NCBI GenBank assembly: GCA_013822765.1
Contig: PNKY01000005.1
Location: 186,001-250,000, forward strand
Direction of reading: 5' to 3'
Length of the DNA: 64,000 nt
Origin: Rhodospirillum sp.
Lineage (GTDB): Bacteria > Pseudomonadota > Alphaproteobacteria > Dongiales > Dongiaceae
Within the stretch, counting starts at the first letter, position 1. Each line of letters opens with the position of its first letter. Below the pieces are notes generated by a model, which was not told the DNA's origin, did not search any database, and worked only from the letters and a program-made list of their open reading frames with translations. This document shows positions 1 to 64,000 of this stretch, in pieces. The position numbers and the translations under genes are program-made.

Positions 1-250
1 CCAGCTGGCGGAGACGCTGTTCCGCTGCGGCCGCGCGCTGCTGGAGAAGGAAGCGACCGGCATCCCGTATCGCTTGATCGGCATCGGCGTCGGCGACATC
101 CGCGACGCCGCGGACGCCGACCCCACCGACCTCGCCGACCCCGACGCCGCGCAGCGCCGCAAGGTCGAGGCCGCGATCGACGCGGTGCGCGCCAAGCTCG
201 GAAAGGGCAGCATCGGCAAGGGGCGCGGGATCGAGATCAAGCGGCGCTGA
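1..250 (+). CDS. dinB: DNA polymerase IV, C-terminal fragment (partial)
   Basis: The frame from base 2 is open from the window edge to TGA at 248-250, giving 82 residues, so only the end of the gene is present. It contains the Y-family little-finger tail pattern, with YRLIGIGVGDI followed by an ADPTDLADP-type acidic stretch and a final basic segment ending GKGRGIEIKRR. That tail is typical of alphaproteobacterial Pol IV, an error-prone translesion polymerase. The catalytic palm and fingers lie outside the window. The ORF track omits it because no start is present. The next gene follows after 13 bp. Confidence 0.8.
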   Translation, partial: QLAETLFRCGRALLEKEATGIPYRLIGIGVGDIRDAADADPTDLADPDAAQRRKVEAAIDAVRAKLGKGSIGKGRGIEIKRR

Positions 251-263
251 CCGGAGGTTAGCC

Positions 264-689
264 ATGACGGACGATCCGTTCGATCTGCAGCGCTTCGTCG
301 ATGCGCAGGCGCCGGTCTATGAGCGCGTGCGCACAGAGCTGAGGAACGGCCGCAAGCACAGCCACTGGATGTGGTTTATCTTCCCGCAGATCGCCGGGCT
401 TGGTCACTCCGCGATGGCGCAACGCTATGCCATCTCATCGCTGCGCGAAGCCGAGGCCTATCTGAAGCATCCGGTTCTTGGCTCCAGGCTGCGGGAGTGT
501 GTGCGCCTGATTCTCCAGGTCAACGGCAAATCGGCTTACGAGATCCTGGGTTCGCCGGACGATATGAAGTTTCATTCCTGCGCAACGTTGTTCGGCCGCG
601 CCGCTCCGCAGGAGGATATCTTTCTGGATGCGCTGGAGAAATACTTCGGCGGCGCTGAAGATCAGGCCACCGTTGCGCGCCTTCGCTAG
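264..689 (+). CDS. DUF1810 family protein
   Basis: A 141-aa soluble protein with no signal peptide. The N-terminal FDLQRFVDAQ and the central HWMWFIFPQI followed by SLREAEAYLKHPVLG match the DUF1810 (YfeO/CalpainASE-like) pattern closely, and the length is normal for that family. The start is ATG at 264, preceded by GGAGGTT at good spacing. The biochemical role of the family is not established. It lies 13 bp after dinB and may be co-transcribed with it. Its stop overlaps the stop of the convergent eipB-like gene in a shared CTAG. Confidence 0.85.
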   Translation: MTDDPFDLQRFVDAQAPVYERVRTELRNGRKHSHWMWFIFPQIAGLGHSAMAQRYAISSLREAEAYLKHPVLGSRLRECVRLILQVNGKSAYEILGSPDDMKFHSCATLFGRAAPQEDIFLDALEKYFGGAEDQATVARLR

Positions 690-1504
690 TTGCAGGTCTG
701 CGGTTCGAGCATCTCGAGCTTGCGCAGGGTGCCGAGGACCGGCAGCCCGCCGAACTCGAAATTGACGCGCGAGACGACGCCGTTGTCGAACAGCTGGATG
801 CTCTGCTCGAAGTCCGGCGTGCCGTCCGGCAGGTTCTGCACGAAGAAGGCAAAATCGACATGGCGCGAGGCAACGCCCTTGAGCGGCGCGAAGTCTTCCG
901 CCTTGGTCTTGCCGTCCGCTTCGGATGGCCCGAAGCCGGCGCTGATCTCCACCGGCTTCTCATCGACCGTCGCATCGAAGATCTGGGCGAGGAACACGGT
1001 CTCGCCGTTGCCGGCGCGCTCGATCAGCTCCAGCGTATGCTGCACGGGCAGCAGCACCACCGGGATGTCGGTCTCGCCCTTCGAGGGCAACTCGGTGGTC
1101 AGCCTGCCGTCGGCGCCGGCCTTCGGGTAGACCAGCTCGCCGCGGCGCTGGTTGCCGGTGCTGCCGTCCTGGCTGTCCTTGATGAAGTAGCGGTAGCTCG
1201 ATCCGTCCTTGGCTTCCCAGGTTGCCTGGCTCCATTCGAAGCGATGGCCCTCGCCGTCCGGCGCCGACACGTCGAGGCCGGCCTTCTGGTTGACGCTCCA
1301 GCCTTCGCAATCGTCCATCAGCTCGTAGGTGAGGAGGCCGCGCAAGGCGCCGCTGCGCCCGAAGCCGCCGGCGGATTTGGCGCTGAGTTCATAGACCGCG
1401 CGGTGCGGCACCAGCTGTGCCGCCTGCGCGGCGCCGGCCGCGATTGCCAGCACGCTCGTCGAAAGTGCAAAAGCCTTCGTCATTCCAACCACTTGCCGAC
1501 GCAT
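686..1504 (-). CDS. eipB: EipB-like periplasmic protein (DUF1849)
   Basis: The protein has an N-terminal signal peptide (ALSTSVLAIAAGAAQA, cut before QLVPHR) and the DUF1849 opening LVPHRAVYELSA. Two cysteines, one in DDCEGW and one at the extreme C-terminus (QTCN), match the disulfide reported for Brucella EipB. EipB is a beta-spiral protein needed for cell-envelope integrity in alphaproteobacteria. The track extends to a TTG at 1537. I prefer the ATG at 1504, with AGGTGAG upstream and an MRRQ n-region; ATG 1483 is also possible. It is monocistronic here. Confidence 0.82.
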   Translation of the reverse strand: MRRQVVGMTKAFALSTSVLAIAAGAAQAAQLVPHRAVYELSAKSAGGFGRSGALRGLLTYELMDDCEGWSVNQKAGLDVSAPDGEGHRFEWSQATWEAKDGSSYRYFIKDSQDGSTGNQRRGELVYPKAGADGRLTTELPSKGETDIPVVLLPVQHTLELIERAGNGETVFLAQIFDATVDEKPVEISAGFGPSEADGKTKAEDFAPLKGVASRHVDFAFFVQNLPDGTPDFEQSIQLFDNGVVSRVNFEFGGLPVLGTLRKLEMLEPQTCN

Positions 1505-1628
1505 CCAAGAACCGCTCACCTGTCGCCTCTTCACCAATCGGGGCCGCTTTCAGAAATTATCGCATGGGCCGCATCGCCATCATAGGGCCCTCCACCGAAA
1601 GTAAAGCTTGAGGATTTCAGAGGGTTCC

Positions 1629-2594
1629 ATGCCGCAGAAGCCGACCATCTTCGTCACCCGCCGTTTGCCTGACGACGTGACGCGCCGCCTGACCAAGGAC
1701 TACGAGGCGCGGCTGAACGAGCTCGACGGCGTGCTGTCGGCGGACCAGCTGGTGAAAGGCGCGGAAGGCGCGGACGCCGTGCTGGTGACGCCGACCGACA
1801 AGCTGACTGCCGAGGTGATCGGCCGGCTGCCCAAGTCGGTCAAGATGATCGCGACTTTCTCGGTCGGCTACGAGCATATCGACCTCAACGCCGCCAAGCA
1901 GCGCGGGCTGCCGGTCTCCAACACCCCGGACGTTCTGACAGACGCGACCGCGGACATCGCGCTGCTGCTGATGCTGGGCGCGGCGCGGCGCGCCTATGAA
2001 GGCGAGCGCGCGGTGCGCGACGCCAGCTGGAAGTCGTGGTCCACCACCTACATGCTGGGCGTCCACATGACCGGCAAGCGGCTCGGCATCTTCGGCATGG
2101 GCCGCATCGGCCAGGCGGTCGCCAAGCGCGCGCGGGCGTTCGACATGCAGGTCCACTACTACAATCGCAAGCGCCTGCCCGCCGACCAGGAGCAGGGCGC
2201 GATCTACCATGAGCGAGCGGAGGACTTGCTGCCGCACTGCGACTTCCTGTCCATCAACGCGCCGGGCGGCGCCGAGACCTATCACTGGCTGAACGCCGAA
2301 CGCATCGCGCGCCTGCCGGACAAGGCGGTCGTGGTGAACACGTCGCGCGGCGGGCTGGTCGACGATGTGGCACTGATTGCGGCGCTGAAGTCGGGTAAGC
2401 TGTTCTCGGCCGGGCTCGACGTGTTCGAGAACGAGCCCAATATCCATCCCGGCTATCGCGAATTGCCGAACGTGTTCCTGCTGCCGCACCTCGGCAGCGC
2501 GACGGTGGACACGCGCAACGCGATGGGGTTCAAGGCGCTGGATAATCTGGACGCGCATTTCGCGGGGCGGCAATTGCCGGACCGGCTGGTGTAG
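1629..2594 (+). CDS. D-2-hydroxyacid dehydrogenase (D-glycerate dehydrogenase/glyoxylate reductase type)
   Basis: A 321-aa member of the D-isomer-specific 2-hydroxyacid dehydrogenases. The Rossmann motif GMGRIGQAV lies near residue 155. The catalytic Arg is in NTSRGGLVDD, the Glu is in the FENEP region, and the His is in LLPHLGSAT. The N-terminus (KPTIFVTRRLPDDV) and FSVGYEHIDL resemble glycerate dehydrogenase/glyoxylate and hydroxypyruvate reductases, which act in the cytosol with NAD(P)H. The track begins at a TTG (1608), but ATG 1629 follows AGAGGG at good spacing. Exact substrate is not determinable by eye. Confidence 0.85.
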   Translation: MPQKPTIFVTRRLPDDVTRRLTKDYEARLNELDGVLSADQLVKGAEGADAVLVTPTDKLTAEVIGRLPKSVKMIATFSVGYEHIDLNAAKQRGLPVSNTPDVLTDATADIALLLMLGAARRAYEGERAVRDASWKSWSTTYMLGVHMTGKRLGIFGMGRIGQAVAKRARAFDMQVHYYNRKRLPADQEQGAIYHERAEDLLPHCDFLSINAPGGAETYHWLNAERIARLPDKAVVVNTSRGGLVDDVALIAALKSGKLFSAGLDVFENEPNIHPGYRELPNVFLLPHLGSATVDTRNAMGFKALDNLDAHFAGRQLPDRLV

Positions 2595-2631
2595 CAGCCG
2601 CCGACTTCGCACAACTTGGCACCACTCCACC

Positions 2632-2737
2632 GTCACCCCGGGCTTGACCCGGGGCCCATGGCGCAGCGGCACGAACCTTCGAATGTTCGCATGCTCGTGC
2701 GACGGAGGAGTGGATCCCGGCTCAAGGCCGGGATGAC
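2632..2737. repeat. Paired palindromic intergenic repeat, family A copy 1
   Basis: Two hairpin units lie in inverted orientation. The first is CCCCGGG-cttga-CCCGGGG beginning with GTCA; the second is TCCCGGCTCAAGGCCGGGA ending with TGAC. The outer ends GTCA/TGAC are inverted. The element fills the gap between two convergent genes, where it could act as a bidirectional terminator. Its closest relative in the window is at 7681-7766. Confidence 0.8.
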
Positions 2738-2765
2738 AAATGGAGTGGGTCGCAGGAGTGGTGCT

Positions 2766-3389
2766 CTAGCCCCTGCCCTCTTGCGCCAGTGCGCGCTTCA
2801 CGGCCGGGCGCTCGTGCATGCGCGTGCGGTGGTCGTGCACCTTGGGGAAGCGCTTCGGATCGAGGCCGTCCGCCTCCATCCAGTCGGACAGCGTGAACAG
2901 ATACGGGTCGCAGATCGAGTACGCCTCGCCCATCACCCACGGGCCCTTGAACATCTCGCGCTCGATCAGCTCGAAGCAGGCGCCCACGGTCTCGGGCACC
3001 TTGCGTTTCATGTCGTCGAACGAGGATTGCTCGTTGGCCCAGCGGTAGCCGCGCATGCGGTGGGCGTGAGCGACGTGCACCGTTGCGCACAGATAGGCGT
3101 TGAAGGACTGCACCTGCGCGTACGCCCAGGCATCGTCGAACGGCGCCAGCTTCGCTTTCGGAAAGCTCTGCGCGATGAAGGTGAGGATTGCCGGGTTCTC
3201 CGTCAGCACGCCACGATCGGTGGCCAGCGCGGGCACGCGAGCCTTCGGGTTGATCGCGAGATATTCCGGCTTGCGCTGGTCACCCGCGGCTGTGTCGACG
3301 CGATGGCCAGTATACTCGGCACCGGCCTCTTCGAGTGCGATGTGCGAGGCCAGCGCGCAGCTGCCGGGCGCGTAGAACAACTTCAACAT
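2766..3389 (-). CDS. Glutathione S-transferase, beta-class-like
   Basis: A 207-aa protein with an N-terminal thioredoxin-like domain (MLKLFYAPGSCALASHIALEEAG) and an all-helical C-terminal domain. The Cys at position 11 corresponds to the Cys of beta-class GSTs. The segment NPKARVPAL carries the cis-Pro, and ENPAILTFIA is the usual glutathione-contact region. It probably conjugates or reduces small electrophiles with glutathione in the cytosol. The track extends upstream, but ATG 3389 has GGAGGA just before it. It follows the agmatine-deiminase-like gene by 19 bp on the same strand, so the two probably form an operon. Confidence 0.85.
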   Translation of the reverse strand: MLKLFYAPGSCALASHIALEEAGAEYTGHRVDTAAGDQRKPEYLAINPKARVPALATDRGVLTENPAILTFIAQSFPKAKLAPFDDAWAYAQVQSFNAYLCATVHVAHAHRMRGYRWANEQSSFDDMKRKVPETVGACFELIEREMFKGPWVMGEAYSICDPYLFTLSDWMEADGLDPKRFPKVHDHRTRMHERPAVKRALAQEGRG

Positions 3390-3408
3390 GCCATCCTCCG
3401 GGATGCGA

Positions 3409-4443
3409 TCAGGGCTTGACGATAGTGCCGACCGGCTGCGGCAAGGTGAAGGCGTGGATGCCGCCACCGCCATAGGCGAGCTCGAGCGCGGGGATCTGCA
3501 CCACCTCGCGCTTGGGGAACAGCCTGGTCATCACGTCGAACGCCTTGCGGTCGTTGGCGCCGTCGTCGAAGGCCGGCATCACGATGCCGTCGTTCGGCAT
3601 GTAGAGATTGACATAGGACAACGCGAGCCGCTTGCCCTCCGGGTCGAACAAGGGCCGCGGCTGCTCGACCTCCACCACATCGAGTGTCTGGCCCTTGGCG
3701 TTGCGCGCGGCTTTCAGGCGCTGGATGTTGTCGGTGAGAATCTTGTGGTTCGGATCGGCCGGATCGGCGCAGCTCAAGGCCAGCACAGTACCCGGCCGCA
3801 CGAAGCGCGCGACATTGCCGATCTGGCCGCCAGTCTGGTCGTCCTGCAGACCTTCGCCAAGCCAGATCACCTGCTGCACACCGAGATATTCGATCAGCAC
3901 CTCTTCGACCTGCTCGCGCGTCATGTCGGGGTTTCGGTTGGTATTGAGCAGGGTCGCTTCGCTCGCGATCACCGTGCCCTCGCCGTCCACGTCGATGCCG
4001 CCGCCTTCCAGCACGAGATTGTGCGAATAGGCTTTCATCTCGAGATGCTTCAGGATCTCTCCCGCTACCTTGGCGTCGCGCTCGTGGTCCTCGTAGCGGA
4101 AGCCCCAGGCGTTCCAGCGCCAGGTGACGCCGGCGACACCCTTCGCCTTGTTCATCAGGAAGGTCGGGCCGTAGTCGCGTATCCAGCAATCGTCGTGCGT
4201 CAGCGACACCTGCGCGACGCCGTTGGCGGTGAGCAGCGAGACCTCCGCCACGTTCTTCGGCTTGGTGACGATGGTGACCGGCTCGAACCGCGCGATGGTG
4301 TTGGCGATTTCGGCGACGACATCGCGAGCGCCATCCAGATGCTCGCCCCAGGTCTCCGACCGGCTTGGCCAAGCCATCCAGCATCGCTCGTGTGGCACCC
4401 ATTCGGCCGGCATTGAAAAGCCGTCGGCCAACGGATTGCTCAT
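3409..4443 (-). CDS. Agmatine deiminase family protein lacking catalytic residues
   Basis: A full-length (344 aa) homologue of agmatine deiminase, the enzyme that converts agmatine to N-carbamoylputrescine. The fold markers are intact: WIRDYGPTF (D90), EGGGIDVDGEGT (E146) and LLNTNRNP. The three core catalytic positions are changed. The usual GHxD motif reads TGGQIGNVARF (His to Gln207, Asp to Gly209). The nucleophile motif GGGxIHC reads GGGGIHAFT (Cys to Ala331). I checked these codons on the DNA strand. The ORF has no stop or frameshift, so it looks like a maintained pseudoenzyme rather than a decaying gene. It is upstream of, and probably co-transcribed with, the GST. Confidence 0.85.
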   Translation of the reverse strand: MSNPLADGFSMPAEWVPHERCWMAWPSRSETWGEHLDGARDVVAEIANTIARFEPVTIVTKPKNVAEVSLLTANGVAQVSLTHDDCWIRDYGPTFLMNKAKGVAGVTWRWNAWGFRYEDHERDAKVAGEILKHLEMKAYSHNLVLEGGGIDVDGEGTVIASEATLLNTNRNPDMTREQVEEVLIEYLGVQQVIWLGEGLQDDQTGGQIGNVARFVRPGTVLALSCADPADPNHKILTDNIQRLKAARNAKGQTLDVVEVEQPRPLFDPEGKRLALSYVNLYMPNDGIVMPAFDDGANDRKAFDVMTRLFPKREVVQIPALELAYGGGGIHAFTLPQPVGTIVKP

Positions 4444-4545
4444 GGGCGTCCCTGTATCAAGCCTCGTGTCTCCAGCCTTCCGGTTGCTTCCGGGGTCATC
4501 TCAAGGCGGCGCAAGTCTACCAGTTTGCCCGGCGGGCGCTAGTGG

Positions 4546-6333
4546 CTACTGGCCGACCTTCTTGAGCGGAAGGTCAAGCCTGATACTCAGTTCCTTCAGG
4601 CGTGCCGGCGGCACTTCCGTCGGCGCCTGCATCAACAGGTCCTCCGCCCGCTGATTCAGCGGGAAGGCAATGACTTCGCGGATATTCTTCTCGTCCGCCA
4701 ACAACATGACGATGCGGTCGATGCCCGGCGCCGAGCCGCCGTGGGGCGGTGCGCCGAACTTGAAGGCATTCAGCATGCCGCCGAACTTGTTCTCGACCTC
4801 GCTGGCCGGATAACCGGCAATCTCGAAGGCCTTGTACATGATCTCCGGCAGATGGTTGCGGATCGCGCCCGAGGACAGCTCGACGCCGTTGCACACGATG
4901 TCGTACTGGAACGCATTGATGGTCAGCGGATCTTTATTCAGCAGTGCGTCCATTCCGCCCTGCGGCATGGAGAACGGGTTGTGGCTGAACTCGATCTTCT
5001 TGAGCTCCTCGTTGTACTCGTACATCGGGAAGTCGACGATCCAGCAGAACTCGAACCGCTTGGAATCGATCAGCTGCAGCTCCTCGCCCAGGCGGGTGCG
5101 GACCGTGCCGGCGAACTTGGCCGCGACGTCCTTCTTGTCGCAGGCGAAGAACACGGCATCGCCGTCCCTGGCGCCGCTCGCGGCCCTGATGGCGGCGACG
5201 CGCGCCTCGTCCAGGTTCTTGGCGATCGGACCCTTGGCACCACCGGCCTCATAGATGATGTAGCCGAGACCGCCGGCGCCCTGCGAGCGGGCCCACTCGT
5301 TCAGCTTGTCGAAGAAGCTGCGCGGCTTCGAGCCGGCGCCGGGCGCGGGAATCGCGCGCACGATCGCGCCGCCGTCGATCGCCTTGGCGAAGATGCCGAA
5401 GCCGGAGCCGCGGAAAGGCTCGGTCACGTCGGCGATCACGATCGGGTTGCGCAGGTCGGGCTTGTCCGAGCCGTATTTCAGCATCGACTGTTCGAACGGG
5501 ATGCGCGGGAACGGCAAAGACGACACCTTGCGCTCCCCGGCGAATTCCTCGAACACGCCGTGCAACACAGGCTCGATGGTGTTGAAAACGTCTTCCTGGG
5601 TGACATACGACATCTCGAAATCGAGCTGGTAGAACTCACCCGGCGAGCGGTCGGCGCGGCTGTCCTCGTCGCGGAAGCAGGGCGCGATCTGGAAATAACG
5701 ATCGAAGCCGGCGACCATCAGCAGCTGCTTGAACTGCTGCGGCGCCTGCGGCAGCGCGTAGAACTTGCCGGGATGCAAGCGCGCCGGCACCAGGAAGTCG
5801 CGCGCGCCTTCCGGCGAGGACGAGGTCAGGATCGGCGTCTGGAACTCGGTGAAGCCGGACTCGATCATGCGGCGGCGGATCGAGGAGATCACGCGCGAGC
5901 GCAGCACGATGTTGGCGTGCACGCGGTCGCGGCGCAGATCGAGGAAGCGGTAGCGCAGGCGGATTTCCTCGCCGGCATCCTCGTCGCTGTTGACCTGCAG
6001 CGGCACCAAGTCCGATACCGACTGGATGGTGTAGTCGGTGATCTGCAACTCGATCTCGCCGGTCGGCAGCTTGGGGTTGGCAGTCTCGGCCGGGCGCTTC
6101 ACCACCTTGCCGGTGACGGTGACGACGCTCTCGACTCGGGTCTGCTCGACCGACTTGAACAGCGGCGAGGAGACGTCGAGCACGCACTGGGTGAGGCCGT
6201 AGTGGTCGCGCAGGTCGATGAAGACCAGATTGCCATGATCGCGCTTGCGATGGACCCAGCCGGAGAGCCGGACCTGCTGGCTCACATCGGCCATTCGGAG
6301 CGCGCCGCAAGTGTGCGTGCGGTAGGCGTGCAT
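4546..6333 (-). CDS. aspS: Aspartate-tRNA ligase
   Basis: A 595-aa class II aminoacyl-tRNA synthetase of the bacterial AspRS type. It has an N-terminal OB-fold anticodon-binding domain ([21 protein letters not shown]). Motif 2 is in the [19 protein letters not shown] region, a GAD insertion domain lies in the middle, and motif 3 is GIDRIVMLL near the C-terminus. It charges tRNA-Asp in the cytosol and, as in many alphaproteobacteria, may also charge tRNA-Asn. The track starts at 6378; ATG 6333 ([10 protein letters not shown]) with GAGGAA upstream is the better start. It is divergent from rnd. Confidence 0.97.
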
Positions 6334-6466
6334 GGCGAATTTCCTCAAAGATTCCAAGGTTTCGGCGGGAGAAGCCATGGAAAGCCGGGCTTTGTCAAGG
6401 CTGGCCCGGAATGGGCCATTCCCCTGCCCTTTTCAGACTCCGGCAAACCCGCTATAGCATCGTTCA

Positions 6467-7648
6467 ATGGTTCGTCACTCTTCCGCAGATCCCCAGCTGA
6501 TCACGAAATCCGAGGACCTGGCCGAGTTTTGCGGCGGCTTGGCGCATGCGCCGTTCATCACCATCGATACCGAGTTCCTGCGCGAAAAGACCTATTGGCC
6601 GATCCTCTGCCTGGTGCAGATCGCCGGCCCCGAAACCGACCAGGTGGCGGCGATCGATACCATGGCGGCAGGCCTGGACCTGGCGCCACTGGCCGCGCTG
6701 CTGAAAAACACCAAGATCACGAAGGTCTTCCATGCCGCGCGGCAGGATGTGGAAATCTTTTTCCGCATGACCGGCGCGATTCCCAAGCCGATCGTCGACA
6801 CTCAGGTGCTGGCGATGGTGTGCGGGTTCGGCGATGCCGCCAGCTACGAGACGCTGGCCGGCAAGCTCGCCAATGTGCGGCTGGACAAGCTGGCGCGCTT
6901 CACCGACTGGGCGCGCCGGCCGCTCTCGGCGCGGCAGCTCGACTATGCTTTGTCGGATGTGATCCATCTGCGCGGCATTTATCAGAAGCTGCACGACAAG
7001 GCGGAGAAGACCGGGCGCCTGGATTGGATCGACGACGAGATGGCGCTGCTGACCGATCCGGCCACCTACGAGTTCAATCCGGAGAACGCGTGGAAGCGGC
7101 TGAAGACCCGCTCCGAGAAGCCGCGCTTCCTCGCCGTGCTGAAAGAGGTCGCGGCGTGGCGCGAGCGCGAAGCGCAGAGTCGCGACGTACCGCGCAACCG
7201 CGTGCTGAATGACGAGAACATCGTCGAGATTGCCGCGCACGTGCCGGAGACTGCGGAAGCGCTGGCGCAATGCCGCGGTCTGACTCGCGGGTTCGCAGAT
7301 AGCCGCAACGGCGAAGCGATCCTGGCGGCGGTGCAGCGCGGGCTCGCCATTCCCGACAGCGAGGCGCCGAAGCTGCCGCCGCGGCCCGATATTCCTTCCG
7401 GCCTCGGGCCATTGATCGATCTGCTGCGCGTATTGCTGAAGCTGCGCTGCGATGAGTTCGAGGTCGCGCAAAAGCTGATCTGCAACTCATCCGACCTGGA
7501 GCGCATCGCCGCCGACGACCACGCCAAGGTGCCGGCCCTCAAAGGCTGGCGCCACAAGGTGTTCGGGGAGGAAGCGCTGGCGCTGAAGCACGGCAAGCTG
7601 GCGCTGACCGCCAAGGGGCGGTCGATCAAGATCATCCCGCTCGAGTAG
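6467..7648 (+). CDS. rnd: Ribonuclease D
   Basis: A 393-aa DEDDy 3'-5' exoribonuclease used in tRNA 3' maturation. Exo I is DTEFLRE, Exo II is FHAARQDVEIFF, and Exo III is LDYALSDVIHL. HRDC-type helical domains follow in the C-terminal half. The ATG at 6467 is the first start of the ORF. The aspS/rnd divergent arrangement next to ppx/ppk is common in alphaproteobacteria. The gene is followed by a family A repeat before the convergent ppx. Confidence 0.94.
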   Translation: MVRHSSADPQLITKSEDLAEFCGGLAHAPFITIDTEFLREKTYWPILCLVQIAGPETDQVAAIDTMAAGLDLAPLAALLKNTKITKVFHAARQDVEIFFRMTGAIPKPIVDTQVLAMVCGFGDAASYETLAGKLANVRLDKLARFTDWARRPLSARQLDYALSDVIHLRGIYQKLHDKAEKTGRLDWIDDEMALLTDPATYEFNPENAWKRLKTRSEKPRFLAVLKEVAAWREREAQSRDVPRNRVLNDENIVEIAAHVPETAEALAQCRGLTRGFADSRNGEAILAAVQRGLAIPDSEAPKLPPRPDIPSGLGPLIDLLRVLLKLRCDEFEVAQKLICNSSDLERIAADDHAKVPALKGWRHKVFGEEALALKHGKLALTAKGRSIKIIPLE

Positions 7649-7680
7649 AGCGCTTCGCCCCGCTCTCCGCTTTCACAGCT

Positions 7681-7766
7681 GTCACCCCGGACAGCCGCGA
7701 GCCGGGGTCCACTCATCCGCCGCACGAGCCTCGGCCCAATGGACCCCGGCTCAAGGCCGGGGTGAC
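7681..7766. repeat. Paired palindromic intergenic repeat, family A copy 2
   Basis: The ends are GTCACCCCGG and CCGGGGTGAC, inverted relative to each other. Inside are two hairpins, one closed by CCCCGG/CCGGGG and one CCCCGGC-tcaa-GGCCGGGG. The element sits between the convergent ends of rnd and ppx, with no room for a gene. Confidence 0.82.
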
Positions 7767-7797
7767 GATAGAGTGAAGACGATGGGCGTGCGCCGAC

Positions 7798-9306
7798 CTA
7801 GACGATCTGCACGGCCTTGTCGAACGCGCGGCCGACGGCCTCCAAGCGGCGCTGCACCGCTTCGCCGAACAGCTGGCGCGAATCCTCCGGCAGGTGCAGG
7901 CAGATCTTGCCGTCCTTCCTGTTGATCCGGGTCTGGTTCAACATCGCAAGGGTGCCGCCGCTCAGCGAGTACGCCAGGCGGATGACGGCGCCGACGCGCC
8001 AGGCGAAGGTCACGTCGTCGTCTTTCACCAGCGACATGAACGGGTCGGCATAGTGGGTCTCGTCGAGGTCGGCGCCGTAGCGGATCGCCATGGCCAACGC
8101 CAGGACCACGCGCTCGGCGTGATCGATGCCGGCGACCGGCATGCGCAGGACGCGCATGAACGCCTGCTCGGAGCGATAATCGGGGTGCTCGCGCCAGCCA
8201 AGGTCCGAGAGCAGGCACGCCGCTTCGCGCAGCCGCCCACGCGCTTCGTCATCGTCCGAGAACAACGGCGAGATCCAGTTGTCGATCGCATCGCTGATGG
8301 ATTCAAACCGGCCGTCGAGGCCGGCGAAATCCGCGCAGCCGACCAGCAGCGGGTCGGCTTCCTGGTCGCCGGCATTGAGCTTGGCGAACAGGCAACCTTC
8401 GCGCAGGCCGTAGGCGGAGAACAGAGTCCGGTCCGGCTTTGCCGCGCGCAGCAGGCGTTCCATGATCAGCGCGCCGTAGGGCAGCACGTCGATGCGGCGC
8501 TTGGAGATGCCTTCGAGCGACGTCAGGCTGCGCTTGCCCAGGCGGCTCACCACCCGCGCCAGATCTTCCGCGGAGCGGCGGCCGATCCGGTACTCGTGGA
8601 TCACGTGCAGCGGATAGTGCGTTTGATCCATATGGATCTTGGCGAGGGTACGCCAGGTGCCGCCGACCGGATAGAAGGTGCGGCCCTTGACCTCCTCCAG
8701 CCACTCGAGTTCCTCGAGCTGGCGATCGACGATCTTCTGCGCGGCGTCGAGGTCACCGTCGGTCGCCTCCACCAGACGCAAGGGGCCGATCGGCAGCGTC
8801 ACCTGCTGCGCGATCTTGCCCTTGTTGAGCAGCACCAGTTCGAGGCTGCCGCCGCCCAAGTCGCCCATCAGGCCGTCGGCATTGGGCACGCCGGCGAGCA
8901 CGCCGAGCGCGGACAGCTTGGCTTCCTCCTCGCCCGAGATCACGCGCACGGCAACGCCGGTGGCCCGCTCGATCTCCTTGGCGAATTCCTTGCCGTCCTT
9001 GGCGTCGCGCACGGCGGCGGTGGCCAGCATCTCGACGTCCGTCACGTTCATCGCGCGGGTCAGCGCGACGAAGCGGCGGATGTTGATCAACGCTTCCTTG
9101 CGGCCTTCGGCGTTCAGCTTGCCGGTGCGCTCCAGCCCCTTGCCGAGGCCGGGCAGCGCCTTCTCATTGAAGATCGGAACCAGGCTGCGCGAGCGCTTGT
9201 CATAGACGACGAGGCGAACGGAGTTCGATCCGACGTCGATGACCGCGACCCGCCCGGGCTTTGCAGCTTTGGCGATCGCGGCTGCTTGCCGCAGCGTTGC
9301 CGTCAA
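7798..9306 (-). CDS. ppx: Exopolyphosphatase, Ppx/GppA family
   Basis: A 502-aa ASKHA-fold phosphatase. The first phosphate-binding loop is VIDVGSNSVRLVVYD, the central GDLGGGSLELV is the second, and an HD-like helical region makes up the C-terminal half. It releases orthophosphate from polyphosphate or hydrolyses pppGpp in the cytosol. The likely start is TTG 9306, with GAAGGG upstream that lies inside the end of ppk. It begins 4 bp after the ppk stop, so ppk-ppx form an operon with opposing activities in polyphosphate metabolism. Confidence 0.92.
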   Translation of the reverse strand: MTATLRQAAAIAKAAKPGRVAVIDVGSNSVRLVVYDKRSRSLVPIFNEKALPGLGKGLERTGKLNAEGRKEALINIRRFVALTRAMNVTDVEMLATAAVRDAKDGKEFAKEIERATGVAVRVISGEEEAKLSALGVLAGVPNADGLMGDLGGGSLELVLLNKGKIAQQVTLPIGPLRLVEATDGDLDAAQKIVDRQLEELEWLEEVKGRTFYPVGGTWRTLAKIHMDQTHYPLHVIHEYRIGRRSAEDLARVVSRLGKRSLTSLEGISKRRIDVLPYGALIMERLLRAAKPDRTLFSAYGLREGCLFAKLNAGDQEADPLLVGCADFAGLDGRFESISDAIDNWISPLFSDDDEARGRLREAACLLSDLGWREHPDYRSEQAFMRVLRMPVAGIDHAERVVLALAMAIRYGADLDETHYADPFMSLVKDDDVTFAWRVGAVIRLAYSLSGGTLAMLNQTRINRKDGKICLHLPEDSRQLFGEAVQRRLEAVGRAFDKAVQIV

Positions 9307-9310
9307 TGAA

Positions 9311-11530
9311 TCAGCCCTTCAACAAATTGAGCTTGGGAGTCTTGGCACGCTTCTTAAGCGCTGAACCGCGTCCCGACAAGCTCGGATTTGTCATGAAATA
9401 GTGGTGCGCGCTGAACGGCGGTTCGTCGCCAGGTTCGACGCGGTGGTACTTGCCGGTGGGATCGGATACAAAGCTCTGCATGTTATCCTTGAGATTCGCG
9501 ATCATGATCTGGTCGAGAATCTGCTGATGCACGGTCGGGTTCTCGATCGGCAGCAGCGTCTCCAGCCGGCGGTCCATGTTGCGCGGCATCCAGTCGGCCG
9601 AGGAGATGAACACCTTGGCCTGGCGCGACGGCAACACCTGGCCGGCGCCGAAGCACACGATGCGCGAATGCTCGAGGAAGCGGCCGATGATGCTCTTGAC
9701 CCGGATGTTCTCGGAGAGGCCGGCGATGCCAGGGCGCAGGCAGCACACGCCGCGCACCACCAGCTCGATCTTCACGCCGGCCTGGCTGGCGCGGTAGAGC
9801 GCGTCGATCAGCTCGCCGTCCACCAGCGAGTTGAGCTTGACCCAGATGTTGCCCGGCCGGCCGGCCTTCACATGCTCGATCTCGTCGCTGATGAGGCGCA
9901 GCAACGTGGGCCGCAAGGTGATCGGCGCGAACGCGACCTTCTCCGTGCTCTCGGGCGTCGCATAGCCGGTCATGTAGTTGAACAGCCGCGCGGCGTCGTG
10001 GCACAGGCCTGGATCGCAGGTGAAGAAGCTGAGGTCGGTATAGATCTTCGCCGTGATCGGATGATAGTTGCCGGTGCCGAAATGCACGTAGGAGCGCAGC
10101 GTGCCGGATTCGCGGCGCATCACCATCGAGACCTTGGCGTGGGTCTTGAGCGCCACGAAGCCGTAGACCACCTGCACGCCGGCGCGCTCCAGGTCGCGCG
10201 CCCAGCGGATGTTGGCGGCCTCGTCGAACCGCGCCTTCAGCTCGACCAGGGCGGTCACCGACTTGCCGGCCTCGGCCGCTTCGATCAGCGCCTTGACGAT
10301 CGGGCTGTTCTCGCTGGTGCGATAGAGGGTCTGCTTGATGGCGACCACGTTCGGATCGCGCGCGGCCTGCAGGATGAACTGCACCACCACGTCGAAGCTC
10401 TCGTACGGGTGGTGGACGACGATATCCTTTTGCCGGACCGCGGCGAAGCAATCGCCACCCATGTCGCGGATGCGCTCCGGGAAGCGCGGGTTGAACGGCG
10501 AGAACTTGAGATCCGGCCGCTCATCGACGATCAGCTTCGAGGTGCTGGCAAGACCGATCAGGCCCTCGAGCGGGAACACGTCGGCGCGGTCGGCGTCGAG
10601 CTCGTCGATCACGAAGGCCAGCAGGTCCTCCGGCATCTCGGCATTCACCTTGAGGCGGATGACGGTGCCGCGGCGGCGCTGCTTGAGCGCGGATTCGAAA
10701 TGGCGGACCAGGTCTTCGGCCTCTTCCATGATCTCGATCTCGCTGTCGCGGATCAGGCGGAAGTGGCCTTTGCTGATGACCTCGAACTGCGGGAACAGCC
10801 GGTCGAGGTAGAGACCGGCCATGTCCTCGATGGTGAGGAACCGTATGTTCTTCGGGTCCGTGCCGGGCAGCCGGATGAAACGCGGCAGTTGCGAGGGCAA
10901 CGGCAGCAGCGCGCGCATCATCTTGCCATCGCTCGCGCGCCGCAGCTCCAGCGCCAGCGCAAAGCCCTGGTTCGGCATGAAGGGGAATGGGTGCGCCGGG
11001 TCGACCGCCATCGGGGTCAGGACCGGGAATATCTGATCCAGGAAGAAGGTGTCCAGCCAAGCCTTATCGGCGCCAGTCAACTCGCCCGGATCGATCACGG
11101 CGACGCCCGCCTCGCGCAGCAGCTGACGCAGGTTGCGCCAATGGGCCTGCTGATTGCGCATCAGTTCGCCGCTGCGCCGGGTGATGGCGGCCAGTTGCTG
11201 GGCCGGGGTCAGGCCATCGGTGCTGGTGACGGAAACGCCGGCCCGGATCTGTCCGCGCAGTCCGGCGACGCGTACCATGTAGAATTCGTCGAGGTTGTTG
11301 GCGGAGATCGACAGGAACCGCAGCCGCTCGAACAGGGGGTGATTGGGGTTGCCCGCCTCATCCAGCACGCGCTCATTGAAGGCGAGCCAGGACAGCTCGC
11401 GATTGATGAAGCGATTGGGCGAGTTCATCTCGATCTTGGGCGGTGACAGGTCTGCTGCAGCGTCGTCCACGACTTGCTCTCCATTCGTGCCGCCCGGCCT
11501 TGCGGGGGCGATCTTGTCGGTCTCGATCAT
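9311..11530 (-). CDS. ppk: Polyphosphate kinase 1
   Basis: A PPK1-type enzyme of about 740 aa that reversibly makes polyphosphate from ATP. It has the N-terminal [16 protein letters not shown] signature, the head domain, and two C-terminal PLD-like domains. The catalytic His is in [10 protein letters not shown] and a second conserved His is in [13 protein letters not shown]. The open frame extends to a GTG at 11572 and an ATG at 11563. A TATAAG hexamer overlapping 11572-11577 looks like a -10 box, which favours ATG 11530; this is inference. It is first gene of ppk-ppx and divergent from the sixA-like gene. Confidence 0.94.
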
Positions 11531-11709
11531 AGTCCGGCCGATTCCATCGACGCTAAGGCCCATCCATGACACTTATATGACATGCTCGCTTTTGCCATCA
11601 TAACACACGATTTTTCCATGTTGGACCTTGTTCGAGCCGCCGCCCGAGAGCAAGTATATTGCCAATTAAAGCGGCTAAAACGCCGCGCCTGGGGACTTGG
11701 GCTTTACCT

Positions 11710-12237
11710 GTGCCAAAACGACTGATCCTGCTGCGCCACGCCAAATCGGCGTGGGACAATTCCAGCGTCGCCGATTTCGACCGGCCGCTGTCCAACCGCG
11801 GGCGCAAGGCGGCGCCGCTGGTCGGCGCCTATCTCGGCCGGCGCGGGCTGGTGCCGGGGCTGGTACTGACGTCCTCCGCCACGCGTGCGGTCGAGACCCT
11901 CGACCTGGTGAGCGCTGGCTGGCAGACCAAGCCGACGGTGCGCAAGCTGAAGAGCCTCTATCTCGCCATGCCGCGCGAGATGCTGCGGCGGGTCCAGGCG
12001 GTCGGCAAGGAGCCGGACTGCGTCATGCTGGTCGGCCACAACCCCGGCATCGCCGACCTTGCCAACTGGCTGTGCAGTCAGGGCAAGGCGGAGCCGCGCG
12101 CCAACCTCGCGCGCAAGTTTCCGACCGGCGCCGTCGCGGTGATCGATTTCGATGTGGATGATTGGGCCGAGGTCGATGCGGAAGCCGGCAATCTCGTCGA
12201 GTTCGCGACACCGAAGCAGATCGAGCCCGGCGACTAG
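11710..12237 (+). CDS. SixA-like histidine phosphatase
   Basis: A 175-aa member of the histidine phosphatase superfamily. The catalytic RHA motif is at the N-terminus (LILLRHAKSAWD), SSATRAVET is the second Arg-containing segment, and VGHNPGIADLA carries the second catalytic His. This is the SixA architecture, small and without a cap domain. SixA dephosphorylates phosphohistidine on signalling proteins in E. coli, but the substrate here is unknown. The probable start is GTG 11710; the track extends to a TTG at 11659. It lies between ppk and the CHAD protein, suggesting a phosphate or polyphosphate role. Confidence 0.85.
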   Translation: MPKRLILLRHAKSAWDNSSVADFDRPLSNRGRKAAPLVGAYLGRRGLVPGLVLTSSATRAVETLDLVSAGWQTKPTVRKLKSLYLAMPREMLRRVQAVGKEPDCVMLVGHNPGIADLANWLCSQGKAEPRANLARKFPTGAVAVIDFDVDDWAEVDAEAGNLVEFATPKQIEPGD

Positions 12238-12265
12238 GTTCGCTTCGTTGAATGCTCCAGCCGCT

Positions 12266-13822
12266 TCAGCGGTGCGAGCGCCAGAACCGCTTGGTCTCCG
12301 AGAACTTCGCCCAAACTTCCTGGAATTGCCCGACCTTGCCGTGGACGGCATGTGCCTGCCAGCCGATCACCAGACCCTGGATGCGCTGCAGATCGCTGAG
12401 CTCGACCGCGCCCTCCGCGCCCGCACGCTCCACCAACTGCCGGATCAATTGCCGCCCGACCGCACCGTCGTTGACGGCGCCCAGGCAATCCTGCAAGTCC
12501 GACAGGCGATCCAGAAAACGCTTGGTCGCCTTCGGCTTGTAGAGCGTGGAGAAAGCAAGCGCGACATAGCGCAGCTTCTTGCCGAAGATGCGCAGGCGAT
12601 GCAGTTCTGCATCGGGCAGTTCTGCCCAGCGCTCGCCGAGCTTCATCAGGCGCTTGTAGCGGTTCTGCAGCAGATGCTCGGCGAAGTTCTTGACCGGCGT
12701 ATCCAGATGCGGCCCAGCCAAAGCGTGCCGCCACGCACCGTTATGCAGACCCTGGAACAATTGCAGCTGCATCGCGGCATAGCGCGGATTGTGCAACGCC
12801 TGGATCGCCTCGCGCCGAGCGGCCGCGCGCTCCTGGTTCGCCACCTGCAGGAAGCGCTGGAAGGGCTCGTCGTGCGGCAGATGCGACGACATCTGCGACA
12901 GTGTCTCGAGCACCAGCACGTCCAGATCGCGCGCCGGGCCGCAAGCGCGCTGGGCCCAGCGCAAATCGATCGACCAGGCGGCGTGGACGGTGTCGTCGAT
13001 CAGTTCGCGATAGGCGCCGACGATCGCACGCAAGCGACGCAGCGCGACGCGGAACTGGTGGATCGCCTCCACCGCGCCGGTCGCCAGCATGGCGACTTCG
13101 TTCGCTTGCATCTGGACGATGCAGTTGGTCACGATCTTCTCGAACGCGATCGCGACCGTGTCCTCGTCCGTCAGCCTGACCGGCGTCGCCTTTTGCGGCT
13201 GCGCGGTGAAAGCATCGGCGAGCGCATAGCCGCGCGCCGCCTTGGTGGCGTGGCCGAGGCGGAACGGCACGATATCCAGCAGCTCTTCCGCCGCGCCCCA
13301 CAGGTCGACCCGGTCGCCGCCCTTGAGCTCGATCTCCAGCTCGTGGATCGCCTCTTCGCGGTCGCCGGCGCGGATGCTGCCGCGATCCAGCGACACCTCG
13401 ATCTCCGACGTGCGGTACGGCAGCGTCCAGGAGGTGCGCTCGAAATTGGTGAAGAAAACCGGCTGCAGCCGCGGCCAGACGCCCTGGCGCAGCTCGCGCG
13501 CCAGGATACGGTCGCTGATCTTGGCGAGGCTCGGCATATCGCTCGGCAGCTCGGCCTCGAGCTCGCGGTACGATTGCAAGCCGAGCGCCACGCCGTCGGG
13601 GACTTTCAAAGTCTGGATTCGCTTGCGACCGATCTCGCGCACACGCAGGGCCATGCCGCGCTTAGCCAAGTCGCGCTCCGCCGTGTCGAAATAGACGTTC
13701 CGCAGGATCTTCTTGATGCCCCGGGATCGCAGATTCGGCTTCAGCCGTGTCAGCAATTGATGCGAATCAACGCCGTGGAGCGTCGGCGGCAATTGCAGCT
13801 TCAGCTCCGTCTCGTTCGACAT
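12266..13822 (-). CDS. CYTH-CHAD domain protein
   Basis: A 518-aa two-domain protein. The N-terminal CYTH domain (about residues 1-200) starts with the ExExK signature ETELKL and has the basic and acidic strand pattern of triphosphate tunnel metalloenzymes. The C-terminal CHAD domain (about 225-510) is helical and His/Arg rich, with HQFRVALRRLRA and HRLRIFGKKLRY repeats. CYTH domains bind or hydrolyse triphosphates; CHAD domains have been shown to bind polyphosphate. ATG 13822 is chosen over the upstream track start. The gene converges on the SixA-like gene and is next to ppk/ppx, which supports a role on polyphosphate. Confidence 0.92.
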   Translation of the reverse strand: MSNETELKLQLPPTLHGVDSHQLLTRLKPNLRSRGIKKILRNVYFDTAERDLAKRGMALRVREIGRKRIQTLKVPDGVALGLQSYRELEAELPSDMPSLAKISDRILARELRQGVWPRLQPVFFTNFERTSWTLPYRTSEIEVSLDRGSIRAGDREEAIHELEIELKGGDRVDLWGAAEELLDIVPFRLGHATKAARGYALADAFTAQPQKATPVRLTDEDTVAIAFEKIVTNCIVQMQANEVAMLATGAVEAIHQFRVALRRLRAIVGAYRELIDDTVHAAWSIDLRWAQRACGPARDLDVLVLETLSQMSSHLPHDEPFQRFLQVANQERAAARREAIQALHNPRYAAMQLQLFQGLHNGAWRHALAGPHLDTPVKNFAEHLLQNRYKRLMKLGERWAELPDAELHRLRIFGKKLRYVALAFSTLYKPKATKRFLDRLSDLQDCLGAVNDGAVGRQLIRQLVERAGAEGAVELSDLQRIQGLVIGWQAHAVHGKVGQFQEVWAKFSETKRFWRSHR

Positions 13823-14058
13823 GCCGTCCCCGTGCACTTTCTCCTTTGTGGCGGGCACCATAAAGTGCAGCCTCCGCGCAAGAAAGTTACAGAACCGCGT
13901 CAGTTATGTGACAATTGTCGGTCAGCTGGTCAGATCATAGGTCACAAGCGCGTGAAGGGCCAGGACCCGCATGTCGCAGTCTGTGCGCGGCTGTTAATGT
14001 AACTCCGTCAGTGACTTATTGGTTTCAGTTTCACAATGAGAGAAGCGGAGCGAGCCAG

Positions 14059-14526
14059 ATGAAGGGACGCATCACGAAGCTTGGCGCCATCGCCATCGCC
14101 ACGACGATCGGTTTTGCCACCGTTGCCACCTTGGTGAAGGCGGCAGACCCGATCAGCGATCGCCGGGAGCTCATGAAGGCCAATGGCACCGCCATGAAGG
14201 CGATCAACGAGGCGTTGAAGAACGGCGGCGCGGCCGCCGACCTAGCCCCGCACGCGGCCAAGCTTCATGACGACGCCGTGGCGCTGGCGCCCCTGTTCCC
14301 TGCCGGCACCGATCAGCCGCAGGGCAAGGATCCGGGCCAGACCATGGCCAAGGCAGAAATCTGGTCAAACCCCGACGACTTCGCTGCGGCGCTCAAGAAG
14401 TTCCAGGATGAATCCGCCATGCTCCAGACCGCGGTTGCCGGCGGCGACATGGGCGTCATCAAGGCGGAGTTCGAGAAGCTCGGCGGCGTCTGCGGCGACT
14501 GCCACAAGCAATTCCGCGCGAAGTAG
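14059..14526 (+). CDS. Cytochrome c' (class II c-type cytochrome)
   Basis: A 155-aa exported protein. A signal peptide runs to about residue 29 (TLVKA cut before ADPISDR). A four-helix body follows, and the C-terminal haem site is CGDCHKQFR, as expected for class II cytochromes c, whose CXXCH is near the C-terminus. It acts in the periplasm as a high-spin haem protein that binds NO or CO. ATG 14059 has GGAG upstream; the track extension to 13915 has no signal-peptide logic. It is convergent with a cytochrome b561 gene 3 bp away, a common partner family. Confidence 0.92.
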   Translation: MKGRITKLGAIAIATTIGFATVATLVKAADPISDRRELMKANGTAMKAINEALKNGGAAADLAPHAAKLHDDAVALAPLFPAGTDQPQGKDPGQTMAKAEIWSNPDDFAAALKKFQDESAMLQTAVAGGDMGVIKAEFEKLGGVCGDCHKQFRAK

Positions 14527-14529
14527 GCT

Positions 14530-15231
14530 CTAGCTCATAAAGGTCAGGTGAATCGCCACCGGCACCGCCGCGGCGATCACGGCACAGATGAGCGCGCGCC
14601 ATAGCGGCGCGCGCTTCGTGCTGCCGTCCTGCTCGGCCATGCGCGCAACCGATCGCGGCAAGCGCGCGCGGCCGACCAGCATCGCGCGCACCAGGTTCTC
14701 GCGCTTGAAAGCGCGGTAGACCACGATGACCAGGATGTGCAGCAGCGCCAGCGCCAGCAGGAGAAAGGCGAGCGGCTCGTGGATCTTTTCCAGGATCGAG
14801 CCGAGCCAATTCGGCCAGCGCCCGTAGAGCGGACCTTCGAACAGGACATCGTCGGTCGAGCTCATGCCCGACACGGCCTGCAGGCCGACGAGCAGGACCA
14901 AAGCCAACACCATCAACCCGCCGGCCGCGTTGTGCCCGAAGCTGTAGGAGGGCATCCGTTCCTTGAAGGCGTGCCGCACGTAGCGCAGCGCGGCGCTGGG
15001 CCGGCGCAGGAAATGCCGGAAGCGCGCGGTCGGGCTGCCGACGATGCCCCACAGCAGCCGGAAGATCACCAGGCCCAGCAGTACCATGCCGCTCTGGTAA
15101 TGCACGTCCCGCTCGCCCATCTGGCCGGCGATCCACGAGGTCGCGAAGAAGATGACGAACAACCAGTGGAACAGCCGGACCGGCAGATCCCACATCGGCA
15201 CATCGACCAGCGGCTCCTTCTCTTCGCTCAT
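14530..15231 (-). CDS. Cytochrome b561-type di-haem membrane protein
   Basis: A 233-aa membrane protein starting [26 protein letters not shown]. It has about four membrane helices with haem-ligand histidines in RLFHW, YQSGM, FGHNAAGG and IHEPLAFLLLALALLHI. The family transfers electrons between quinones and periplasmic c-type cytochromes. ATG 15231 has GGGAGAAAAG in front. Its start overlaps the stop of the LysR gene by 4 bp (ATGA), so it is translationally coupled to that regulator. The cytochrome c' gene on the other strand is a probable functional partner. Confidence 0.88.
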   Translation of the reverse strand: MSEEKEPLVDVPMWDLPVRLFHWLFVIFFATSWIAGQMGERDVHYQSGMVLLGLVIFRLLWGIVGSPTARFRHFLRRPSAALRYVRHAFKERMPSYSFGHNAAGGLMVLALVLLVGLQAVSGMSSTDDVLFEGPLYGRWPNWLGSILEKIHEPLAFLLLALALLHILVIVVYRAFKRENLVRAMLVGRARLPRSVARMAEQDGSTKRAPLWRALICAVIAAAVPVAIHLTFMS

Positions 15232-16157
15232 CTTTTCTCCCTGCGGTGCTCGGCGGCGGCGCGGTCGCATTGTGCGGTCAGGTGCTCCGACGCCATGTCC
15301 ATGAACGCGCGCAGCTTGGGAGATTGGTGTCGGTTGGCCGGGTAGACAAGATAGAGATCGTGCGGCTCGATCGGATAATCCTCGAGAACGCGTTTCAGCT
15401 TGCCGGCGCGAATGGCGTCGCCGACCGTGAAATCGGGCAGCAGGGCGACGCCCATGCCGGCATGGAGGAACGACATCAGGAACTGGCCGTTGTTGGACTG
15501 GATGCTGCCATTGACGCGCACGGTGACGATCTTGTTTCCCGCCTTGAATTTCCAATCATAGGGCGAGGTCGACAGGGTGTAGATGAGGCATGCGTGTGAC
15601 TTCAGATCCTCCGGCGTCTTCGGCGTTCCAACGCGCTTGAGATAGCTGGGCGCCGCGCACACCGACCGCGTGATGCTGCTGAGGCGGCGGGCGATCAGGC
15701 TGGAATCCGGTAGGCTGGTGCGGATGCGCAGCGCGGCGTCGAACCCCTCCTCGATCAGATCGACGAACCGGTCGTTGAGCTCGACCTGGATCTCCAGCTT
15801 CGGGTAGCGCTGCGCTATGGCGCAGATCACAGGGCCGAGGACCGCGTTGCCGAAATTGATCGGCGCGCTGATGCGCAGTCGTCCGCTCGGCTCGATCTGC
15901 GAGTTGCGCACCTCGGCCTCGACCTCGGTCAGCTCGTCGAGCAGCCGGACGCAATTCTCGAAATAGCGGCGGCCGGCGTCGGTGGCGTTCAGGCGCCGGG
16001 TCGTGCGATGCAGCAGCGCGGTGCCGAAATGCGCCTCCAGCTCGGCCACCTGCTTGGAGACGGCGGCTTTCGACAGGCCGAGCCGGCGCGCCGCCGCCGA
16101 GAAGCCGCCGGTTTCCACCACGGTGCGGAAGGTCCGCATGGCGCTCAGGCGATCCAT
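15228..16157 (-). CDS. LysR family transcriptional regulator
   Basis: A 309-aa LTTR. The N-terminal winged HTH reads [23 protein letters not shown], followed by the linker helix and a periplasmic-binding-like effector domain from about residue 90. The start is ATG 16157 with GAGGAG upstream. It is divergent from wrbA with about 120 bp between, the usual LTTR control geometry. It is co-transcribed with cytochrome b561 through an ATGA overlap. Either wrbA or the cytochrome genes could be its target; the sequence does not decide. Confidence 0.93.
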
Positions 16158-16277
16158 CCAAGCTCCTCATTGTCTACCAGACGTGAACAATTCGATCGCG
16201 AGCATGCGGATACTCAAGACCGGGCGCAAGCCCATATGGTCCTGGCACAGCAACGAATCAATTCCGAGAGGCGCGCG

Positions 16278-16886
16278 ATGACGAAGGTTCTGGTGCTCTA
16301 TTATTCGAGCTATGGCCATCTGGAGACGATGGCGAACGCCGTGGCCGAGGGCGCGAAGGCGGTGTCCGGCGTCCAGGTCGACGTCAAGCGCGTGCCCGAG
16401 CTGGTACCCGACGAGGTGGCGAAGCAGTCCGGCCTCAAGCTGAACCAGGCGGCGCCGGTCGCGACCGTCGACGAGCTCGCCAACTACGACGCCATCATCT
16501 TCGGCGCACCGACCCGCTTCGGCATGATGGCGGCGCAGATGCGCAACTTCCTCGACCAGACCGGCGGGTTGTGGGTCAAGGGCGCGCTGATCGGGAAGGT
16601 CGGCAGCGTCTTCACCTCGACCGCGACCCAGCACGGCGGCCAGGAGAGCACCATCCTCTCCTTCCACACCACCTTGCTGCACCAGGGCATGGTGATCGTC
16701 GGCCTGCCCTATTCCTGCAAGACGCAGATGCGGCTGGACGAGATCACCGGCGGCTCGCCTTACGGCGCCAGCACCATCGCCGGCGGCGACGGCAGCCGCC
16801 AGCCGAGCGAAGGCGAGCTCTCGATGGCACGCTTCCAGGGCGAGCACGTCGCGAAGATCGCTGCCAAGCTGAGCGGCAACGCCTAG
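16278..16886 (+). CDS. wrbA: NAD(P)H:quinone oxidoreductase, WrbA type
   Basis: A 202-aa flavodoxin-like protein. It has the FMN phosphate loop [38 protein letters not shown], and the WrbA-specific [10 protein letters not shown] plus [15 protein letters not shown]. The enzyme reduces quinones by two electrons, protecting against redox stress. The start is ATG 16278 with GAGAGG upstream. It is divergent from the LysR gene, and its stop shares a CTAG with the convergent Gfo/Idh/MocA gene. Confidence 0.95.
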
Positions 16887-17980
16887 CGAGCGGCTCTTCG
16901 GAACGCCGAGATCAGCAGTTCTACATCGCGGCGCGCCTGCTCGACGGGAGTCGAGACGGGCGCGTCGCCGCATGCGGCCGCGTGGAAGGCGCGCAGCTGG
17001 TCGCGGAACGCCTCTTCGTAGCTGGTGCGGAACTCGGTCGTCTCCAGCGCATGACCGCCGCCGCTGCGCTTCAGCGTGAGGCGTGTCGGCTCGTGGCGCA
17101 GATATGGCGCCGGGAAGGTCAGCTCGATGATCCGGTCGGTGCAGTAGATCGAGATCCGCTCGGTGTAGTCCGGTACGCCGGCGAGACTGAGGTGAGTCAT
17201 CGAGACCCGACCGCCGCCGGGCAGCCCGAACGCCAGCTGCACGCCATGGCCTTCGTCGAACAGCGCTCCGTGATTTGCCTCGGCCGGCAGCGCGACGCCG
17301 AAATGACCGAGGATGCCGTGCACCACCGCGACGTCGTGCACCAGGGACGAAAGATATCCGCCACCGAGCGCCCGCGTTCCAACGGGACTGAGATCGGCGC
17401 CCGCTGACTCGCGCAGCTGCGCCGCGGTTGCCGACCGCGCCTGGCTGCGCAGGTCCGCCGGAATGTCCTTGGGCCAGGTCATCGGCAGATGCGCGGTGAA
17501 AGGCTCGAAGTCCGGATCGTTGACCTCGACCGAGATCAGCTTCACGTCCGCGATGTTGGCCGGCAGCAGTTCCAGCGCGCGCTTGTAGGCGGGATCGTGC
17601 CGCTTCATGTAGGCGACCTGCAGCACCTTGCCGGCGCGATCGCGCGCCGCCGCGATGCGGTCACAGCCGGCGAGCGTCAGGGCCAGCGGCTTCTCGCACA
17701 GCACATGCAGGCCGGCGTCCAGCGCGGCGACGGCGAGATCGGGGTGGAAGGCATCGGGCGCTGCGATCACCACGGCATCCAGGCCGCAATCGAGCAAGCC
17801 TTGGATGTCAGGATGGACATGCTCGAGACCGTATCGATCGCGCAGCGCCTCGCGCACCGCAGCCGACGCATCCGCCAGCGCCACGAAGGCGAAACGGTCA
17901 CGCTCCTCCCACAGATAGAAAGCATGCTCGGCCTGTCCGACCAAACCGGCACCGATCAACCCCACCCGCAATTTTCTCAC
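16883..17980 (-). CDS. Gfo/Idh/MocA family oxidoreductase
   Basis: A 365-aa NAD(P)-dependent oxidoreductase. The N-terminal Rossmann fold begins [18 protein letters not shown], the family motif CEKPLALT carries the conserved EKP near residue 95, and an alpha/beta substrate domain follows. Members act on sugars, inositols or related polyols. The likely start is GTG 17980 with GGGGAGAG upstream; the track extension adds unlikely residues. The specific substrate is not readable from the sequence. The methyltransferase gene upstream on the same strand ends 93 bp before it. Confidence 0.86.
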
Positions 17981-18073
17981 AATCCAGCTCTCCCCTTGGG
18001 CAAGAGGCGCTAGAGTCAAGGCCGCATTGCAGGTGTCAAGCCGCCCTTGCGGGAATCCCAGCAACCTGCGCGC

Positions 18074-19093
18074 TCACGCGTCCGACGCAACGCACTCCAG
18101 CAGGCATAGCTCGATCGCAGTCGGCACGATGCGCTGCAGCCGCAGGCCGGCGGCGGCGAGCAGCTGCACAAACTGCTGCTCCGTGCGCTCGCGCCCGCCC
18201 GGGGTGTTGACCATCATGTTGATGTCCATGAACTTCGAGATGTGTGGCCCGCGCCCTTCTGGCACCACGAACTCGACGATCAGCACCTTCGCGCCCGGCG
18301 CCATTGCCTTGCGGCAGTTGCGCAGGATGGCGATGCACTTGTCGTCCGGCCAGTCGTGCAGGATGAACTTGAGCGCATAGAGATCGGCGCCGGCCGGGAC
18401 CGACGCGAAGAAGTCGCCGCTCTCGGTTCGGCATCGATCGGCCACGCCTGCCTTGTCCAGCACCGGACCGGCGGTCGCGATGATTTCGGGCATGTCGAAC
18501 AGGATGCCGCGGGCGCCGGCGTTGGCGCGCAGCACGCTCGCGACCAGAGCCCCATGCCCGCCCCCGACGTCGACCATCTCGCGCACATCGGCGAAGCTAT
18601 AGGCGTTGAGGATGGCGGCGCTGGACGCCGCGGTCTGCGCCGCCATGAACGCATTGAAGGTGGCGGCGGAGTCAGGATGTTCGCGAATGTGAGTGAAGAC
18701 GTCTTGTCCGAACGCGGCGAGGAAGCCTGACTTCCCGGTCTTGAGACACGGCAGCATGCTGCCCCACGCCATCCAGCTCATGGCGCTGCCGGTATAGACG
18801 GCGCGCGCCCGGAACGATCCGGGCACATCCGACCGCAGCCAGTGGGAGCGTTCAGTCAGCGCAAACAGATCGCCGTCGCGCTCTTCGAAAAGCCCTTCGC
18901 TGGAGAGAAAGCGCAACAGGCGACAGAGGAACATTTCGTCCGTTCCGGTCAGGCGCGCGAGCTCCGCGGCGGTTTTCGGGCGCTCCACCAAATGATCCGC
19001 GATGCCTAGCTCGGCGACCGCCGAGACCCCGATGGTGATGGAGAAACCGAGGAGGAGGCGTCGCATGTCCGCAACACCGGCTGGCGGCTGCAT
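18074..19093 (-). CDS. O-methyltransferase family 2 (SAM-dependent)
   Basis: A 339-aa protein with an N-terminal helical dimerisation/winged-HTH domain ([20 protein letters not shown]) and a C-terminal SAM-binding Rossmann domain (motif I VDVGGGHG). [12 protein letters not shown] carries the conserved catalytic-His region of plant caffeate- and bacterial hydroxyneurosporene-type O-methyltransferases. The likely acceptor is a hydroxyl of a small aromatic or isoprenoid, not known here. ATG 19093 has AAAGGAACG upstream. It is divergent from serC. Confidence 0.85.
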
Positions 19094-19203
19094 GTTCGTT
19101 CCTTTCAGATCGTCATCTGAACGCACGGCCAAACCTATCCCAAGGGCGACGGACCTCACCACCCAAGAAAGCTCAATTGACAATCCGCCTTTGGTCGTGC
19201 GAT

Positions 19204-19226
19204 GGGGAGCGTGGGCCACGCTCCCC
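19204..19226 (+). promoter_or_regulatory. serC leader hairpin (candidate serC RNA element)
   Basis: A perfect 10-bp stem, GGGGAGCGTG and CACGCTCCCC, closes a 3-nt loop. It lies 34 nt upstream of the serC ATG in the likely 5' leader. An alphaproteobacterial 'serC' RNA motif upstream of phosphoserine aminotransferase genes has been described. I cannot confirm from memory that this matches its consensus. A TTGACA at 19177-19182 may be the -35 box. Confidence 0.45.
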
Positions 19227-19260
19227 CACCGGAGCGCACCGTTCTGGAAGGGACGCGACC

Positions 19261-20418
19261 ATGACCAAACCCGCATTGCGGCCGGCTCGGCCGTATTTTT
19301 CGTCCGGACCCTGCGCCAAGCGCCCCGGCTGGACCCCCGAAATCCTCTCATCCGCCGTGCTCGGACGATCGCATCGGTCGGCTGCCGGCAAGGCCAAGCT
19401 CTCGGATGTCATCCAGCTCAGCCGCGATGTGCTCGGCATTCCTGCCGACTATCGCCTCGGCATCGTTCCGGCGTCGGATACCGGCGCGGTCGAGATGGCG
19501 CTGTGGTCGCTGCTCGGTCCGCGCCGGGTCACGGTGCTGGCCTGGGAAAGCTTCAGCAGCGAATGGGCCGGCGACGTCGCGCAGGAACTGAAGCTGACGC
19601 CGCACGTCCTCAAGGCCAACTACGGCGAGCTGCCTGATCTCAACGCAGTCGACTGGTCGCGCGACGTGGTGTTCGCGTGGAACGGCACCACCTCGGGCGT
19701 GTGCGTGCCCGATGGCAACTGGATCCCGGCCGACCGCGAAGGCCTCGCGATCTGCGATGCCACCTCCGCCGTGTTCGCGATGGAGCTGCCGTGGAACAAG
19801 CTCGATGTTGTGACCTGGTCCTGGCAGAAGGTGCTGGGCGGCGAAGCGGCGCACGGCATGATGGCGCTGTCACCGCGCGCGGTTGAGCGTCTCACCACGC
19901 ACAAGCCCGCCTGGCCGATCCCCAAGATCTTCCGCATGGCCAAGGACGGCAAGCCGATCGAGGGCATTTTCAAGGGCGACACCATCAACACGCCGTCGCT
20001 GCTGTGCGTCGAGGACCAGATCGACGCGCTGAAATGGGCGCTGAAGATCGGCGGCCTGCCGTCGCTGATCGCGCGCTCGCGCGGCAATCTGGCTGCGCTG
20101 GAGGGATGGGTCGACGCCTCCAAGTGGGCCGCGTTCCTCGCCAAGGACGCCAAGGCGCGCTCCAACACCAGCGTGTGCCTGAAGATCGTCGATCGCGATG
20201 TCGCGGCCCTGCCCGCCGCCGACCAGGCCAAGTTCGCCGGCGCGATCGCCAGCCTGCTGGAGAAGGAAGGCGTGGCGTTCGACATCGGCTCCTATCGCGA
20301 CGCGCCGCCGGGCCTGCGCATCTGGTGCGGCGGCACTGTCGAGCAGGCCGATCTCGAAGCGCTGACGCTCTGGCTCGACTGGGCCTTTGCGACCACCAAG
20401 AACCAGATCCAGGGATGA
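19261..20418 (+). CDS. serC: Phosphoserine transaminase
   Basis: A 385-aa PLP-dependent class V aminotransferase, second step of serine synthesis (3-phosphohydroxypyruvate plus glutamate to phosphoserine). The N-terminus [17 protein letters not shown] is characteristic of the Methanosarcina/alphaproteobacterial SerC type. The PLP Lys is in [18 protein letters not shown] 19261 has GGAAGGGACG upstream. It is followed directly by serA. Confidence 0.93.
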
Positions 20419-20423
20419 CCGCC

Positions 20424-22001
20424 ATGCCAAAGGTTCTGATTGCGGACGAGCTTTCCCCCGCCGCCGTGCAGGTATTCCGCAACCGCGGCCTCGAGGTCGA
20501 CGAGAAGGTCGGCCTCAAGCCCAAGGAACTGCGCGACATCATCGGCGCGTACGACGGCCTCGCCATCCGTTCCGCCACCAAGGTGACGCCCGAGGTCATT
20601 GCCGTCGCCAAGAATCTCAAGGTGGTGGGCCGCGCCGGCATCGGCATCGACAACATCGACCTCAAGGCCGCGACCGCCGCCGGCATCTGCGTGATGAATA
20701 CGCCGTTCGGCAACTCGATCACCACAGCGGAGCACGCCATCGCCATGATGATGGCACTCGCCCGGCATATCCCGCAGGCCGACCGCACCACCCAGGCCGG
20801 CAAGTGGGAGAAGTCGAAGTTCGTCGGGGTCGAGCTCTACGCCAAGACGCTCGGCCTGATCGGCTGCGGCAACATCGGGTCGATCGTCGCCGACCGCGCC
20901 CAGGGCCTCAAGATGAAGGTGGTCGCCTACGATCCCTTCCTGTCGCCCGACCGCGCGCTCGATCTCGGCGTCGAGAAGGTGGAGCTGGACGAGCTCTACA
21001 CGCGCGCCGATTTCATCTCGCTGCACACGCCGCTGACCGAGCAGACGCGCGGCATGATCAACAAGGGCTCGCTCGCCAAGTGCCGGCCGGGTGTGCGGGT
21101 TATCAATTGCGCGCGTGGCGGGCTGATCGTGGAGGACGATCTGCGTGCGGGGCTGGAAAGCGGCCACGTCGGGGGCGCCGCTCTGGACGTGTTCTCGGAG
21201 GAGCCGGCCACCAGCAACGTGGTGTTCAACCATCCGCATGTGGTGACCACGCCGCATCTCGGCGCCTCGTCGACCGAGGCGCAGCTCAACGTGGCGCTGC
21301 AGGTGGCAGAGCAGATGTCCGACTTTCTGCTGCACGGCGCCGTCACCAACGCGCTCAACATGCCGTCGGTGACGGTGGAGGAAGCGCCGCGCCTGCGGCC
21401 GTACCTCAAGCTCGCCGAGCAGCTCGGCTCCTTCGCCGGGCAGGTGACGGAAGATCCGATCAAGCGCATCGTGGTCGAATATGAGGGGCACGCCGCCTCG
21501 CTCAACATCAAGCCGCTGACCGGGACCATCCTGCAGGCGGTACTGCGCGGCTCGCTCGACAACGTCAACATGGTCAATGCCGCCCACATCGCCAAGGAGC
21601 GCGACATCCAGGTGAGCGAAGTGCGGACCGAGCGCGAGGGCGACTATCACACCCTGATCCGCCTGACCGTGGAGACCGACCGGTTCACCCGCGACATCGC
21701 CGGCACGCTGTTCGCGGAGAAGCGCCCGCGCCTGGTGCAGATCAAGGGCATCAGCGTCGATGCCGAACTCGGGCCCCACATGCTCTACGTCACCAACGAG
21801 GACAAGCCGGGCATGATCGGCAACCTCGGCACCACCTTGGGCGACAACAAGATCAACATCGCGACCTTCGCCCTCGGCCGCTCGGCCCCGGGGCAGGACG
21901 CCATCGCACTGGTCGAGATCGACGGCCCGATCCCAGCCTCGGTGCTGGAAAAGGTGCGCAAGCTGCCCAATGTGCGCCAGGCCAAGGCCCTGGTATTCTG
22001 A
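20424..22001 (+). CDS. serA: D-3-phosphoglycerate dehydrogenase
   Basis: A 525-aa long-form SerA. It has a substrate/NAD domain pair (GLIGCGNIGSIVADRA, NCARGGLI, HLGASSTEAQ), an intervening ASB domain, and a C-terminal ACT domain (MLYVTNEDKPGMIGNLG) that usually binds serine for feedback control. It oxidises 3-phosphoglycerate, the first step of serine synthesis. ATG 20424 has AGGGA at good spacing. An in-frame ATG at 20415 overlaps the serC stop and would add three residues. It forms an operon with serC and a downstream PPK2. Confidence 0.96.
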   Translation: MPKVLIADELSPAAVQVFRNRGLEVDEKVGLKPKELRDIIGAYDGLAIRSATKVTPEVIAVAKNLKVVGRAGIGIDNIDLKAATAAGICVMNTPFGNSITTAEHAIAMMMALARHIPQADRTTQAGKWEKSKFVGVELYAKTLGLIGCGNIGSIVADRAQGLKMKVVAYDPFLSPDRALDLGVEKVELDELYTRADFISLHTPLTEQTRGMINKGSLAKCRPGVRVINCARGGLIVEDDLRAGLESGHVGGAALDVFSEEPATSNVVFNHPHVVTTPHLGASSTEAQLNVALQVAEQMSDFLLHGAVTNALNMPSVTVEEAPRLRPYLKLAEQLGSFAGQVTEDPIKRIVVEYEGHAASLNIKPLTGTILQAVLRGSLDNVNMVNAAHIAKERDIQVSEVRTEREGDYHTLIRLTVETDRFTRDIAGTLFAEKRPRLVQIKGISVDAELGPHMLYVTNEDKPGMIGNLGTTLGDNKINIATFALGRSAPGQDAIALVEIDGPIPASVLEKVRKLPNVRQAKALVF

Positions 22002-22005
22002 CGCC

Positions 22006-22812
22006 ATGGCAACCAAGCGAATCCGCCTCAAGTCACTGCCGCCGCTGCCCAAGCGCAGCGAGGAGGAGAACGACCGCCTGGTGAAGGCGCACCAGAAGAA
22101 ACTGGTGCGCATCCAGCAGGCACTGCTTTTCACCGGCGAACGGGCCGTCGTGGTGTTCGAGGGCATGGATGCCGCCGGCAAGGGCGGCACCATCCGCCGG
22201 CTGGCCTGGGCCATGGACCCGCGCTCGCTCAAGGTCTGGCCGATCGGCGCCCCGAACGAAATCGAGGCCAAGCAGCATTACCTGCAGCGCTTCTGGACCC
22301 GCCTGCCGGAGAAGACCCAGATCTCGGTGTTCGACCGGTCCTGGTACGGCCGGGTGCTGGTGGAACGGGTCGAGGGGTTCACGCCCAGGAAGGACTGGCA
22401 GCGGGCCTACCGGGAAATCAACGAGTTCGAGCGCCAGCTGGTCGACAATGGCTTCCGGGTGGTGAAGATCTTTCTCCACATCAGCAAGGAGCAGCAGCGC
22501 GAGGAACTGATCGAGCGGATGCGCGACCCGCTCAAGCGCTGGAAGCTGAGCTTCGACGATTTCCGGAACCGCGCCCGCTGGTCCGACTATGTCAAGGCGA
22601 TCGAGGACATGTTCGACCGCACCAACACCGCGGTCGCGCCGTGGCACGTCGTCGCCTCCGACGACAAGCCCGCGGCGCGGGCGGAGGCGCTCGGCATCCT
22701 GGTCAAGCAGCTGAGCAAAGGGCTCGACCTGTCGCTGCCGCCGCTGGACCGCAAGATCGCCCGCACGGCGCTCAAGATGCTTGGGAAAGATGCGTTAAAA
22801 TCAGAGCGCTAG
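22006..22812 (+). CDS. ppk2: Polyphosphate kinase 2 family protein
   Basis: A 268-aa P-loop kinase of the PPK2 family. Walker A is FEGMDAAGKGGT, FDRSWYGRVLVERVEGF is the Walker B/lid-start region, and HISKEQQREELIERMRDP is in the lid. PPK2 uses polyphosphate to phosphorylate nucleoside mono- or diphosphates, making ATP or GTP. The single-domain length fits class I. It starts 4 bp after serA, which is an unusual operon partner. With ppk, ppx, SixA and CHAD genes within 15 kb, the locus is rich in polyphosphate functions. Confidence 0.92.
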   Translation: MATKRIRLKSLPPLPKRSEEENDRLVKAHQKKLVRIQQALLFTGERAVVVFEGMDAAGKGGTIRRLAWAMDPRSLKVWPIGAPNEIEAKQHYLQRFWTRLPEKTQISVFDRSWYGRVLVERVEGFTPRKDWQRAYREINEFERQLVDNGFRVVKIFLHISKEQQREELIERMRDPLKRWKLSFDDFRNRARWSDYVKAIEDMFDRTNTAVAPWHVVASDDKPAARAEALGILVKQLSKGLDLSLPPLDRKIARTALKMLGKDALKSER

Positions 22813-22933
22813 TCGGCGGACCGGCAGCTCTGTCTCAGGCTCCGCGTGAGCCACCGCGGCTTGACAACCTTGGCAAGCCACGGCATCCCCCTGTAACTCA
22901 TTCTGACAAAATCGACCGCAGGGGACTCGGGCG

Positions 22934-23029
22934 ATGTCTGTGCGTTTTCCGTCAGTGCTGTCGCTGGCAACCATTGCTGCCCTTGTCGCCGGATGGGCCA
23001 TGCGGCCCGCCGGCCCCGGTCCGGCATGA
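22934..23029 (+). CDS. Small 31-aa membrane-like peptide overlapping GT61 gene
   Basis: An ORF too short for the track. ATG 22934 is preceded by GGGGACTCGGGCG. The product is 31 aa with one hydrophobic stretch (VLSLATIAALVAGWAM) and then RPAGPGPA. Its TGA overlaps the ATG of the glycosyltransferase gene as ATGA, the same coupling pattern used widely in this genome. It may be a small membrane protein or a leader peptide. No homologue is known to me, so it stays tentative. Confidence 0.35.
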   Translation: MSVRFPSVLSLATIAALVAGWAMRPAGPGPA

Positions 23030-24114
23030 CCGCGCCGAGCCTGCTCGTCCACACCGAGCCGCAATGCCTGGTCCTGCGTGATGCGATCGCGACGCCGTTC
23101 GAGCTGGTCGCGCCGGCGGAGGCGCCTGAGCAGCCGCCGCGCCATCCCAGCTTCAAGGCCTACACACGCGGCTGCCTCTACGAATCCGACGGCGCCCGGG
23201 TCGACCTTTCGGTCCGGATCGGCGGCGTCGGCGGCGACCAATCCGCATCGATCGATCCCGCCATCCTGCCGCCCGAGCAGCGCGGCGGCAGCTGGCTGAC
23301 CGGGCGGGCGCTCTATCTCGGCCCCTGCATGAATCACTACGGCCACTTCATCACCGAGGGCCTGTCACGCTACTGGAAGCAGGATATCGGCCCGGTCGAC
23401 CACGTCGTCGCCTACCCCTTCATGCACAATGGCGGGAGCATTCTGATCGAGGATTTCCACCGCCATCTTGCCGGCCTGCTGGACGTGCCGATTGACCGCA
23501 TGGCGAGCCTGCGCAGCCAGACCGTGTTCGACGAGATCGTGGTGCCCGAGCAGCTGTGGGCCAGCAACGTCCAGGTGAACGCGCACATGCGCACGGTCTA
23601 TGAGCGGATCAGGGCGCCGCACGCCGGACGAAAGTCGAGCGGCCGGCTGTTCCTGTCGCGCGTGGCCTCGAACCGGCTCGGCAACCCGCTGGCGGTGGAA
23701 GAGGCGTTCGCCAGCTTCGGCTTCCGGGTGATCTATCCCGAACGGATCCCGATCGCCGAGCAGCTGGCGCTCTATGCCAATTGCGAGGTGCTGGCCAGCC
23801 TGTCGGGCAGCGGCATGCACAACTGCCTGTTCGCCCGGCCCGGCCTGTTGACCATCGAGGTCGGCGACCGCCGCGCGCGCCGCAACCCGGTGCTGATGCA
23901 GCGCATGGCCAACGAGCTGGCCCAGGTCGAGGCGCACTTCATTCCGTTCGGCGAAGGGACCGAGGCGGACATCGAACCGAAGGTCGTGCGCAAGAGCCTG
24001 CGCAAGATCCTGAGCGAGTTGCCCCGACGCGGGCCGGTAATGATGCTCCGCCTCAGGCGCAGGTTCGGTGGGTTGAAAGCCGGCGGCAAGGCGCGGAAGC
24101 GGGCAAAGGTGTAG
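23026..24114 (+). CDS. Glycosyltransferase family 61 (DUF563) protein
   Basis: A 362-aa protein of the GT61/DUF563 type. The recognisable features are GPCMNHYGHFITEGLSRYW (conserved NHYGHF..E) and the C-terminal LASLSGSGMHNCLFARPGLLTIEV, which matches the GSGLHN segment of the family. GT61 enzymes add xylose, arabinose or GlcNAc to glycans. In bacteria they are usually linked to capsule or LPS. No signal peptide is seen. The C-terminus is very basic. ATG 23026 is chosen for the ATGA overlap with the small upstream ORF; ATG 22993 is an alternative. Confidence 0.8.
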   Translation: MTAPSLLVHTEPQCLVLRDAIATPFELVAPAEAPEQPPRHPSFKAYTRGCLYESDGARVDLSVRIGGVGGDQSASIDPAILPPEQRGGSWLTGRALYLGPCMNHYGHFITEGLSRYWKQDIGPVDHVVAYPFMHNGGSILIEDFHRHLAGLLDVPIDRMASLRSQTVFDEIVVPEQLWASNVQVNAHMRTVYERIRAPHAGRKSSGRLFLSRVASNRLGNPLAVEEAFASFGFRVIYPERIPIAEQLALYANCEVLASLSGSGMHNCLFARPGLLTIEVGDRRARRNPVLMQRMANELAQVEAHFIPFGEGTEADIEPKVVRKSLRKILSELPRRGPVMMLRLRRRFGGLKAGGKARKRAKV

Positions 24115-24133
24115 AGCGCTCGTTCTCTTTGCC

Positions 24134-24232
24134 GTCATGGTCGTGCTTGGCACGACCATCCACGAGTTTCGTTCTGCAAGACTGTGCGGCCGCTGCAAAC
24201 TCGTGGATCCTCGTGCCAAGCACGAGGATGAC
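24134..24232. repeat. Paired palindromic intergenic repeat, family A copy 3 (variant)
   Basis: The ends are GTCA and TGAC. The outer hairpins are TGGTCGTGC-ttg-GCACGACCA and TCCTCGTGCCAAGCACGAGGA. The inner arms ATCCACGAGTTT and AAACTCGTGGAT are shared with copy 4 at 29943-30041. It lies between the convergent ends of the GT61 and GcvT-like genes. Confidence 0.82.
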
Positions 24233-24254
24233 GGAGAGTGGGTGTGGGCCGCGG

Positions 24255-25442
24255 CTACGCCGACTTGCGCGGCGGGTCGTAGAACATGCGGTTGGCGGCC
24301 CAGCAGCGGACCATGGAGCGCTCGATCTTGTGCTCCTTTCCGTACCATATCTCGATCCACATCTGGGTGCCCGGCTTCGCGTACTTCGTCGGCACGCGGG
24401 CATAGGCGATATTCTTCTTGAGCGTCGGCGACCAGACGGCCGAGGTGGTGAGGCCGAGCTCCTGCTTGCCCGGCTGGTCGGCATAGAGGAAGGAGCCGGG
24501 CGCGGGCTTGCGGCCCTCGATCTCGATCCCGGTCAGAACGTAACGGCTGAGGCCCTGCTCCTTCTCCTTCTTCAGCGCGCGCTTGCCGACGAAATAGCCC
24601 TGCTTGTTGAGGTTGACGGTCCAGCCAATGCCGAGCTCGTACGGCGACATGCGGTTGCTGGGCCGCAGCGCATGCAGCGCGCCGGAATAATCGGCGTCGA
24701 TCAGGATGAAGCCGGCCTCGATGCGCGAAATCTCCAGCGCGTGGGCGCCGATCGGCGCGATCTTGTGATCGCGGCCGACCTCGAACAGGCGGTCCCACAG
24801 CCAGAGCGCATCCTGCGGCTTGGTCCAGATCTCATACCCAAGGTCGCCGGTGAAGCCCGCCCGGTCGATGCGCAGCCAGCGGCCGTTCAATTCCAGCTCC
24901 AGGATGCCGAAGCGCGGCAGGTGGTCGATGGCGTTGATGCCGAAGGCGCGCAGCACGTCGCGCGACTGCGGGCCCTGCAGCGACAGGCCGGCGAGATCGT
25001 AGGAAATGTCCTCGATATGCACATCGAAGCCGTAGGCCACCTGCTCCAGCCAGTGCAGCTGGTCCTTGGCGGCGTTCAGCAGGAAGTCGTTCTCGCCGAA
25101 GCGGAAGATCGTGCCTTCCTCCACCAGCATGCCGTCGTCCTGGCACCACGAGGTGTAGAAGGCCTGCATCGGCTTGATCTTGGCGAGATCGCGCGTGATC
25201 AGGTGATTGACATACTCGGCGGCCTGCCGGCCGGTGATGCGATACTTGATCAGTGGCGAGACGTCGTAGACCGACGCGCCGTTGCGGATGGCCATGTATT
25301 CCGACTGCACGGATTCGAACGCGGCCGGGGAATAGTGCCCGGTCCAGCGCATCCATTGATTGCCGGTCATGAGCGGCTCGATCCGCTCGTGGAACGGCGT
25401 CCTGCGCAGGAACGGCTTCAGATGCTCGACGTAGGCCGTCAT
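24255..25442 (-). CDS. GcvT-like aminomethyltransferase family protein
   Basis: A 395-aa protein with the glycine-cleavage T-protein fold. The N-terminal domain contains YMAIRNGASVYDVS, the THF-site region AFYTSWCQDDGMLVEEGTI, and DISYDLAGLSLQGPQSRDVL. The C-terminal domain carries NKQGYFVGKRAL. T-proteins and relatives (DmdA, LigM/DesA, DMGDH C-terminus) move methyl or methylene groups to tetrahydrofolate. The canonical DD of the T-protein reads EE here. There is no GcvH or GcvP nearby, so a role in glycine cleavage is unlikely. Its ATG 25442 overlaps the flavoprotein stop by 4 bp. Confidence 0.85.
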   Translation of the reverse strand: MTAYVEHLKPFLRRTPFHERIEPLMTGNQWMRWTGHYSPAAFESVQSEYMAIRNGASVYDVSPLIKYRITGRQAAEYVNHLITRDLAKIKPMQAFYTSWCQDDGMLVEEGTIFRFGENDFLLNAAKDQLHWLEQVAYGFDVHIEDISYDLAGLSLQGPQSRDVLRAFGINAIDHLPRFGILELELNGRWLRIDRAGFTGDLGYEIWTKPQDALWLWDRLFEVGRDHKIAPIGAHALEISRIEAGFILIDADYSGALHALRPSNRMSPYELGIGWTVNLNKQGYFVGKRALKKEKEQGLSRYVLTGIEIEGRKPAPGSFLYADQPGKQELGLTTSAVWSPTLKKNIAYARVPTKYAKPGTQMWIEIWYGKEHKIERSMVRCWAANRMFYDPPRKSA

Positions 25443-27019
25443 GCCGCCCCCACGACGCGCCGTTGGGCCCGCGCGTCTTTCAGGATCTCGCGCGCGGCGT
25501 TGTAGCCCGGCGCGCCGGAGATGTTGCCGCCGGGATGCGCGCCGGCGCCGCACAGATATACGCCCGGCACCGGCATGCGGTACTCCTGCGCCTGCCCCGC
25601 GGGCCGCAGGAACAACACCTGGTCGAGGGTGATCTCGCCGTGGTGCCACTGGCCGCCGGTCATGCCGAACTGCGTCTCCAGGTCATGGGGCGTCAGCACT
25701 TCCATGCCCGAAACGCGCTGCTTCAGGCCGGGCGCGACCTCCTCCAGCACGGCGAGGCTGCGTTCGCCGATCTGGTGGCGCGCGTCGTTCACCGAGGTGT
25801 CACGCAGCTTGTACGGGCAATATTGCGCCACAATCGAGGCGACATGCTTGCCAGCCGGGGCGAGCGACGGATCGCTCAGGGTTGGAATGGTCACCTCCAG
25901 AGCCGGGCGGTCGGACACGCGGCCATACTTGGCGCAATCGTAGGCGCGCTCGATATCGTCCGGCTTGGGCGCCACCACGATCCGGCCGCGCGCATTGGCC
26001 AGCGCCTCCGGCAGGCTGTCGAGCGCAAGATGGATCTTGGCCACGCAGCCGTTCATGCGCATGTGGCGGATGCGCGACACGAACATGGTGTCGAGATTGC
26101 GCGGACCGATCAGCTGCAGGGCGGTGCGCTGCGGGTCGGCATTGGAGACGACACGCAGCGCACGGATCTCTTCGCCGGTCGACAGAACGACCCCGGCCGC
26201 CGCATCGTTCTCGATCAGGATGTGGTCGACGGCGGCGCCGGTGCGGATCAAGACGCCTGCCGCCTGCGCCGCCATGCCGAGCGCCTGGGCGACGCTGCCC
26301 ATGCCGCCCTTGGGCAGCAAGAATCCGCCCTGCCCGTTGGCGCCCATGCTGGACAGGCGATAGAGCAGATTGAACACGGTGCTGGGCGAGCGCGGGCCGA
26401 GCGCCAGGCCGAGCACGCCCTCGAAACACAGCACACCCTTCACCGCCTCGTTCTCGAAATAGTCGTTGGCGAGGTCGTTGACGTTCATGGTGAGGATGCG
26501 CGTCAGCTCCAGCATGTCCTTCTTGCCGAGCCGGCGCAGGCTCCAGGCGAACTTGCCAAGATTGAGCTTGGCCTGCCAGTCCATCTTCATGGCATCCGGC
26601 CGCGGCGGCGTGTGCAGCGCATAGGCCGCGAGCGCATCCGCCATGCGCGTGAGGCGCGCCATCGCCGCCGGGTACGCCTCGGCGTCGGTTGGGCTGACCG
26701 AGGCGATGGAATTGGTATCGAAGCTGCGGCCGCCCGGCAGCAGCGAGCGCGTCTCGACGCGTTGCGCCTTGAGGTCGAGGCCATGCCGCGCCAAATCGAG
26801 ATCGCGCGCGATGGCCGGATGCAAGCCGTGCAGCAGGTGCGCGACGCCGGAGACCTTGTAGCCTGGCACGAACTCGCGCGTGACGGCGGCACCGCCGATC
26901 TGCGGCGCGGCTTCCACCACGGTGACCTTGAGGCCCGCCTTCGCCAGATAGGCGGCGGTGACCAAGCCGTTGTGGCCGGCGCCGATGACGATGACGTCGG
27001 TTTGATTCTGGGGGGTCAT
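25439..27019 (-). CDS. Phytoene-desaturase-fold FAD oxidoreductase (PYROXD2-like) 2
   Basis: A 526-aa flavoprotein. The N-terminal dinucleotide loop is VIVIGAGHNGLVTAAYLAKAG, followed by VVEAAPQIGGAA. The C-terminal FAD signature is VYLCGAGAHPGGNISGAPG, which is the CrtI/PYROXD2 pattern. No carotenoid genes are near, so desaturation of phytoene is not implied. Oxidation of a C-N or C-C bond in a small substrate is more likely given the GcvT partner. The start ATG 27019 overlaps the stop of the upstream paralogue (ATGA). It is about as long as its paralogue but diverges clearly in sequence. Confidence 0.87.
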   Translation of the reverse strand: MTPQNQTDVIVIGAGHNGLVTAAYLAKAGLKVTVVEAAPQIGGAAVTREFVPGYKVSGVAHLLHGLHPAIARDLDLARHGLDLKAQRVETRSLLPGGRSFDTNSIASVSPTDAEAYPAAMARLTRMADALAAYALHTPPRPDAMKMDWQAKLNLGKFAWSLRRLGKKDMLELTRILTMNVNDLANDYFENEAVKGVLCFEGVLGLALGPRSPSTVFNLLYRLSSMGANGQGGFLLPKGGMGSVAQALGMAAQAAGVLIRTGAAVDHILIENDAAAGVVLSTGEEIRALRVVSNADPQRTALQLIGPRNLDTMFVSRIRHMRMNGCVAKIHLALDSLPEALANARGRIVVAPKPDDIERAYDCAKYGRVSDRPALEVTIPTLSDPSLAPAGKHVASIVAQYCPYKLRDTSVNDARHQIGERSLAVLEEVAPGLKQRVSGMEVLTPHDLETQFGMTGGQWHHGEITLDQVLFLRPAGQAQEYRMPVPGVYLCGAGAHPGGNISGAPGYNAAREILKDARAQRRVVGAA

Positions 27020-28674
27020 TGCACAACCCCGCGCTTGAAGTCCTTCAGGATCTCGTGCGACGCGTTGGCGCCCGGCGCGCCCATCACGCCGCCACCCGGA
27101 TGGGTGCCGGAGCCGCACATGTAGAAGTTATCGAACGGCCCGCGATACTGTCCCATGCCGGGGAACGGCCGGTTGAACAGCAGCTGGTCGAGGGTCAGCT
27201 CGCCGTGGAAGATGTTGCCCTCGGTCATGCCGACTTCGTTCTCGATGTCCCAGGGCGTGCGACACTGCACGTGCAGCACCAGCTTCTTGAAGCCGGGCGC
27301 ATGCAACTCGATGGTGTCGAGCACATCCTTCTCGTATTGCGCCTTCATCTCCGGCGTCCACGGACCTTCCGCCAGCTGATACGGCACATACTGCACGAAC
27401 ACCGACATGAAGTGCTTGCCCGGCGGGCTCATGGTCGGGTCGACGGTGGTCGGGATCACGCAATCGAGGAACGGCCGCTTGGACCAGCTGCCGTATTTGA
27501 AGTCGTCGAATGCACGCTCGATGTAGTCGAAGTCGCCGCCGATATCGATCGTGCCATAGCAGGACTCCTTTGGAAGGCCGGCGAACTCCGGCAAGCCGTC
27601 GAGCGCGATGTTCAGCTTCCCCGACGAGCCGCGGATCTTGTAGTTCTTGGCATAGCGGTGGATGTCAGGATCGATCGCGTCCAGATCGCCCTTGTCCACC
27701 AGCTTGAGATACGTGCGCTTCGGGTCGGCGTTGCTGACGATCGCCTTGCCGTAGATCTCCTCGCCGGATTTCAGCGCGACGCCGATCGCCTTGCCGTCCT
27801 TGACGATGATCTTCTCAACCTCGGCATTGACGCGGATCTCGACGCCAGCCTCTTCCGCGGCAGAGGCAATCGCCTTGCTGACCGAGCCCATGCCGCCGCG
27901 CGCAAAACCCCAGGCGCCGATCTGCCCGTCGACCTCGCCCATGTAGTGATGCAGCAGCACGTAGGCCGTGCCGGGCGAGTATGGCCCGAGCGCAGTGCCG
28001 ATGATGGAAGATGCAGCGGCGAGGCCCTTCCAGCGCGGCGTCTCGAAATACTGGTCGAGGAAGTCCGCCACCGACATCGACCAGAAGCGGATCATGTCGT
28101 ACATGTTCCGCTCGCCCAGGCGGCCGAACTCGCGGCCGATCTTCAGCAAGCCTTCCAGGTCTTCGCGATGACCCCAGGGATTGATGCGGTTCTGCACGAA
28201 CGGATTGATCTGGGTCGGATCCGGCGGCGTCATCAGCAGCGTGCGCTTGATGAAGCGGCAATAGCGGCTGATCTCCATGGCGTATTCGTCATACGCCTCG
28301 GCATCGCGGATCGAATGACGGCGCAGCGACTCTCGCGTGCGGTCGTGGTCGCTGTAATAGATGATCCCCTCGCCCTCCGGATTGGGCGCGGAGTTGATGT
28401 CATACGGGATGACCTGCAGCCCGTGGCGCGGCAGGTCGAGGAAGCGGAAAATCTCCGGCCGCAACAGCGAGCAGACATAGGAGCAGGTCGAATAGGTGAA
28501 GCCGGGATATTTCTCTTCCGACATGGCGGCGCCGCCGACCTTCTCGCGCCGCTCCAGCACCAGCACCTTCAGCTTGTTCTTGCCGTCCTTCTCGCCGCCC
28601 TTGGCAAGATAGGCCGCGCAGGTGAGGCCGTTGTGGCCGCCGCCGATGATGATCGCGTCATACGTCTGCTGCAT
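27016..28674 (-). CDS. Phytoene-desaturase-fold FAD oxidoreductase (PYROXD2-like) 1
   Basis: A 552-aa flavoprotein and first gene of a three-gene set. The N-terminus is AIIIGGGHNGLTCAAYLAKGG, then VLERREKVGGAA. The C-terminus carries NFYMCGSGTHPGGGVMGAPG, the same signature as the downstream paralogue. Differences from it include a longer insert after the first beta-alpha-beta unit. The two probably form a heteromer, or act in sequence; this is inference from coupling. The promoter is expected in the 245-bp gap shared with the divergent dipeptidase gene. Confidence 0.88.
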   Translation of the reverse strand: MQQTYDAIIIGGGHNGLTCAAYLAKGGEKDGKNKLKVLVLERREKVGGAAMSEEKYPGFTYSTCSYVCSLLRPEIFRFLDLPRHGLQVIPYDINSAPNPEGEGIIYYSDHDRTRESLRRHSIRDAEAYDEYAMEISRYCRFIKRTLLMTPPDPTQINPFVQNRINPWGHREDLEGLLKIGREFGRLGERNMYDMIRFWSMSVADFLDQYFETPRWKGLAAASSIIGTALGPYSPGTAYVLLHHYMGEVDGQIGAWGFARGGMGSVSKAIASAAEEAGVEIRVNAEVEKIIVKDGKAIGVALKSGEEIYGKAIVSNADPKRTYLKLVDKGDLDAIDPDIHRYAKNYKIRGSSGKLNIALDGLPEFAGLPKESCYGTIDIGGDFDYIERAFDDFKYGSWSKRPFLDCVIPTTVDPTMSPPGKHFMSVFVQYVPYQLAEGPWTPEMKAQYEKDVLDTIELHAPGFKKLVLHVQCRTPWDIENEVGMTEGNIFHGELTLDQLLFNRPFPGMGQYRGPFDNFYMCGSGTHPGGGVMGAPGANASHEILKDFKRGVVQ

Positions 28675-28919
28675 TCGCCGGGCTCGCGCCTAAAAGGTCA
28701 TGAGAATCGCCGCCGCCGCGTCCGACGCGGAAGCGGGCGCATCCTGCCCAAGGCCTCCGGCGCGGTCAACAAATAATGTACGTCCATTCATCCAACATGC
28801 TATAGGTGGTTGATCTAACGGAAGACCTGACCGAATGGTGATGGGGGTTGCGGCCCCATCGGCCACCCCGTTAAATAGGCCTCCAAACCCAATCCCAACT
28901 GTTGGCATTCAGGGGAAGC

Positions 28920-29918
28920 ATGAGCAAGGCGGAATCGCGGAAGCGCGCGGCGCAACTCTACAAGAAGGCGCTGGTCTGGGACGATCATTCGGGCTTCGAC
29001 CCGCACGGCGGAGCCGATCTCAAGAACCTTGAGATCTGGCGCAGGGCCGGCGTCCACTACCTGTCGGTCAATGTCGGCTACGACGTCGTCGACTGGCAGG
29101 CGACGGTCAAGACCTTGGCGCGCTTCCGCGCCTGGCTGCAGACCCATCCGAAGAAATACGCGCTGGTGCGGACCACCGCCGACATCAGGCGCGCGCGCAA
29201 GGACGGCAAGCTAGCCATCGCCTTCGACCTCGAGGGCATGAACTCGCTGAATGGCGACGTCAACATGGTGAGCCTCTATTACGATCTCGGCGTGCGCCAG
29301 ATGCTGTTTGCCTACAATCTCAACAACCTCGCCGGCGGCGGCTGCCACGACGGCAACGTCGGGCTCACACCGTTCGGACGCGACGTGATCAAGGAGATGA
29401 ACCGCGTCGGCATGGTGGTGGATTGCTCGCACACCGCCTATCGCACCACCATGGAGGCCATGCAGGTTTCGGACGCGCCGGTCATCTTCTCCCATTCCTG
29501 CGCAAAGGCGCTGCGCGACCACGGCCGCAATATCGCCGACGAGCAGATCAAGGCCTGCGCCAAAACCGGCGGGGTGGTCGGCATCACCGGCGTCAGCCTG
29601 TTCCTGGGCGAGAACGACACCACCAGCGAGACCTTCGTCAACCACATCGCCCACGCCGCCGACCTGGTGGGCGCCGAGCATGTCGGCATCTCGCTCGACT
29701 ACGCATTCGACGCGGAGAACGTCGACGGCCTGCTCGACGCGCACAAAGCCTATTGGCCGGACAACGAGGATTACGGCCGCTGGCCCACCTCCTACGTGCC
29801 GCCCAAGCAGCTGATGGAAATCACCGAGATCATGGTGCAGCGCGGCTTCCGCGACCGCGAGATATTGGGCGTGCTCGGCGGCAATTTCATGCGGGTCGCG
29901 AACGAGGTCTGGAAGTAG
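28920..29918 (+). CDS. Membrane dipeptidase family protein (peptidase M19)
   Basis: A 332-aa metal-dependent hydrolase of the renal-dipeptidase family. It has WDDHSGF (HxD-type first metal motif, here DHS), AFDLEGMNSL (bridging Glu), VVDCSHTAYRTTMEAM and PVIFSHSCAKAL (metal His residues), and HVGISLDYAFD. There is no signal peptide, so it is cytosolic. M19 enzymes cleave dipeptides, including D-residue and dehydropeptide substrates. ATG 28920 has AGGGGAAG in front. It is divergent from the flavoprotein/GcvT operon and may act on the same substrate class. Confidence 0.9.
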   Translation: MSKAESRKRAAQLYKKALVWDDHSGFDPHGGADLKNLEIWRRAGVHYLSVNVGYDVVDWQATVKTLARFRAWLQTHPKKYALVRTTADIRRARKDGKLAIAFDLEGMNSLNGDVNMVSLYYDLGVRQMLFAYNLNNLAGGGCHDGNVGLTPFGRDVIKEMNRVGMVVDCSHTAYRTTMEAMQVSDAPVIFSHSCAKALRDHGRNIADEQIKACAKTGGVVGITGVSLFLGENDTTSETFVNHIAHAADLVGAEHVGISLDYAFDAENVDGLLDAHKAYWPDNEDYGRWPTSYVPPKQLMEITEIMVQRGFRDREILGVLGGNFMRVANEVWK

Positions 29919-29942
29919 CGCGCGAACGCCTGACATCTACTC

Positions 29943-30041
29943 GTCATCCCAAGGCTTGCCCTTGGGATCCACGAGTTTGCTGTAGACGCACTGTATTGCC
30001 GAAAGAAACTCGTGGATGGCAAGGCCAAGCCTTGCCATGAC
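29943..30041. repeat. Paired palindromic intergenic repeat, family A copy 4 (variant)
   Basis: The outer ends are GTCAT and ATGAC. The hairpins are TCCCAAGGCTTGCCCTTGGGA and TGGCAAGG-ccaag-CCTTGCCA. The inner arms ATCCACGAGTTT/AAACTCGTGGAT match copy 3. It lies between the convergent dipeptidase and ROK genes. Confidence 0.82.
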
Positions 30042-30062
30042 GGGATAGAGAGCGAGAGTTCC

Positions 30063-31250
30063 CTAACCCACCACTCTCGCCACCGTCGCCCCGATCGCGC
30101 TTGGCTGCAGCTTGGCGTCGATGACGAGCTGTGCGGCTCCCAGGATGCCGGCGCGGTCGTCGCTGCGGGCGGTGTGGATGGCGAGGCCCTCGATCGCCAG
30201 CGGCAGGCAGCGCTGGTAGATCATTTCGCGGGTTCCGGCGATCAGGTGCTCGCCCGCCTGCGAAAGTGTTCCGCCGATCACGATGGTCGTGGGATTGAGG
30301 ATGCTGACCACGTCGGCCAGCACCTCGCCCAGCACCCGCCCCGCTTCGCGGATGCGCCGGATGCATTCCGGCGTGCCGCGATCCAGCAGCGCCATCACGT
30401 CGCGCGCGGTCTGGCCTTCGAAGCCAAGCGTACGCAGGTCGCGCGCGATCGCCCAGCCGGCGGCGCGCGCCTCCACGCAGCCGAGCTTGCCGCAGCGGCA
30501 GAGCGGCGCCTTGGGTGCGTCGAACTGGATGTGACCGATGTCGCCGGACGCGCCGCGCCCGCCGCGATAGACCTGGCCGCGGGTGACGATGCCGCTGCCG
30601 ATGCCGGTGCCGGCCTTCACGAAGAAGAAGTGGTCGGCGTTCGGGTAGAAGCGCCGATGCTCCGACAGCGCCATCAGATTGACGTCGTTGTCGATCAGCG
30701 CGTCGATGCCGAGGGATTTTTCCAGCCAGCCGCGGATGTCGAAATTGTCCCACTGGCGCATCACCGAGGGACCGACCACCCGCCCGCCTTCGTGATCGAC
30801 CGGCGCGGGCAAACTGAGGCCGACGCCGAACACCTGGCTCGGCTTGCGGCCGACGCGCTTCAGCAGCGCACGGCCGCAGCGCGCGATCTCGCCCAGGATC
30901 GGCAGCGGTCCACTGCCGACGTCGATGGCGACGGTCTGCTCCGCGAGAATGCGTGGGCCGAGATCGGTGACGGCGACGCGGGTGACGCTCTCGCCGATGT
31001 CCGCCGCCAGGGTGACGGCAAAAGACTCGTTGAGCTTCAGGATGCGCGCCGGCCGGCCGCCGCTGGGCTGGCGCGCGGCGGTCTCGTCGATCAGGCCGAT
31101 CTCCAGCAGCTCGTCCAGGCGATGCGCCACGGTGGCGCGCGACAGGCCGGAGACGCGCTCGATGTCGGGCCGCGTCGTCGCTTGGCGCGACAGGATGAGG
31201 GCGAGAAGCTGCCCCGAACCGGGGGCGTTGGGTGAAATCAACTTCTGCAT
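30063..31250 (-). CDS. ROK family transcriptional regulator
   Basis: A 395-aa NagC/XylR-type ROK repressor. The N-terminal winged HTH is [23 protein letters not shown]. The sugar-kinase-like domain has the ATP-loop remnant [17 protein letters not shown], the [11 protein letters not shown] segment, and the zinc motif [11 protein letters not shown]. The likely start is ATG 31250; ATG 31262 is in frame and lies within the operator. It is divergent from the sugar binding-protein gene and very probably represses it, and itself, in response to a sugar or sugar phosphate. Confidence 0.93.
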
Positions 31251-31252
31251 AA

Positions 31253-31266
31253 ATATATGCATATAT
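31253..31266. promoter_or_regulatory. Candidate ROK operator, perfect 14-bp palindrome
   Basis: ATATATGCATATAT is self-complementary and sits immediately upstream of (and overlapping one alternative start of) the ROK gene, 15 bp before a -35 box for the divergent operon. The AT-rich tract contrasts with about 65% G+C around it. The position suits autoregulation and repression of the sugar operon. Confidence 0.6.
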
Positions 31267-31280
31267 CTTCTATGATCTGC

Positions 31281-31310
31281 TTGACAACAGACAAAATGGA
31301 GACTTTGAAT
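31281..31310 (+). promoter_or_regulatory. Candidate sigma-70 promoter for the sugar operon
   Basis: TTGACA at 31281-31286 and TTTGAAT at 31304-31310 are separated by 17 bp. They lie 67 bp upstream of the binding-protein start and just downstream of the palindromic operator. Confidence 0.5.
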
Positions 31311-31376
31311 CCACCCACGGCCATATCGCCGAAAAACCGGCCCGCCAGCAGGCGAGGACCAAATTGGGAGGAAGAC

Positions 31377-32450
31377 ATGATGGTGGAACGTGCGGTTGCG
31401 CGCGGGCACTCGTCCGCGTCACCCTTGAAGAGCTTGATGGCTTGCGTGGCCGTCTCCGCATTATCGGCGGTCCTGTGGGCCGCGCCCGCCAGCGCCCAGG
31501 ACAAGGTCATCGTGGGCCTCATCACCAAGACCAACACCAATCCGTTTTTCGCCAAGATGAAGGAAGGCGCCGAAGCGGAAGCCAACAAGCTTGGCCTCGA
31601 GCTGCAGAGCTTCGCCGGCAAGTATGACGGCGACAACGAGAGCCAGGTCGCTGCCATCGAGAACCTGATCGCAGCCGGCGCCAAGGGCATCCTTCTCACC
31701 GCCAGCGACACCAAGGCGATCGTGCCATCGGTCGAGAAGGCGCGGCAGGCCGGCATCCTGGTGATCGCGCTCGACACGCCGCTGGATCCGATCGGCGCAG
31801 CCGACGCCACCTTCGCCACCGACAACTTTAAGGCCGGCGAACTGATCGGCGCCTGGGCGGCCAAGACGCTGGGCGACAAGGCGAAGGATGCCCGTATCGC
31901 CTTCGTCGATGCGATCGAATCCCAGCCGACGGTCGATATGCTGCGCGATCAGGGCTTCATGAAGGGCTTCGGCATCGATATCAAGGACGCGACCAAATAC
32001 GGCGACGAGGACGATCCCAGGATCGTCGGCCACCAGTGGGGCGCCGGCGCCGAAGAAGGCGGCCGTACCGGCATGGAGAACCTGCTGCAGAAGGATCCGA
32101 CCATCAGCGTCGTTTACACCATCAACGAACCGACGGCAGCGGGCGCGCACGAAGCGCTGAAGGCGGTCGGCCGCGACAAGGACGTGCTGATGACCTCGGT
32201 CGACGGCGGCTGCCCAGGCGTGCAGAACGTGAAGGCCGGCGTGATCGGCGCGACCGCGCAGCAATATCCGCTGCTGATGGCCTCGATGGGCGTCGAAGCG
32301 GTGGCGAAATTCGCCAAGTCGGGCGAGAAGCCGAAGCCGACCCCGGGCCTCGAGTTCTTCAACACCGGTGTCGCCTTGGTTACCGACAAGCCGGTCGAAG
32401 GGATCGAATCCATTTCGTCGGAGCAAGCCCTGAAAAAGTGCTGGGGCTGA
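31377..32450 (+). CDS. Sugar ABC transporter substrate-binding protein (FrcB/RbsB-like)
   Basis: A 357-aa periplasmic binding protein of the ribose/fructose class. A long signal peptide ends [19 protein letters not shown] before [18 protein letters not shown]. The type I fold is shown by [25 protein letters not shown] and [20 protein letters not shown]. The start is ATG 31377 with GGGAGGAAG upstream. Permease and ATPase genes that normally follow are absent. A strong terminator follows instead, then an aldolase-like gene and a PfkB kinase. The ligand is probably a ketose or related sugar, by analogy with FrcB only. Confidence 0.9.
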
Positions 32451-32461
32451 CACGGTTCGCG

Positions 32462-32493
32462 GGCGAGCAGCTGGAACGGCTGCTCGCCTTTTT
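32462..32493 (+). terminator. Intrinsic terminator after binding-protein gene
   Basis: A perfect 10-bp stem, GGCGAGCAGC and GCTGCTCGCC, with a 7-nt loop is followed directly by TTTTT. It starts 12 bp after the binding-protein stop and ends before the Shine-Dalgarno sequence of the next gene. Partial read-through would give excess binding protein over the two enzymes. Confidence 0.88.
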
Positions 32494-32513
32494 CTCACAA
32501 GGAGCAATTCGGA

Positions 32514-33536
32514 ATGAAGCGTCTCGATAGCAAGCTCGCCCGCATCCGGTCCGGCCACTACAAGCGGACCGACTTCATCATCGCCGACGCCAAGGACGGC
32601 GACATGGGGCCGAGCCTCACCTCCAGCGGGCCGCACCGCCAGCCCGACGGCACCTGGACGCGCTATCGCAGCCGCGCCGAGTTCCTGGACCAGATCGCCG
32701 CCATCGTGCGGCAGGATATCGTCGACATCATGCTGGTGTCGGCCTCCAACCTCGAGCTGTTGAACGAGCGCGAAGTCTTCCACAACAGCGCGGTGAAGCC
32801 GGCGATCCGCGCCAACGACACCACCGATATCTGGCGCTGCCGCGGCGCGGTCTACCACAACAGCCCGTCGCGCCCCTTCCGCTCCGCCAACCTGTCGCAC
32901 GTGATGTATGGCGCGGCCGAGCCGACGCCGGACAAGGGCATCGTCGGCACCGACCTCGGGCTCTATTCGATCACCTTCAACAACGACATCGAAGCCGATG
33001 TGCGCTCGCTCGAGCATTTCAGCGCGTTCCGCGCCGACGCGGTCGCACACGGCTTCAAGTATTTCCTCGAGGTATTCAATCCGAACGTCGACACCGGCAT
33101 CGATCCCAAGCTAGTACCGCACTACATCAACGACGTGATCCTGCGCTGCCTCGCCGGCGTCACCCAGGCGGAGCGGCCGCAGTTCCTGAAGATCGCCTAT
33201 AACGGCCCGAGGGCGCTGGAGGAGCTCGCCTCCTTCGACCCCAGCCTGGTGGTCGGCGTGCTCGGCGGCGGCGCCGGCACCACGCGCGACTGTTTCGAGC
33301 TGATCTACCAGGCGGAGCGCTACGGCGCGCGGGTCGCGCTGTTCGGGCGCAAGATCAACCTCGCGGAAAATCCGCTCACCATGGTTTCCTTCATGCGCCA
33401 GGTAGCGGACGGCAGCATCGCGCCGGCGGAGGCGGTGAAGGCCTATCACGGCGAGCTGCAGAAGCAGAAAATCAAGGCGGCGCGGTCGCTCGAAGAGGAT
33501 CTCGCCATCACGGAAGCGCCGCTGAAAGCCGGCTGA
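32514..33536 (+). CDS. Class I (DeoC/FbaB/LacD-like) aldolase family protein
   Basis: A 340-aa protein that looks like a Schiff-base TIM-barrel aldolase. The likely Lys is in QFLKIAYNGPRAL. The phosphate-binding end of the barrel reads VLGGGAGTTRDCFELI and ALFGRKINLAENP, which parallels the GG...GRNI..DP pattern of DhnA/LacD-type aldolases. It lacks a signal peptide. The next gene is a PfkB sugar kinase, so a phosphorylate-then-cleave pathway is plausible. The exact sugar is unknown. ATG 32514 follows AAGGAGC at good spacing. Confidence 0.68.
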   Translation: MKRLDSKLARIRSGHYKRTDFIIADAKDGDMGPSLTSSGPHRQPDGTWTRYRSRAEFLDQIAAIVRQDIVDIMLVSASNLELLNEREVFHNSAVKPAIRANDTTDIWRCRGAVYHNSPSRPFRSANLSHVMYGAAEPTPDKGIVGTDLGLYSITFNNDIEADVRSLEHFSAFRADAVAHGFKYFLEVFNPNVDTGIDPKLVPHYINDVILRCLAGVTQAERPQFLKIAYNGPRALEELASFDPSLVVGVLGGGAGTTRDCFELIYQAERYGARVALFGRKINLAENPLTMVSFMRQVADGSIAPAEAVKAYHGELQKQKIKAARSLEEDLAITEAPLKAG

Positions 33537-33544
33537 GGATTTCG

Positions 33545-34573
33545 ATGGCTGGCACGCGACGCGGCTTCATCACCGGCGGCACCTGGTGCGTCGATCTCAA
33601 CAAGATGATCGACTTCTGGCCGCCGGAGGATTCGATCGCCGAGATCCACCAGATCGACGTTCGCGGCGGCGGCTCCGGCTCCAACCTCGCCATCGACATG
33701 AAGAAGCTCGACCCCGCGATGCCGGTGGAGACCATCGGCATCGTGGGCGACGACGAGAACGGCCGCTTCCTGCTCAGCCATGCCGACAGCTTCGGCATCG
33801 GCCGCCGCCAGATGGCGGTGACCAAGGAACTGCCGACGCAATTCACCGACTGCTTCGGCTCCAAGCGCACCGGCCGGCGCACACATATCTACTATCCAGG
33901 CGCCGCCGCGCTGCTGACGCCGGATCATTTCGACTTCGCGGAAACCAGCGGCCGCATCTTCCATCTTGGCCTTCCGGGCATCCACAAGCTGCTGGATGGT
34001 CCGTGGCAAGGCGACGCCAACGGCTGGGTCACCGTGCTCAAGAAGGCGAAGGCCGCCGGCCTCACCACCAACTTCGAGCTGGTGATGATCGAGCCGCAGC
34101 GCCTCGCCGGCATCATCCGTCCATGCCTGCCCCATCTCGACTACCTGGTGGTCAACGACTGGGAGATCGGCGCCATCGGAGACGAGAAGACCTACAACGA
34201 GGGCGTCACCAACATCCCGGGGTGCCTGACGGCGGCGCGCAATGTGCTGGCCAAGAGCAGCATCGGCCTGGTGGTGGTGCATTTCCCCAAGGGCGCCATC
34301 GCCGTGGCGCGCGATGGAGCGGTGACGCAGCAGCCGTCCGTGCGGGTTCCGCAATCCGCCATCGTCAGCGCCAACGGCGCCGGCGACGCGTTCGCCGCCG
34401 GCATGCTGTACGGCTTGCATGAAAGCTGGGACGTGCGCCGCTGCCTCGCCCTCGCCCACGCTAGCGCCGCCGCCTCGCTGCGCGGCGCTTCCACCACCGA
34501 CACGGTCGAAAAGTGGCAGACCTGCCTGCAGCTGGCCGAGAGCTGGGGCTGGAGCGACTGGCCCGCTCAGTAG
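33545..34573 (+). CDS. PfkB family carbohydrate kinase
   Basis: A 342-aa ribokinase-fold sugar kinase. The N-terminal GGG SGSNLAIDMKKL segment is the first PfkB signature. The C-terminal ANGAGDAFAAGMLYGL carries the anion hole and the catalytic Asp. It phosphorylates a sugar or sugar phosphate with ATP in the cytosol. It begins 8 bp after the aldolase-like gene, so the two are co-expressed. The stop overlaps that of the convergent TetR gene. The exact substrate cannot be assigned. Confidence 0.88.
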   Translation: MAGTRRGFITGGTWCVDLNKMIDFWPPEDSIAEIHQIDVRGGGSGSNLAIDMKKLDPAMPVETIGIVGDDENGRFLLSHADSFGIGRRQMAVTKELPTQFTDCFGSKRTGRRTHIYYPGAAALLTPDHFDFAETSGRIFHLGLPGIHKLLDGPWQGDANGWVTVLKKAKAAGLTTNFELVMIEPQRLAGIIRPCLPHLDYLVVNDWEIGAIGDEKTYNEGVTNIPGCLTAARNVLAKSSIGLVVVHFPKGAIAVARDGAVTQQPSVRVPQSAIVSANGAGDAFAAGMLYGLHESWDVRRCLALAHASAAASLRGASTTDTVEKWQTCLQLAESWGWSDWPAQ

Positions 34574-35256
34574 TGCCGAGGGAACACGCTTTTCAGATGC
34601 GCGCGCATCAGGTCGGTGGCGCGCTCGCGGGTGAGCAGGCCGAGCATGATGTTCACCCAGAGGCCATCGCCGGAGGCGAGCAGGAACTGGCCAGCCTTCT
34701 CCGCATCGAGGTTCTTGTAGCGGCCTGATAGCGCCAAAGCGTGGCAGGCGTTCATCAGCGCCTCGCCATACTCGGCGTCGCTCTCGGTGCAGACGTCCAT
34801 GTATTTCGGCCGGAAGCGGACCTCGCTCCAATAGGCGACCCAGACCGAGATGCGCTCGTGCCGGCACACCTTGGGATGCAGCTGCGCCAGCGTCACGGCT
34901 TCCAGCAGCGCGGCCGGGTCGTCGCCCGCCTTGTCGCGCGCTTCGTGCCAGATCTCGCGGAACTCGCCCGTCACCGCACGCAGCGCCTCCAGCAGCAGCA
35001 TGTCCTTGCTGGCGAAATACTGGTTGACCGCGCCGTTCGCCATGCCGGCTTCCTGCACCACGTCGGCGATGGTGGTCTCGCCGATGCCGTGCTGGCTGAT
35101 GGCGCGGATGGCAGCCTCGATCAGCTGCTCGCGGCGGATGTCGCGCACCGCCTTGCGGGCAACCTTCAGTGTATTGCGGGGCTTGCGAGGCTTGGTTGGA
35201 AGGGCTGACTTGGGCACTGGGATGTGGCGCGGGTGCGGATGTCGATCGCACACCAT
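34567..35256 (-). CDS. TetR family regulator, BetI-like
   Basis: A TetR-type repressor of about 229 aa. The HTH reads GIGETTIADVVQEAGMANGAVNQYF, preceded by RREQLIEAAIRAISQHG. The ligand domain contains HERISVWVAYWSEVRFRP, which resembles the BetI C-terminal domain. BetI represses choline-to-betaine genes, but no bet genes are in this window, so the target is unknown. The start is uncertain: GTG 35262, ATG 35256 and GTG 35217 are all in frame. It converges on the PfkB gene with overlapping stops. Confidence 0.8.
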   Translation of the reverse strand: MVCDRHPHPRHIPVPKSALPTKPRKPRNTLKVARKAVRDIRREQLIEAAIRAISQHGIGETTIADVVQEAGMANGAVNQYFASKDMLLLEALRAVTGEFREIWHEARDKAGDDPAALLEAVTLAQLHPKVCRHERISVWVAYWSEVRFRPKYMDVCTESDAEYGEALMNACHALALSGRYKNLDAEKAGQFLLASGDGLWVNIMLGLLTRERATDLMRAHLKSVFPRHY

Positions 35257-35660
35257 AGCCACTGAAGGTGCGCCGGGCCAAGCGCCGAATCTTCAACCGG
35301 TCCGGAATGATTCCCGCCGAACGGGCTGGAACAGCGCGATTCTCTTCGAGCGTTGCCGCGACTGCCGCACGGCCGTCATCGTCGCGTCATGGGACGGCGC
35401 TAAATTTGAGTCGCGCCGTCCAATTTGATTCGGATAGCATGTTTTGGTCCCGCAACACGAAGCGACCGTCTTATTCCACGCTTCGCGCCACCGGCCGCGA
35501 AATAGTCTCGCAATGGCCGCTGCGGACAAATGCGCGCAACGACGTGCAAGGCCTGGCAGTTCAGCCGGGAGGCGATGCGGTATGGTCTGAGGGCGGACCT
35601 AGCCGCGGCAGTGCAACCGACCGGCGACGGTTGGACGACTTTCTTTATGGGAGGTGACTG
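35257..35660. other. Intergenic region without convincing gene
   Basis: About 400 bp upstream of both the TetR gene (minus) and the phasin-like gene (plus). Track ORFs here (35268-35657 plus, 35293-35529 minus) have irregular composition and no ribosome binding site or family pattern. I see no tRNA or strong hairpin. It should contain two divergent promoters. Confidence 0.5.
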
Positions 35661-36077
35661 ATGCGCAAATCCGAAAAGACGGCGGTGCATGGCGCTGCCG
35701 ATCTCCAGGCGCAACTGAGCGAGGCCTGGAACCAGCAACTCGGCCGTTCGGGCGAGACCTACGGCAGGGTGTTCGCCGCGATGCGCGATGAATTCACCGG
35801 CTTCGTGCAGCGCCGGGTCGACGCCAACATGGCCGCCATGCGCGAATGGTCCGAATGCCGCAGCCTGAACGACGTGCTGGCGCTGCAGCAGCGCTGGGTG
35901 CAGTCGGCGGTCGCGCACTATGTCGACCAGGGCAATCGCGTCCTCGAGACCTGCCGGCTGGCGGCGACCGACATCGCCGAAGCGGCACAGCCGAAGGCGG
36001 AACAAGAGAAGCCGGCGGCCGAGCGCAAGCCCGCCGCGCAACGGTCCGCAGGGCCGGACATCAAGGAAGCGGCGTAG
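35661..36077 (+). CDS. Phasin-like protein
   Basis: A 138-aa helical protein. QLSEAWNQQLGRSGETYGRVFAAM is followed by ECRSLNDVLALQQRWVQSAVAHYVDQGNRVLE, the pattern of alphaproteobacterial phasin_2 proteins. A Pro/Ala/Lys/Glu-rich disordered tail follows from about residue 108. Phasins coat polyhydroxyalkanoate granules. No PHA synthase is in the window. ATG 35661 has GGGAGGTGACTG upstream. The family call is moderate because the central hydrophobic part is short. Confidence 0.68.
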   Translation: MRKSEKTAVHGAADLQAQLSEAWNQQLGRSGETYGRVFAAMRDEFTGFVQRRVDANMAAMREWSECRSLNDVLALQQRWVQSAVAHYVDQGNRVLETCRLAATDIAEAAQPKAEQEKPAAERKPAAQRSAGPDIKEAA

Positions 36078-36228
36078 GAATTCACAGAAGCGGCCTTCCC
36101 TAAGCCTTGGAGCTCGGGGGAAGGAAGCCTGGCGATTGACCGTTGCCCGCCGTCCCTCCAGCTTGACACAGCCAGCACAACCTGCAGGTTAGGCGCGTTG
36201 CCTGGGGACAACCGCTTCGAGGGTCAAT

Positions 36229-36468
36229 ATGCCAACGCCATATCAGTTTGCGCTCTTGCTGGTGCGCCTTTTTGCGGCCATGGGGATTGTGGCCGGGGTC
36301 GTCCTATTGGTCGGATCATTCGTCCTCGGCCTTACCGGATTTGGCGCCGCCAAGCCTCTGGAGGGTGTTCCCTATTCCCTCATCTGCTATGGGCTTCTCG
36401 ACCTTATCGGAAGCATCGGGACACTGCTTCTCGCCAAGAAAATCGCGACCTTCGCCGCGCAAACCTGA
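36229..36468 (+). CDS. Small two-helix membrane protein
   Basis: A 79-aa protein with two predicted membrane spans (about residues 7-33 and 47-70), a glycine-rich LGLTGFGAAKPLEG link between them, and a short polar end. AGGG precedes ATG 36229. No family is recognised. It converges on the cupin gene 7 bp away. Confidence 0.55.
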   Translation: MPTPYQFALLLVRLFAAMGIVAGVVLLVGSFVLGLTGFGAAKPLEGVPYSLICYGLLDLIGSIGTLLLAKKIATFAAQT

Positions 36469-36475
36469 AAAGAGT

Positions 36476-36798
36476 TCACCGCCACTCGAACACGGCCAGC
36501 ACGCAGCCGGTCTCGGTGCGCGAGGAGTGGTGCGTGCCGGGCGCGAAGGACACGAAGTCGCCCGCCTTGAACACCGTACCGTCGGAATCGATCAGCTCGC
36601 CTTCCAGCACCACGAATTCCTCGTAGCCGGGGTGATCGTGCGCGATGGTCTCGGCGCCGGGCTGCATTCGCATGAGATAGCTGCCGACACCGGTTTCCTT
36701 GCGGAAGCTGATCGGCAGCCAGGACATCTCCGGCTGTACCGGGCCTTCGAGATCGTATTGCTGGAACGGGGTCTTGGCGATCGGGGTGACGCTGCGGC

Positions 36799-36802
<4 letters not shown>
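36476..36802 (-). CDS. Cupin domain protein
   Basis: A 108-aa single-domain cupin. Motif 1 is HDHPGYEEFVVLEGELIDSDG (two His and a Glu as metal ligands), and motif 2 is FKAGDFVSFAPGTHHSSRTETG. The fold usually binds Fe, Mn, Zn or a small ligand; ChrR-type cupins are similar. The start overlaps the stop of the histidine kinase by 4 bp, so expression is coupled and it may act as a sensor or effector in the same pathway. This is inference from the overlap. Confidence 0.85.
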
Positions 36803-38064
<1,262 letters not shown>

Positions 38065-38197
38065 GGCCCGCCTCGTAACGCGCCGGCGCGCACTTCACCC
38101 CGAAGTCGCCAGCGCATTAGGCCAGTTCAGCATTCCAGTTCTTAACAGGAAGATAAAATCCTACAGGATGCTATACCCCGGGATGTGGGCATGCGCT

Positions 38198-38226
38198 GGC
38201 CCTCCCCGGTTCTATCGGGGAGGGCC
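38198..38226. terminator. Strong hairpin downstream of the polyamine binding-protein gene
   Basis: Arms GGCCCTCCCCG and CGGGGAGGGCC form a perfect 11-bp stem around a 7-nt loop. It lies 27 bp beyond the stop of the minus-strand binding-protein gene. There is no clear U-run on either strand, so it may be a stabilising or weak terminator hairpin. Confidence 0.6.
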
Positions 38227-38253
38227 GCGAGACGATGGCGGAATGTTGCTTGG

Positions 38254-39354
38254 CTACAGCGCTTTGCACTCTTCCCAGAGCTTGACGTATTTGGCTTCGC
38301 GCTCGGCTTCGACCGGCTGGAAGAAGATGCCGTTGGCGAGATGCTTGACCGGGTCGGTTATGCCCAGCGCCTTGACCTGCTCGGGATCCGCGATCTCGAA
38401 CGCCTTCCTGTTGCTGTGGCCGTACCCGGTGTTCTCGATCAGGTATTTGCCGGTCTCCGGCGAGATCCAGGCATCGATGAAATCGTAGGCGGCAGCCTCG
38501 TCTGCCTTGCCGACGTTGAGCAGGGTCAGGCCGCAGAGCCAGGTGAAGATGCCCTCCTTCGGGACGGCGTACTTCAACGGCACGTCGGCACCGAGCGTCT
38601 TGACCGTTTCGTTCCAGGCATAGCCAGCGACAATTTCGCCGGACGCAAGCGCCTGGTTGAGCTCGGTCGGATCGCTCCAGATGAAGCGGCTATTCTTCAC
38701 CAGCTTCTGCACCAGCGGCTTGGTGGCGGCCAGTTCCTCGTCCGACATCTCCCAGATCTTCTGCGGCGAGTAGCCGAGCATCAGACCGGCGATTTCCACC
38801 GCGACTTCGCTGTCGGTGAAGGCGACCTTCCCGGAATATTTGTCGTCGAAGAAGATGTTCCAGGTCTCGCCCTCGGCCTCGCTCACCAGGTCGGTGCGAT
38901 AGGCGATGCTGGAGTTGCCCCAATCCGCCGGCGCCATCACCACGTTGCCGTCGATCACCACGCCGTCCGCCGTCTGCAGCGCGGGAATGACGTCGGGCCA
39001 GTTGCTGAGCCTGGCGGTGTCGATCGGCTTGGTCAGCTTCGCCTCGGTGAAGCGCACCACCGAATAGGTGCAGGGATGCATGATGTCGGCATTGAATCCT
39101 GCGCGGACCTTCTGCACGGCTTCCTGCTCGTTGGCGAAGATCGAGAAGCTGGGCGGCGCACCATGCTTGGCCACGTACGAACCAAAGTGGTCCGGCGTGT
39201 CGTAGCCGGCCCATTCGAGGCAAACCAGCGGATCCGCCTTGGCCATCCGCGACATCGCGGTCAAGCCGACGCCGAACGCGCCAGCGCCGGCAATCATCTG
39301 CCGCCGGGTCACTTTGCCCTGCGCCATGCGATCGATGAACTTGAGCCTATTCAT
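38254..39354 (-). CDS. Spermidine/putrescine-type ABC substrate-binding protein
   Basis: A 366-aa PotD/PotF-like extracellular solute-binding protein. A Tat-like leader (VTRRQMIAGAGAFGVGLTAMSRMAKA) precedes LVCLEWAGYDTPDHFGSYV. The body contains DVMAPADWGNSSIAYRTDL-like and WSDPTELNQALASGEIVAGYAWNE segments typical of the family. It delivers polyamine or a related cation to the divergently encoded permeases. Ligand not certain: opine and GABA systems share the fold. The gene faces away from the transporter operon across a 212-bp control region. Confidence 0.87.
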   Translation of the reverse strand: MNRLKFIDRMAQGKVTRRQMIAGAGAFGVGLTAMSRMAKADPLVCLEWAGYDTPDHFGSYVAKHGAPPSFSIFANEQEAVQKVRAGFNADIMHPCTYSVVRFTEAKLTKPIDTARLSNWPDVIPALQTADGVVIDGNVVMAPADWGNSSIAYRTDLVSEAEGETWNIFFDDKYSGKVAFTDSEVAVEIAGLMLGYSPQKIWEMSDEELAATKPLVQKLVKNSRFIWSDPTELNQALASGEIVAGYAWNETVKTLGADVPLKYAVPKEGIFTWLCGLTLLNVGKADEAAAYDFIDAWISPETGKYLIENTGYGHSNRKAFEIADPEQVKALGITDPVKHLANGIFFQPVEAEREAKYVKLWEECKAL

Positions 39355-39448
39355 TGCACCGCTCCCTGCTGCTGTTGTCGTTACGCGGTTCGGCCGCGCT
39401 TGCCGTCGTTGCCGGAATTGGGGCCGAGATCAGGCGGGATGTCAATGC

Positions 39449-39466
39449 CATGAACCATCGTTCATG
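39449..39466. promoter_or_regulatory. Inverted repeat and promoter between binding protein and permease genes
   Basis: CATGAAC and GTTCATG form perfect 7-bp arms with a 4-bp spacer. TTGACA follows at 39471-39476, with TATCTA/CTATTT at 39492-39500 as a possible -10. The inverted repeat thus sits just upstream of the -35 box of the permease operon and may be an operator for the divergent pair. Confidence 0.45.
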
Positions 39467-39566
39467 AAAGTTGACAGCGCCGGAAACGCAGTATCTATTT
39501 TTGCGCAACAAGACTGGGACGCCGGCCCTAATCTGGGAGTCGGCGCGGGAAACAGGGAAGTTCAAG

Positions 39567-40553
39567 ATGGCAGTTGCCGAACCCGGCGCGGTGCCGGGAT
39601 GGACGGCATTGAACGGGCGATGGGGCACGTGGTTGCGGCGCCGCGAGTGGGCGCGCGGCTATCTGCTGATGTCGCCGACACTTTTGGTCATGGTGGCGAT
39701 GCTGATCGTGCCCATGATCGCGCTCATCATCATGAGCTTCTGGACCCAGACGGTCCTCGAGATCGACCGGACCTTCACGCTGGAGAACTACTGGCACCTG
39801 ATCGAGCCGGCCGGCGAAGGCGACGAGGTCCCGACCTGGATGGGCATCCCCTTCCCGCTCAAGCGCGCTGTCTATCTCGTCTTGCTGCTGAAATCGATCC
39901 TGATGTCGCTGGCGGCCACCGTCGCGGTCATCCTGCTCGCCTATCCGATGGCCTATTTCCTCGCCTTCCGGGTCAAGCGCCACAAGATGATCTGGCTGAT
40001 GGCGATCACCCTGCCGTTCTGGACCAGCTATCTGCTGCGGGTGTTCTCTTGGAAGCTGATGCTGGGCTTCGGCGGGGTGATCAACTCGGGGCTGATGAAG
40101 CTTGGCTTCATCAAAGAACCGCTGGAGTTCCTGCTCTACAATCCCACCGCGGTGGTCATCACGCTGGCGCACAGCTGGGTCGCCTTCGCCATCTTGCCGA
40201 TCTACGTCTCGTTGGAGAAGATCGACCGCTCGCTGCTGGAGGCGGCCAGTGACCTCGGCGACAAGCCGTGGGAGCGCTTCCTGCGCGTGACGCTGCCGCT
40301 ATCGATGCCGGGCCTGATCTCGTCCGCGCTGCTGGTCTTCATCCCGACGGTCGGGGACTACGTGACTCCAACGCTGGTCGGCGGGCCGTCCGGAATCATG
40401 GTCGGCAATGCCATCCAGACCCTGTTCTACCGCGTGAACAACATCCCGCTCGGCTCCGCGCTGTCGCTGGTCATGATGCTGGTGGTGACGCTGCTGGTCT
40501 GCCTGTTCCTGTGGGCGGTCGGCTATCGCAAGATGCAGCAGAGAGGGGCCTGA
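39567..40553 (+). CDS. Polyamine-type ABC transporter permease (PotB-like)
   Basis: A 328-aa inner-membrane permease with about six spans. The EAA loop reads EAASDLGDKPWERFLRVTLPLSMPG, which contacts the ATPase. The N-terminus has a cytosolic stretch before GYLLMSPTLLVMVAMLIVPMIAL. ATG 39567 has CAGGGAAG upstream; the track extends further without support. It is first gene of permease-permease-ATPase, with the next start 3 bp after its stop. Confidence 0.9.
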   Translation: MAVAEPGAVPGWTALNGRWGTWLRRREWARGYLLMSPTLLVMVAMLIVPMIALIIMSFWTQTVLEIDRTFTLENYWHLIEPAGEGDEVPTWMGIPFPLKRAVYLVLLLKSILMSLAATVAVILLAYPMAYFLAFRVKRHKMIWLMAITLPFWTSYLLRVFSWKLMLGFGGVINSGLMKLGFIKEPLEFLLYNPTAVVITLAHSWVAFAILPIYVSLEKIDRSLLEAASDLGDKPWERFLRVTLPLSMPGLISSALLVFIPTVGDYVTPTLVGGPSGIMVGNAIQTLFYRVNNIPLGSALSLVMMLVVTLLVCLFLWAVGYRKMQQRGA

Positions 40554-40555
40554 TC

Positions 40556-41359
40556 GTGCGGATGAAGCTCGATCCCATGACGGTCTATGGCTTCGCGTTC
40601 CTGGTCTTTCTCTATGCGCCGGTGCTGCTGATCCCGCTGTTCTCGTTCAACGACAGCACGGTCGCGACCTTCCCGATGAAGGGTTTCACGCTCAACGGCT
40701 ATCGCCTGATGGTCAATGACGCGTCACTGATGAACGCGCTGAAGAACAGCCTGATCGTCGGCATCGGTGTGTCGGTGGTCAGCACCGCCTTCGGCATGCT
40801 GGCGGCGATGGGGGCGACTCGCTACGCGCTGCCCGGCAAGGGCCCGGTCATGGGCACCATCATGCTGCCGCTGGTGGTGCCGAGCCTCATCATCTCGATC
40901 GCGCTGCTGGTCATCCTGCGCAAAGTGTTCGACGTCCCGCTCACGCTGTGGACGGTTGCTGCCGGGCATGTGCTGGTGTGCGTGCCGTTTTCCATGCTGG
41001 TGCTGATCGCGCGTCTGGAAGGGTTCGACAAGGGGTTGGAGGAAGCGTCCAATGATCTCGGCGAGAGCGCCTGGATGACGTTCTGGCGAGTCACCTTCCC
41101 GATCGCCCTGCCTGGCATCGTCGCCAGCCTCCTGATGTGCTTCACCATCTCGTTCGACGAGTTCGTGATGGCGTTCTTCCTCAGCGGCACCGACCAGACG
41201 CTGCCGGTGTTCCTCTACAGCCAGCTGCGCTTTCCCAACAAGCTGCCGCCGACCCTGTCGCTCGGCAGCTCCATCCTGGCGGCCTCGATCGTGATCGTGA
41301 TCGTGTCGGAATGGCTGCGCCGCCGCGGTGTCCAGACCAGCAAGCCGGGAGCATTCTGA
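40556..41359 (+). CDS. Polyamine-type ABC transporter permease (PotC-like)
   Basis: A 267-aa second permease subunit. The N-terminal [22 protein letters not shown] is the typical PotC opening. The EAA loop is [26 protein letters not shown]. It pairs with the preceding permease to form the channel. GTG 40556 follows GAGAGGGG at good spacing; ATG 40562 is two codons in. The ATPase gene begins 4 bp after its stop. Confidence 0.9.
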
Positions 41360-41363
41360 AGCC

Positions 41364-42464
<1,101 letters not shown>

Positions 42465-42509
42465 GTCGTCGCGCCAAGGGGTCCACGTTCCGGTTTGGAG
42501 GGCCATCGC

Positions 42510-43490
42510 ATGTTGCGCACACGACTGACCGAAAGGCTGAAGCTGGAACATCCGGTCATTTCCGCGCCCATGGGGTTCGCGAGTGGCGGCAAACTGGCCG
42601 CGGCCGTGTCGGCGGCGGGCGGGCTTGGGTTGATCGGCGGCGGCTACGGGAACGAGGAATGGCTGCGCGAGCAGTTCACGGCGGCCGGAAACCAGCGCTT
42701 CGGCTGCGGCTTCATCACCTGGTCGCTGCAGAAGCAGCCACACCTGCTCGATCTGGCGCTCGATCACGCCCCTGGCGCGATGTTCCTGTCGTTCGGAGAC
42801 CCGGCGCCGTTCGCCGAGCGCGTGAAGCGCGCGGGCGTACCGCTCATCTGCCAGGTCCAGACTGTGAAGGATGCGCGCCGCGCCATTGACGTCGGCGCCG
42901 AGATCATCGTCGCGCAGGGAAGCGAGGCCGGCGGACATGGCGAGAAGCGCGCCACCTTCGCGCTCGTGCCGGAGATCGCCGATCTGATCGCCGCCCAAGC
43001 CCCCGATACGCTTCTGTGCGCCGCCGGCGGCGTGGCCGATGGCCGTGGGCTCGCCTCCGCGCTGGTGCTCGGCGCCGACGGCGTAGTGATCGGAACCCGC
43101 TTCTGGGCCAGCGCGGAGGCGCTCGTTCATCCCAACCTGCACCAAGCCGCCGTGTCCGCCGGCGGCGACGACACGCTGCGGGGGAGGACCATCGACATCG
43201 TGCGCGGCTTGGATTTCTGGCCCGCGCGATACAACCTCAGAACTATGCGAAGCGAGACCACGGATCGCTGGCACGGCAAGGATGAGAAGCTGAAGGCGGT
43301 CGCCGAGTACGAGGTCAAGCGCTATGCCGATGCAGCGGCCAGCGGCGACACCAGGATTGTCAGCCCCATCGTCGGCGAGGCGATCGGGCTCATCCACGAC
43401 ATCCGGCCGGCGGGAAAGATCCTGGAGGACATCGTTCGCGAGGCGGAGACGATCTTGAAGAGGAAGGCTCCGGGCTGGGTTGCAGGCTGA
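42510..43490 (+). CDS. Nitronate monooxygenase
   Basis: A 326-aa FMN TIM-barrel enzyme of the 2-nitropropane dioxygenase family. It has PVISAPMGFASGGKLAAAVS at the N-terminus, GLGLIGGGYG, the FMN phosphate region IIVAQGSEAGGHG, AAGGVADGRGLASAL and GADGVVIGTRF. It oxidises nitronates, often to detoxify nitro compounds. The start is ATG 42510 with TTGGAGGG upstream. It follows the polyamine ATPase by 45 bp and is not obviously part of that operon. It converges on a TetR gene. Confidence 0.9.
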   Translation: MLRTRLTERLKLEHPVISAPMGFASGGKLAAAVSAAGGLGLIGGGYGNEEWLREQFTAAGNQRFGCGFITWSLQKQPHLLDLALDHAPGAMFLSFGDPAPFAERVKRAGVPLICQVQTVKDARRAIDVGAEIIVAQGSEAGGHGEKRATFALVPEIADLIAAQAPDTLLCAAGGVADGRGLASALVLGADGVVIGTRFWASAEALVHPNLHQAAVSAGGDDTLRGRTIDIVRGLDFWPARYNLRTMRSETTDRWHGKDEKLKAVAEYEVKRYADAAASGDTRIVSPIVGEAIGLIHDIRPAGKILEDIVREAETILKRKAPGWVAG

Positions 43491-43499
43491 GATTCAGGG

Positions 43500-44123
43500 T
43501 CAGCCGAGGCTGCGCCGCAGCATCTCAGACAGCGCCGCGTCGCGTTCCACCTTGCGCAGGCCGAGCAGCGGCTTCAGGCGGCGCGAGTTCATCAGGTCGG
43601 CAAGACCGTGGGCGACCGCCCAGGTGCGCATCACCTCGGACGGCAGGGGCTCGGACTGACCGGGCGCCGACCCGTGCACGCGCGCGACATCCTCGACCAG
43701 TTGGCGATAGGCCGCGCCTGCCGCGATGTGCAGCTCTTCCGCCTCATAGTCAGGTCGATCGGAGGAGAACATCAGGCGGAACAGCGTCGGATGCGCCATC
43801 GCGAAATCAATATAGCCCATGCCCGCCGCCACGAGCTGCGAGAGCGGATCCTTGTCCGCCGCCTGCTGGCGCAGCTTCTGCCGCTCGACAAAGCGCCGGA
43901 ACCCTTCGGCGGCCAGTGCGGTCAGCAGGCCGTTGGCGTCACGGAAATGGTGCGCTGGCGCAGCGTGGCTGACCCCCGCCCGCTTGGCCGCGCCCCGCAG
44001 GGAGAAGCCCTCCACCCCGCGCTCGGCCAGCTCGGCCTCGCCGGCTTCCAGCAGGACGGCGCGCAGGTCGCCGTGATGATAGCCACGGCGGCGGGGCGCT
44101 CGACTCGGTTTGGGAGCGGACAT
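43500..44123 (-). CDS. TetR family regulator with WHG-type C-terminal domain
   Basis: A 207-aa repressor. The basic N-terminus RRRGYHHGDLRAVLLEAG precedes the HTH GFSLRGAAKRAGVSHAAPAHHF. The C-terminal ligand domain includes HPTLFRLMFSSDRPD and TWAVAHGLADLMNS, the WHG-type pattern. ATG 44123 has GAGGAT upstream. It is divergent from the ABA4-like gene, with a near-ideal palindrome between, so it almost certainly controls that pair. TTGACA and TAAACG 17 bp apart on its own strand could be its promoter. Confidence 0.9.
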   Translation of the reverse strand: MSAPKPSRAPRRRGYHHGDLRAVLLEAGEAELAERGVEGFSLRGAAKRAGVSHAAPAHHFRDANGLLTALAAEGFRRFVERQKLRQQAADKDPLSQLVAAGMGYIDFAMAHPTLFRLMFSSDRPDYEAEELHIAAGAAYRQLVEDVARVHGSAPGQSEPLPSEVMRTWAVAHGLADLMNSRRLKPLLGLRKVERDAALSEMLRRSLG

Positions 44124-44193
44124 AATCCTCGTTTATTCCGCGATCTAGCCACTGTCAACTTTAATCTTGACACCGTCTAGATTCGGCTCCAGG

Positions 44194-44216
44194 ATATCTT
44201 GACATTGTCAAGATAT
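44194..44216. promoter_or_regulatory. TetR operator, perfect 23-bp palindrome
   Basis: The arms ATATCTTGACA and TGTCAAGATAT are perfectly complementary around a single central T. The site ends 11 bp before the ABA4-like ATG and covers the expected promoter and leader. A degenerate half-site, TCTTGACA, recurs 28 bp upstream at 44165-44172. The size and position fit a TetR dimer or pair of dimers. Confidence 0.82.
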
Positions 44217-44227
44217 AGCGAGGCACT

Positions 44228-44677
44228 ATGCAACCCGAAGACATCTTCCGGATCTGCAACATGATGGCGATGGCCGGGTGGCTGGCGCTGCTGGCGTCGC
44301 CGTTCTTTCCCAAGCTGGCTGACCGGGTCGCCGCGCTCGGCATCCCGGTGCTGCTAGCGATCGCCTATGCCGGGCTGGTGCTGGCTTTCTGGTCCGGCAC
44401 CGAGGGCGGCTTCGACACGCTGCCGAACGTCATGCGGCTGTTCACGCAGCCGGAGATCGCGCTCGCCGGCTGGATCCACTACCTCGCTTTCGACTTGTTC
44501 ATCGGCGCGTGGGAAGTGCGCACGGGCCGCGCCGAACGAATCCCATTCCTCGCCGTCGTTCCCTGCCTCGCCCTGACGTTCCTGTTCGGGCCGGCCGGCT
44601 ATCTGGCCTTCACCGCCCTGCGCGCAGCGCGCGCTGCCATCCCAACCGCCTCGCAAAGTGTTGGAGCCGCACAATGA
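44228..44677 (+). CDS. ABA4-like family membrane protein (DUF4281)
   Basis: A 149-aa membrane protein with about four spans. The features matching ABA4-like proteins are the N-terminal FRICNMMAMAGWLALL, the central GGFDTLPNVMRLFTQPEIALAGWIHYLAFDLFIGAWE, and the FLFGPAGYLAF near the end. Plant ABA4 is needed for neoxanthin synthesis; the bacterial role is unknown. It is first of two overlapping membrane-protein genes under the TetR operator. Confidence 0.85.
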   Translation: MQPEDIFRICNMMAMAGWLALLASPFFPKLADRVAALGIPVLLAIAYAGLVLAFWSGTEGGFDTLPNVMRLFTQPEIALAGWIHYLAFDLFIGAWEVRTGRAERIPFLAVVPCLALTFLFGPAGYLAFTALRAARAAIPTASQSVGAAQ

Positions 44678-45522
44678 CCACGGACATTCTCATGACCCAG
44701 TCGCGATACTTCAACGTTTCGCTCGCCGCAGAGTTGTTCCGGCGCCACCCGCTGTTCGCCGGCACCGCACTGTGCCTGCTGGTGCTGATGGCGCCGACCC
44801 TGTTCGCGATGGCGCTGGACCAGCGCACGTTCCAGGACATCAACGTCTGGATCAAGCCGTTCAAGTTCCAGGTCGCACTCACAATCTATCTGGCTACGCT
44901 GGCCTGGTTCGCCGGCTGGCTGCCCGCGAGCGTCGCGGCAAGCCGCTGGCATCGCATCTTCTCGACTATCATCGTGCTGGCGATCACCGCCGAGACGGTC
45001 TGGATCCTGGGCGCGGCCGCGCTCGGGACAGCCTCGCATTTCAATGACAACTCGCAGCTCGCCATCGGGTTGTACGCCCTCATGGGTGTGCTCGCGGTCG
45101 TGCTGACCTCGGCCTCATTGGTCTATGGCGTCGCGATCCTGCGCGACCGCAATAGCTGCCTTGATCGGGTGTTCCGGATGTCGGTCGGCATCGGCCTCAT
45201 CGCCACTTTCGTGCTGACCGCTGCGGTGGCGGGCTACATGTCGAGCAGCGGCTCGCACTTCGTTGGCGGCAGTCACTCCGATGCCGGCGGCCTGGGGCCG
45301 ATGGGCTGGGCGCGCGACGGCGGCGATCTGCGCGTCGCGCATTTCTTCGCGACCCATGCCATGCATTTCATCCCGGCCTTCGGGTTCATCGCCAGCCGGA
45401 TGCTCCCCGCCGGTCAAGGCAGAGTGGCGGTGTTCACGTTCGCAGGATCGTTCGTCGGCCTCGTCGGCTACACCTTCGCCGAGGCGCTGACGGGGCGCGC
45501 GTTCCTTGCCATGCTCTACTGA
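44674..45522 (+). CDS. Polytopic membrane protein of unknown function
   Basis: A 282-aa protein with about seven hydrophobic spans. The motif FQDINVWIKPFKFQVALTIYLATLAW and the late HFFATHAMHFIPAFGFIASR stand out; the His residues in the latter could bind metal or haem. The start ATG 44674 overlaps the ABA4-like stop (ATGA), with TTGGAG upstream, so the two are made together and may interact. No family name is known to me. Its stop overlaps that of the convergent aminotransferase gene. Confidence 0.75.
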   Translation: MTTDILMTQSRYFNVSLAAELFRRHPLFAGTALCLLVLMAPTLFAMALDQRTFQDINVWIKPFKFQVALTIYLATLAWFAGWLPASVAASRWHRIFSTIIVLAITAETVWILGAAALGTASHFNDNSQLAIGLYALMGVLAVVLTSASLVYGVAILRDRNSCLDRVFRMSVGIGLIATFVLTAAVAGYMSSSGSHFVGGSHSDAGGLGPMGWARDGGDLRVAHFFATHAMHFIPAFGFIASRMLPAGQGRVAVFTFAGSFVGLVGYTFAEALTGRAFLAMLY

Positions 45523-46619
45523 GCCGCCTTCAGCGCCTCCGGCAGCGTCGCCTCGAACACATCAAGATCGGCCTTGGTCCCGGCGCTGACGCGGATGCAG
45601 CGGTCGAGCGGCGCGACGCCGGGCATGCGCACGAAGACATCGCGGCTGATGAGCTCGGCCAGCACCTTGCGCGCATAGGCGCCGTCGCGGCCGCAATCCA
45701 TGGTGACGAAGTTGGTGGCCGACGGCAGCGGCTGGAGGCCGTTGGCGCGGCCGATCGCGGCGATACGGTCGCGCGACGCCGCCACCTGGTCGAGCACCCA
45801 CGTGAGGTGCGTCTCATCCGCCAGTGCAGCCAACGCGCCCGCCTGGGCGATGCGGTTGACGCCGAAGTGGTTGCGGATCTTGTCGAAGCTCTTGATCACG
45901 CCCGCTTGGCCGATCGCGTAGCCGATACGCGCGCCAGCCATGCCGTAGGCCTTGGAGAAGGTGCGGAAGCGGATGACCTGCGGGTTGGCGACATCGATCG
46001 GCGGCGTGGTTCCGGCCGGTGCGAACTCGCAATAGGCTTCATCGAGGCAGAGCAACGTGCCCGACGGCAACTGTGCGATCAGTGCGCGGATCGCTGCGCC
46101 GTCCCACCAGGAGCCCATCGGATTGTCCGGGTTGGCGAGGAAGAGCAGGCGCGCTTTTTCTTTCGTCGCAAGCGCCAGCAGTGAGTCGGGATCTTCGCGG
46201 TCGTTGACGTAGGGCGTCGTAACCAGCCGCCCGCCATAGCCGGCGACGTGGAAATTGAACGTCGGATAAGCGCCGAGCGAGGTCGCAACGGTCACGCCCG
46301 GTTCGACGAACAGGCGCACGATGTAGCCGAACAATCCGTCGATTCCCTCGCCCATCACGATGTTTTCCGGCTTCACGCCGTGCTTCGCGGCCAGCGCGTT
46401 CTTGAGGTCGTGGTTCTCGGGATCGCAGTATTTCCAGGCTTCAGCCGCCTCCTGCCGCATCGCTTCGATGGCGCGCGGCGAGGGGCCGAACACGCTTTCG
46501 TTGGCGCCGATGCGCGCGCGGAACAGGCGGCCGCGCTTGCGCTCCTGCGCTTCCGGCCCGACGAAGGGCACGGTCGAGGGCAAGTCCTGGACGATGGTGG
46601 CATAGGGCGGCAGTGACAT
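45516..46619 (-). CDS. Histidinol-phosphate aminotransferase-like PLP enzyme
   Basis: A 367-aa fold-type I aminotransferase of the HisC subfamily. It has RIGANESVFGPSPRAIEAM, LANPDNPMGSW, CLDEAYCEFAP, and the PLP Lys in FRTFSKAYGMAGARIGYAIG. The reaction in histidine synthesis converts imidazole acetol phosphate to histidinol phosphate, but HisC paralogues also act on aromatic and other amino acids. No his genes are adjacent, so the substrate is open. ATG 46619 (MSLPPYATIV) with GGAACG upstream is preferred to the track start. Confidence 0.87.
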   Translation of the reverse strand: MSLPPYATIVQDLPSTVPFVGPEAQERKRGRLFRARIGANESVFGPSPRAIEAMRQEAAEAWKYCDPENHDLKNALAAKHGVKPENIVMGEGIDGLFGYIVRLFVEPGVTVATSLGAYPTFNFHVAGYGGRLVTTPYVNDREDPDSLLALATKEKARLLFLANPDNPMGSWWDGAAIRALIAQLPSGTLLCLDEAYCEFAPAGTTPPIDVANPQVIRFRTFSKAYGMAGARIGYAIGQAGVIKSFDKIRNHFGVNRIAQAGALAALADETHLTWVLDQVAASRDRIAAIGRANGLQPLPSATNFVTMDCGRDGAYARKVLAELISRDVFVRMPGVAPLDRCIRVSAGTKADLDVFEATLPEALKAAQ

Positions 46620-46748
46620 GCGGCGTTCCTGATCTGGACGTCGCCTCATTCATCATCGCGCCGACAGCCCCGTCAACCGAGAGATGCTTGCCGGGGACCC
46701 AAGGCAATGTTAGCCGTGGGTCCGGGACCCTCTCGAAAAGGATCGGAC

Positions 46749-47495
46749 ATGGCCAAGACCCTTCTGGTGACGGGCGGATCGCGCGGGATCGGCGCCGCTG
46801 TGTGCCGGCTGGCGGCACGCGACGGCTATGACGTCGCCTTCAGCTACGCCGGGCGCGTGGACGCGGCCAAGGCGGTGGTGGCGGCGATCCAGGGTCTCGG
46901 CCGCAAGGCGGTCGCGATCCAGTCCGACGTCACCGACCCGGCCCAGGTCGCGTCGCTGTTCGACCAGGCGGCAAAGGAGATCGGCTACATCGAGGCGTTC
47001 GTCAGCAACGCCGGCATCATCCACAAGGCTTCGCCGCTCGCCGACATGTCGGTCGAGGAGATCAGGCGCGTCATCGACGTCGACCTCACCGCGCACCTCG
47101 TCTCGCTGCGCGAGGCCGTGCGCCGCATGGGCAAGTCGCGCGGCGGCAAGGGCGGCGCCATCGTCACCCTCTCCTCCATGGCGTCCAAGCTCGCCGGCGT
47201 CGGCGGCTTCTTGCCCTATGCCGCGGCCAAGGGCGGCATCGACGTGTTGACCGAGGGCCTCGGCAAGGAAGTCGCCGGCGACGGCATCCGCGTGAACGGC
47301 CTGCGGCCCGGCCTGATCGACACCGACATGCAGGATGATACCGGGATCCAGAACCGCGTCGCCAAGTTCGCCCCCAACATCCCGATCGGCCGCGGCGGCA
47401 CCGCGGACGAGGTGGCCGAGGCGGTGCTGTGGCTGCTGTCGGACAAGGCGAGCTACGTGACGGGGACGCTGTTCAACGTCTCGGGCGGGCGCTGA
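46749..47495 (+). CDS. SDR family oxidoreductase
   Basis: A 248-aa classical short-chain dehydrogenase. The cofactor loop is LVTGGSRGIGAAV, NAG is in FVSNAGIIHKA, the catalytic Ser is in VTLSSMASKL, and the YxxxK reads YAAAKGG. The C-terminal GGTADEVAEAVLWLLSDKASYVTGTLFNVSGG is typical of FabG-like members. The substrate cannot be assigned. ATG 46749 follows AAAAGGATCGG. A family B repeat follows before the next gene. Confidence 0.92.
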   Translation: MAKTLLVTGGSRGIGAAVCRLAARDGYDVAFSYAGRVDAAKAVVAAIQGLGRKAVAIQSDVTDPAQVASLFDQAAKEIGYIEAFVSNAGIIHKASPLADMSVEEIRRVIDVDLTAHLVSLREAVRRMGKSRGGKGGAIVTLSSMASKLAGVGGFLPYAAAKGGIDVLTEGLGKEVAGDGIRVNGLRPGLIDTDMQDDTGIQNRVAKFAPNIPIGRGGTADEVAEAVLWLLSDKASYVTGTLFNVSGGR

Positions 47496-47526
47496 CATCC
47501 TGATGATTCCCCGCCTACTGAGGCCA

Positions 47527-47640
47527 CCCCCTCCCCCGAGCCGGGGGTGGGTTGGGGTGGGGGCGCTGTTTCAGCTCGGCTCAGTCTTCGCTCGTGAGAG
47601 CAACCCCCACCCCGGCCCTCCGCCAACTTGGGGGAGGGAG
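47527..47640. repeat. Paired palindromic repeat, family B copy 1
   Basis: The left end is CCCCCTCCCCCGAGCCGGGGG and the right end is CCAACTTGGGGGAGGG; the inner arms are GGGGTGGGGG and CCCCCACCCC. The centre (about 40 bp) is unrelated to copy 2. The last bases, GGGGGAGGGAG, sit 3 bp before the TTG start of the next gene. Confidence 0.85.
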
Positions 47641-47643
47641 ATT

Positions 47644-49011
47644 TTGGTTGCGATTTCGCTCTTCTCATTTGTCGCCTCAACAACACCTGCCTTCGCCCAC
47701 ACCTCCGAGCGTGCGTTCATCCTGCTGCTGCCGACCGGTTACTACCTGCTCGGCGGAGCGCTGGCAGTCGCGGCGTCATTCCTGATCCTGCTGGCGCTGC
47801 CGGCCGAGCGGGTGAAGCGCTGGTGCGAGGCGCGGCTGGCGCTGGCGCAGATCGCAGCGCCGAGCGATACCTGGATCAGCCTCGCCTCCTTTGCCGTGCT
47901 GGTGGTGCTGATCCTTGCGGGCTATCTCGGCAGCCGCGATCCGCTGGACAATCCGCTGCCGTTGACGGTGTGGACGCTATGGTGGATCGGCCTGACGATC
48001 GCCCATGCGTTGTTCGGCAATCTGTGGCGTTATCTCAACCCGTGGGTCGGGCCGTTCCGCCTGCTCCGGCTGCGGCGCGCGCCGTTGCCGTATCATCTTG
48101 GATTCTGGCCTGCCATCCTCGGCCTGCTCGGCTTCGCCTGGTTCGAGCTGATCTATCCGGCGCCCGACGATCCCGCAATCCTGGCGCGGGCGGTCATCGC
48201 CTACAGCGTCGCCACCTGGATCGGCATGGCGCTGTTCGGCGAGCAGGCATGGCTCGCGCGCGCCGAGGCCTTCTCGGTATTCTTCGGACTGATCGCGCGG
48301 GTCGCGCCGCTGCAAGCTGAGGATCATCGGTTGACCATCGGGATAGCCGGACGGCGGCTCGCCGACCTTCCGCCCCTGCCGCCGAGCGGCGTGCTGTTCG
48401 TGCTGCTCACCCTCGCCACCGTGTCGTTCGACGGCCTCAGCAAGACCTTCTGGTGGCTCAGCCTCAACGGCATCAATCCGCTGGAATTTCCCGGCCGCAG
48501 CGCCGTCATGGGCAGCAACAGCATGGGCCTCATCCTGCTTTGGCTCATTCTCGCCGCCGCCTTCCTGGCGTGCCTATGGATCGGCCGGGCGCTCGCCGGA
48601 TTGCGCGGGCCGTTCTGGCCGCATGCCGGCGCCCTCGCCGCCTCCATCCTGCCGATCTCCATCGGCTATCAGTTCGCGCACTACCTGACGGCGCTGCTGG
48701 TGAACGGCCAGTATGCCGCGATCGCCCTCAGCGATCCCTTCGCGCTCGGCTGGTTCGACTCCGAGGACCGGATGCATCGGGTCACGACCTCATTCCTGTC
48801 CAACCACGCCAGCGTGACGCTGATCTGGAACCTGCAGGCCGCCGGCATCGTCATTGGCCACATCGTCGCCGTGCTGGTCGCGCATCACATCACGCTGCGG
48901 CTGGATACAGCTCACCGGACGGCGTTGCTGAGCCAGCTGCCGCTGGCGGTCCTGATGGTGGCCTACACTTTGTTCGGGCTCTGGCTGCTCTCGACGCCGG
49001 CAGCCGGTTGA
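47644..49011 (+). CDS. Polytopic membrane protein of unknown function
   Basis: A protein of about 455 aa with a signal-like start (VAISLFSFVASTTPAFAHTSERAF) and roughly eleven further hydrophobic spans. SDTWISLASFAVLVVLILAG and GFWPAILGLLGFAWFELIYP are examples. Proteins of this sort are sometimes labelled fenitrothion hydrolase-like; I cannot confirm that. The track start at 47503 would translate the repeat, so TTG 47644 just after it is more likely, with the repeat's GGGAGGGAG as ribosome binding site. No clear operon partner. Confidence 0.65.
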   Translation: MVAISLFSFVASTTPAFAHTSERAFILLLPTGYYLLGGALAVAASFLILLALPAERVKRWCEARLALAQIAAPSDTWISLASFAVLVVLILAGYLGSRDPLDNPLPLTVWTLWWIGLTIAHALFGNLWRYLNPWVGPFRLLRLRRAPLPYHLGFWPAILGLLGFAWFELIYPAPDDPAILARAVIAYSVATWIGMALFGEQAWLARAEAFSVFFGLIARVAPLQAEDHRLTIGIAGRRLADLPPLPPSGVLFVLLTLATVSFDGLSKTFWWLSLNGINPLEFPGRSAVMGSNSMGLILLWLILAAAFLACLWIGRALAGLRGPFWPHAGALAASILPISIGYQFAHYLTALLVNGQYAAIALSDPFALGWFDSEDRMHRVTTSFLSNHASVTLIWNLQAAGIVIGHIVAVLVAHHITLRLDTAHRTALLSQLPLAVLMVAYTLFGLWLLSTPAAG

Positions 49012-49033
49012 GTTTTGGCTGCCCCATGATAAA

Positions 49034-49047
49034 GTTCGTATACGAAC
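49034..49047. promoter_or_regulatory. Candidate operator upstream of the Liv-type ABC operon
   Basis: GTTCGTATACGAAC is a perfect 14-bp palindrome, 70 bp before the binding-protein ATG. No regulator gene is adjacent, so the factor would be encoded elsewhere. Confidence 0.5.
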
Positions 49048-49117
49048 GATCTACAAAGACGCCGAGCTGGCGCGGCACCGCCTGAACAGGGATCCATTCA
49101 ACTGGGGGAGGCAAGCA

Positions 49118-50431
49118 ATGACTCGTTCCAAGACTCCAAAATCGAGCAAGGGTTTGATCACGCGCCGCGGCGCGCTGAAGGGACTCGCCGCAGTTGCAGG
49201 CGGCGGTGCGGCGCTCGGCCTCGCGCCGGGCTTCGTGCGCTACATCCAGGTCAGCGCCGCCGAGCCGATCAAGATCGGCTTCCAGGCGCATCGCACCGGC
49301 ATCGGAGCCGCCTATGGCCGCTGGTACGAGCGCACCACCAACGCGGCGGTGAAGCTGATCAACGACGGCGGCGGCATCGCCGGCCGGCCGATCGAGCTGA
49401 TCATCGAGGATGACGGCACCGACCCAAAGCGCGGCTCGGAGGTGGTCGAGAAGTTTGCCTCGCAGCACAAGGTCGACGTGACCTTCGGCACCCTGTTTTC
49501 CCACGTCGTGATGGGCTCGGCCCCGCGCGCCGGCGAGTTGAAGATGCCGTACTACGTGGTGAGCGAAGGCCACCACGTCGCGTCCGGCGCCCTGAACCGC
49601 TACACCTTCCAGCCCGGCATCACCGATGTGAAGGCGCAGGTCTCTTCGATGGCGCCGTGGATCGCCGGCAATCTCGGCAAGAAGGTCACCATGATCTTCC
49701 CCGACTACGCCTTCGGCTACGACCATCGCGACTACTTCAGCGCAGCGATCGAGAAGCAGGGCGGCAAAGTGCTGGCGCTCCTCCCGATCCCGGCGACCGA
49801 GACCTCCTACACCAAATATTTCCCGCAAATTCCGAGCGATACCGAGGTGCTCTACCACGTCATGGTAGGACCGGGCGTGCTCACCTTCGTCAAGGAGATG
49901 GGCGAATTCTACGGCTCCAACCGGCCGCAGATCTTCGGCTTCATCGACTCCCTCGAGGCGGTCGACGTGGCGAGCCCCGGCCTGGAGTTCCTCGACGGCA
50001 CCTATTTCTGGGAGGCCTATCCGCGCTACGCCCAGGCCAAGCAGAGCGATGCCGACAAGGCCTACCGTGCGGCCGTCGGCGTCGACAACAACGGCGCCAG
50101 CCTGGAGGATGCCAAGGACGTCGCCACCTACTCCCACATGTTCGGCTGCTGGGAGACGCTCTACATCATCAAGGAAGCGATCGAGGCCAGCGGCTACCAA
50201 TCCGCCGCCGACAAGGCGAAGCTGATCGAAGCGACGGAAGCCATGACCGGCTGGAAGGAAGGCAACGAGCATCCGCAGGGCGACAAGACCTTCGTCGGCG
50301 CGATCCACCAGTGCTTCGGCCACCAGTTCATCTCCAAGGTGGCCGGCGGCAAGCTCGAAGTCGCCCACCGCACCGAGATCGCCGACGGCAGCTACGAGCC
50401 GGAGACCGACTACACCAAGATGGCGCTGTAA
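49118..50431 (+). CDS. Branched-chain amino-acid-type ABC substrate-binding protein (LivK-like)
   Basis: A 437-aa type I periplasmic binding protein. A Tat-like leader (ITRRGALKGLAAVAGGGAALGLAPG) is followed by EPIKIGFQAHRTGIGAAYGRWYERTTNAAVKLIND. The middle contains ELIIEDDGTDPKRGSEVVEKF, a family hallmark. Ligands of this class include amino acids, urea, amides and aromatic acids. ATG 49118 has GGGGGAGG in front. The remaining transporter genes follow after a family B repeat. Confidence 0.9.
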   Translation: MTRSKTPKSSKGLITRRGALKGLAAVAGGGAALGLAPGFVRYIQVSAAEPIKIGFQAHRTGIGAAYGRWYERTTNAAVKLINDGGGIAGRPIELIIEDDGTDPKRGSEVVEKFASQHKVDVTFGTLFSHVVMGSAPRAGELKMPYYVVSEGHHVASGALNRYTFQPGITDVKAQVSSMAPWIAGNLGKKVTMIFPDYAFGYDHRDYFSAAIEKQGGKVLALLPIPATETSYTKYFPQIPSDTEVLYHVMVGPGVLTFVKEMGEFYGSNRPQIFGFIDSLEAVDVASPGLEFLDGTYFWEAYPRYAQAKQSDADKAYRAAVGVDNNGASLEDAKDVATYSHMFGCWETLYIIKEAIEASGYQSAADKAKLIEATEAMTGWKEGNEHPQGDKTFVGAIHQCFGHQFISKVAGGKLEVAHRTEIADGSYEPETDYTKMAL

Positions 50432-50461
50432 GAAGCGCCATGCCGACCCCGCCATCGAGTT

Positions 50462-50605
50462 CCCTCCCCCGAGCCGGGGGAGGGTTAGGGTGGGGGCGCC
50501 GGCGCTTCCGATGGACACAGCCTTCGCAGGATAGAACAACCCCCACCCCGCCGACGCATGTCGGCATACACCGACAGGCCCTCCCCCAACTTGGGGGAGG
50601 GAGAT
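50462..50605. repeat. Paired palindromic repeat, family B copy 2
   Basis: The left end is CCCTCCCCCGAGCCGGGGG, the right end CCCTCCCCCAACTTGGGGG plus AGGGAGATT; the inner arms are GGGTGGGGG and CCCCCACCC. It is about 30 bp longer than copy 1 because of a different centre, which includes a small CGACGCATGTCGG palindrome. It ends 7 bp before the livH ATG. Confidence 0.87.
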
Positions 50606-50612
50606 TCCCGTC

Positions 50613-51491
50613 ATGAGTCTCGGGCCCCACCTCCTCCTTGCCCTGATGGAAGGCACCGTCGCCGCGTTCGTGCTGGCGTTGACGGCGCTGGGGCTGGCGC
50701 TGGTGTTCGGGGTCATGCGCATCGTCAACGTGGCGCATGGCGAGTTCTTCATGCTGGGCGCGGTGTTCGCCTGGGCGTTCGCGCACCTGATCGGCAACCC
50801 GGCGCTCGGCTTCCTGGTAGCGATGATCGCCAGCCCGCTGATCGTCGGCGGTGCAGCGCTGGCAATCGACCGGGTGATCCTACGGCGATTCAACTACCAG
50901 CCCGAGGCGACCATCGTCGCCACCATCGGCCTGCTCTACATCATCCAGCAACTGGTGCTCGTATTCTACGGCCCCGATGCGCGCTCGGTCGAGGCGCCGA
51001 TCAATTTCCGCATCCAGCTGCCGTGGTTCGGCTATTCCGGTTACAAGGTCGTGGTGGCGGTAGTCGCCGCCTTGCTGCTGCTCGCCACCTGGTACGGCAT
51101 CGCCAAGACCAGGATCGGCCTCATCATGCGCGCGACCCAGTTCGACAGCGAGACCGCCCAGGCCTTCGGCATTCCGGTGGACCGGGTCTATGCCGCGGTG
51201 TTCGCAATCGGTGCCATGCTCGCGGCCGTCGCCGGGGTGTTGATCGTGCCGATCAAGCAGGCCTATTACCTGATGGGCCTAGACCCGCTGCTGCTGTCCT
51301 TCATCGTCGTTATCATCGGCGGCCTGGGCAGCCTGCGCGGCGCGGTGATCGCGGCCTTTGTCATCGGAATCAGCGACGGCGTGATCTCGGTGTTCTTCTC
51401 ACCCAACCTGTCGAAGATCCTGGCGACCCTGCTGGTGGCGCTGGTGCTGATCTTCCGGCCGGAAGGCCTGTTCGGCGGAAAGGCGCGCTGA
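50613..51491 (+). CDS. livH: Branched-chain-type ABC permease (LivH-like)
   Basis: A 292-aa inner-membrane permease. The N-terminal LALMEGTVAAFVLALTALGLALVFGVMRIVNVAHGEFFMLGA is the LivH signature. The C-terminal SFIVVIIGGLGSLRGAVIAAFVIG is also typical. ATG 50613 takes its Shine-Dalgarno, GGGAGGGAG, from the repeat just upstream. The stop overlaps the livM start by one base (TGATG). Confidence 0.93.
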   Translation: MSLGPHLLLALMEGTVAAFVLALTALGLALVFGVMRIVNVAHGEFFMLGAVFAWAFAHLIGNPALGFLVAMIASPLIVGGAALAIDRVILRRFNYQPEATIVATIGLLYIIQQLVLVFYGPDARSVEAPINFRIQLPWFGYSGYKVVVAVVAALLLLATWYGIAKTRIGLIMRATQFDSETAQAFGIPVDRVYAAVFAIGAMLAAVAGVLIVPIKQAYYLMGLDPLLLSFIVVIIGGLGSLRGAVIAAFVIGISDGVISVFFSPNLSKILATLLVALVLIFRPEGLFGGKAR

Positions 51492-52428
51492 TGGACCGTC
51501 ACCGCTCCCTCGCGTTCCACGGCGGCGCCGTCGCGGTGCTGTTCCTGCTGCAGTTCGTGCTGCCGCCCTATCACCACACCAACTTCACCAGCATCATGGT
51601 GCTGGCGACCTACGGCATCGGCTACAACATCCTGATCGGCTATACTGGCCTGCTCAGCCTCGGCCACGCCATGTTCTTCGCCGCCGGGCTCTACGCCGCC
51701 GGCCTCACCGTGCACTATTTCGGCATCGATCCAGTCAGCGCCTTCCTCCTCGGCGCGCTGGCCGCGCTGGTGTTCGCGACGGCGGTCGGGCTGCTCGCGC
51801 TACGCACCATCGGTGTCTCGTTCATGATCGTCACCATGATGTTCGCGCAGGCCTGCTTCCTGCTCATCCTCTATTTCAACGAGGTGACGCGCGGCGACGA
51901 AGGGATCGTGCTGAGCGAAGCAGCGCGGCAGGTCGGCAGCCTCAGCCTGACCAATCCGACCGTGCGCTACAACCTCGCCCTTGCCTTGTTCGCCGGTGTA
52001 CTCGTCCTGTGCCTTGTACTGATCCGCTCGCGCGTCGGCCGCGTTCTGATCGCGATCCGCGAGAACGAGGATCGGGTCAAGATGCTGGGCTATCACACCT
52101 TCCGCTACAAGCTGCTGGCGATGGCGCTATCCGGGCTGCTGTCGGGCGCGGCCGGCGCGTCGTACGCGCTGATGTTCGGCTATGTCGGCGCGACCTTCGC
52201 CTCGATCGAATATTCGATCTTCGCCCTGCTGTGGGTGCTGCTGGGCGGCGCGGGCACCGTCCTCGGCCCGATCGTCGGCGCCTTGCTCATGTTCTATCTG
52301 GTCGAGTGGACCGGCGAGGTCACGCAGAGCTACCGGATCGTGGTCGGCGCCGCGCTGGTGCTGCTCACCTTGTTCTTCCCCAAGGGCATCCTCGGCACAC
52401 TGCGCGAGAAGCGCCTCAGGTGGCTGCC

Positions 52429-52432
<4 letters not shown>
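51491..52432 (+). CDS. livM: Branched-chain-type ABC permease (LivM-like)
   Basis: A 313-aa second permease. It has YNILIGYTGLLSLGHAMFFAAGLYAAGL, the LivM hallmark SLGHA, and a C-terminal WVLLGGAGTVLGPIVGALLMFYLVEW. RVGRVLIAIRENEDRVKMLGYH is the ATPase-coupling loop. The stop overlaps the GTG start of livG by three bases (GTGA). Confidence 0.93.
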
Positions 52433-53162
<730 letters not shown>

Positions 53163-53163
<1 letters not shown>

Positions 53164-53894
53164 TGCTGCGGATCGAGGGCCTCAACTGCTTCTATGGCAA
53201 CGTGCAGGTGCTGCGCGACTTCGCGCTCGAGCTGAAGCAGGGCGAGGTGCTGTGCCTGCTCGGCCGCAACGGCGCCGGCAAGACCACCTTGCTCAAGGCG
53301 ATCATGGGTCTGGTGCGGCCGCGCTCCGGTCGCGTGGTGCTGGACGGCACCGACCTCGCCGCCCTGCCCGCCCACGCGGTGCCAAAGCAGGGCATCGGAT
53401 ATTGTCCCCAAGGCCGGCGGCTGTTCTCGGACCTCACGGTCGAAGAGAACCTGCAGGTCGGCCTGATGACGCGGAATCGCGGTCCTGAGACGTTGGGCCG
53501 GGTGCTTGGCCTATTTCCGGTGCTGCAGCAGCGCATGCGCCAACGCGCCGGCACGCTCAGCGGCGGCGAGCAGCAGATGCTGGCGACGGCCCGCGCCCTG
53601 TGCCTGGAACCCAAGGCGCTGCTGCTGGATGAACCGACGGAGGGCTTGATGCCGAGCGCCATCGCCACCATCCTCAACACGGTCAAGCAGCTGAAAAGCC
53701 AGGGCGTTGCCACCATCCTGGTGGAGCAGCGAGTCGAGGCGGCCCTGTCTGTCGCCGACCGCATACTGTTCATCGAGAACGGCCGCAGCTGCGACATTGC
53801 AACGCCCGATATGTTGCGCGCCGACCCCAGGCTGTTGCATCACTATGTCGGGGTCGGGCTAAGGCGCGAGAAAATGGGAGTACAAACATCTTGA
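53163..53894 (+). CDS. livF: Branched-chain-type ABC ATP-binding protein (LivF-like)
   Basis: A 243-aa ATPase. LNCFYGNVQVLRDFALEL precedes Walker A GRNGAGKTT. YCPQGRRLFSDLTVEENL is the Q-loop region, LSGGEQQMLATARAL the signature, and LLLDEPTEGLMPSA Walker B. LVEQRVEAALSVADR replaces the H-loop His with Gln as in other LivF proteins. The stop overlaps the TTG start of the serine hydrolase gene (TTGA). Confidence 0.94.
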
Positions 53895-55072
53895 ACGACG
53901 GAACGGCAACACAAACTGCTGGCGTCACGCTTGCCAACTGGCGCCTGCCGCCGTGGAACTGCTACGCCTTTCATCACATCGCGGAGGTGCTGCCGGTATC
54001 GCGCGTCAGCCATGAGCCGGCGCGCGTCTCGGCCTGGTCGCAGGCGCCGCGCGCGATCGGCGAGGTCGCATTCAACGCATCGGACGGCACGACCTGGACG
54101 GTCGACCGACTGCTGCCGCACACCGCAACTGACGGATTCCTGGTGCTGCACAGGGGCCGGCTCGCTTTCGAATGGTATGGTAACGGCCTCAAGCCCACCG
54201 ATCCCCACATCGTGTTCTCGGTCAGCAAGTCGATCACCGGCATCCTGGCCGGCATCCTCGCGGAGCGCGGGCAACTCGATCCCGACGCGCCGGTCACGCG
54301 CTACATCCCGGAAGCGGCCGGCTCGGTCTATGGCGACTGCACGGTGCGCCACGTGCTGGACATGAGCGTCGGCATCGCGTTCGTGGAGAACTATCTCGAC
54401 ACCACCGGCGACTTCGCGCGCTACCGCGCGGCGACCGGCTGGAATCCGGTCGACAACCCAGCGCTCGCCAGCGACCTTCGCAGCTTCCTCGTCACGCTGC
54501 GCCGGGACGAGAACCCGCACGGCGCGAAGTTCCACTACGTCTCGCCCAATTCCGACCTGCTGGGCTGGATCCTGGAGCGTGCCGGCGGCGCGCCATACGC
54601 CAGGCTGCTGAGCGACCTGATCTGGAGGAAGCTCGGCGCCGAGGCCGATGCCCATGTGACGATCGACAAGCTGGGCGCGGCGCGCTCCGCCGGCGGCATC
54701 TGCGTCGTGCTGCGCGACCTCGCCCGCGTCGGCGAGATGGTGCGAAACTTCGGCCGCGCCGGCGGCAAGCAGATCGTGCCGCGCGGGTGGATCGAGGACA
54801 TCCTCAACAACGGCGACCAGCGCGCCTGGCTGGCACAGCCGACGGCGGCGAAGTTCCTGCCCAACGGGCGCTATCGCAGCCAGTGGTACATGATCGGCAA
54901 CTCCAGCGGTGCGCATTGCGCCGTCGGCATCCACGGCCAATGGATCTACATCGATCCCGCCGCCGAGATGGTGATCGCCAAGTTGTCCTCCCAGCCGCTG
55001 CCGCTCGACGAAGGGATCGACTACCTGCTGCTGGCGGCGTTCGACGCCATCGCCCAATCCCTCCGCGCCTGA
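53891..55072 (+). CDS. Serine hydrolase, class C beta-lactamase fold (NylB-like)
   Basis: A 393-aa cytosolic hydrolase with no signal peptide. The nucleophile motif SxxK is in IVFSVSKSITGILAG. A conserved Tyr is in KFHYVSPNSDLLGWILE. AVGIHGQWIYIDPAAEMVIAKLSS is the third motif region, where the usual KTG reads HGQ as in NylB-type 6-aminohexanoate-oligomer hydrolases. It may hydrolyse an amide or ester imported by the Liv transporter. The start TTG 53891 overlaps livF and follows GGGAG. Confidence 0.88.
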   Translation: MNDGTATQTAGVTLANWRLPPWNCYAFHHIAEVLPVSRVSHEPARVSAWSQAPRAIGEVAFNASDGTTWTVDRLLPHTATDGFLVLHRGRLAFEWYGNGLKPTDPHIVFSVSKSITGILAGILAERGQLDPDAPVTRYIPEAAGSVYGDCTVRHVLDMSVGIAFVENYLDTTGDFARYRAATGWNPVDNPALASDLRSFLVTLRRDENPHGAKFHYVSPNSDLLGWILERAGGAPYARLLSDLIWRKLGAEADAHVTIDKLGAARSAGGICVVLRDLARVGEMVRNFGRAGGKQIVPRGWIEDILNNGDQRAWLAQPTAAKFLPNGRYRSQWYMIGNSSGAHCAVGIHGQWIYIDPAAEMVIAKLSSQPLPLDEGIDYLLLAAFDAIAQSLRA

Positions 55073-55078
55073 GGAGCC

Positions 55079-55795
55079 GTGCCGCTCAACAAGAAGCCGA
55101 TGGTCTTGACCGCCGAGCTGGTCGCCCGGGTGGAACGGACGGAGCGCGACACCTCGCCTGAGCCGGGGCTCTCGCCCCTCAACGACGCGGATTATGACGG
55201 CATCGCCGAGGGACTGCTGAGGCAGTACAGCCCGACCACGTTCTGGCTGTTCGCCTATGGCTCGCTGATCTGGAAGCCGGATTTCACGTCGCTCGAGCAT
55301 CGGCGCGGCATCGCCTACGGGTGGCACCGGTCCTTTTGCCTGGAGCTGAAATCGTGGCGCGGCACGCCGGAGGTGCCGGGACTGATGCTGGCGCTCGATC
55401 GCGGCGGCCGATGCGAGGGCGTGGTCTATCGCCTGCCCGACAACGACCATCACGATCAACTGCGCCGCCTGCTGCGACGCGAGCTCGGCTATCGCGAGGA
55501 CGTGCCGGCCACGCGCTGGATCAAGGTGCGGACCGATACGGAGACTGTGCGGGCGTTGGCGTTCTATGCCGCCCCGCGCGGCAGCGACTATTTGGGCAAG
55601 CGGGCGCCGCAGGAGGTGGCACAGATCCTCGCTTGCGCCGCCGGCCACATGGGCTCGTGCGCCATGTATCTCTACCAGACGGTCGCCAAGCTGGAGGAGC
55701 ACGGCATCCACGACCGCCATCTGTGGCATCTGCAGGAACTGGTGGCAGCAGAAATCGCGGCCATGGCCGCGACCGACACGGGCAAGAGGGCCTAG
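55079..55795 (+). CDS. chaC: Gamma-glutamylcyclotransferase, ChaC family
   Basis: A 238-aa ChaC protein. The substrate-binding loop is FAYGSLIWKPDF. GRCEGVVYRL and RRLLRRELGYRED follow; the Glu in RRELGY matches the family's catalytic Glu. The fold cleaves gamma-glutamyl amides, in eukaryotes glutathione, to 5-oxoproline. GTG 55079 lies 6 bp after the hydrolase stop, so it is the sixth consecutive gene of the transport operon. A gamma-glutamyl or related amide substrate for the whole operon is a reasonable inference. Confidence 0.9.
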   Translation: MPLNKKPMVLTAELVARVERTERDTSPEPGLSPLNDADYDGIAEGLLRQYSPTTFWLFAYGSLIWKPDFTSLEHRRGIAYGWHRSFCLELKSWRGTPEVPGLMLALDRGGRCEGVVYRLPDNDHHDQLRRLLRRELGYREDVPATRWIKVRTDTETVRALAFYAAPRGSDYLGKRAPQEVAQILACAAGHMGSCAMYLYQTVAKLEEHGIHDRHLWHLQELVAAEIAAMAATDTGKRA

Positions 55796-55842
55796 AGAAT
55801 CGCGGCGGACCTTGTGTATGGTGATGCCTTCACGGCGCCGGG

Positions 55843-56946
55843 ATGCGCGGCATGGGCTCGATCTTCAACATCGTCGGATGCAGTGTCGCCCTGCTGTGCC
55901 ATTTCGCCGGCAATCCGACAGCTCATCCAAAATTCCGAGGGCTGCACCACCTTCTGCTCAACGGCCTGCGTGGCATGCCGCGCACCGTCGCGCTGCGGAA
56001 CCTGCGTCCGAACGAGGGACACTGCTACACCTTTACCGTCGATGACGACCTGCCCGACGATTCCACTGCATCCTCCACCATCGTGCTGTTCGAGGACGGC
56101 AAGTCGCTGCCGCGGTGGCATTGCCGCAGCGGCAAGACCATCGCCACCGAAGGACGCGGCACGTATATGCATGTCGGCTCGACCATCTATTTCGCGACGT
56201 CGGACAACAGCTCGCCGCTGACCAACGGTCGCAAATACACCGCGATGCACACCTTGACGTCGGATCCGGCGGTCTTCGTCCGCCTCATGAAATGGCAGAA
56301 GGCGACGAACGCCACCGGCGCGGCGCGGCTGTTCGAGATGCTACAGATCCTGTGGCCCGGGCATTTCGGCTATGCCGCTGTGTCCGGGACCGGCCCCGAT
56401 GTGATCCTGTCAGACGTACGTTTTGCGATCGACCAGGAGGCGCAGATGCGCCTTGCGGCGCGCTCGCTTTCAGCGCGACCGGTCGCTGGAACCGCCGGCC
56501 AGTGGGACTTCGAGATCACTGCATTGGCGCCTGTGGTGTCACCGAGCGAGCATTGGTCGCTGCGGGGGCGCGTCGATCTTGCGCCGACCGCCGAAACGCT
56601 TCTGTTGTCGCTCGGGATCGATGGTCCCGGCGGGTTTATCCTGTCGCTCGATCACACGACCCCCGGCACGTTCACCGCGACGTTCGGCAAGCTGGGTGCG
56701 ATCAGGGCGATGCTGCTGGCCGAACTCGGTGACATCGCGCTGGAGCGGTGGACAAGCACGATGGCGCGGCTCGCCACCGCGCCGCTGTCCGACGGCGGGT
56801 TCGGCCTGGCGCTGGACCAGCAGGGCGCGGATGCCCTGGCGCACATTCTTTCGGACCGTGCGAGCGCGCAAGCGCATGAGCTGGCGGTCCACACGACGAC
56901 CGGCGGGCGACAGGCCGTGCTGAAGCAGGTGGCGCATGGCGACTGA
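55843..56946 (+). CDS. Unrecognised 367-aa protein
   Basis: I do not recognise the family. The N-terminal half contains TIVLFEDGKSLPRWHCRSG and STIYFATSDNSSPLTNGRKYT, a well-organised beta-rich segment of the kind seen near polysaccharide or methyltransferase genes. The C-terminal half is alternating beta/alpha with FILSLDHTTPGTF. There is no signal peptide or membrane span. Codon usage is like the neighbours. Its last 11 bp overlap the methyltransferase start, so the two are coupled. The Shine-Dalgarno of ATG 55843 is weak. Confidence 0.7.
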   Translation: MRGMGSIFNIVGCSVALLCHFAGNPTAHPKFRGLHHLLLNGLRGMPRTVALRNLRPNEGHCYTFTVDDDLPDDSTASSTIVLFEDGKSLPRWHCRSGKTIATEGRGTYMHVGSTIYFATSDNSSPLTNGRKYTAMHTLTSDPAVFVRLMKWQKATNATGAARLFEMLQILWPGHFGYAAVSGTGPDVILSDVRFAIDQEAQMRLAARSLSARPVAGTAGQWDFEITALAPVVSPSEHWSLRGRVDLAPTAETLLLSLGIDGPGGFILSLDHTTPGTFTATFGKLGAIRAMLLAELGDIALERWTSTMARLATAPLSDGGFGLALDQQGADALAHILSDRASAQAHELAVHTTTGGRQAVLKQVAHGD

Positions 56947-57886
56947 CCTGGCCGCCGGTCTCGAGCAGGCATTCGGCAAGAGGGTTTCCGCGCGCCTGCA
57001 GGACTTCCTGTGTGAGCGCCTGGCGCCCGGCCTGCTGAACGCCGATGCTTCCCAGCTTGCGCTCGCCGACGGCCAGTCCGCGCGGATCGTCAATCATGTC
57101 CCGCGGTTCGTGCCGCACGACCACTATGCAGGGTCCTTCTCGTTCCAGTGGGACACCTATCAGGCGACGCAGCTCGACAGCGCGCAGAACTCCACCCTCA
57201 CCATGGACGAACTATACAACAAAGCATCCCTGACCCCCGAACTGGTCAGGGGCAAGGTCCTGCTCGATGCCGGCGTGGGCACCGGCCGGCATTCGGAAGT
57301 GTTCGCGCAATGGGGCGCCGAAGTCGTCGGCATCGACCTCAGCACCAGCGTCGACGTCGCGTACGGGAACTTGCGGCGCTTCGAGAACGCTATGGTGCTT
57401 CAGGCCAATATCGGGAACCTGCCGTTCAAGCCAAACAGCTTCGACATCATCAGCTCGATCGGCGTCCTGCATCACACACCGGACACCAAGGAGTACACCA
57501 GCAAGCTGGTGCCGCTGCTGAAGGACGGCGGCATGCTGACCATCTGGCTCTATTCGCTGAATTTCAGCCGGCGAAAGCAATGGATCCCGATGACGTCGAC
57601 CTTGCCCCACGACGCCTTCCACGACTGGTGCGAGTGGATCGTCCGGTGGCAGCGGGCCCAGCCGGAGAATCCATGGTTCAGGGCCGTCAGCATGCTGATG
57701 CCGTTCCGCTCCGACCATCCGACTTTCGAGCGCGCCGTGCTGGCTCTGTTCGACGGCTATACGCCGGTCTATCACGGCGTCCATGCGCCGGACGAAGTGG
57801 TCAAATGGTTCGAGGAGTTCGGCTTGACCGACATCAAGCTGGGAGCGACCGAAACCTCGGTTTCCGGCCGGAAACCGGTACGCTGA
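56936..57886 (+). CDS. Class I SAM-dependent methyltransferase
   Basis: A 316-aa methyltransferase. A lead-in (VNHVPRFVPHDHYAGSFSFQWDTY) resembles the N-terminal part of glycan- or ubiquinone-type methyltransferases. Motif I is LLDAGVGTGRHSEVFAQWG, then VVGIDLS and FDIISSIGVLHHTPD (post II). It methylates a small molecule or glycan, identity unknown. The start lies within the end of the unrecognised gene upstream, suggesting a shared function. Confidence 0.85.
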   Translation: MATDLAAGLEQAFGKRVSARLQDFLCERLAPGLLNADASQLALADGQSARIVNHVPRFVPHDHYAGSFSFQWDTYQATQLDSAQNSTLTMDELYNKASLTPELVRGKVLLDAGVGTGRHSEVFAQWGAEVVGIDLSTSVDVAYGNLRRFENAMVLQANIGNLPFKPNSFDIISSIGVLHHTPDTKEYTSKLVPLLKDGGMLTIWLYSLNFSRRKQWIPMTSTLPHDAFHDWCEWIVRWQRAQPENPWFRAVSMLMPFRSDHPTFERAVLALFDGYTPVYHGVHAPDEVVKWFEEFGLTDIKLGATETSVSGRKPVR

Positions 57887-57977
57887 GCGTGGCCAATCAG
57901 GTCCGTCGGCGCGTTAATCCTCTGGATACCAATCGCCTGTACCGATGGCGGGTGGGGAAGCTGTCGAAGGATCGTCC

Positions 57978-58979
57978 ATGACCCTGCCACCGATCCCGGC
58001 GATCGCGGCGGTGCTGTTCTGCGCGGCGCTGTTCATCCTGCTGTTCCAGTACCTGTTCCCGCGCCCGGCGCCGTGGCGGCTGGTCGGCGCAGCGGTGGTG
58101 GCCGGCGCCGTCTGCACTTATGTGCTGAGCCTTGTGCTGCGTCATCTGGTGGGCGCCGGCCCGGCGAGCTTCGATGACCTGACCACCATCCCGGCCGCTT
58201 TCACCTTCGCAATCCTACGCGTTGGACTGCCGGAAGAACTGGCCAAGGTTATGGCCACCTTGTTGGCGCTGGCGCCGTTCTGGCGCCGCGTGTCGCCGGC
58301 GCAGGCGTTCCAGACTGCTCTCTACAGCGCCGTCGGCTTCGCGATCGTCGAGAACCAGGGCTACGCGACCGCATTCGGCCAGCATGCCTTGCTGATAGCG
58401 TTCGGGCGCGGCTTCCTCGCGACGCTCACCCACACATTGCTCGCGATGATCTTCGGGTTGTTCCTGATGCGCTTCGTCGCGCATGGCTGGCGGCACTGGC
58501 ATCTGGTGGTGATCGGCTACCTGGTGGCGGCGGGCGCGCACGCGCTGTATGACACCGGCATGCTGCCGATCTTGTCGGAGTATCTGAGAGCGGCACGCGA
58601 GGCTGGTGGCCTCACGGCAGTCCAGAGCGTGAGCATCGATACGCTGTTGACCGCGGTACCCGTCATGATCGGGGGGATCACCTTGGTGCTGGTCGCCGGA
58701 CTATGGTCGCTGCGCCGGGCTATCCGTCGCGCCGCGTGCGACGACCTGATCGTCACCGAAGCGCGCCACCAGGCGGTGATGCGTCGCTGGCACCGGAGCG
58801 GGAACATCGTGCTGCCGCTCGGCGCCCTCGCTCTGGTCGCGGCGATCGCCTGGGGCGTGTTCGCGGAAGCGCCGCAGCCCGACAAGCCGGATCTCGGCAA
58901 CGCCCTCATCAGCACTTTCGGTTTTGCCGGCGGCTTCTTCGCGATGATCGCGGGCTGGGTGCTGTGGCAGAAGAGATGA
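57978..58979 (+). CDS. PrsW family intramembrane metalloprotease-like protein
   Basis: A 333-aa membrane protein with about eight spans. It carries the PrsW signatures: LPEELAKVMAT (EExxK), SAVGFAIVENQGY (GFAxxEN), and the later His-containing segments GFLATLTHTLLAM and AAGAHALYDTGM. In Bacillus PrsW cleaves an anti-sigma factor; no anti-sigma gene is adjacent. ATG 57978 has GAAGGA in front. The track start 57945 is less likely. It follows the methyltransferase by about 90 bp. Confidence 0.82.
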   Translation: MTLPPIPAIAAVLFCAALFILLFQYLFPRPAPWRLVGAAVVAGAVCTYVLSLVLRHLVGAGPASFDDLTTIPAAFTFAILRVGLPEELAKVMATLLALAPFWRRVSPAQAFQTALYSAVGFAIVENQGYATAFGQHALLIAFGRGFLATLTHTLLAMIFGLFLMRFVAHGWRHWHLVVIGYLVAAGAHALYDTGMLPILSEYLRAAREAGGLTAVQSVSIDTLLTAVPVMIGGITLVLVAGLWSLRRAIRRAACDDLIVTEARHQAVMRRWHRSGNIVLPLGALALVAAIAWGVFAEAPQPDKPDLGNALISTFGFAGGFFAMIAGWVLWQKR

Positions 58980-59259
58980 GAGCGGCCGCGCCCGCCTAGA
59001 TGGCGCGCATCGCCGATCAAGCTGGATCGGATGGATCGCTCAGTCGGCAGGTGGACTCAATGCTTCGGCCGCGTAGCAGAACGCGGCGGCAACGCCCAAT
59101 CGGGAACCTCGTGACCCCATCTTACCCGAGTGATCGGACGGCGAGGACGATCGCCCCCATGATGAGTAGAAAAAGGGGCACGACGACCGGCGGGACAAAC
59201 CAAGCCTTCATCGTTCGGCCGCCGCGAAAAGGTTGCCCATGGCATGTTCCTTGCCTTTG

Positions 59260-59592
59260 TCAACTTTTCGGATTGGCGGTGCTTGGCATATTCAAGGTAC
59301 GCCAGGTGGCAAATTCATCGCCGTCCGGACTGTGAGCTGCGTCAGCCACCAAGGCCGCCGCGAGGTGATCCGGATTGATGACTGCCACTTGCAGGATGCC
59401 AGCGGACTCGCGCGAGGGCGCATCGAGCTGCATCATCGTCGCCATGCGACGATAGGCCGGAAAGGACATCCCCTCCAGCAGCTCTTCGTCGGTCTCGACC
59501 GAATAGGAACCGGCCGGCTGCTCGCCGTCGAATCCAGTGAGATTGAAAGGCCGCGTGAACATCACCGTGCTTTTGGTCGTGCGCGTCGTCAT
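59260..59592 (-). CDS. Conserved small alphaproteobacterial protein
   Basis: A 110-aa soluble protein. The pattern FTRPFNLTGFDGEQPAGSYSVETDEELLEGMSFPAYRRMATMM is one I recognise from many hypothetical proteins of Rhizobiales-type genomes, always without assigned function. ATG 59592 has GGAGGCG upstream. It lies 48 bp downstream of the 45-aa peptide gene on the same strand, so the two may be co-transcribed from the AT-rich region beyond. Confidence 0.8.
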   Translation of the reverse strand: MTTRTTKSTVMFTRPFNLTGFDGEQPAGSYSVETDEELLEGMSFPAYRRMATMMQLDAPSRESAGILQVAVINPDHLAAALVADAAHSPDGDEFATWRTLNMPSTANPKS

Positions 59593-59640
59593 CGGGCGCC
59601 TCCAGGAAGTGTGGGGGAACTTCCCCCACAGGTTGACAGC

Positions 59641-59778
59641 CTACGATTGCTTCGCGGGCGTCGGCTCGTGCGCACCACTGGCGGGCTGCTTCACAGGCTC
59701 GTTCTCGGGCGTCGCCGGCTTTGCCTTCTCGTCGGCAGGTTTCTCGGGTGTGGTGGTCGACGGATTCGGATTTGTCAT
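59641..59778 (-). CDS. 45-aa Pro/Lys/Glu-rich peptide
   Basis: An ORF too short for the track. It runs from ATG 59778 to TAG 59641 and encodes 45 aa with no aromatic or large hydrophobic residues beyond one Val. The composition (TPEKPADEKAKPATPENEP) implies a disordered peptide. GGAAGG is 8-9 bp upstream of the ATG. Codons are G/C-ended like the rest of the genome. It precedes the conserved 110-aa gene. Function unknown. Confidence 0.6.
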   Translation of the reverse strand: MTNPNPSTTTPEKPADEKAKPATPENEPVKQPASGAHEPTPAKQS

Positions 59779-59930
59779 GAGAATATACCTTCCAATACCG
59801 CGGCAATATTATGCCAATGGATATTAGATCATGACGGGATCACTATTTTACAATGATTTAAGTTATAGCGACCAGAATAAATAATTCCGAGACATAAATG
59901 GCGCATTTTCAATACTAATCCGCCGCTTGC
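59779..59930. other. AT-rich intergenic island
   Basis: About 150 bp with markedly lower G+C than the surroundings (for example TTTACAATGATTTAAGTTAT). It lies directly upstream of the 45-aa peptide gene and beyond the end of a PAS gene. It probably carries the peptide gene's promoter; no clear -35/-10 pair is obvious. No ORF or hairpin of note. Confidence 0.55.
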
Positions 59931-59996
59931 GGGTCGCCGAAGTCACGGCATTGCCCCGCTCGACCTGCGCTGCGCGCCAAAGAGAAGCAACGACGG

Positions 59997-60575
59997 CTAC
60001 TCGGAAGCCTTCTTGAGCGGCGCGCCACGCTCTCCAACCGGCGCCAGCGCCTCGATGTCGAGGGTGTTCATCGGCTCGTAGTCCTCGATCGCCAGGCAGC
60101 GATCGATCGTGCGCCCATCGCTCGAGAGCGGGCAGATCAGCGATTCCACCCAGAGCGGCACGCGGCTCTCGACAACCCAGTCGCTCAGTCCATATGCCGG
60201 CTTGCGAGCATCGATGACGGCCCGATAATACTGAGTCCAGTCCTGCCCGTCGTCGTCGAAGATCAGCTCATCCGCGTAGCGGTTGGTGAAGTCGCGGCCT
60301 GCCCAATGCACGATCTCTGTCCCTACCAGCCGGTAGAATACGCGGAACGGCTCATGGACGACGCTGGTGATCATGATGTGCGGCAGGGTCGACTTGATCT
60401 CGGCCGGATCGACGTCCATGCGCGCGGGAAGTTCGCGGCCACCACGCAGGCCATACCAGTAGCGCAGCACCTGCGCAATCTTCGGCGAGCGGATGCGCGC
60501 GAGCACGTCGTCGAGCTCACGATCCGGGTCGAACACGAAGAAAATGTCGCGTGCTATGCGCCAGTGCGAATCCAT
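59997..60575 (-). CDS. PAS domain protein (PAS_5 type), paralogue 1
   Basis: A 192-aa protein that is nearly all one PAS_5-type domain. The characteristic run includes SPKIAQVLRYW, LPHIMITSVVHEPFRVFYRLVG and DFTNRYADELIF. A C-terminal segment, SLICPLSSDGRTIDRCLAIEDYE, completes it. No output domain is present, so it may act by protein contact. ATG 60575 is used. It shares its whole length with the gene at 61755-62378 and the two are clear duplicates. Confidence 0.85.
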   Translation of the reverse strand: MDSHWRIARDIFFVFDPDRELDDVLARIRSPKIAQVLRYWYGLRGGRELPARMDVDPAEIKSTLPHIMITSVVHEPFRVFYRLVGTEIVHWAGRDFTNRYADELIFDDDGQDWTQYYRAVIDARKPAYGLSDWVVESRVPLWVESLICPLSSDGRTIDRCLAIEDYEPMNTLDIEALAPVGERGAPLKKASE

Positions 60576-60857
60576 CGCAAGACCGTAACCCAGTCAGCCT
60601 TAAACTTGACTTTACGGGTTCGCGGCTGGGCGCCGTTGGGGTGCAATGCCGCAGGTCGTTCGATATAGACGCCCGGCATCTATTCTGTTCTGAGCAGCCC
60701 GCCAGGCCCGCCCGCACGTCTAAAAGCTACCAAAAGATACAGCCAGCAGAGCAAAGCTGACTCCGGGCGGCAGCCCTATCCGAATGCACCGCGCCCAGCA
60801 TCAGGCTCGGCTTGCCTCAATACTCGATGGCTTGGCCGCGGATCTCGCCGCGAGGTG

Positions 60858-61583
60858 TCAATCGTCAATCCAGTCCATCTGCTCCATCCGCGGCTCCATC
60901 AACTCCACGATGGCCCTCGCGGTTTCTTCCGCGCCTTTGCGCACGTCGGTGTTGATCTCACGGATGGTTCCGACACCGGTATTGATGGCAGCCGCCGTCG
61001 CGATGCCCGAGATGGCCGCTCCCACCGGCAAGGTCGCCGCGAGGCCAGGCGCGTTCGAGCTTTCGGAATCGATGGTGGCCTCCGCCAGCAGGCGCTTGCC
61101 GGTCGGCTCCGCCACATAGGCCTGGACCAAGGTCTTGAGCTCGGTGCCGCCGGCGCCGAATCCGATGATCATTCGGGTGGCCGCGTTGCCCTCGTCGATC
61201 GTTACGAACTGGCCTTCGATCGTGTAGACGCCAACCCCGGCCGGGGCGGGACCGCGCCAGCGCCGCGCCGGCAGGTCAAGATCCTGCAACTCCTCCACCA
61301 GCTCCTCGGCGAGGACGGCGGCGACCTCGTGCTCCAGCTGGCTGCGTTGGGCATTGTTGTATGGATCATCGCCCGCCCCCTGGAGTTGGCCGGCTGCGGC
61401 ACTGTCAGGGGGCACCTCGATCGGGCTGACGGCAAAATCGTAAACCAGGATCTGGGTCGGCAGCGGCAGGCTCTTGCGGTCCTTTTTGGACATCTTGTTG
61501 GTGACCTCGGAGTCGGTATCCGAGCCGCAGCCCGCAAGCGCCAAAGTAAGCGCAATAGTTGCCCACGGAATGATGCCGCGCAT
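60858..61583 (-). CDS. DUF4410 family lipoprotein
   Basis: A 241-aa lipoprotein. The signal peptide ends in the lipobox LAGC (Cys at about residue 19). The DUF4410 pattern LPTQILVYDFAVSP is followed by a beta-rich core and a C-terminal helix with TARAIVELME. The family is periplasmic, function unknown. ATG 61583 has GAGGGGGG upstream. It lies between two PAS_5 genes on the same strand. Confidence 0.83.
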   Translation of the reverse strand: MRGIIPWATIALTLALAGCGSDTDSEVTNKMSKKDRKSLPLPTQILVYDFAVSPIEVPPDSAAAGQLQGAGDDPYNNAQRSQLEHEVAAVLAEELVEELQDLDLPARRWRGPAPAGVGVYTIEGQFVTIDEGNAATRMIIGFGAGGTELKTLVQAYVAEPTGKRLLAEATIDSESSNAPGLAATLPVGAAISGIATAAAINTGVGTIREINTDVRKGAEETARAIVELMEPRMEQMDWIDD

Positions 61584-61754
61584 GATCCCCCCTCACTCGA
61601 ACAGCAGCGTTCCCGGCCCTCGGCGTCGCTGTTCCTAATACTATCTTGGAGAGAATGTCAGGAGCGAAGTACGTTACCGTAACAGGCATGTTCAGCGCGG
61701 TTTGGACGAACTAAGCAGTTGATCTGATTAACTCGTTGGTCGCCGGCGCGGTGG

Positions 61755-62378
61755 TCACTTCTGGTCGTCCGCCAGCGGCTGAAGTACCATCCGCGCCCTC
61801 GCCTCGTCCGCCGATGCCGTGTCCTGCTCGCGCTTGCGCTCGGTGACCGGCTCGCGCGCCTCGACCTCGAGCACGTTCATGATCTTGTAGTCCTCGATCG
61901 CAACGCAGCGGTTGATCGTCTCGCCGTCGTCGGACAGCGGGCAGATCAGGAACTCGGCCCAGTAGGGCGGTCCGTCCGGCACGGCCCAGTCGGTCACGCC
62001 GAAGGCCGGCTGGCGCGCCGCAACGACCGCGCGGTAGTAGTCGGTCCAATCGCGCCCGTCGTCCTGGAAGATCAGCTCGTCGGCATAGCGGTTGGTGAAG
62101 TCGAAGCGCGCCCAGCGCACGATCTCGGTTCCCACCAGGCGATAGAGCACGCGGAACGGATCATGGGAGATGCCGGTGATCATCACGTGCGGAAGAGCGC
62201 TCTTGATCGCCGCGGGATCGATGTCGGCGCTGGCCGGAAGCCGCGAACCCTTCCGCTGGCTGAGCCAGTGTTTCAGCACCAGGGGAATTTTCGGAGAATG
62301 AATGCGGGTCAGCACCGCATCGATTTCGCGATCCGGATCGAAAACGGAGAAACTGTCCTCGACAATCCGCAACTCCAT
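61755..62378 (-). CDS. PAS domain protein (PAS_5 type), paralogue 2
   Basis: A 207-aa protein closely related to the gene at 59997-60575. Identical stretches include DFTNRYADELIF, EPFRV/DPFRV followed by YRLVGTEIV, and YYRAV. It has an extra charged tail of about 15 residues after the PAS domain. ATG 62378 has GGGGGAAGGGA in front. The 171 bp after its stop separate it from the lipoprotein gene. A tandem duplication around the lipoprotein gene is likely. Confidence 0.85.
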   Translation of the reverse strand: MELRIVEDSFSVFDPDREIDAVLTRIHSPKIPLVLKHWLSQRKGSRLPASADIDPAAIKSALPHVMITGISHDPFRVLYRLVGTEIVRWARFDFTNRYADELIFQDDGRDWTDYYRAVVAARQPAFGVTDWAVPDGPPYWAEFLICPLSDDGETINRCVAIEDYKIMNVLEVEAREPVTERKREQDTASADEARARMVLQPLADDQK

Positions 62379-62719
62379 TCCCTTCCCCCAAGGACAGCGC
62401 TAAGCCACGCGGCGGAGTTGACAAGACCGCGAGCGAATCGCGGTCGGTCAGAAAGCGATGCCGGTACTGAATAGTCCCAGCGCGCGGAACGAGCAATCGG
62501 GAAGAAGATGGTCCTTGCCGCTCAGAACAGCGGCGTGGGAATCCGTGACCATCTGAAGTCCGTCGTCCCTGATGCGGTTTGTGGTAAAAACCGGCATCGG
62601 AGATTACATGGCTTCGGGGATGCTATGATGAGGAGTCTCGTCGGATTCCGGACCAAAGACAGGGTCTGCGCCGCTGGTGCGTCGCGCGGTCGAAGCAGCG
62701 CCGTTGCCTGTCGCGCGCC
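62379..62719. other. Intergenic region, doubtful short ORF
   Basis: 340 bp between the divergent PAS and sulfotransferase genes. The track ORF at 62508-62723 has GGGAAGAAG before its ATG and an ATGA overlap with the sulfotransferase start. Its codon usage and composition are unlike neighbouring genes, so I do not call it. No other feature seen. Confidence 0.45.
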
Positions 62720-63289
62720 ATGATCATCAACCACCAGTCCCGCTTCATCTTCTACCATGTACCCAAAGCAGCCGGGGTCAGCATCCGCAGCGCCTTGTTG
62801 GAGCAGCCGGGCAGCAGGCGCATCCGGCCAAAACACCTGACGCCGGCGCAATTCCGGGCGACCTGGCACGGACTCACGGACTGGCGGCACTACTGGTATT
62901 TCTCGTTCTGCTTTGTGCGCGATCCATGGGAGCGGTTCGGATCCTTCCATCGCTTCCTGCGCAATCGCCGCAAGCACCGATGGATCACCGACGATCTCAA
63001 CGACTTCGCCGCCGAGCTGGGGAAGCGGACGCCCCGCATCATGAAGATACGGGCCGCCATCCGACCGCAGTCGCACTACGCCCGCAGCGTCTCGTTCGTC
63101 GGGCGGTTCGAGCGCCTCGCCGATGACTTCGCACAGGTGGCGGAGCGGCTCGACTTTCAATCCGTCGCGCTGGAGCGGATCAATGCATCCGGCGCGCCGG
63201 TACGGTACCGCGATCGAATGAACGCGCGGTCCGAGGCCATCATCGCTGAATATTACCGGGATGACATCGAGCGCTTCGGATATCGATGA
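62720..63289 (+). CDS. Sulfotransferase family protein
   Basis: A 189-aa PAPS-dependent sulfotransferase-like protein. The 5'-phosphosulfate loop is FYHVPKAAGVSIRSAL, and the 3'-phosphate motif is CFVRDPWERFGSFHRF. The late FVGRFERLADDF is typical of the Sulfotransfer_2 family. It is somewhat shorter than usual. Its targets are generally glycans or lipids. No signal peptide is seen. There is no clear Shine-Dalgarno before ATG 62720. Confidence 0.85.
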   Translation: MIINHQSRFIFYHVPKAAGVSIRSALLEQPGSRRIRPKHLTPAQFRATWHGLTDWRHYWYFSFCFVRDPWERFGSFHRFLRNRRKHRWITDDLNDFAAELGKRTPRIMKIRAAIRPQSHYARSVSFVGRFERLADDFAQVAERLDFQSVALERINASGAPVRYRDRMNARSEAIIAEYYRDDIERFGYR

Positions 63290-63387
63290 AAATCAGAGCG
63301 CTAGCGAAAACTAGGTAGCCGATCCGCCCAAATTTGGGTGATCCGACCGATGCGCGCCGGCAGGGCGGCGCTTAGGTTAGCTCCATT

Positions 63388-63423
63388 GCGAAGGCGACAC
63401 GTCATTAAGACACGTCGCTTCGC
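63388..63423. promoter_or_regulatory. Hairpin upstream of the edge lipoprotein gene
   Basis: GCGAAG-g-CGAC and GTCG-CTTCGC form a 10-bp stem with one bulge around a 15-nt loop. It lies about 98 bp after the sulfotransferase stop and 121 bp before the lipoprotein ATG. No U-run follows, so a terminator is not certain. Confidence 0.35.
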
Positions 63424-63544
63424 GGCCACCCGGCACACGGGCTGAGCAGCCCTGACTCGGGTTCAGAGATGTCATGAGGTCATTTCGTCCGGAGCGCCGC
63501 AGGTAGGAACGCGGCGCAATTCCGGCCCAACGGGAGAAGATAAA

Positions 63545-64000
63545 ATGGCGTCGCTTACATGCACCAGGTTCGCGAAGGTCTCCATCATTGCTCTATCCGT
63601 CGGCATGGCATCGGCCTGCTCGACGGCTTCCGATCACACGGCGGTCATCAAGAAGTTCGCGGACGCGACCGGCTCCGTGAAAGACGCGATGGTCGCCTAC
63701 GACCAGGCCGCCGCCGAACGCCTGACCGGGCTCGTTCGCGCCAAGGCCGTCGCTCAGAAGAAGGGCCTTAACGGCACCAGCGGCCCCGGCTACGTCATCG
63801 AGCCCGAGGATTGCCAATCGGCATCGGTGAAATGCGTGGCCGTCTACCAGGAAGCCAGCGACGATCCGGACCCGGACTCGCTCACCTACGTCACGATCAT
63901 TCCTGAGCATGTGGCGGCCGCGAGAGCACTCGCCGACTATGCCGACGCCCTCAAGGCAGTCGCGGAAGCGGACTCCACGGCCCAGGTGAAAGCCGCACTG
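63545..64000 (+). CDS. Putative lipoprotein, truncated by the window end
   Basis: An open frame from ATG 63545 through the window edge (152 codons) that the track misses because no stop is reached. GGGAGAAG precedes the ATG. A signal peptide with lipobox ASAC (Cys at residue 25) is clear. The mature part is Ala-rich and helical, with two further Cys (EDCQSASVKCVAV) that could form a disulfide. The family is not recognised. The track ORFs at 63559 and 63593 are shadows. Confidence 0.75.
   Translation, partial: MASLTCTRFAKVSIIALSVGMASACSTASDHTAVIKKFADATGSVKDAMVAYDQAAAERLTGLVRAKAVAQKKGLNGTSGPGYVIEPEDCQSASVKCVAVYQEASDDPDPDSLTYVTIIPEHVAAARALADYADALKAVAEADSTAQVKAAL

Follow-up and report, generated by a model that had tools for sequence, protein, structure and literature searches.

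Agmatine deiminases (AgDs) act through a covalent mechanism in which Cys366, the nucleophile, forms a catalytic triad with His224 and Asp226; in the plant enzyme, Asp220 holds the terminal amine of agmatine and Asp226 binds the guanidine (PMC6447857, whose Medicago numbering is used here for these and other canonical residues). Non-catalytic proteins with the pentein fold also have been described. eIF6 has a structural role, and such a role is suspected for MRB11870 of kinetoplastids, with a catalytic role left open (PMC3820961). In trypanosomes, the AdoMetDC prozyme and a dead deoxyhypusine synthase paralogue activate their live paralogues (PMC5201418). A literature search for AgD pseudoenzymes, covering open-licence papers only, found no paper, and an earlier description is possible.

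Loss of the catalytic residues

The window (the whole 64,000-nucleotide stretch of DNA analysed here) encodes an AgD-like protein of 344 amino acids on the minus strand (3409..4443). The gene lies between aspS (4546..6378, minus strand), which is upstream across a 102-nt gap, and a glutathione S-transferase (GST) gene that begins 19 nt downstream (2766..3389, minus strand, best start 3389). A sigma-70 promoter scan found no site. The protein is a full-length match to PF04371 (PAD_porph; residues 11-337, E 4.7e-110, 368.2 bits against a gathering score of 25), and its nearest solved structures are plant agmatine deiminases (E 5e-72). It falls under both NCBIfam AgD cut-offs, scoring 327.1 bits against 381.8 for TIGR03380 and 334.6 against 483 for NF010070.

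The first-pass annotation had described an intact gene with the motifs WIRDYGP, EGGG, GGQIG and GGGGIHAFT, in which the active-site Cys, His and Asp were replaced by Ala, Gln and Gly. The reading frame is indeed intact, and the two catalytic loops read TGGQIGN and GGGGIHAFT. Alignment with the Arabidopsis AgD (AtAIH) and with 151 canonical AgDs, all of which have Cys366, confirmed the three replacements: the nucleophile is Ala331 (C366A; codon 3451..3453), the general acid is Gln207 (H224Q; 3823..3825), and the triad Asp that binds guanidine (PMC6447857) is Gly209 (D226G; 3817..3819), all on the minus strand. Leu334-Pro335 (3439..3444, minus strand) replaces Gln369-Gln370.

The substrate-side residues, said earlier to be kept, are kept only in part. 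WIRDYGP (4165..4185, minus strand) supplies Trp91, Arg93 and Asp94 (Asp90 in this protein), EGGG (3997..4008, minus strand) supplies Glu162, and Trp125, Asp218 and His365 also are retained. From the agmatine-binding set, however, Asp220 is lost (Gln203; 3835..3837, minus strand), as is Asp226. With both aspartates gone, canonical agmatine binding is unlikely, and the alignment thereby weakens agmatine as a candidate for the retained ligand. Among the 151 canonical AgDs, 44 positions reach a conservation of 90% or more; the protein differs at four of them (H207Q, D209G, C331A and Q335P), all in the two catalytic loops. Since the canonical set was itself defined by the triad columns, their change carries no independent significance, and it is the unchanged state of the remaining conserved positions in the alignment that is the independent statistic.

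An AlphaFold2 model of the protein (pLDDT 97, pTM 0.93) superimposed on the Arabidopsis AgD 3h7c with a TM score of 0.96 and has the pentein fold, a five-fold beta/alpha propeller. The fold thus is predicted to be intact, and the residues and the model together support the earlier suggestion that catalytic residues were lost while the fold was retained.

Orthologues, history and selection in the Dongiaceae

Counts of orthologues and losses rest on 17 Dongiaceae genomes, one per species, each of which has at least one PF04371 gene. In the genome of the window (5.8 Mb, 97.7% complete, genus of Dongia deserti) the gene described above is the only one, so there is no hidden active AgD partner copy; several relatives that are 99-100% complete likewise carry the pseudo-copy alone. 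Five genomes (G006, G008, G010, G015 and G016) have, as a second copy, a canonical AgD from a different subfamily. The orthologous AgD gene adjoins aspS, on its downstream side, in all the Dongiaceae genera described below, whether live or degenerate, and likewise adjoins aspS in Pelagibius and one further, related genome of the Rhodospirillales. This shared position indicates that the copies are orthologues at one locus; the conserved aspS neighbour itself gives no hint of function. The GST gene, which the first-pass annotation had placed in an operon with the AgD gene, does lie close by, but the pairing is limited to three Dongia genomes and is absent from the fourth Dongia genome and from every other genus. 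A regulatory link to GST therefore is unsupported, and GST as a functional partner was rejected because the pairing is not conserved.

Cys366 is absent from all 14 complete orthologues in five Dongiaceae genera, and every one of their reading frames is intact. Together with a fragment at a contig end (G016), the pseudo-AgD was found in 15/15 genomes of these genera. At the His-Asp-Cys positions the orthologous locus reads Q-G-A in three of the four Dongia genomes (g1) and Q-A-S in the fourth; Q-A-S in genus g7; H-E-S, H-E-A or H-Q-S in g6; R-D-A in g2; and R-D-P or R-D-A in g4. The sister genera g3 and g5 have the canonical H-D-C at the aspS-linked locus. Sharing of the replacements within a clade, which had been raised as a possibility, is thus seen exactly in three of the four Dongia genomes and as absence of the Cys in all five genera, and close relatives that uniformly keep Cys and His were not found. 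Each of the other three Dongia orthologues comes from an independent assembly and shows identical or related replacements (QGA, QGA and QAS), which speaks against chance or error. Among 399 genomes drawn from the phylum, none outside the Dongiaceae yielded another close relative of the dead clade, and among the best-scoring PF04371 matches outside the family in that draw, those whose motif was read all retain the Cys.

When the catalytic columns were left out of the AgD tree, clade A (g1, g6 and g7; 11 rows) and clade B (g2 and g4; 3 rows) each received support of 100/100. Clades A and B as a single clade were neither recovered nor rejected (p-AU 0.35); the AgD tree alone is compatible with either a single or a double loss in the Dongiaceae. 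The aspS tree grouped A and B apart from g3 and g5 (support 93/90), and Gly205, Leu334 and Pro335 are derived residues common to both clades and absent from canonical Dongiaceae. The simplest reading of these patterns would be that the Cys was lost once, before clades A and B diverged, and that the His and Asp decayed separately afterwards. Because two sister genera have a canonical enzyme at the same locus, it was probably the sole AgD copy that underwent conversion in place, with no duplication involved.

Trp91, Asp94, Trp125, Glu162 and Asp218 are invariant in the 14 orthologues of clades A and B, and Arg93 likewise is invariant in both clades. The lost catalytic positions differ among clade members (S/A, H/Q and E/G/A/Q). 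Such free variation speaks against the idea that a new catalytic centre was fixed at those positions; variable lost positions beside an invariant pocket wall and floor fit a non-catalytic role of the pocket or fold better. We also observed that Cys86 (4186-4188) and Cys225 (3769-3771) are invariant in 11/11 clade A members and are Ser or Thr/Ala in clade B and in canonical Dongiaceae.

Pairwise codon-model estimates of dN/dS within Dongia were 0.037-0.049 for the pseudo-AgD, close to those of the neighbouring aspS (0.026-0.037); rnd and GST gave 0.036-0.051 and 0.062-0.158, respectively. Across pairs from clades A and B the values were about 0.02-0.08, with a maximum of 0.083. In large parts of both clades, dN was approximately 2-4 times that of aspS, versus 1.2 times in the one canonical species pair used for comparison, which suggests that constraint is mildly relaxed. 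As an AgD homologue that lacks the conserved catalytic residues and is maintained by selection, the window protein qualifies as a pseudoenzyme.

Other Cys-less agmatine deiminases

A survey of PF04371 comprising 186 aligned proteins, mostly alphaproteobacterial, showed that degeneration extends to other lineages as well: a clade of marine Rhodospirillaceae (Q-N-C, Q-N-S and H-D-S), single families with Q-S-R, H-S-A, R-G-R and H-G-H, and a distant lineage with N-D-A. Of the 26 Cys-less proteins, 19 have Leu-Pro where Gln369-Gln370 otherwise stands; none of the 158 Cys-bearing ones does. A single clade of all the tested Leu-Pro proteins (Dongiaceae, L199 and L201) was ruled out (p-AU 0.00016), and every pairing of the three was rejected too (p-AU 0.016, 0.00024 and 0.0017). 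The Leu-Pro mark therefore arose at least three times among the lineages tested; L201 is a long branch, which makes its exact position in the tree unsure. The f34 pair (L210 and L211), outside the tested set, would be a candidate for a fourth origin.

Judging from these trees, Cys-less AgDs arose several times in the Alphaproteobacteria, and this is a new finding. A bolder proposal is that vertically inherited AgDs of this class repeatedly gave rise to the same non-catalytic protein, the loss of Cys being coupled to a convergent change of Gln-Gln to Leu-Pro that would remodel the dead site for a shared binding or signalling function; we regard this as possible but rather doubtful.

In the marine Rhodospirillaceae proteins (L078, L079, L081, L082, L091, L092, L102 and L105), most have His changed to Gln and Asp to Asn, with the Cys kept or replaced by Ser. 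A TenA/THI-4 gene follows at all eight loci, and at six the preceding gene encodes a class III nucleotide cyclase domain. The H-G-H proteins, with His for the nucleophile, come from one alphaproteobacterial family (L202 and L204) and are encoded beside an SDR gene, near a branched-chain transporter permease. In many Alphaproteobacteria (L053, L058, L068, L069, L071, L074, L104 and others), a cluster of ridA, sometimes gdpd, a femAB-like gene and HIT flanks a live or dead AgD. As a trait shared by independent Cys-less lineages these surroundings were rejected; they also accompany canonical AgDs, so the neighbourhood is ancestral and not informative.

Polyamine genes and the role of the protein

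AguB (N-carbamoylputrescine amidase, TIGR03381) scored over its cut-off in 14 of the 17 Dongiaceae genomes, including seven whose sole PF04371 gene is the pseudo-AgD. A tie between loss of the Cys and loss of AguB was rejected on that account; G011 and G004 hold a pseudo-AgD without an AguB over the cut-off. In the genome of the window, an intact AguB gene (L246:9287-10192; 447 bits against a cut-off of 410) neighbours potFGHI-like genes for putrescine uptake; as this genome has no intact AgD, the second step of the agmatine pathway stands there as an orphan. A second AguB-like gene there (L250:7383-8297; 376 bits) immediately follows a gene of the homoserine O-succinyltransferase family and has no AgD nearby. 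Judged by coordinates, four of the five genomes with a canonical second AgD have a second AguB-like gene beside it. SpeA over its cut-off and PvlArgDC were absent from all 17 genomes, those of the canonical genera included. Agmatine thus is probably not a biosynthetic intermediate in the Dongiaceae, and a tie between the AgD loss and arginine decarboxylase was rejected, since the decarboxylases are missing in canonical genera too. OKR_DC decarboxylases occur in 6/17 genomes, including that of the window, with no clear pattern, and agmatinase-family ureohydrolase genes (PF00491) in 17/17.

We hold with moderate confidence that the protein descends from a vertically inherited AgD that became, at its original locus, a maintained non-catalytic pentein in the common ancestor of five Dongiaceae genera. 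The nucleophilic Cys would have been lost first, along with the changes of Asn/Asp222 to Gly and of Gln369-Gln370 to Leu-Pro, an order that we infer; His224 and Asp226 then would have drifted independently from lineage to lineage. Asp220, which binds the amine, is gone from both clades, whereas strong purifying selection still holds the fold, the entrance Trp pair (Trp91 and Trp125) and the acidic floor (Asp94 and Glu162). Residues lost clade-wide under strict purifying selection suggest that the protein probably took up a new, non-enzymatic job. The protein may use the preserved pocket to bind a small ligand, which is perhaps cationic, or it may bind a partner, and it could thus serve as a sensor or structural subunit. 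That the ligand-binding pocket is the working part of the protein is a tentative, almost evenly balanced proposal.

The first-pass annotation had left a binding or regulatory role side by side with another reaction, and we consider it likely that the protein is non-catalytic rather than a bearer of re-purposed chemistry. A different, non-covalent reaction on another substrate, run through Asp94, Glu162, His365 or the clade-specific Cys86 and Cys225, is the strongest rival, although an unlikely one. Within clade A the pocket acids, the Trp pair and His365 are invariant, the two cysteines could serve another chemistry, and pseudoenzymes with migrated residues or new chemistry have been reviewed (PMC10211241). 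Most g6 and g7 members also have Ser at position 366 and Cys two residues further on at 368, and g6 often has a Ser-His-Glu set. However, Ser366 is exchanged for Ala between sister species (G008, HEA; G012, HES), position 368 is Thr in Dongia, no single new polar centre is common to clades A and B, and AgDs act through a Cys nucleophile (PMC6447857).

We consider it less likely still that the protein is a prozyme-like activator or scaffold of another polyamine enzyme, for which AguB would be the first candidate. The wide retention of AguB, also where the pseudo-copy is the only PF04371 gene, and its place beside putrescine uptake genes in the genome of the window would suit such a role, as would the precedent of the two polyamine-pathway enzymes activated by dead paralogues in trypanosomes (PMC5201418). 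Those prozymes act on their own paralogue, though, and a live paralogue is absent from this genome and most relatives; in addition, the pseudo-AgD and AguB genes are unlinked, and G011 and G004 lack an AguB over the cut-off.

An agmatine deiminase that still works by an alternative route is highly improbable. It would account for the retained AguB in a genome with this one PF04371 protein, and two OKR_DC family decarboxylases might make agmatine, but the nucleophile, general acid, triad Asp and amine-binding Asp are all missing, and a covalent Cys mechanism deprived of the first three suggests that the protein has no deiminase activity. It is very likely that the protein is both dead as an agmatine deiminase and functional. 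A recent lesion, a dying gene or a sequencing error, which the faster rate relative to aspS might recall, is scarcely credible given 14/14 intact frames, dN/dS far under 1 and the same changes in independent assemblies; both the dN/dS values and the sharing of the loss across a clade led us to reject a lesion or error.

Conversion of an AgD in place to a non-catalytic pentein, if correct, would be an unusually clean case of a pseudoenzyme born other than by duplication, with live and dead orthologues at one locus in sister genera and graded intermediates of decay (HES, HEA, HQS, QAS, QGA, RDA and RDP). Annotation pipelines would tend to name these genes agmatine deiminase and to infer a working agmatine-to-putrescine route although its key residues are missing. 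With the convergent Leu-Pro mark, dead AgDs can be recognised simply from their sequence, and the mark gives a starting point for learning what replaces the old chemistry.

Among known systems, the window protein most resembles AguA (PF04371, TIGR03380; 3h7c, 6nib and 2jer). It shares the full-length fold (TM 0.96), 37-39% identity to plant AgD in structural alignment, the entrance Trp pair, Asp94, Glu162 and the R-D-x-G-P motif. Unlike AguA, it lacks Cys366, His224, Asp226 and Asp220, has Leu-Pro for Gln369-Gln370 and scores below both AgD cut-offs. Like the trypanosome prozymes, it is a dead relative of a polyamine-pathway enzyme that is kept by selection; there, a live paralogue is activated, whereas in the Dongiaceae it was probably the sole copy that underwent conversion, and a live paralogue is missing from most genomes. 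With eIF6 and MRB11870 it has in common the pentein fold, for which a structural rather than enzymatic role is known (eIF6) or suspected (MRB11870). Neither of these is a recent AgD derivative, and no sequence relation to them is shown here.
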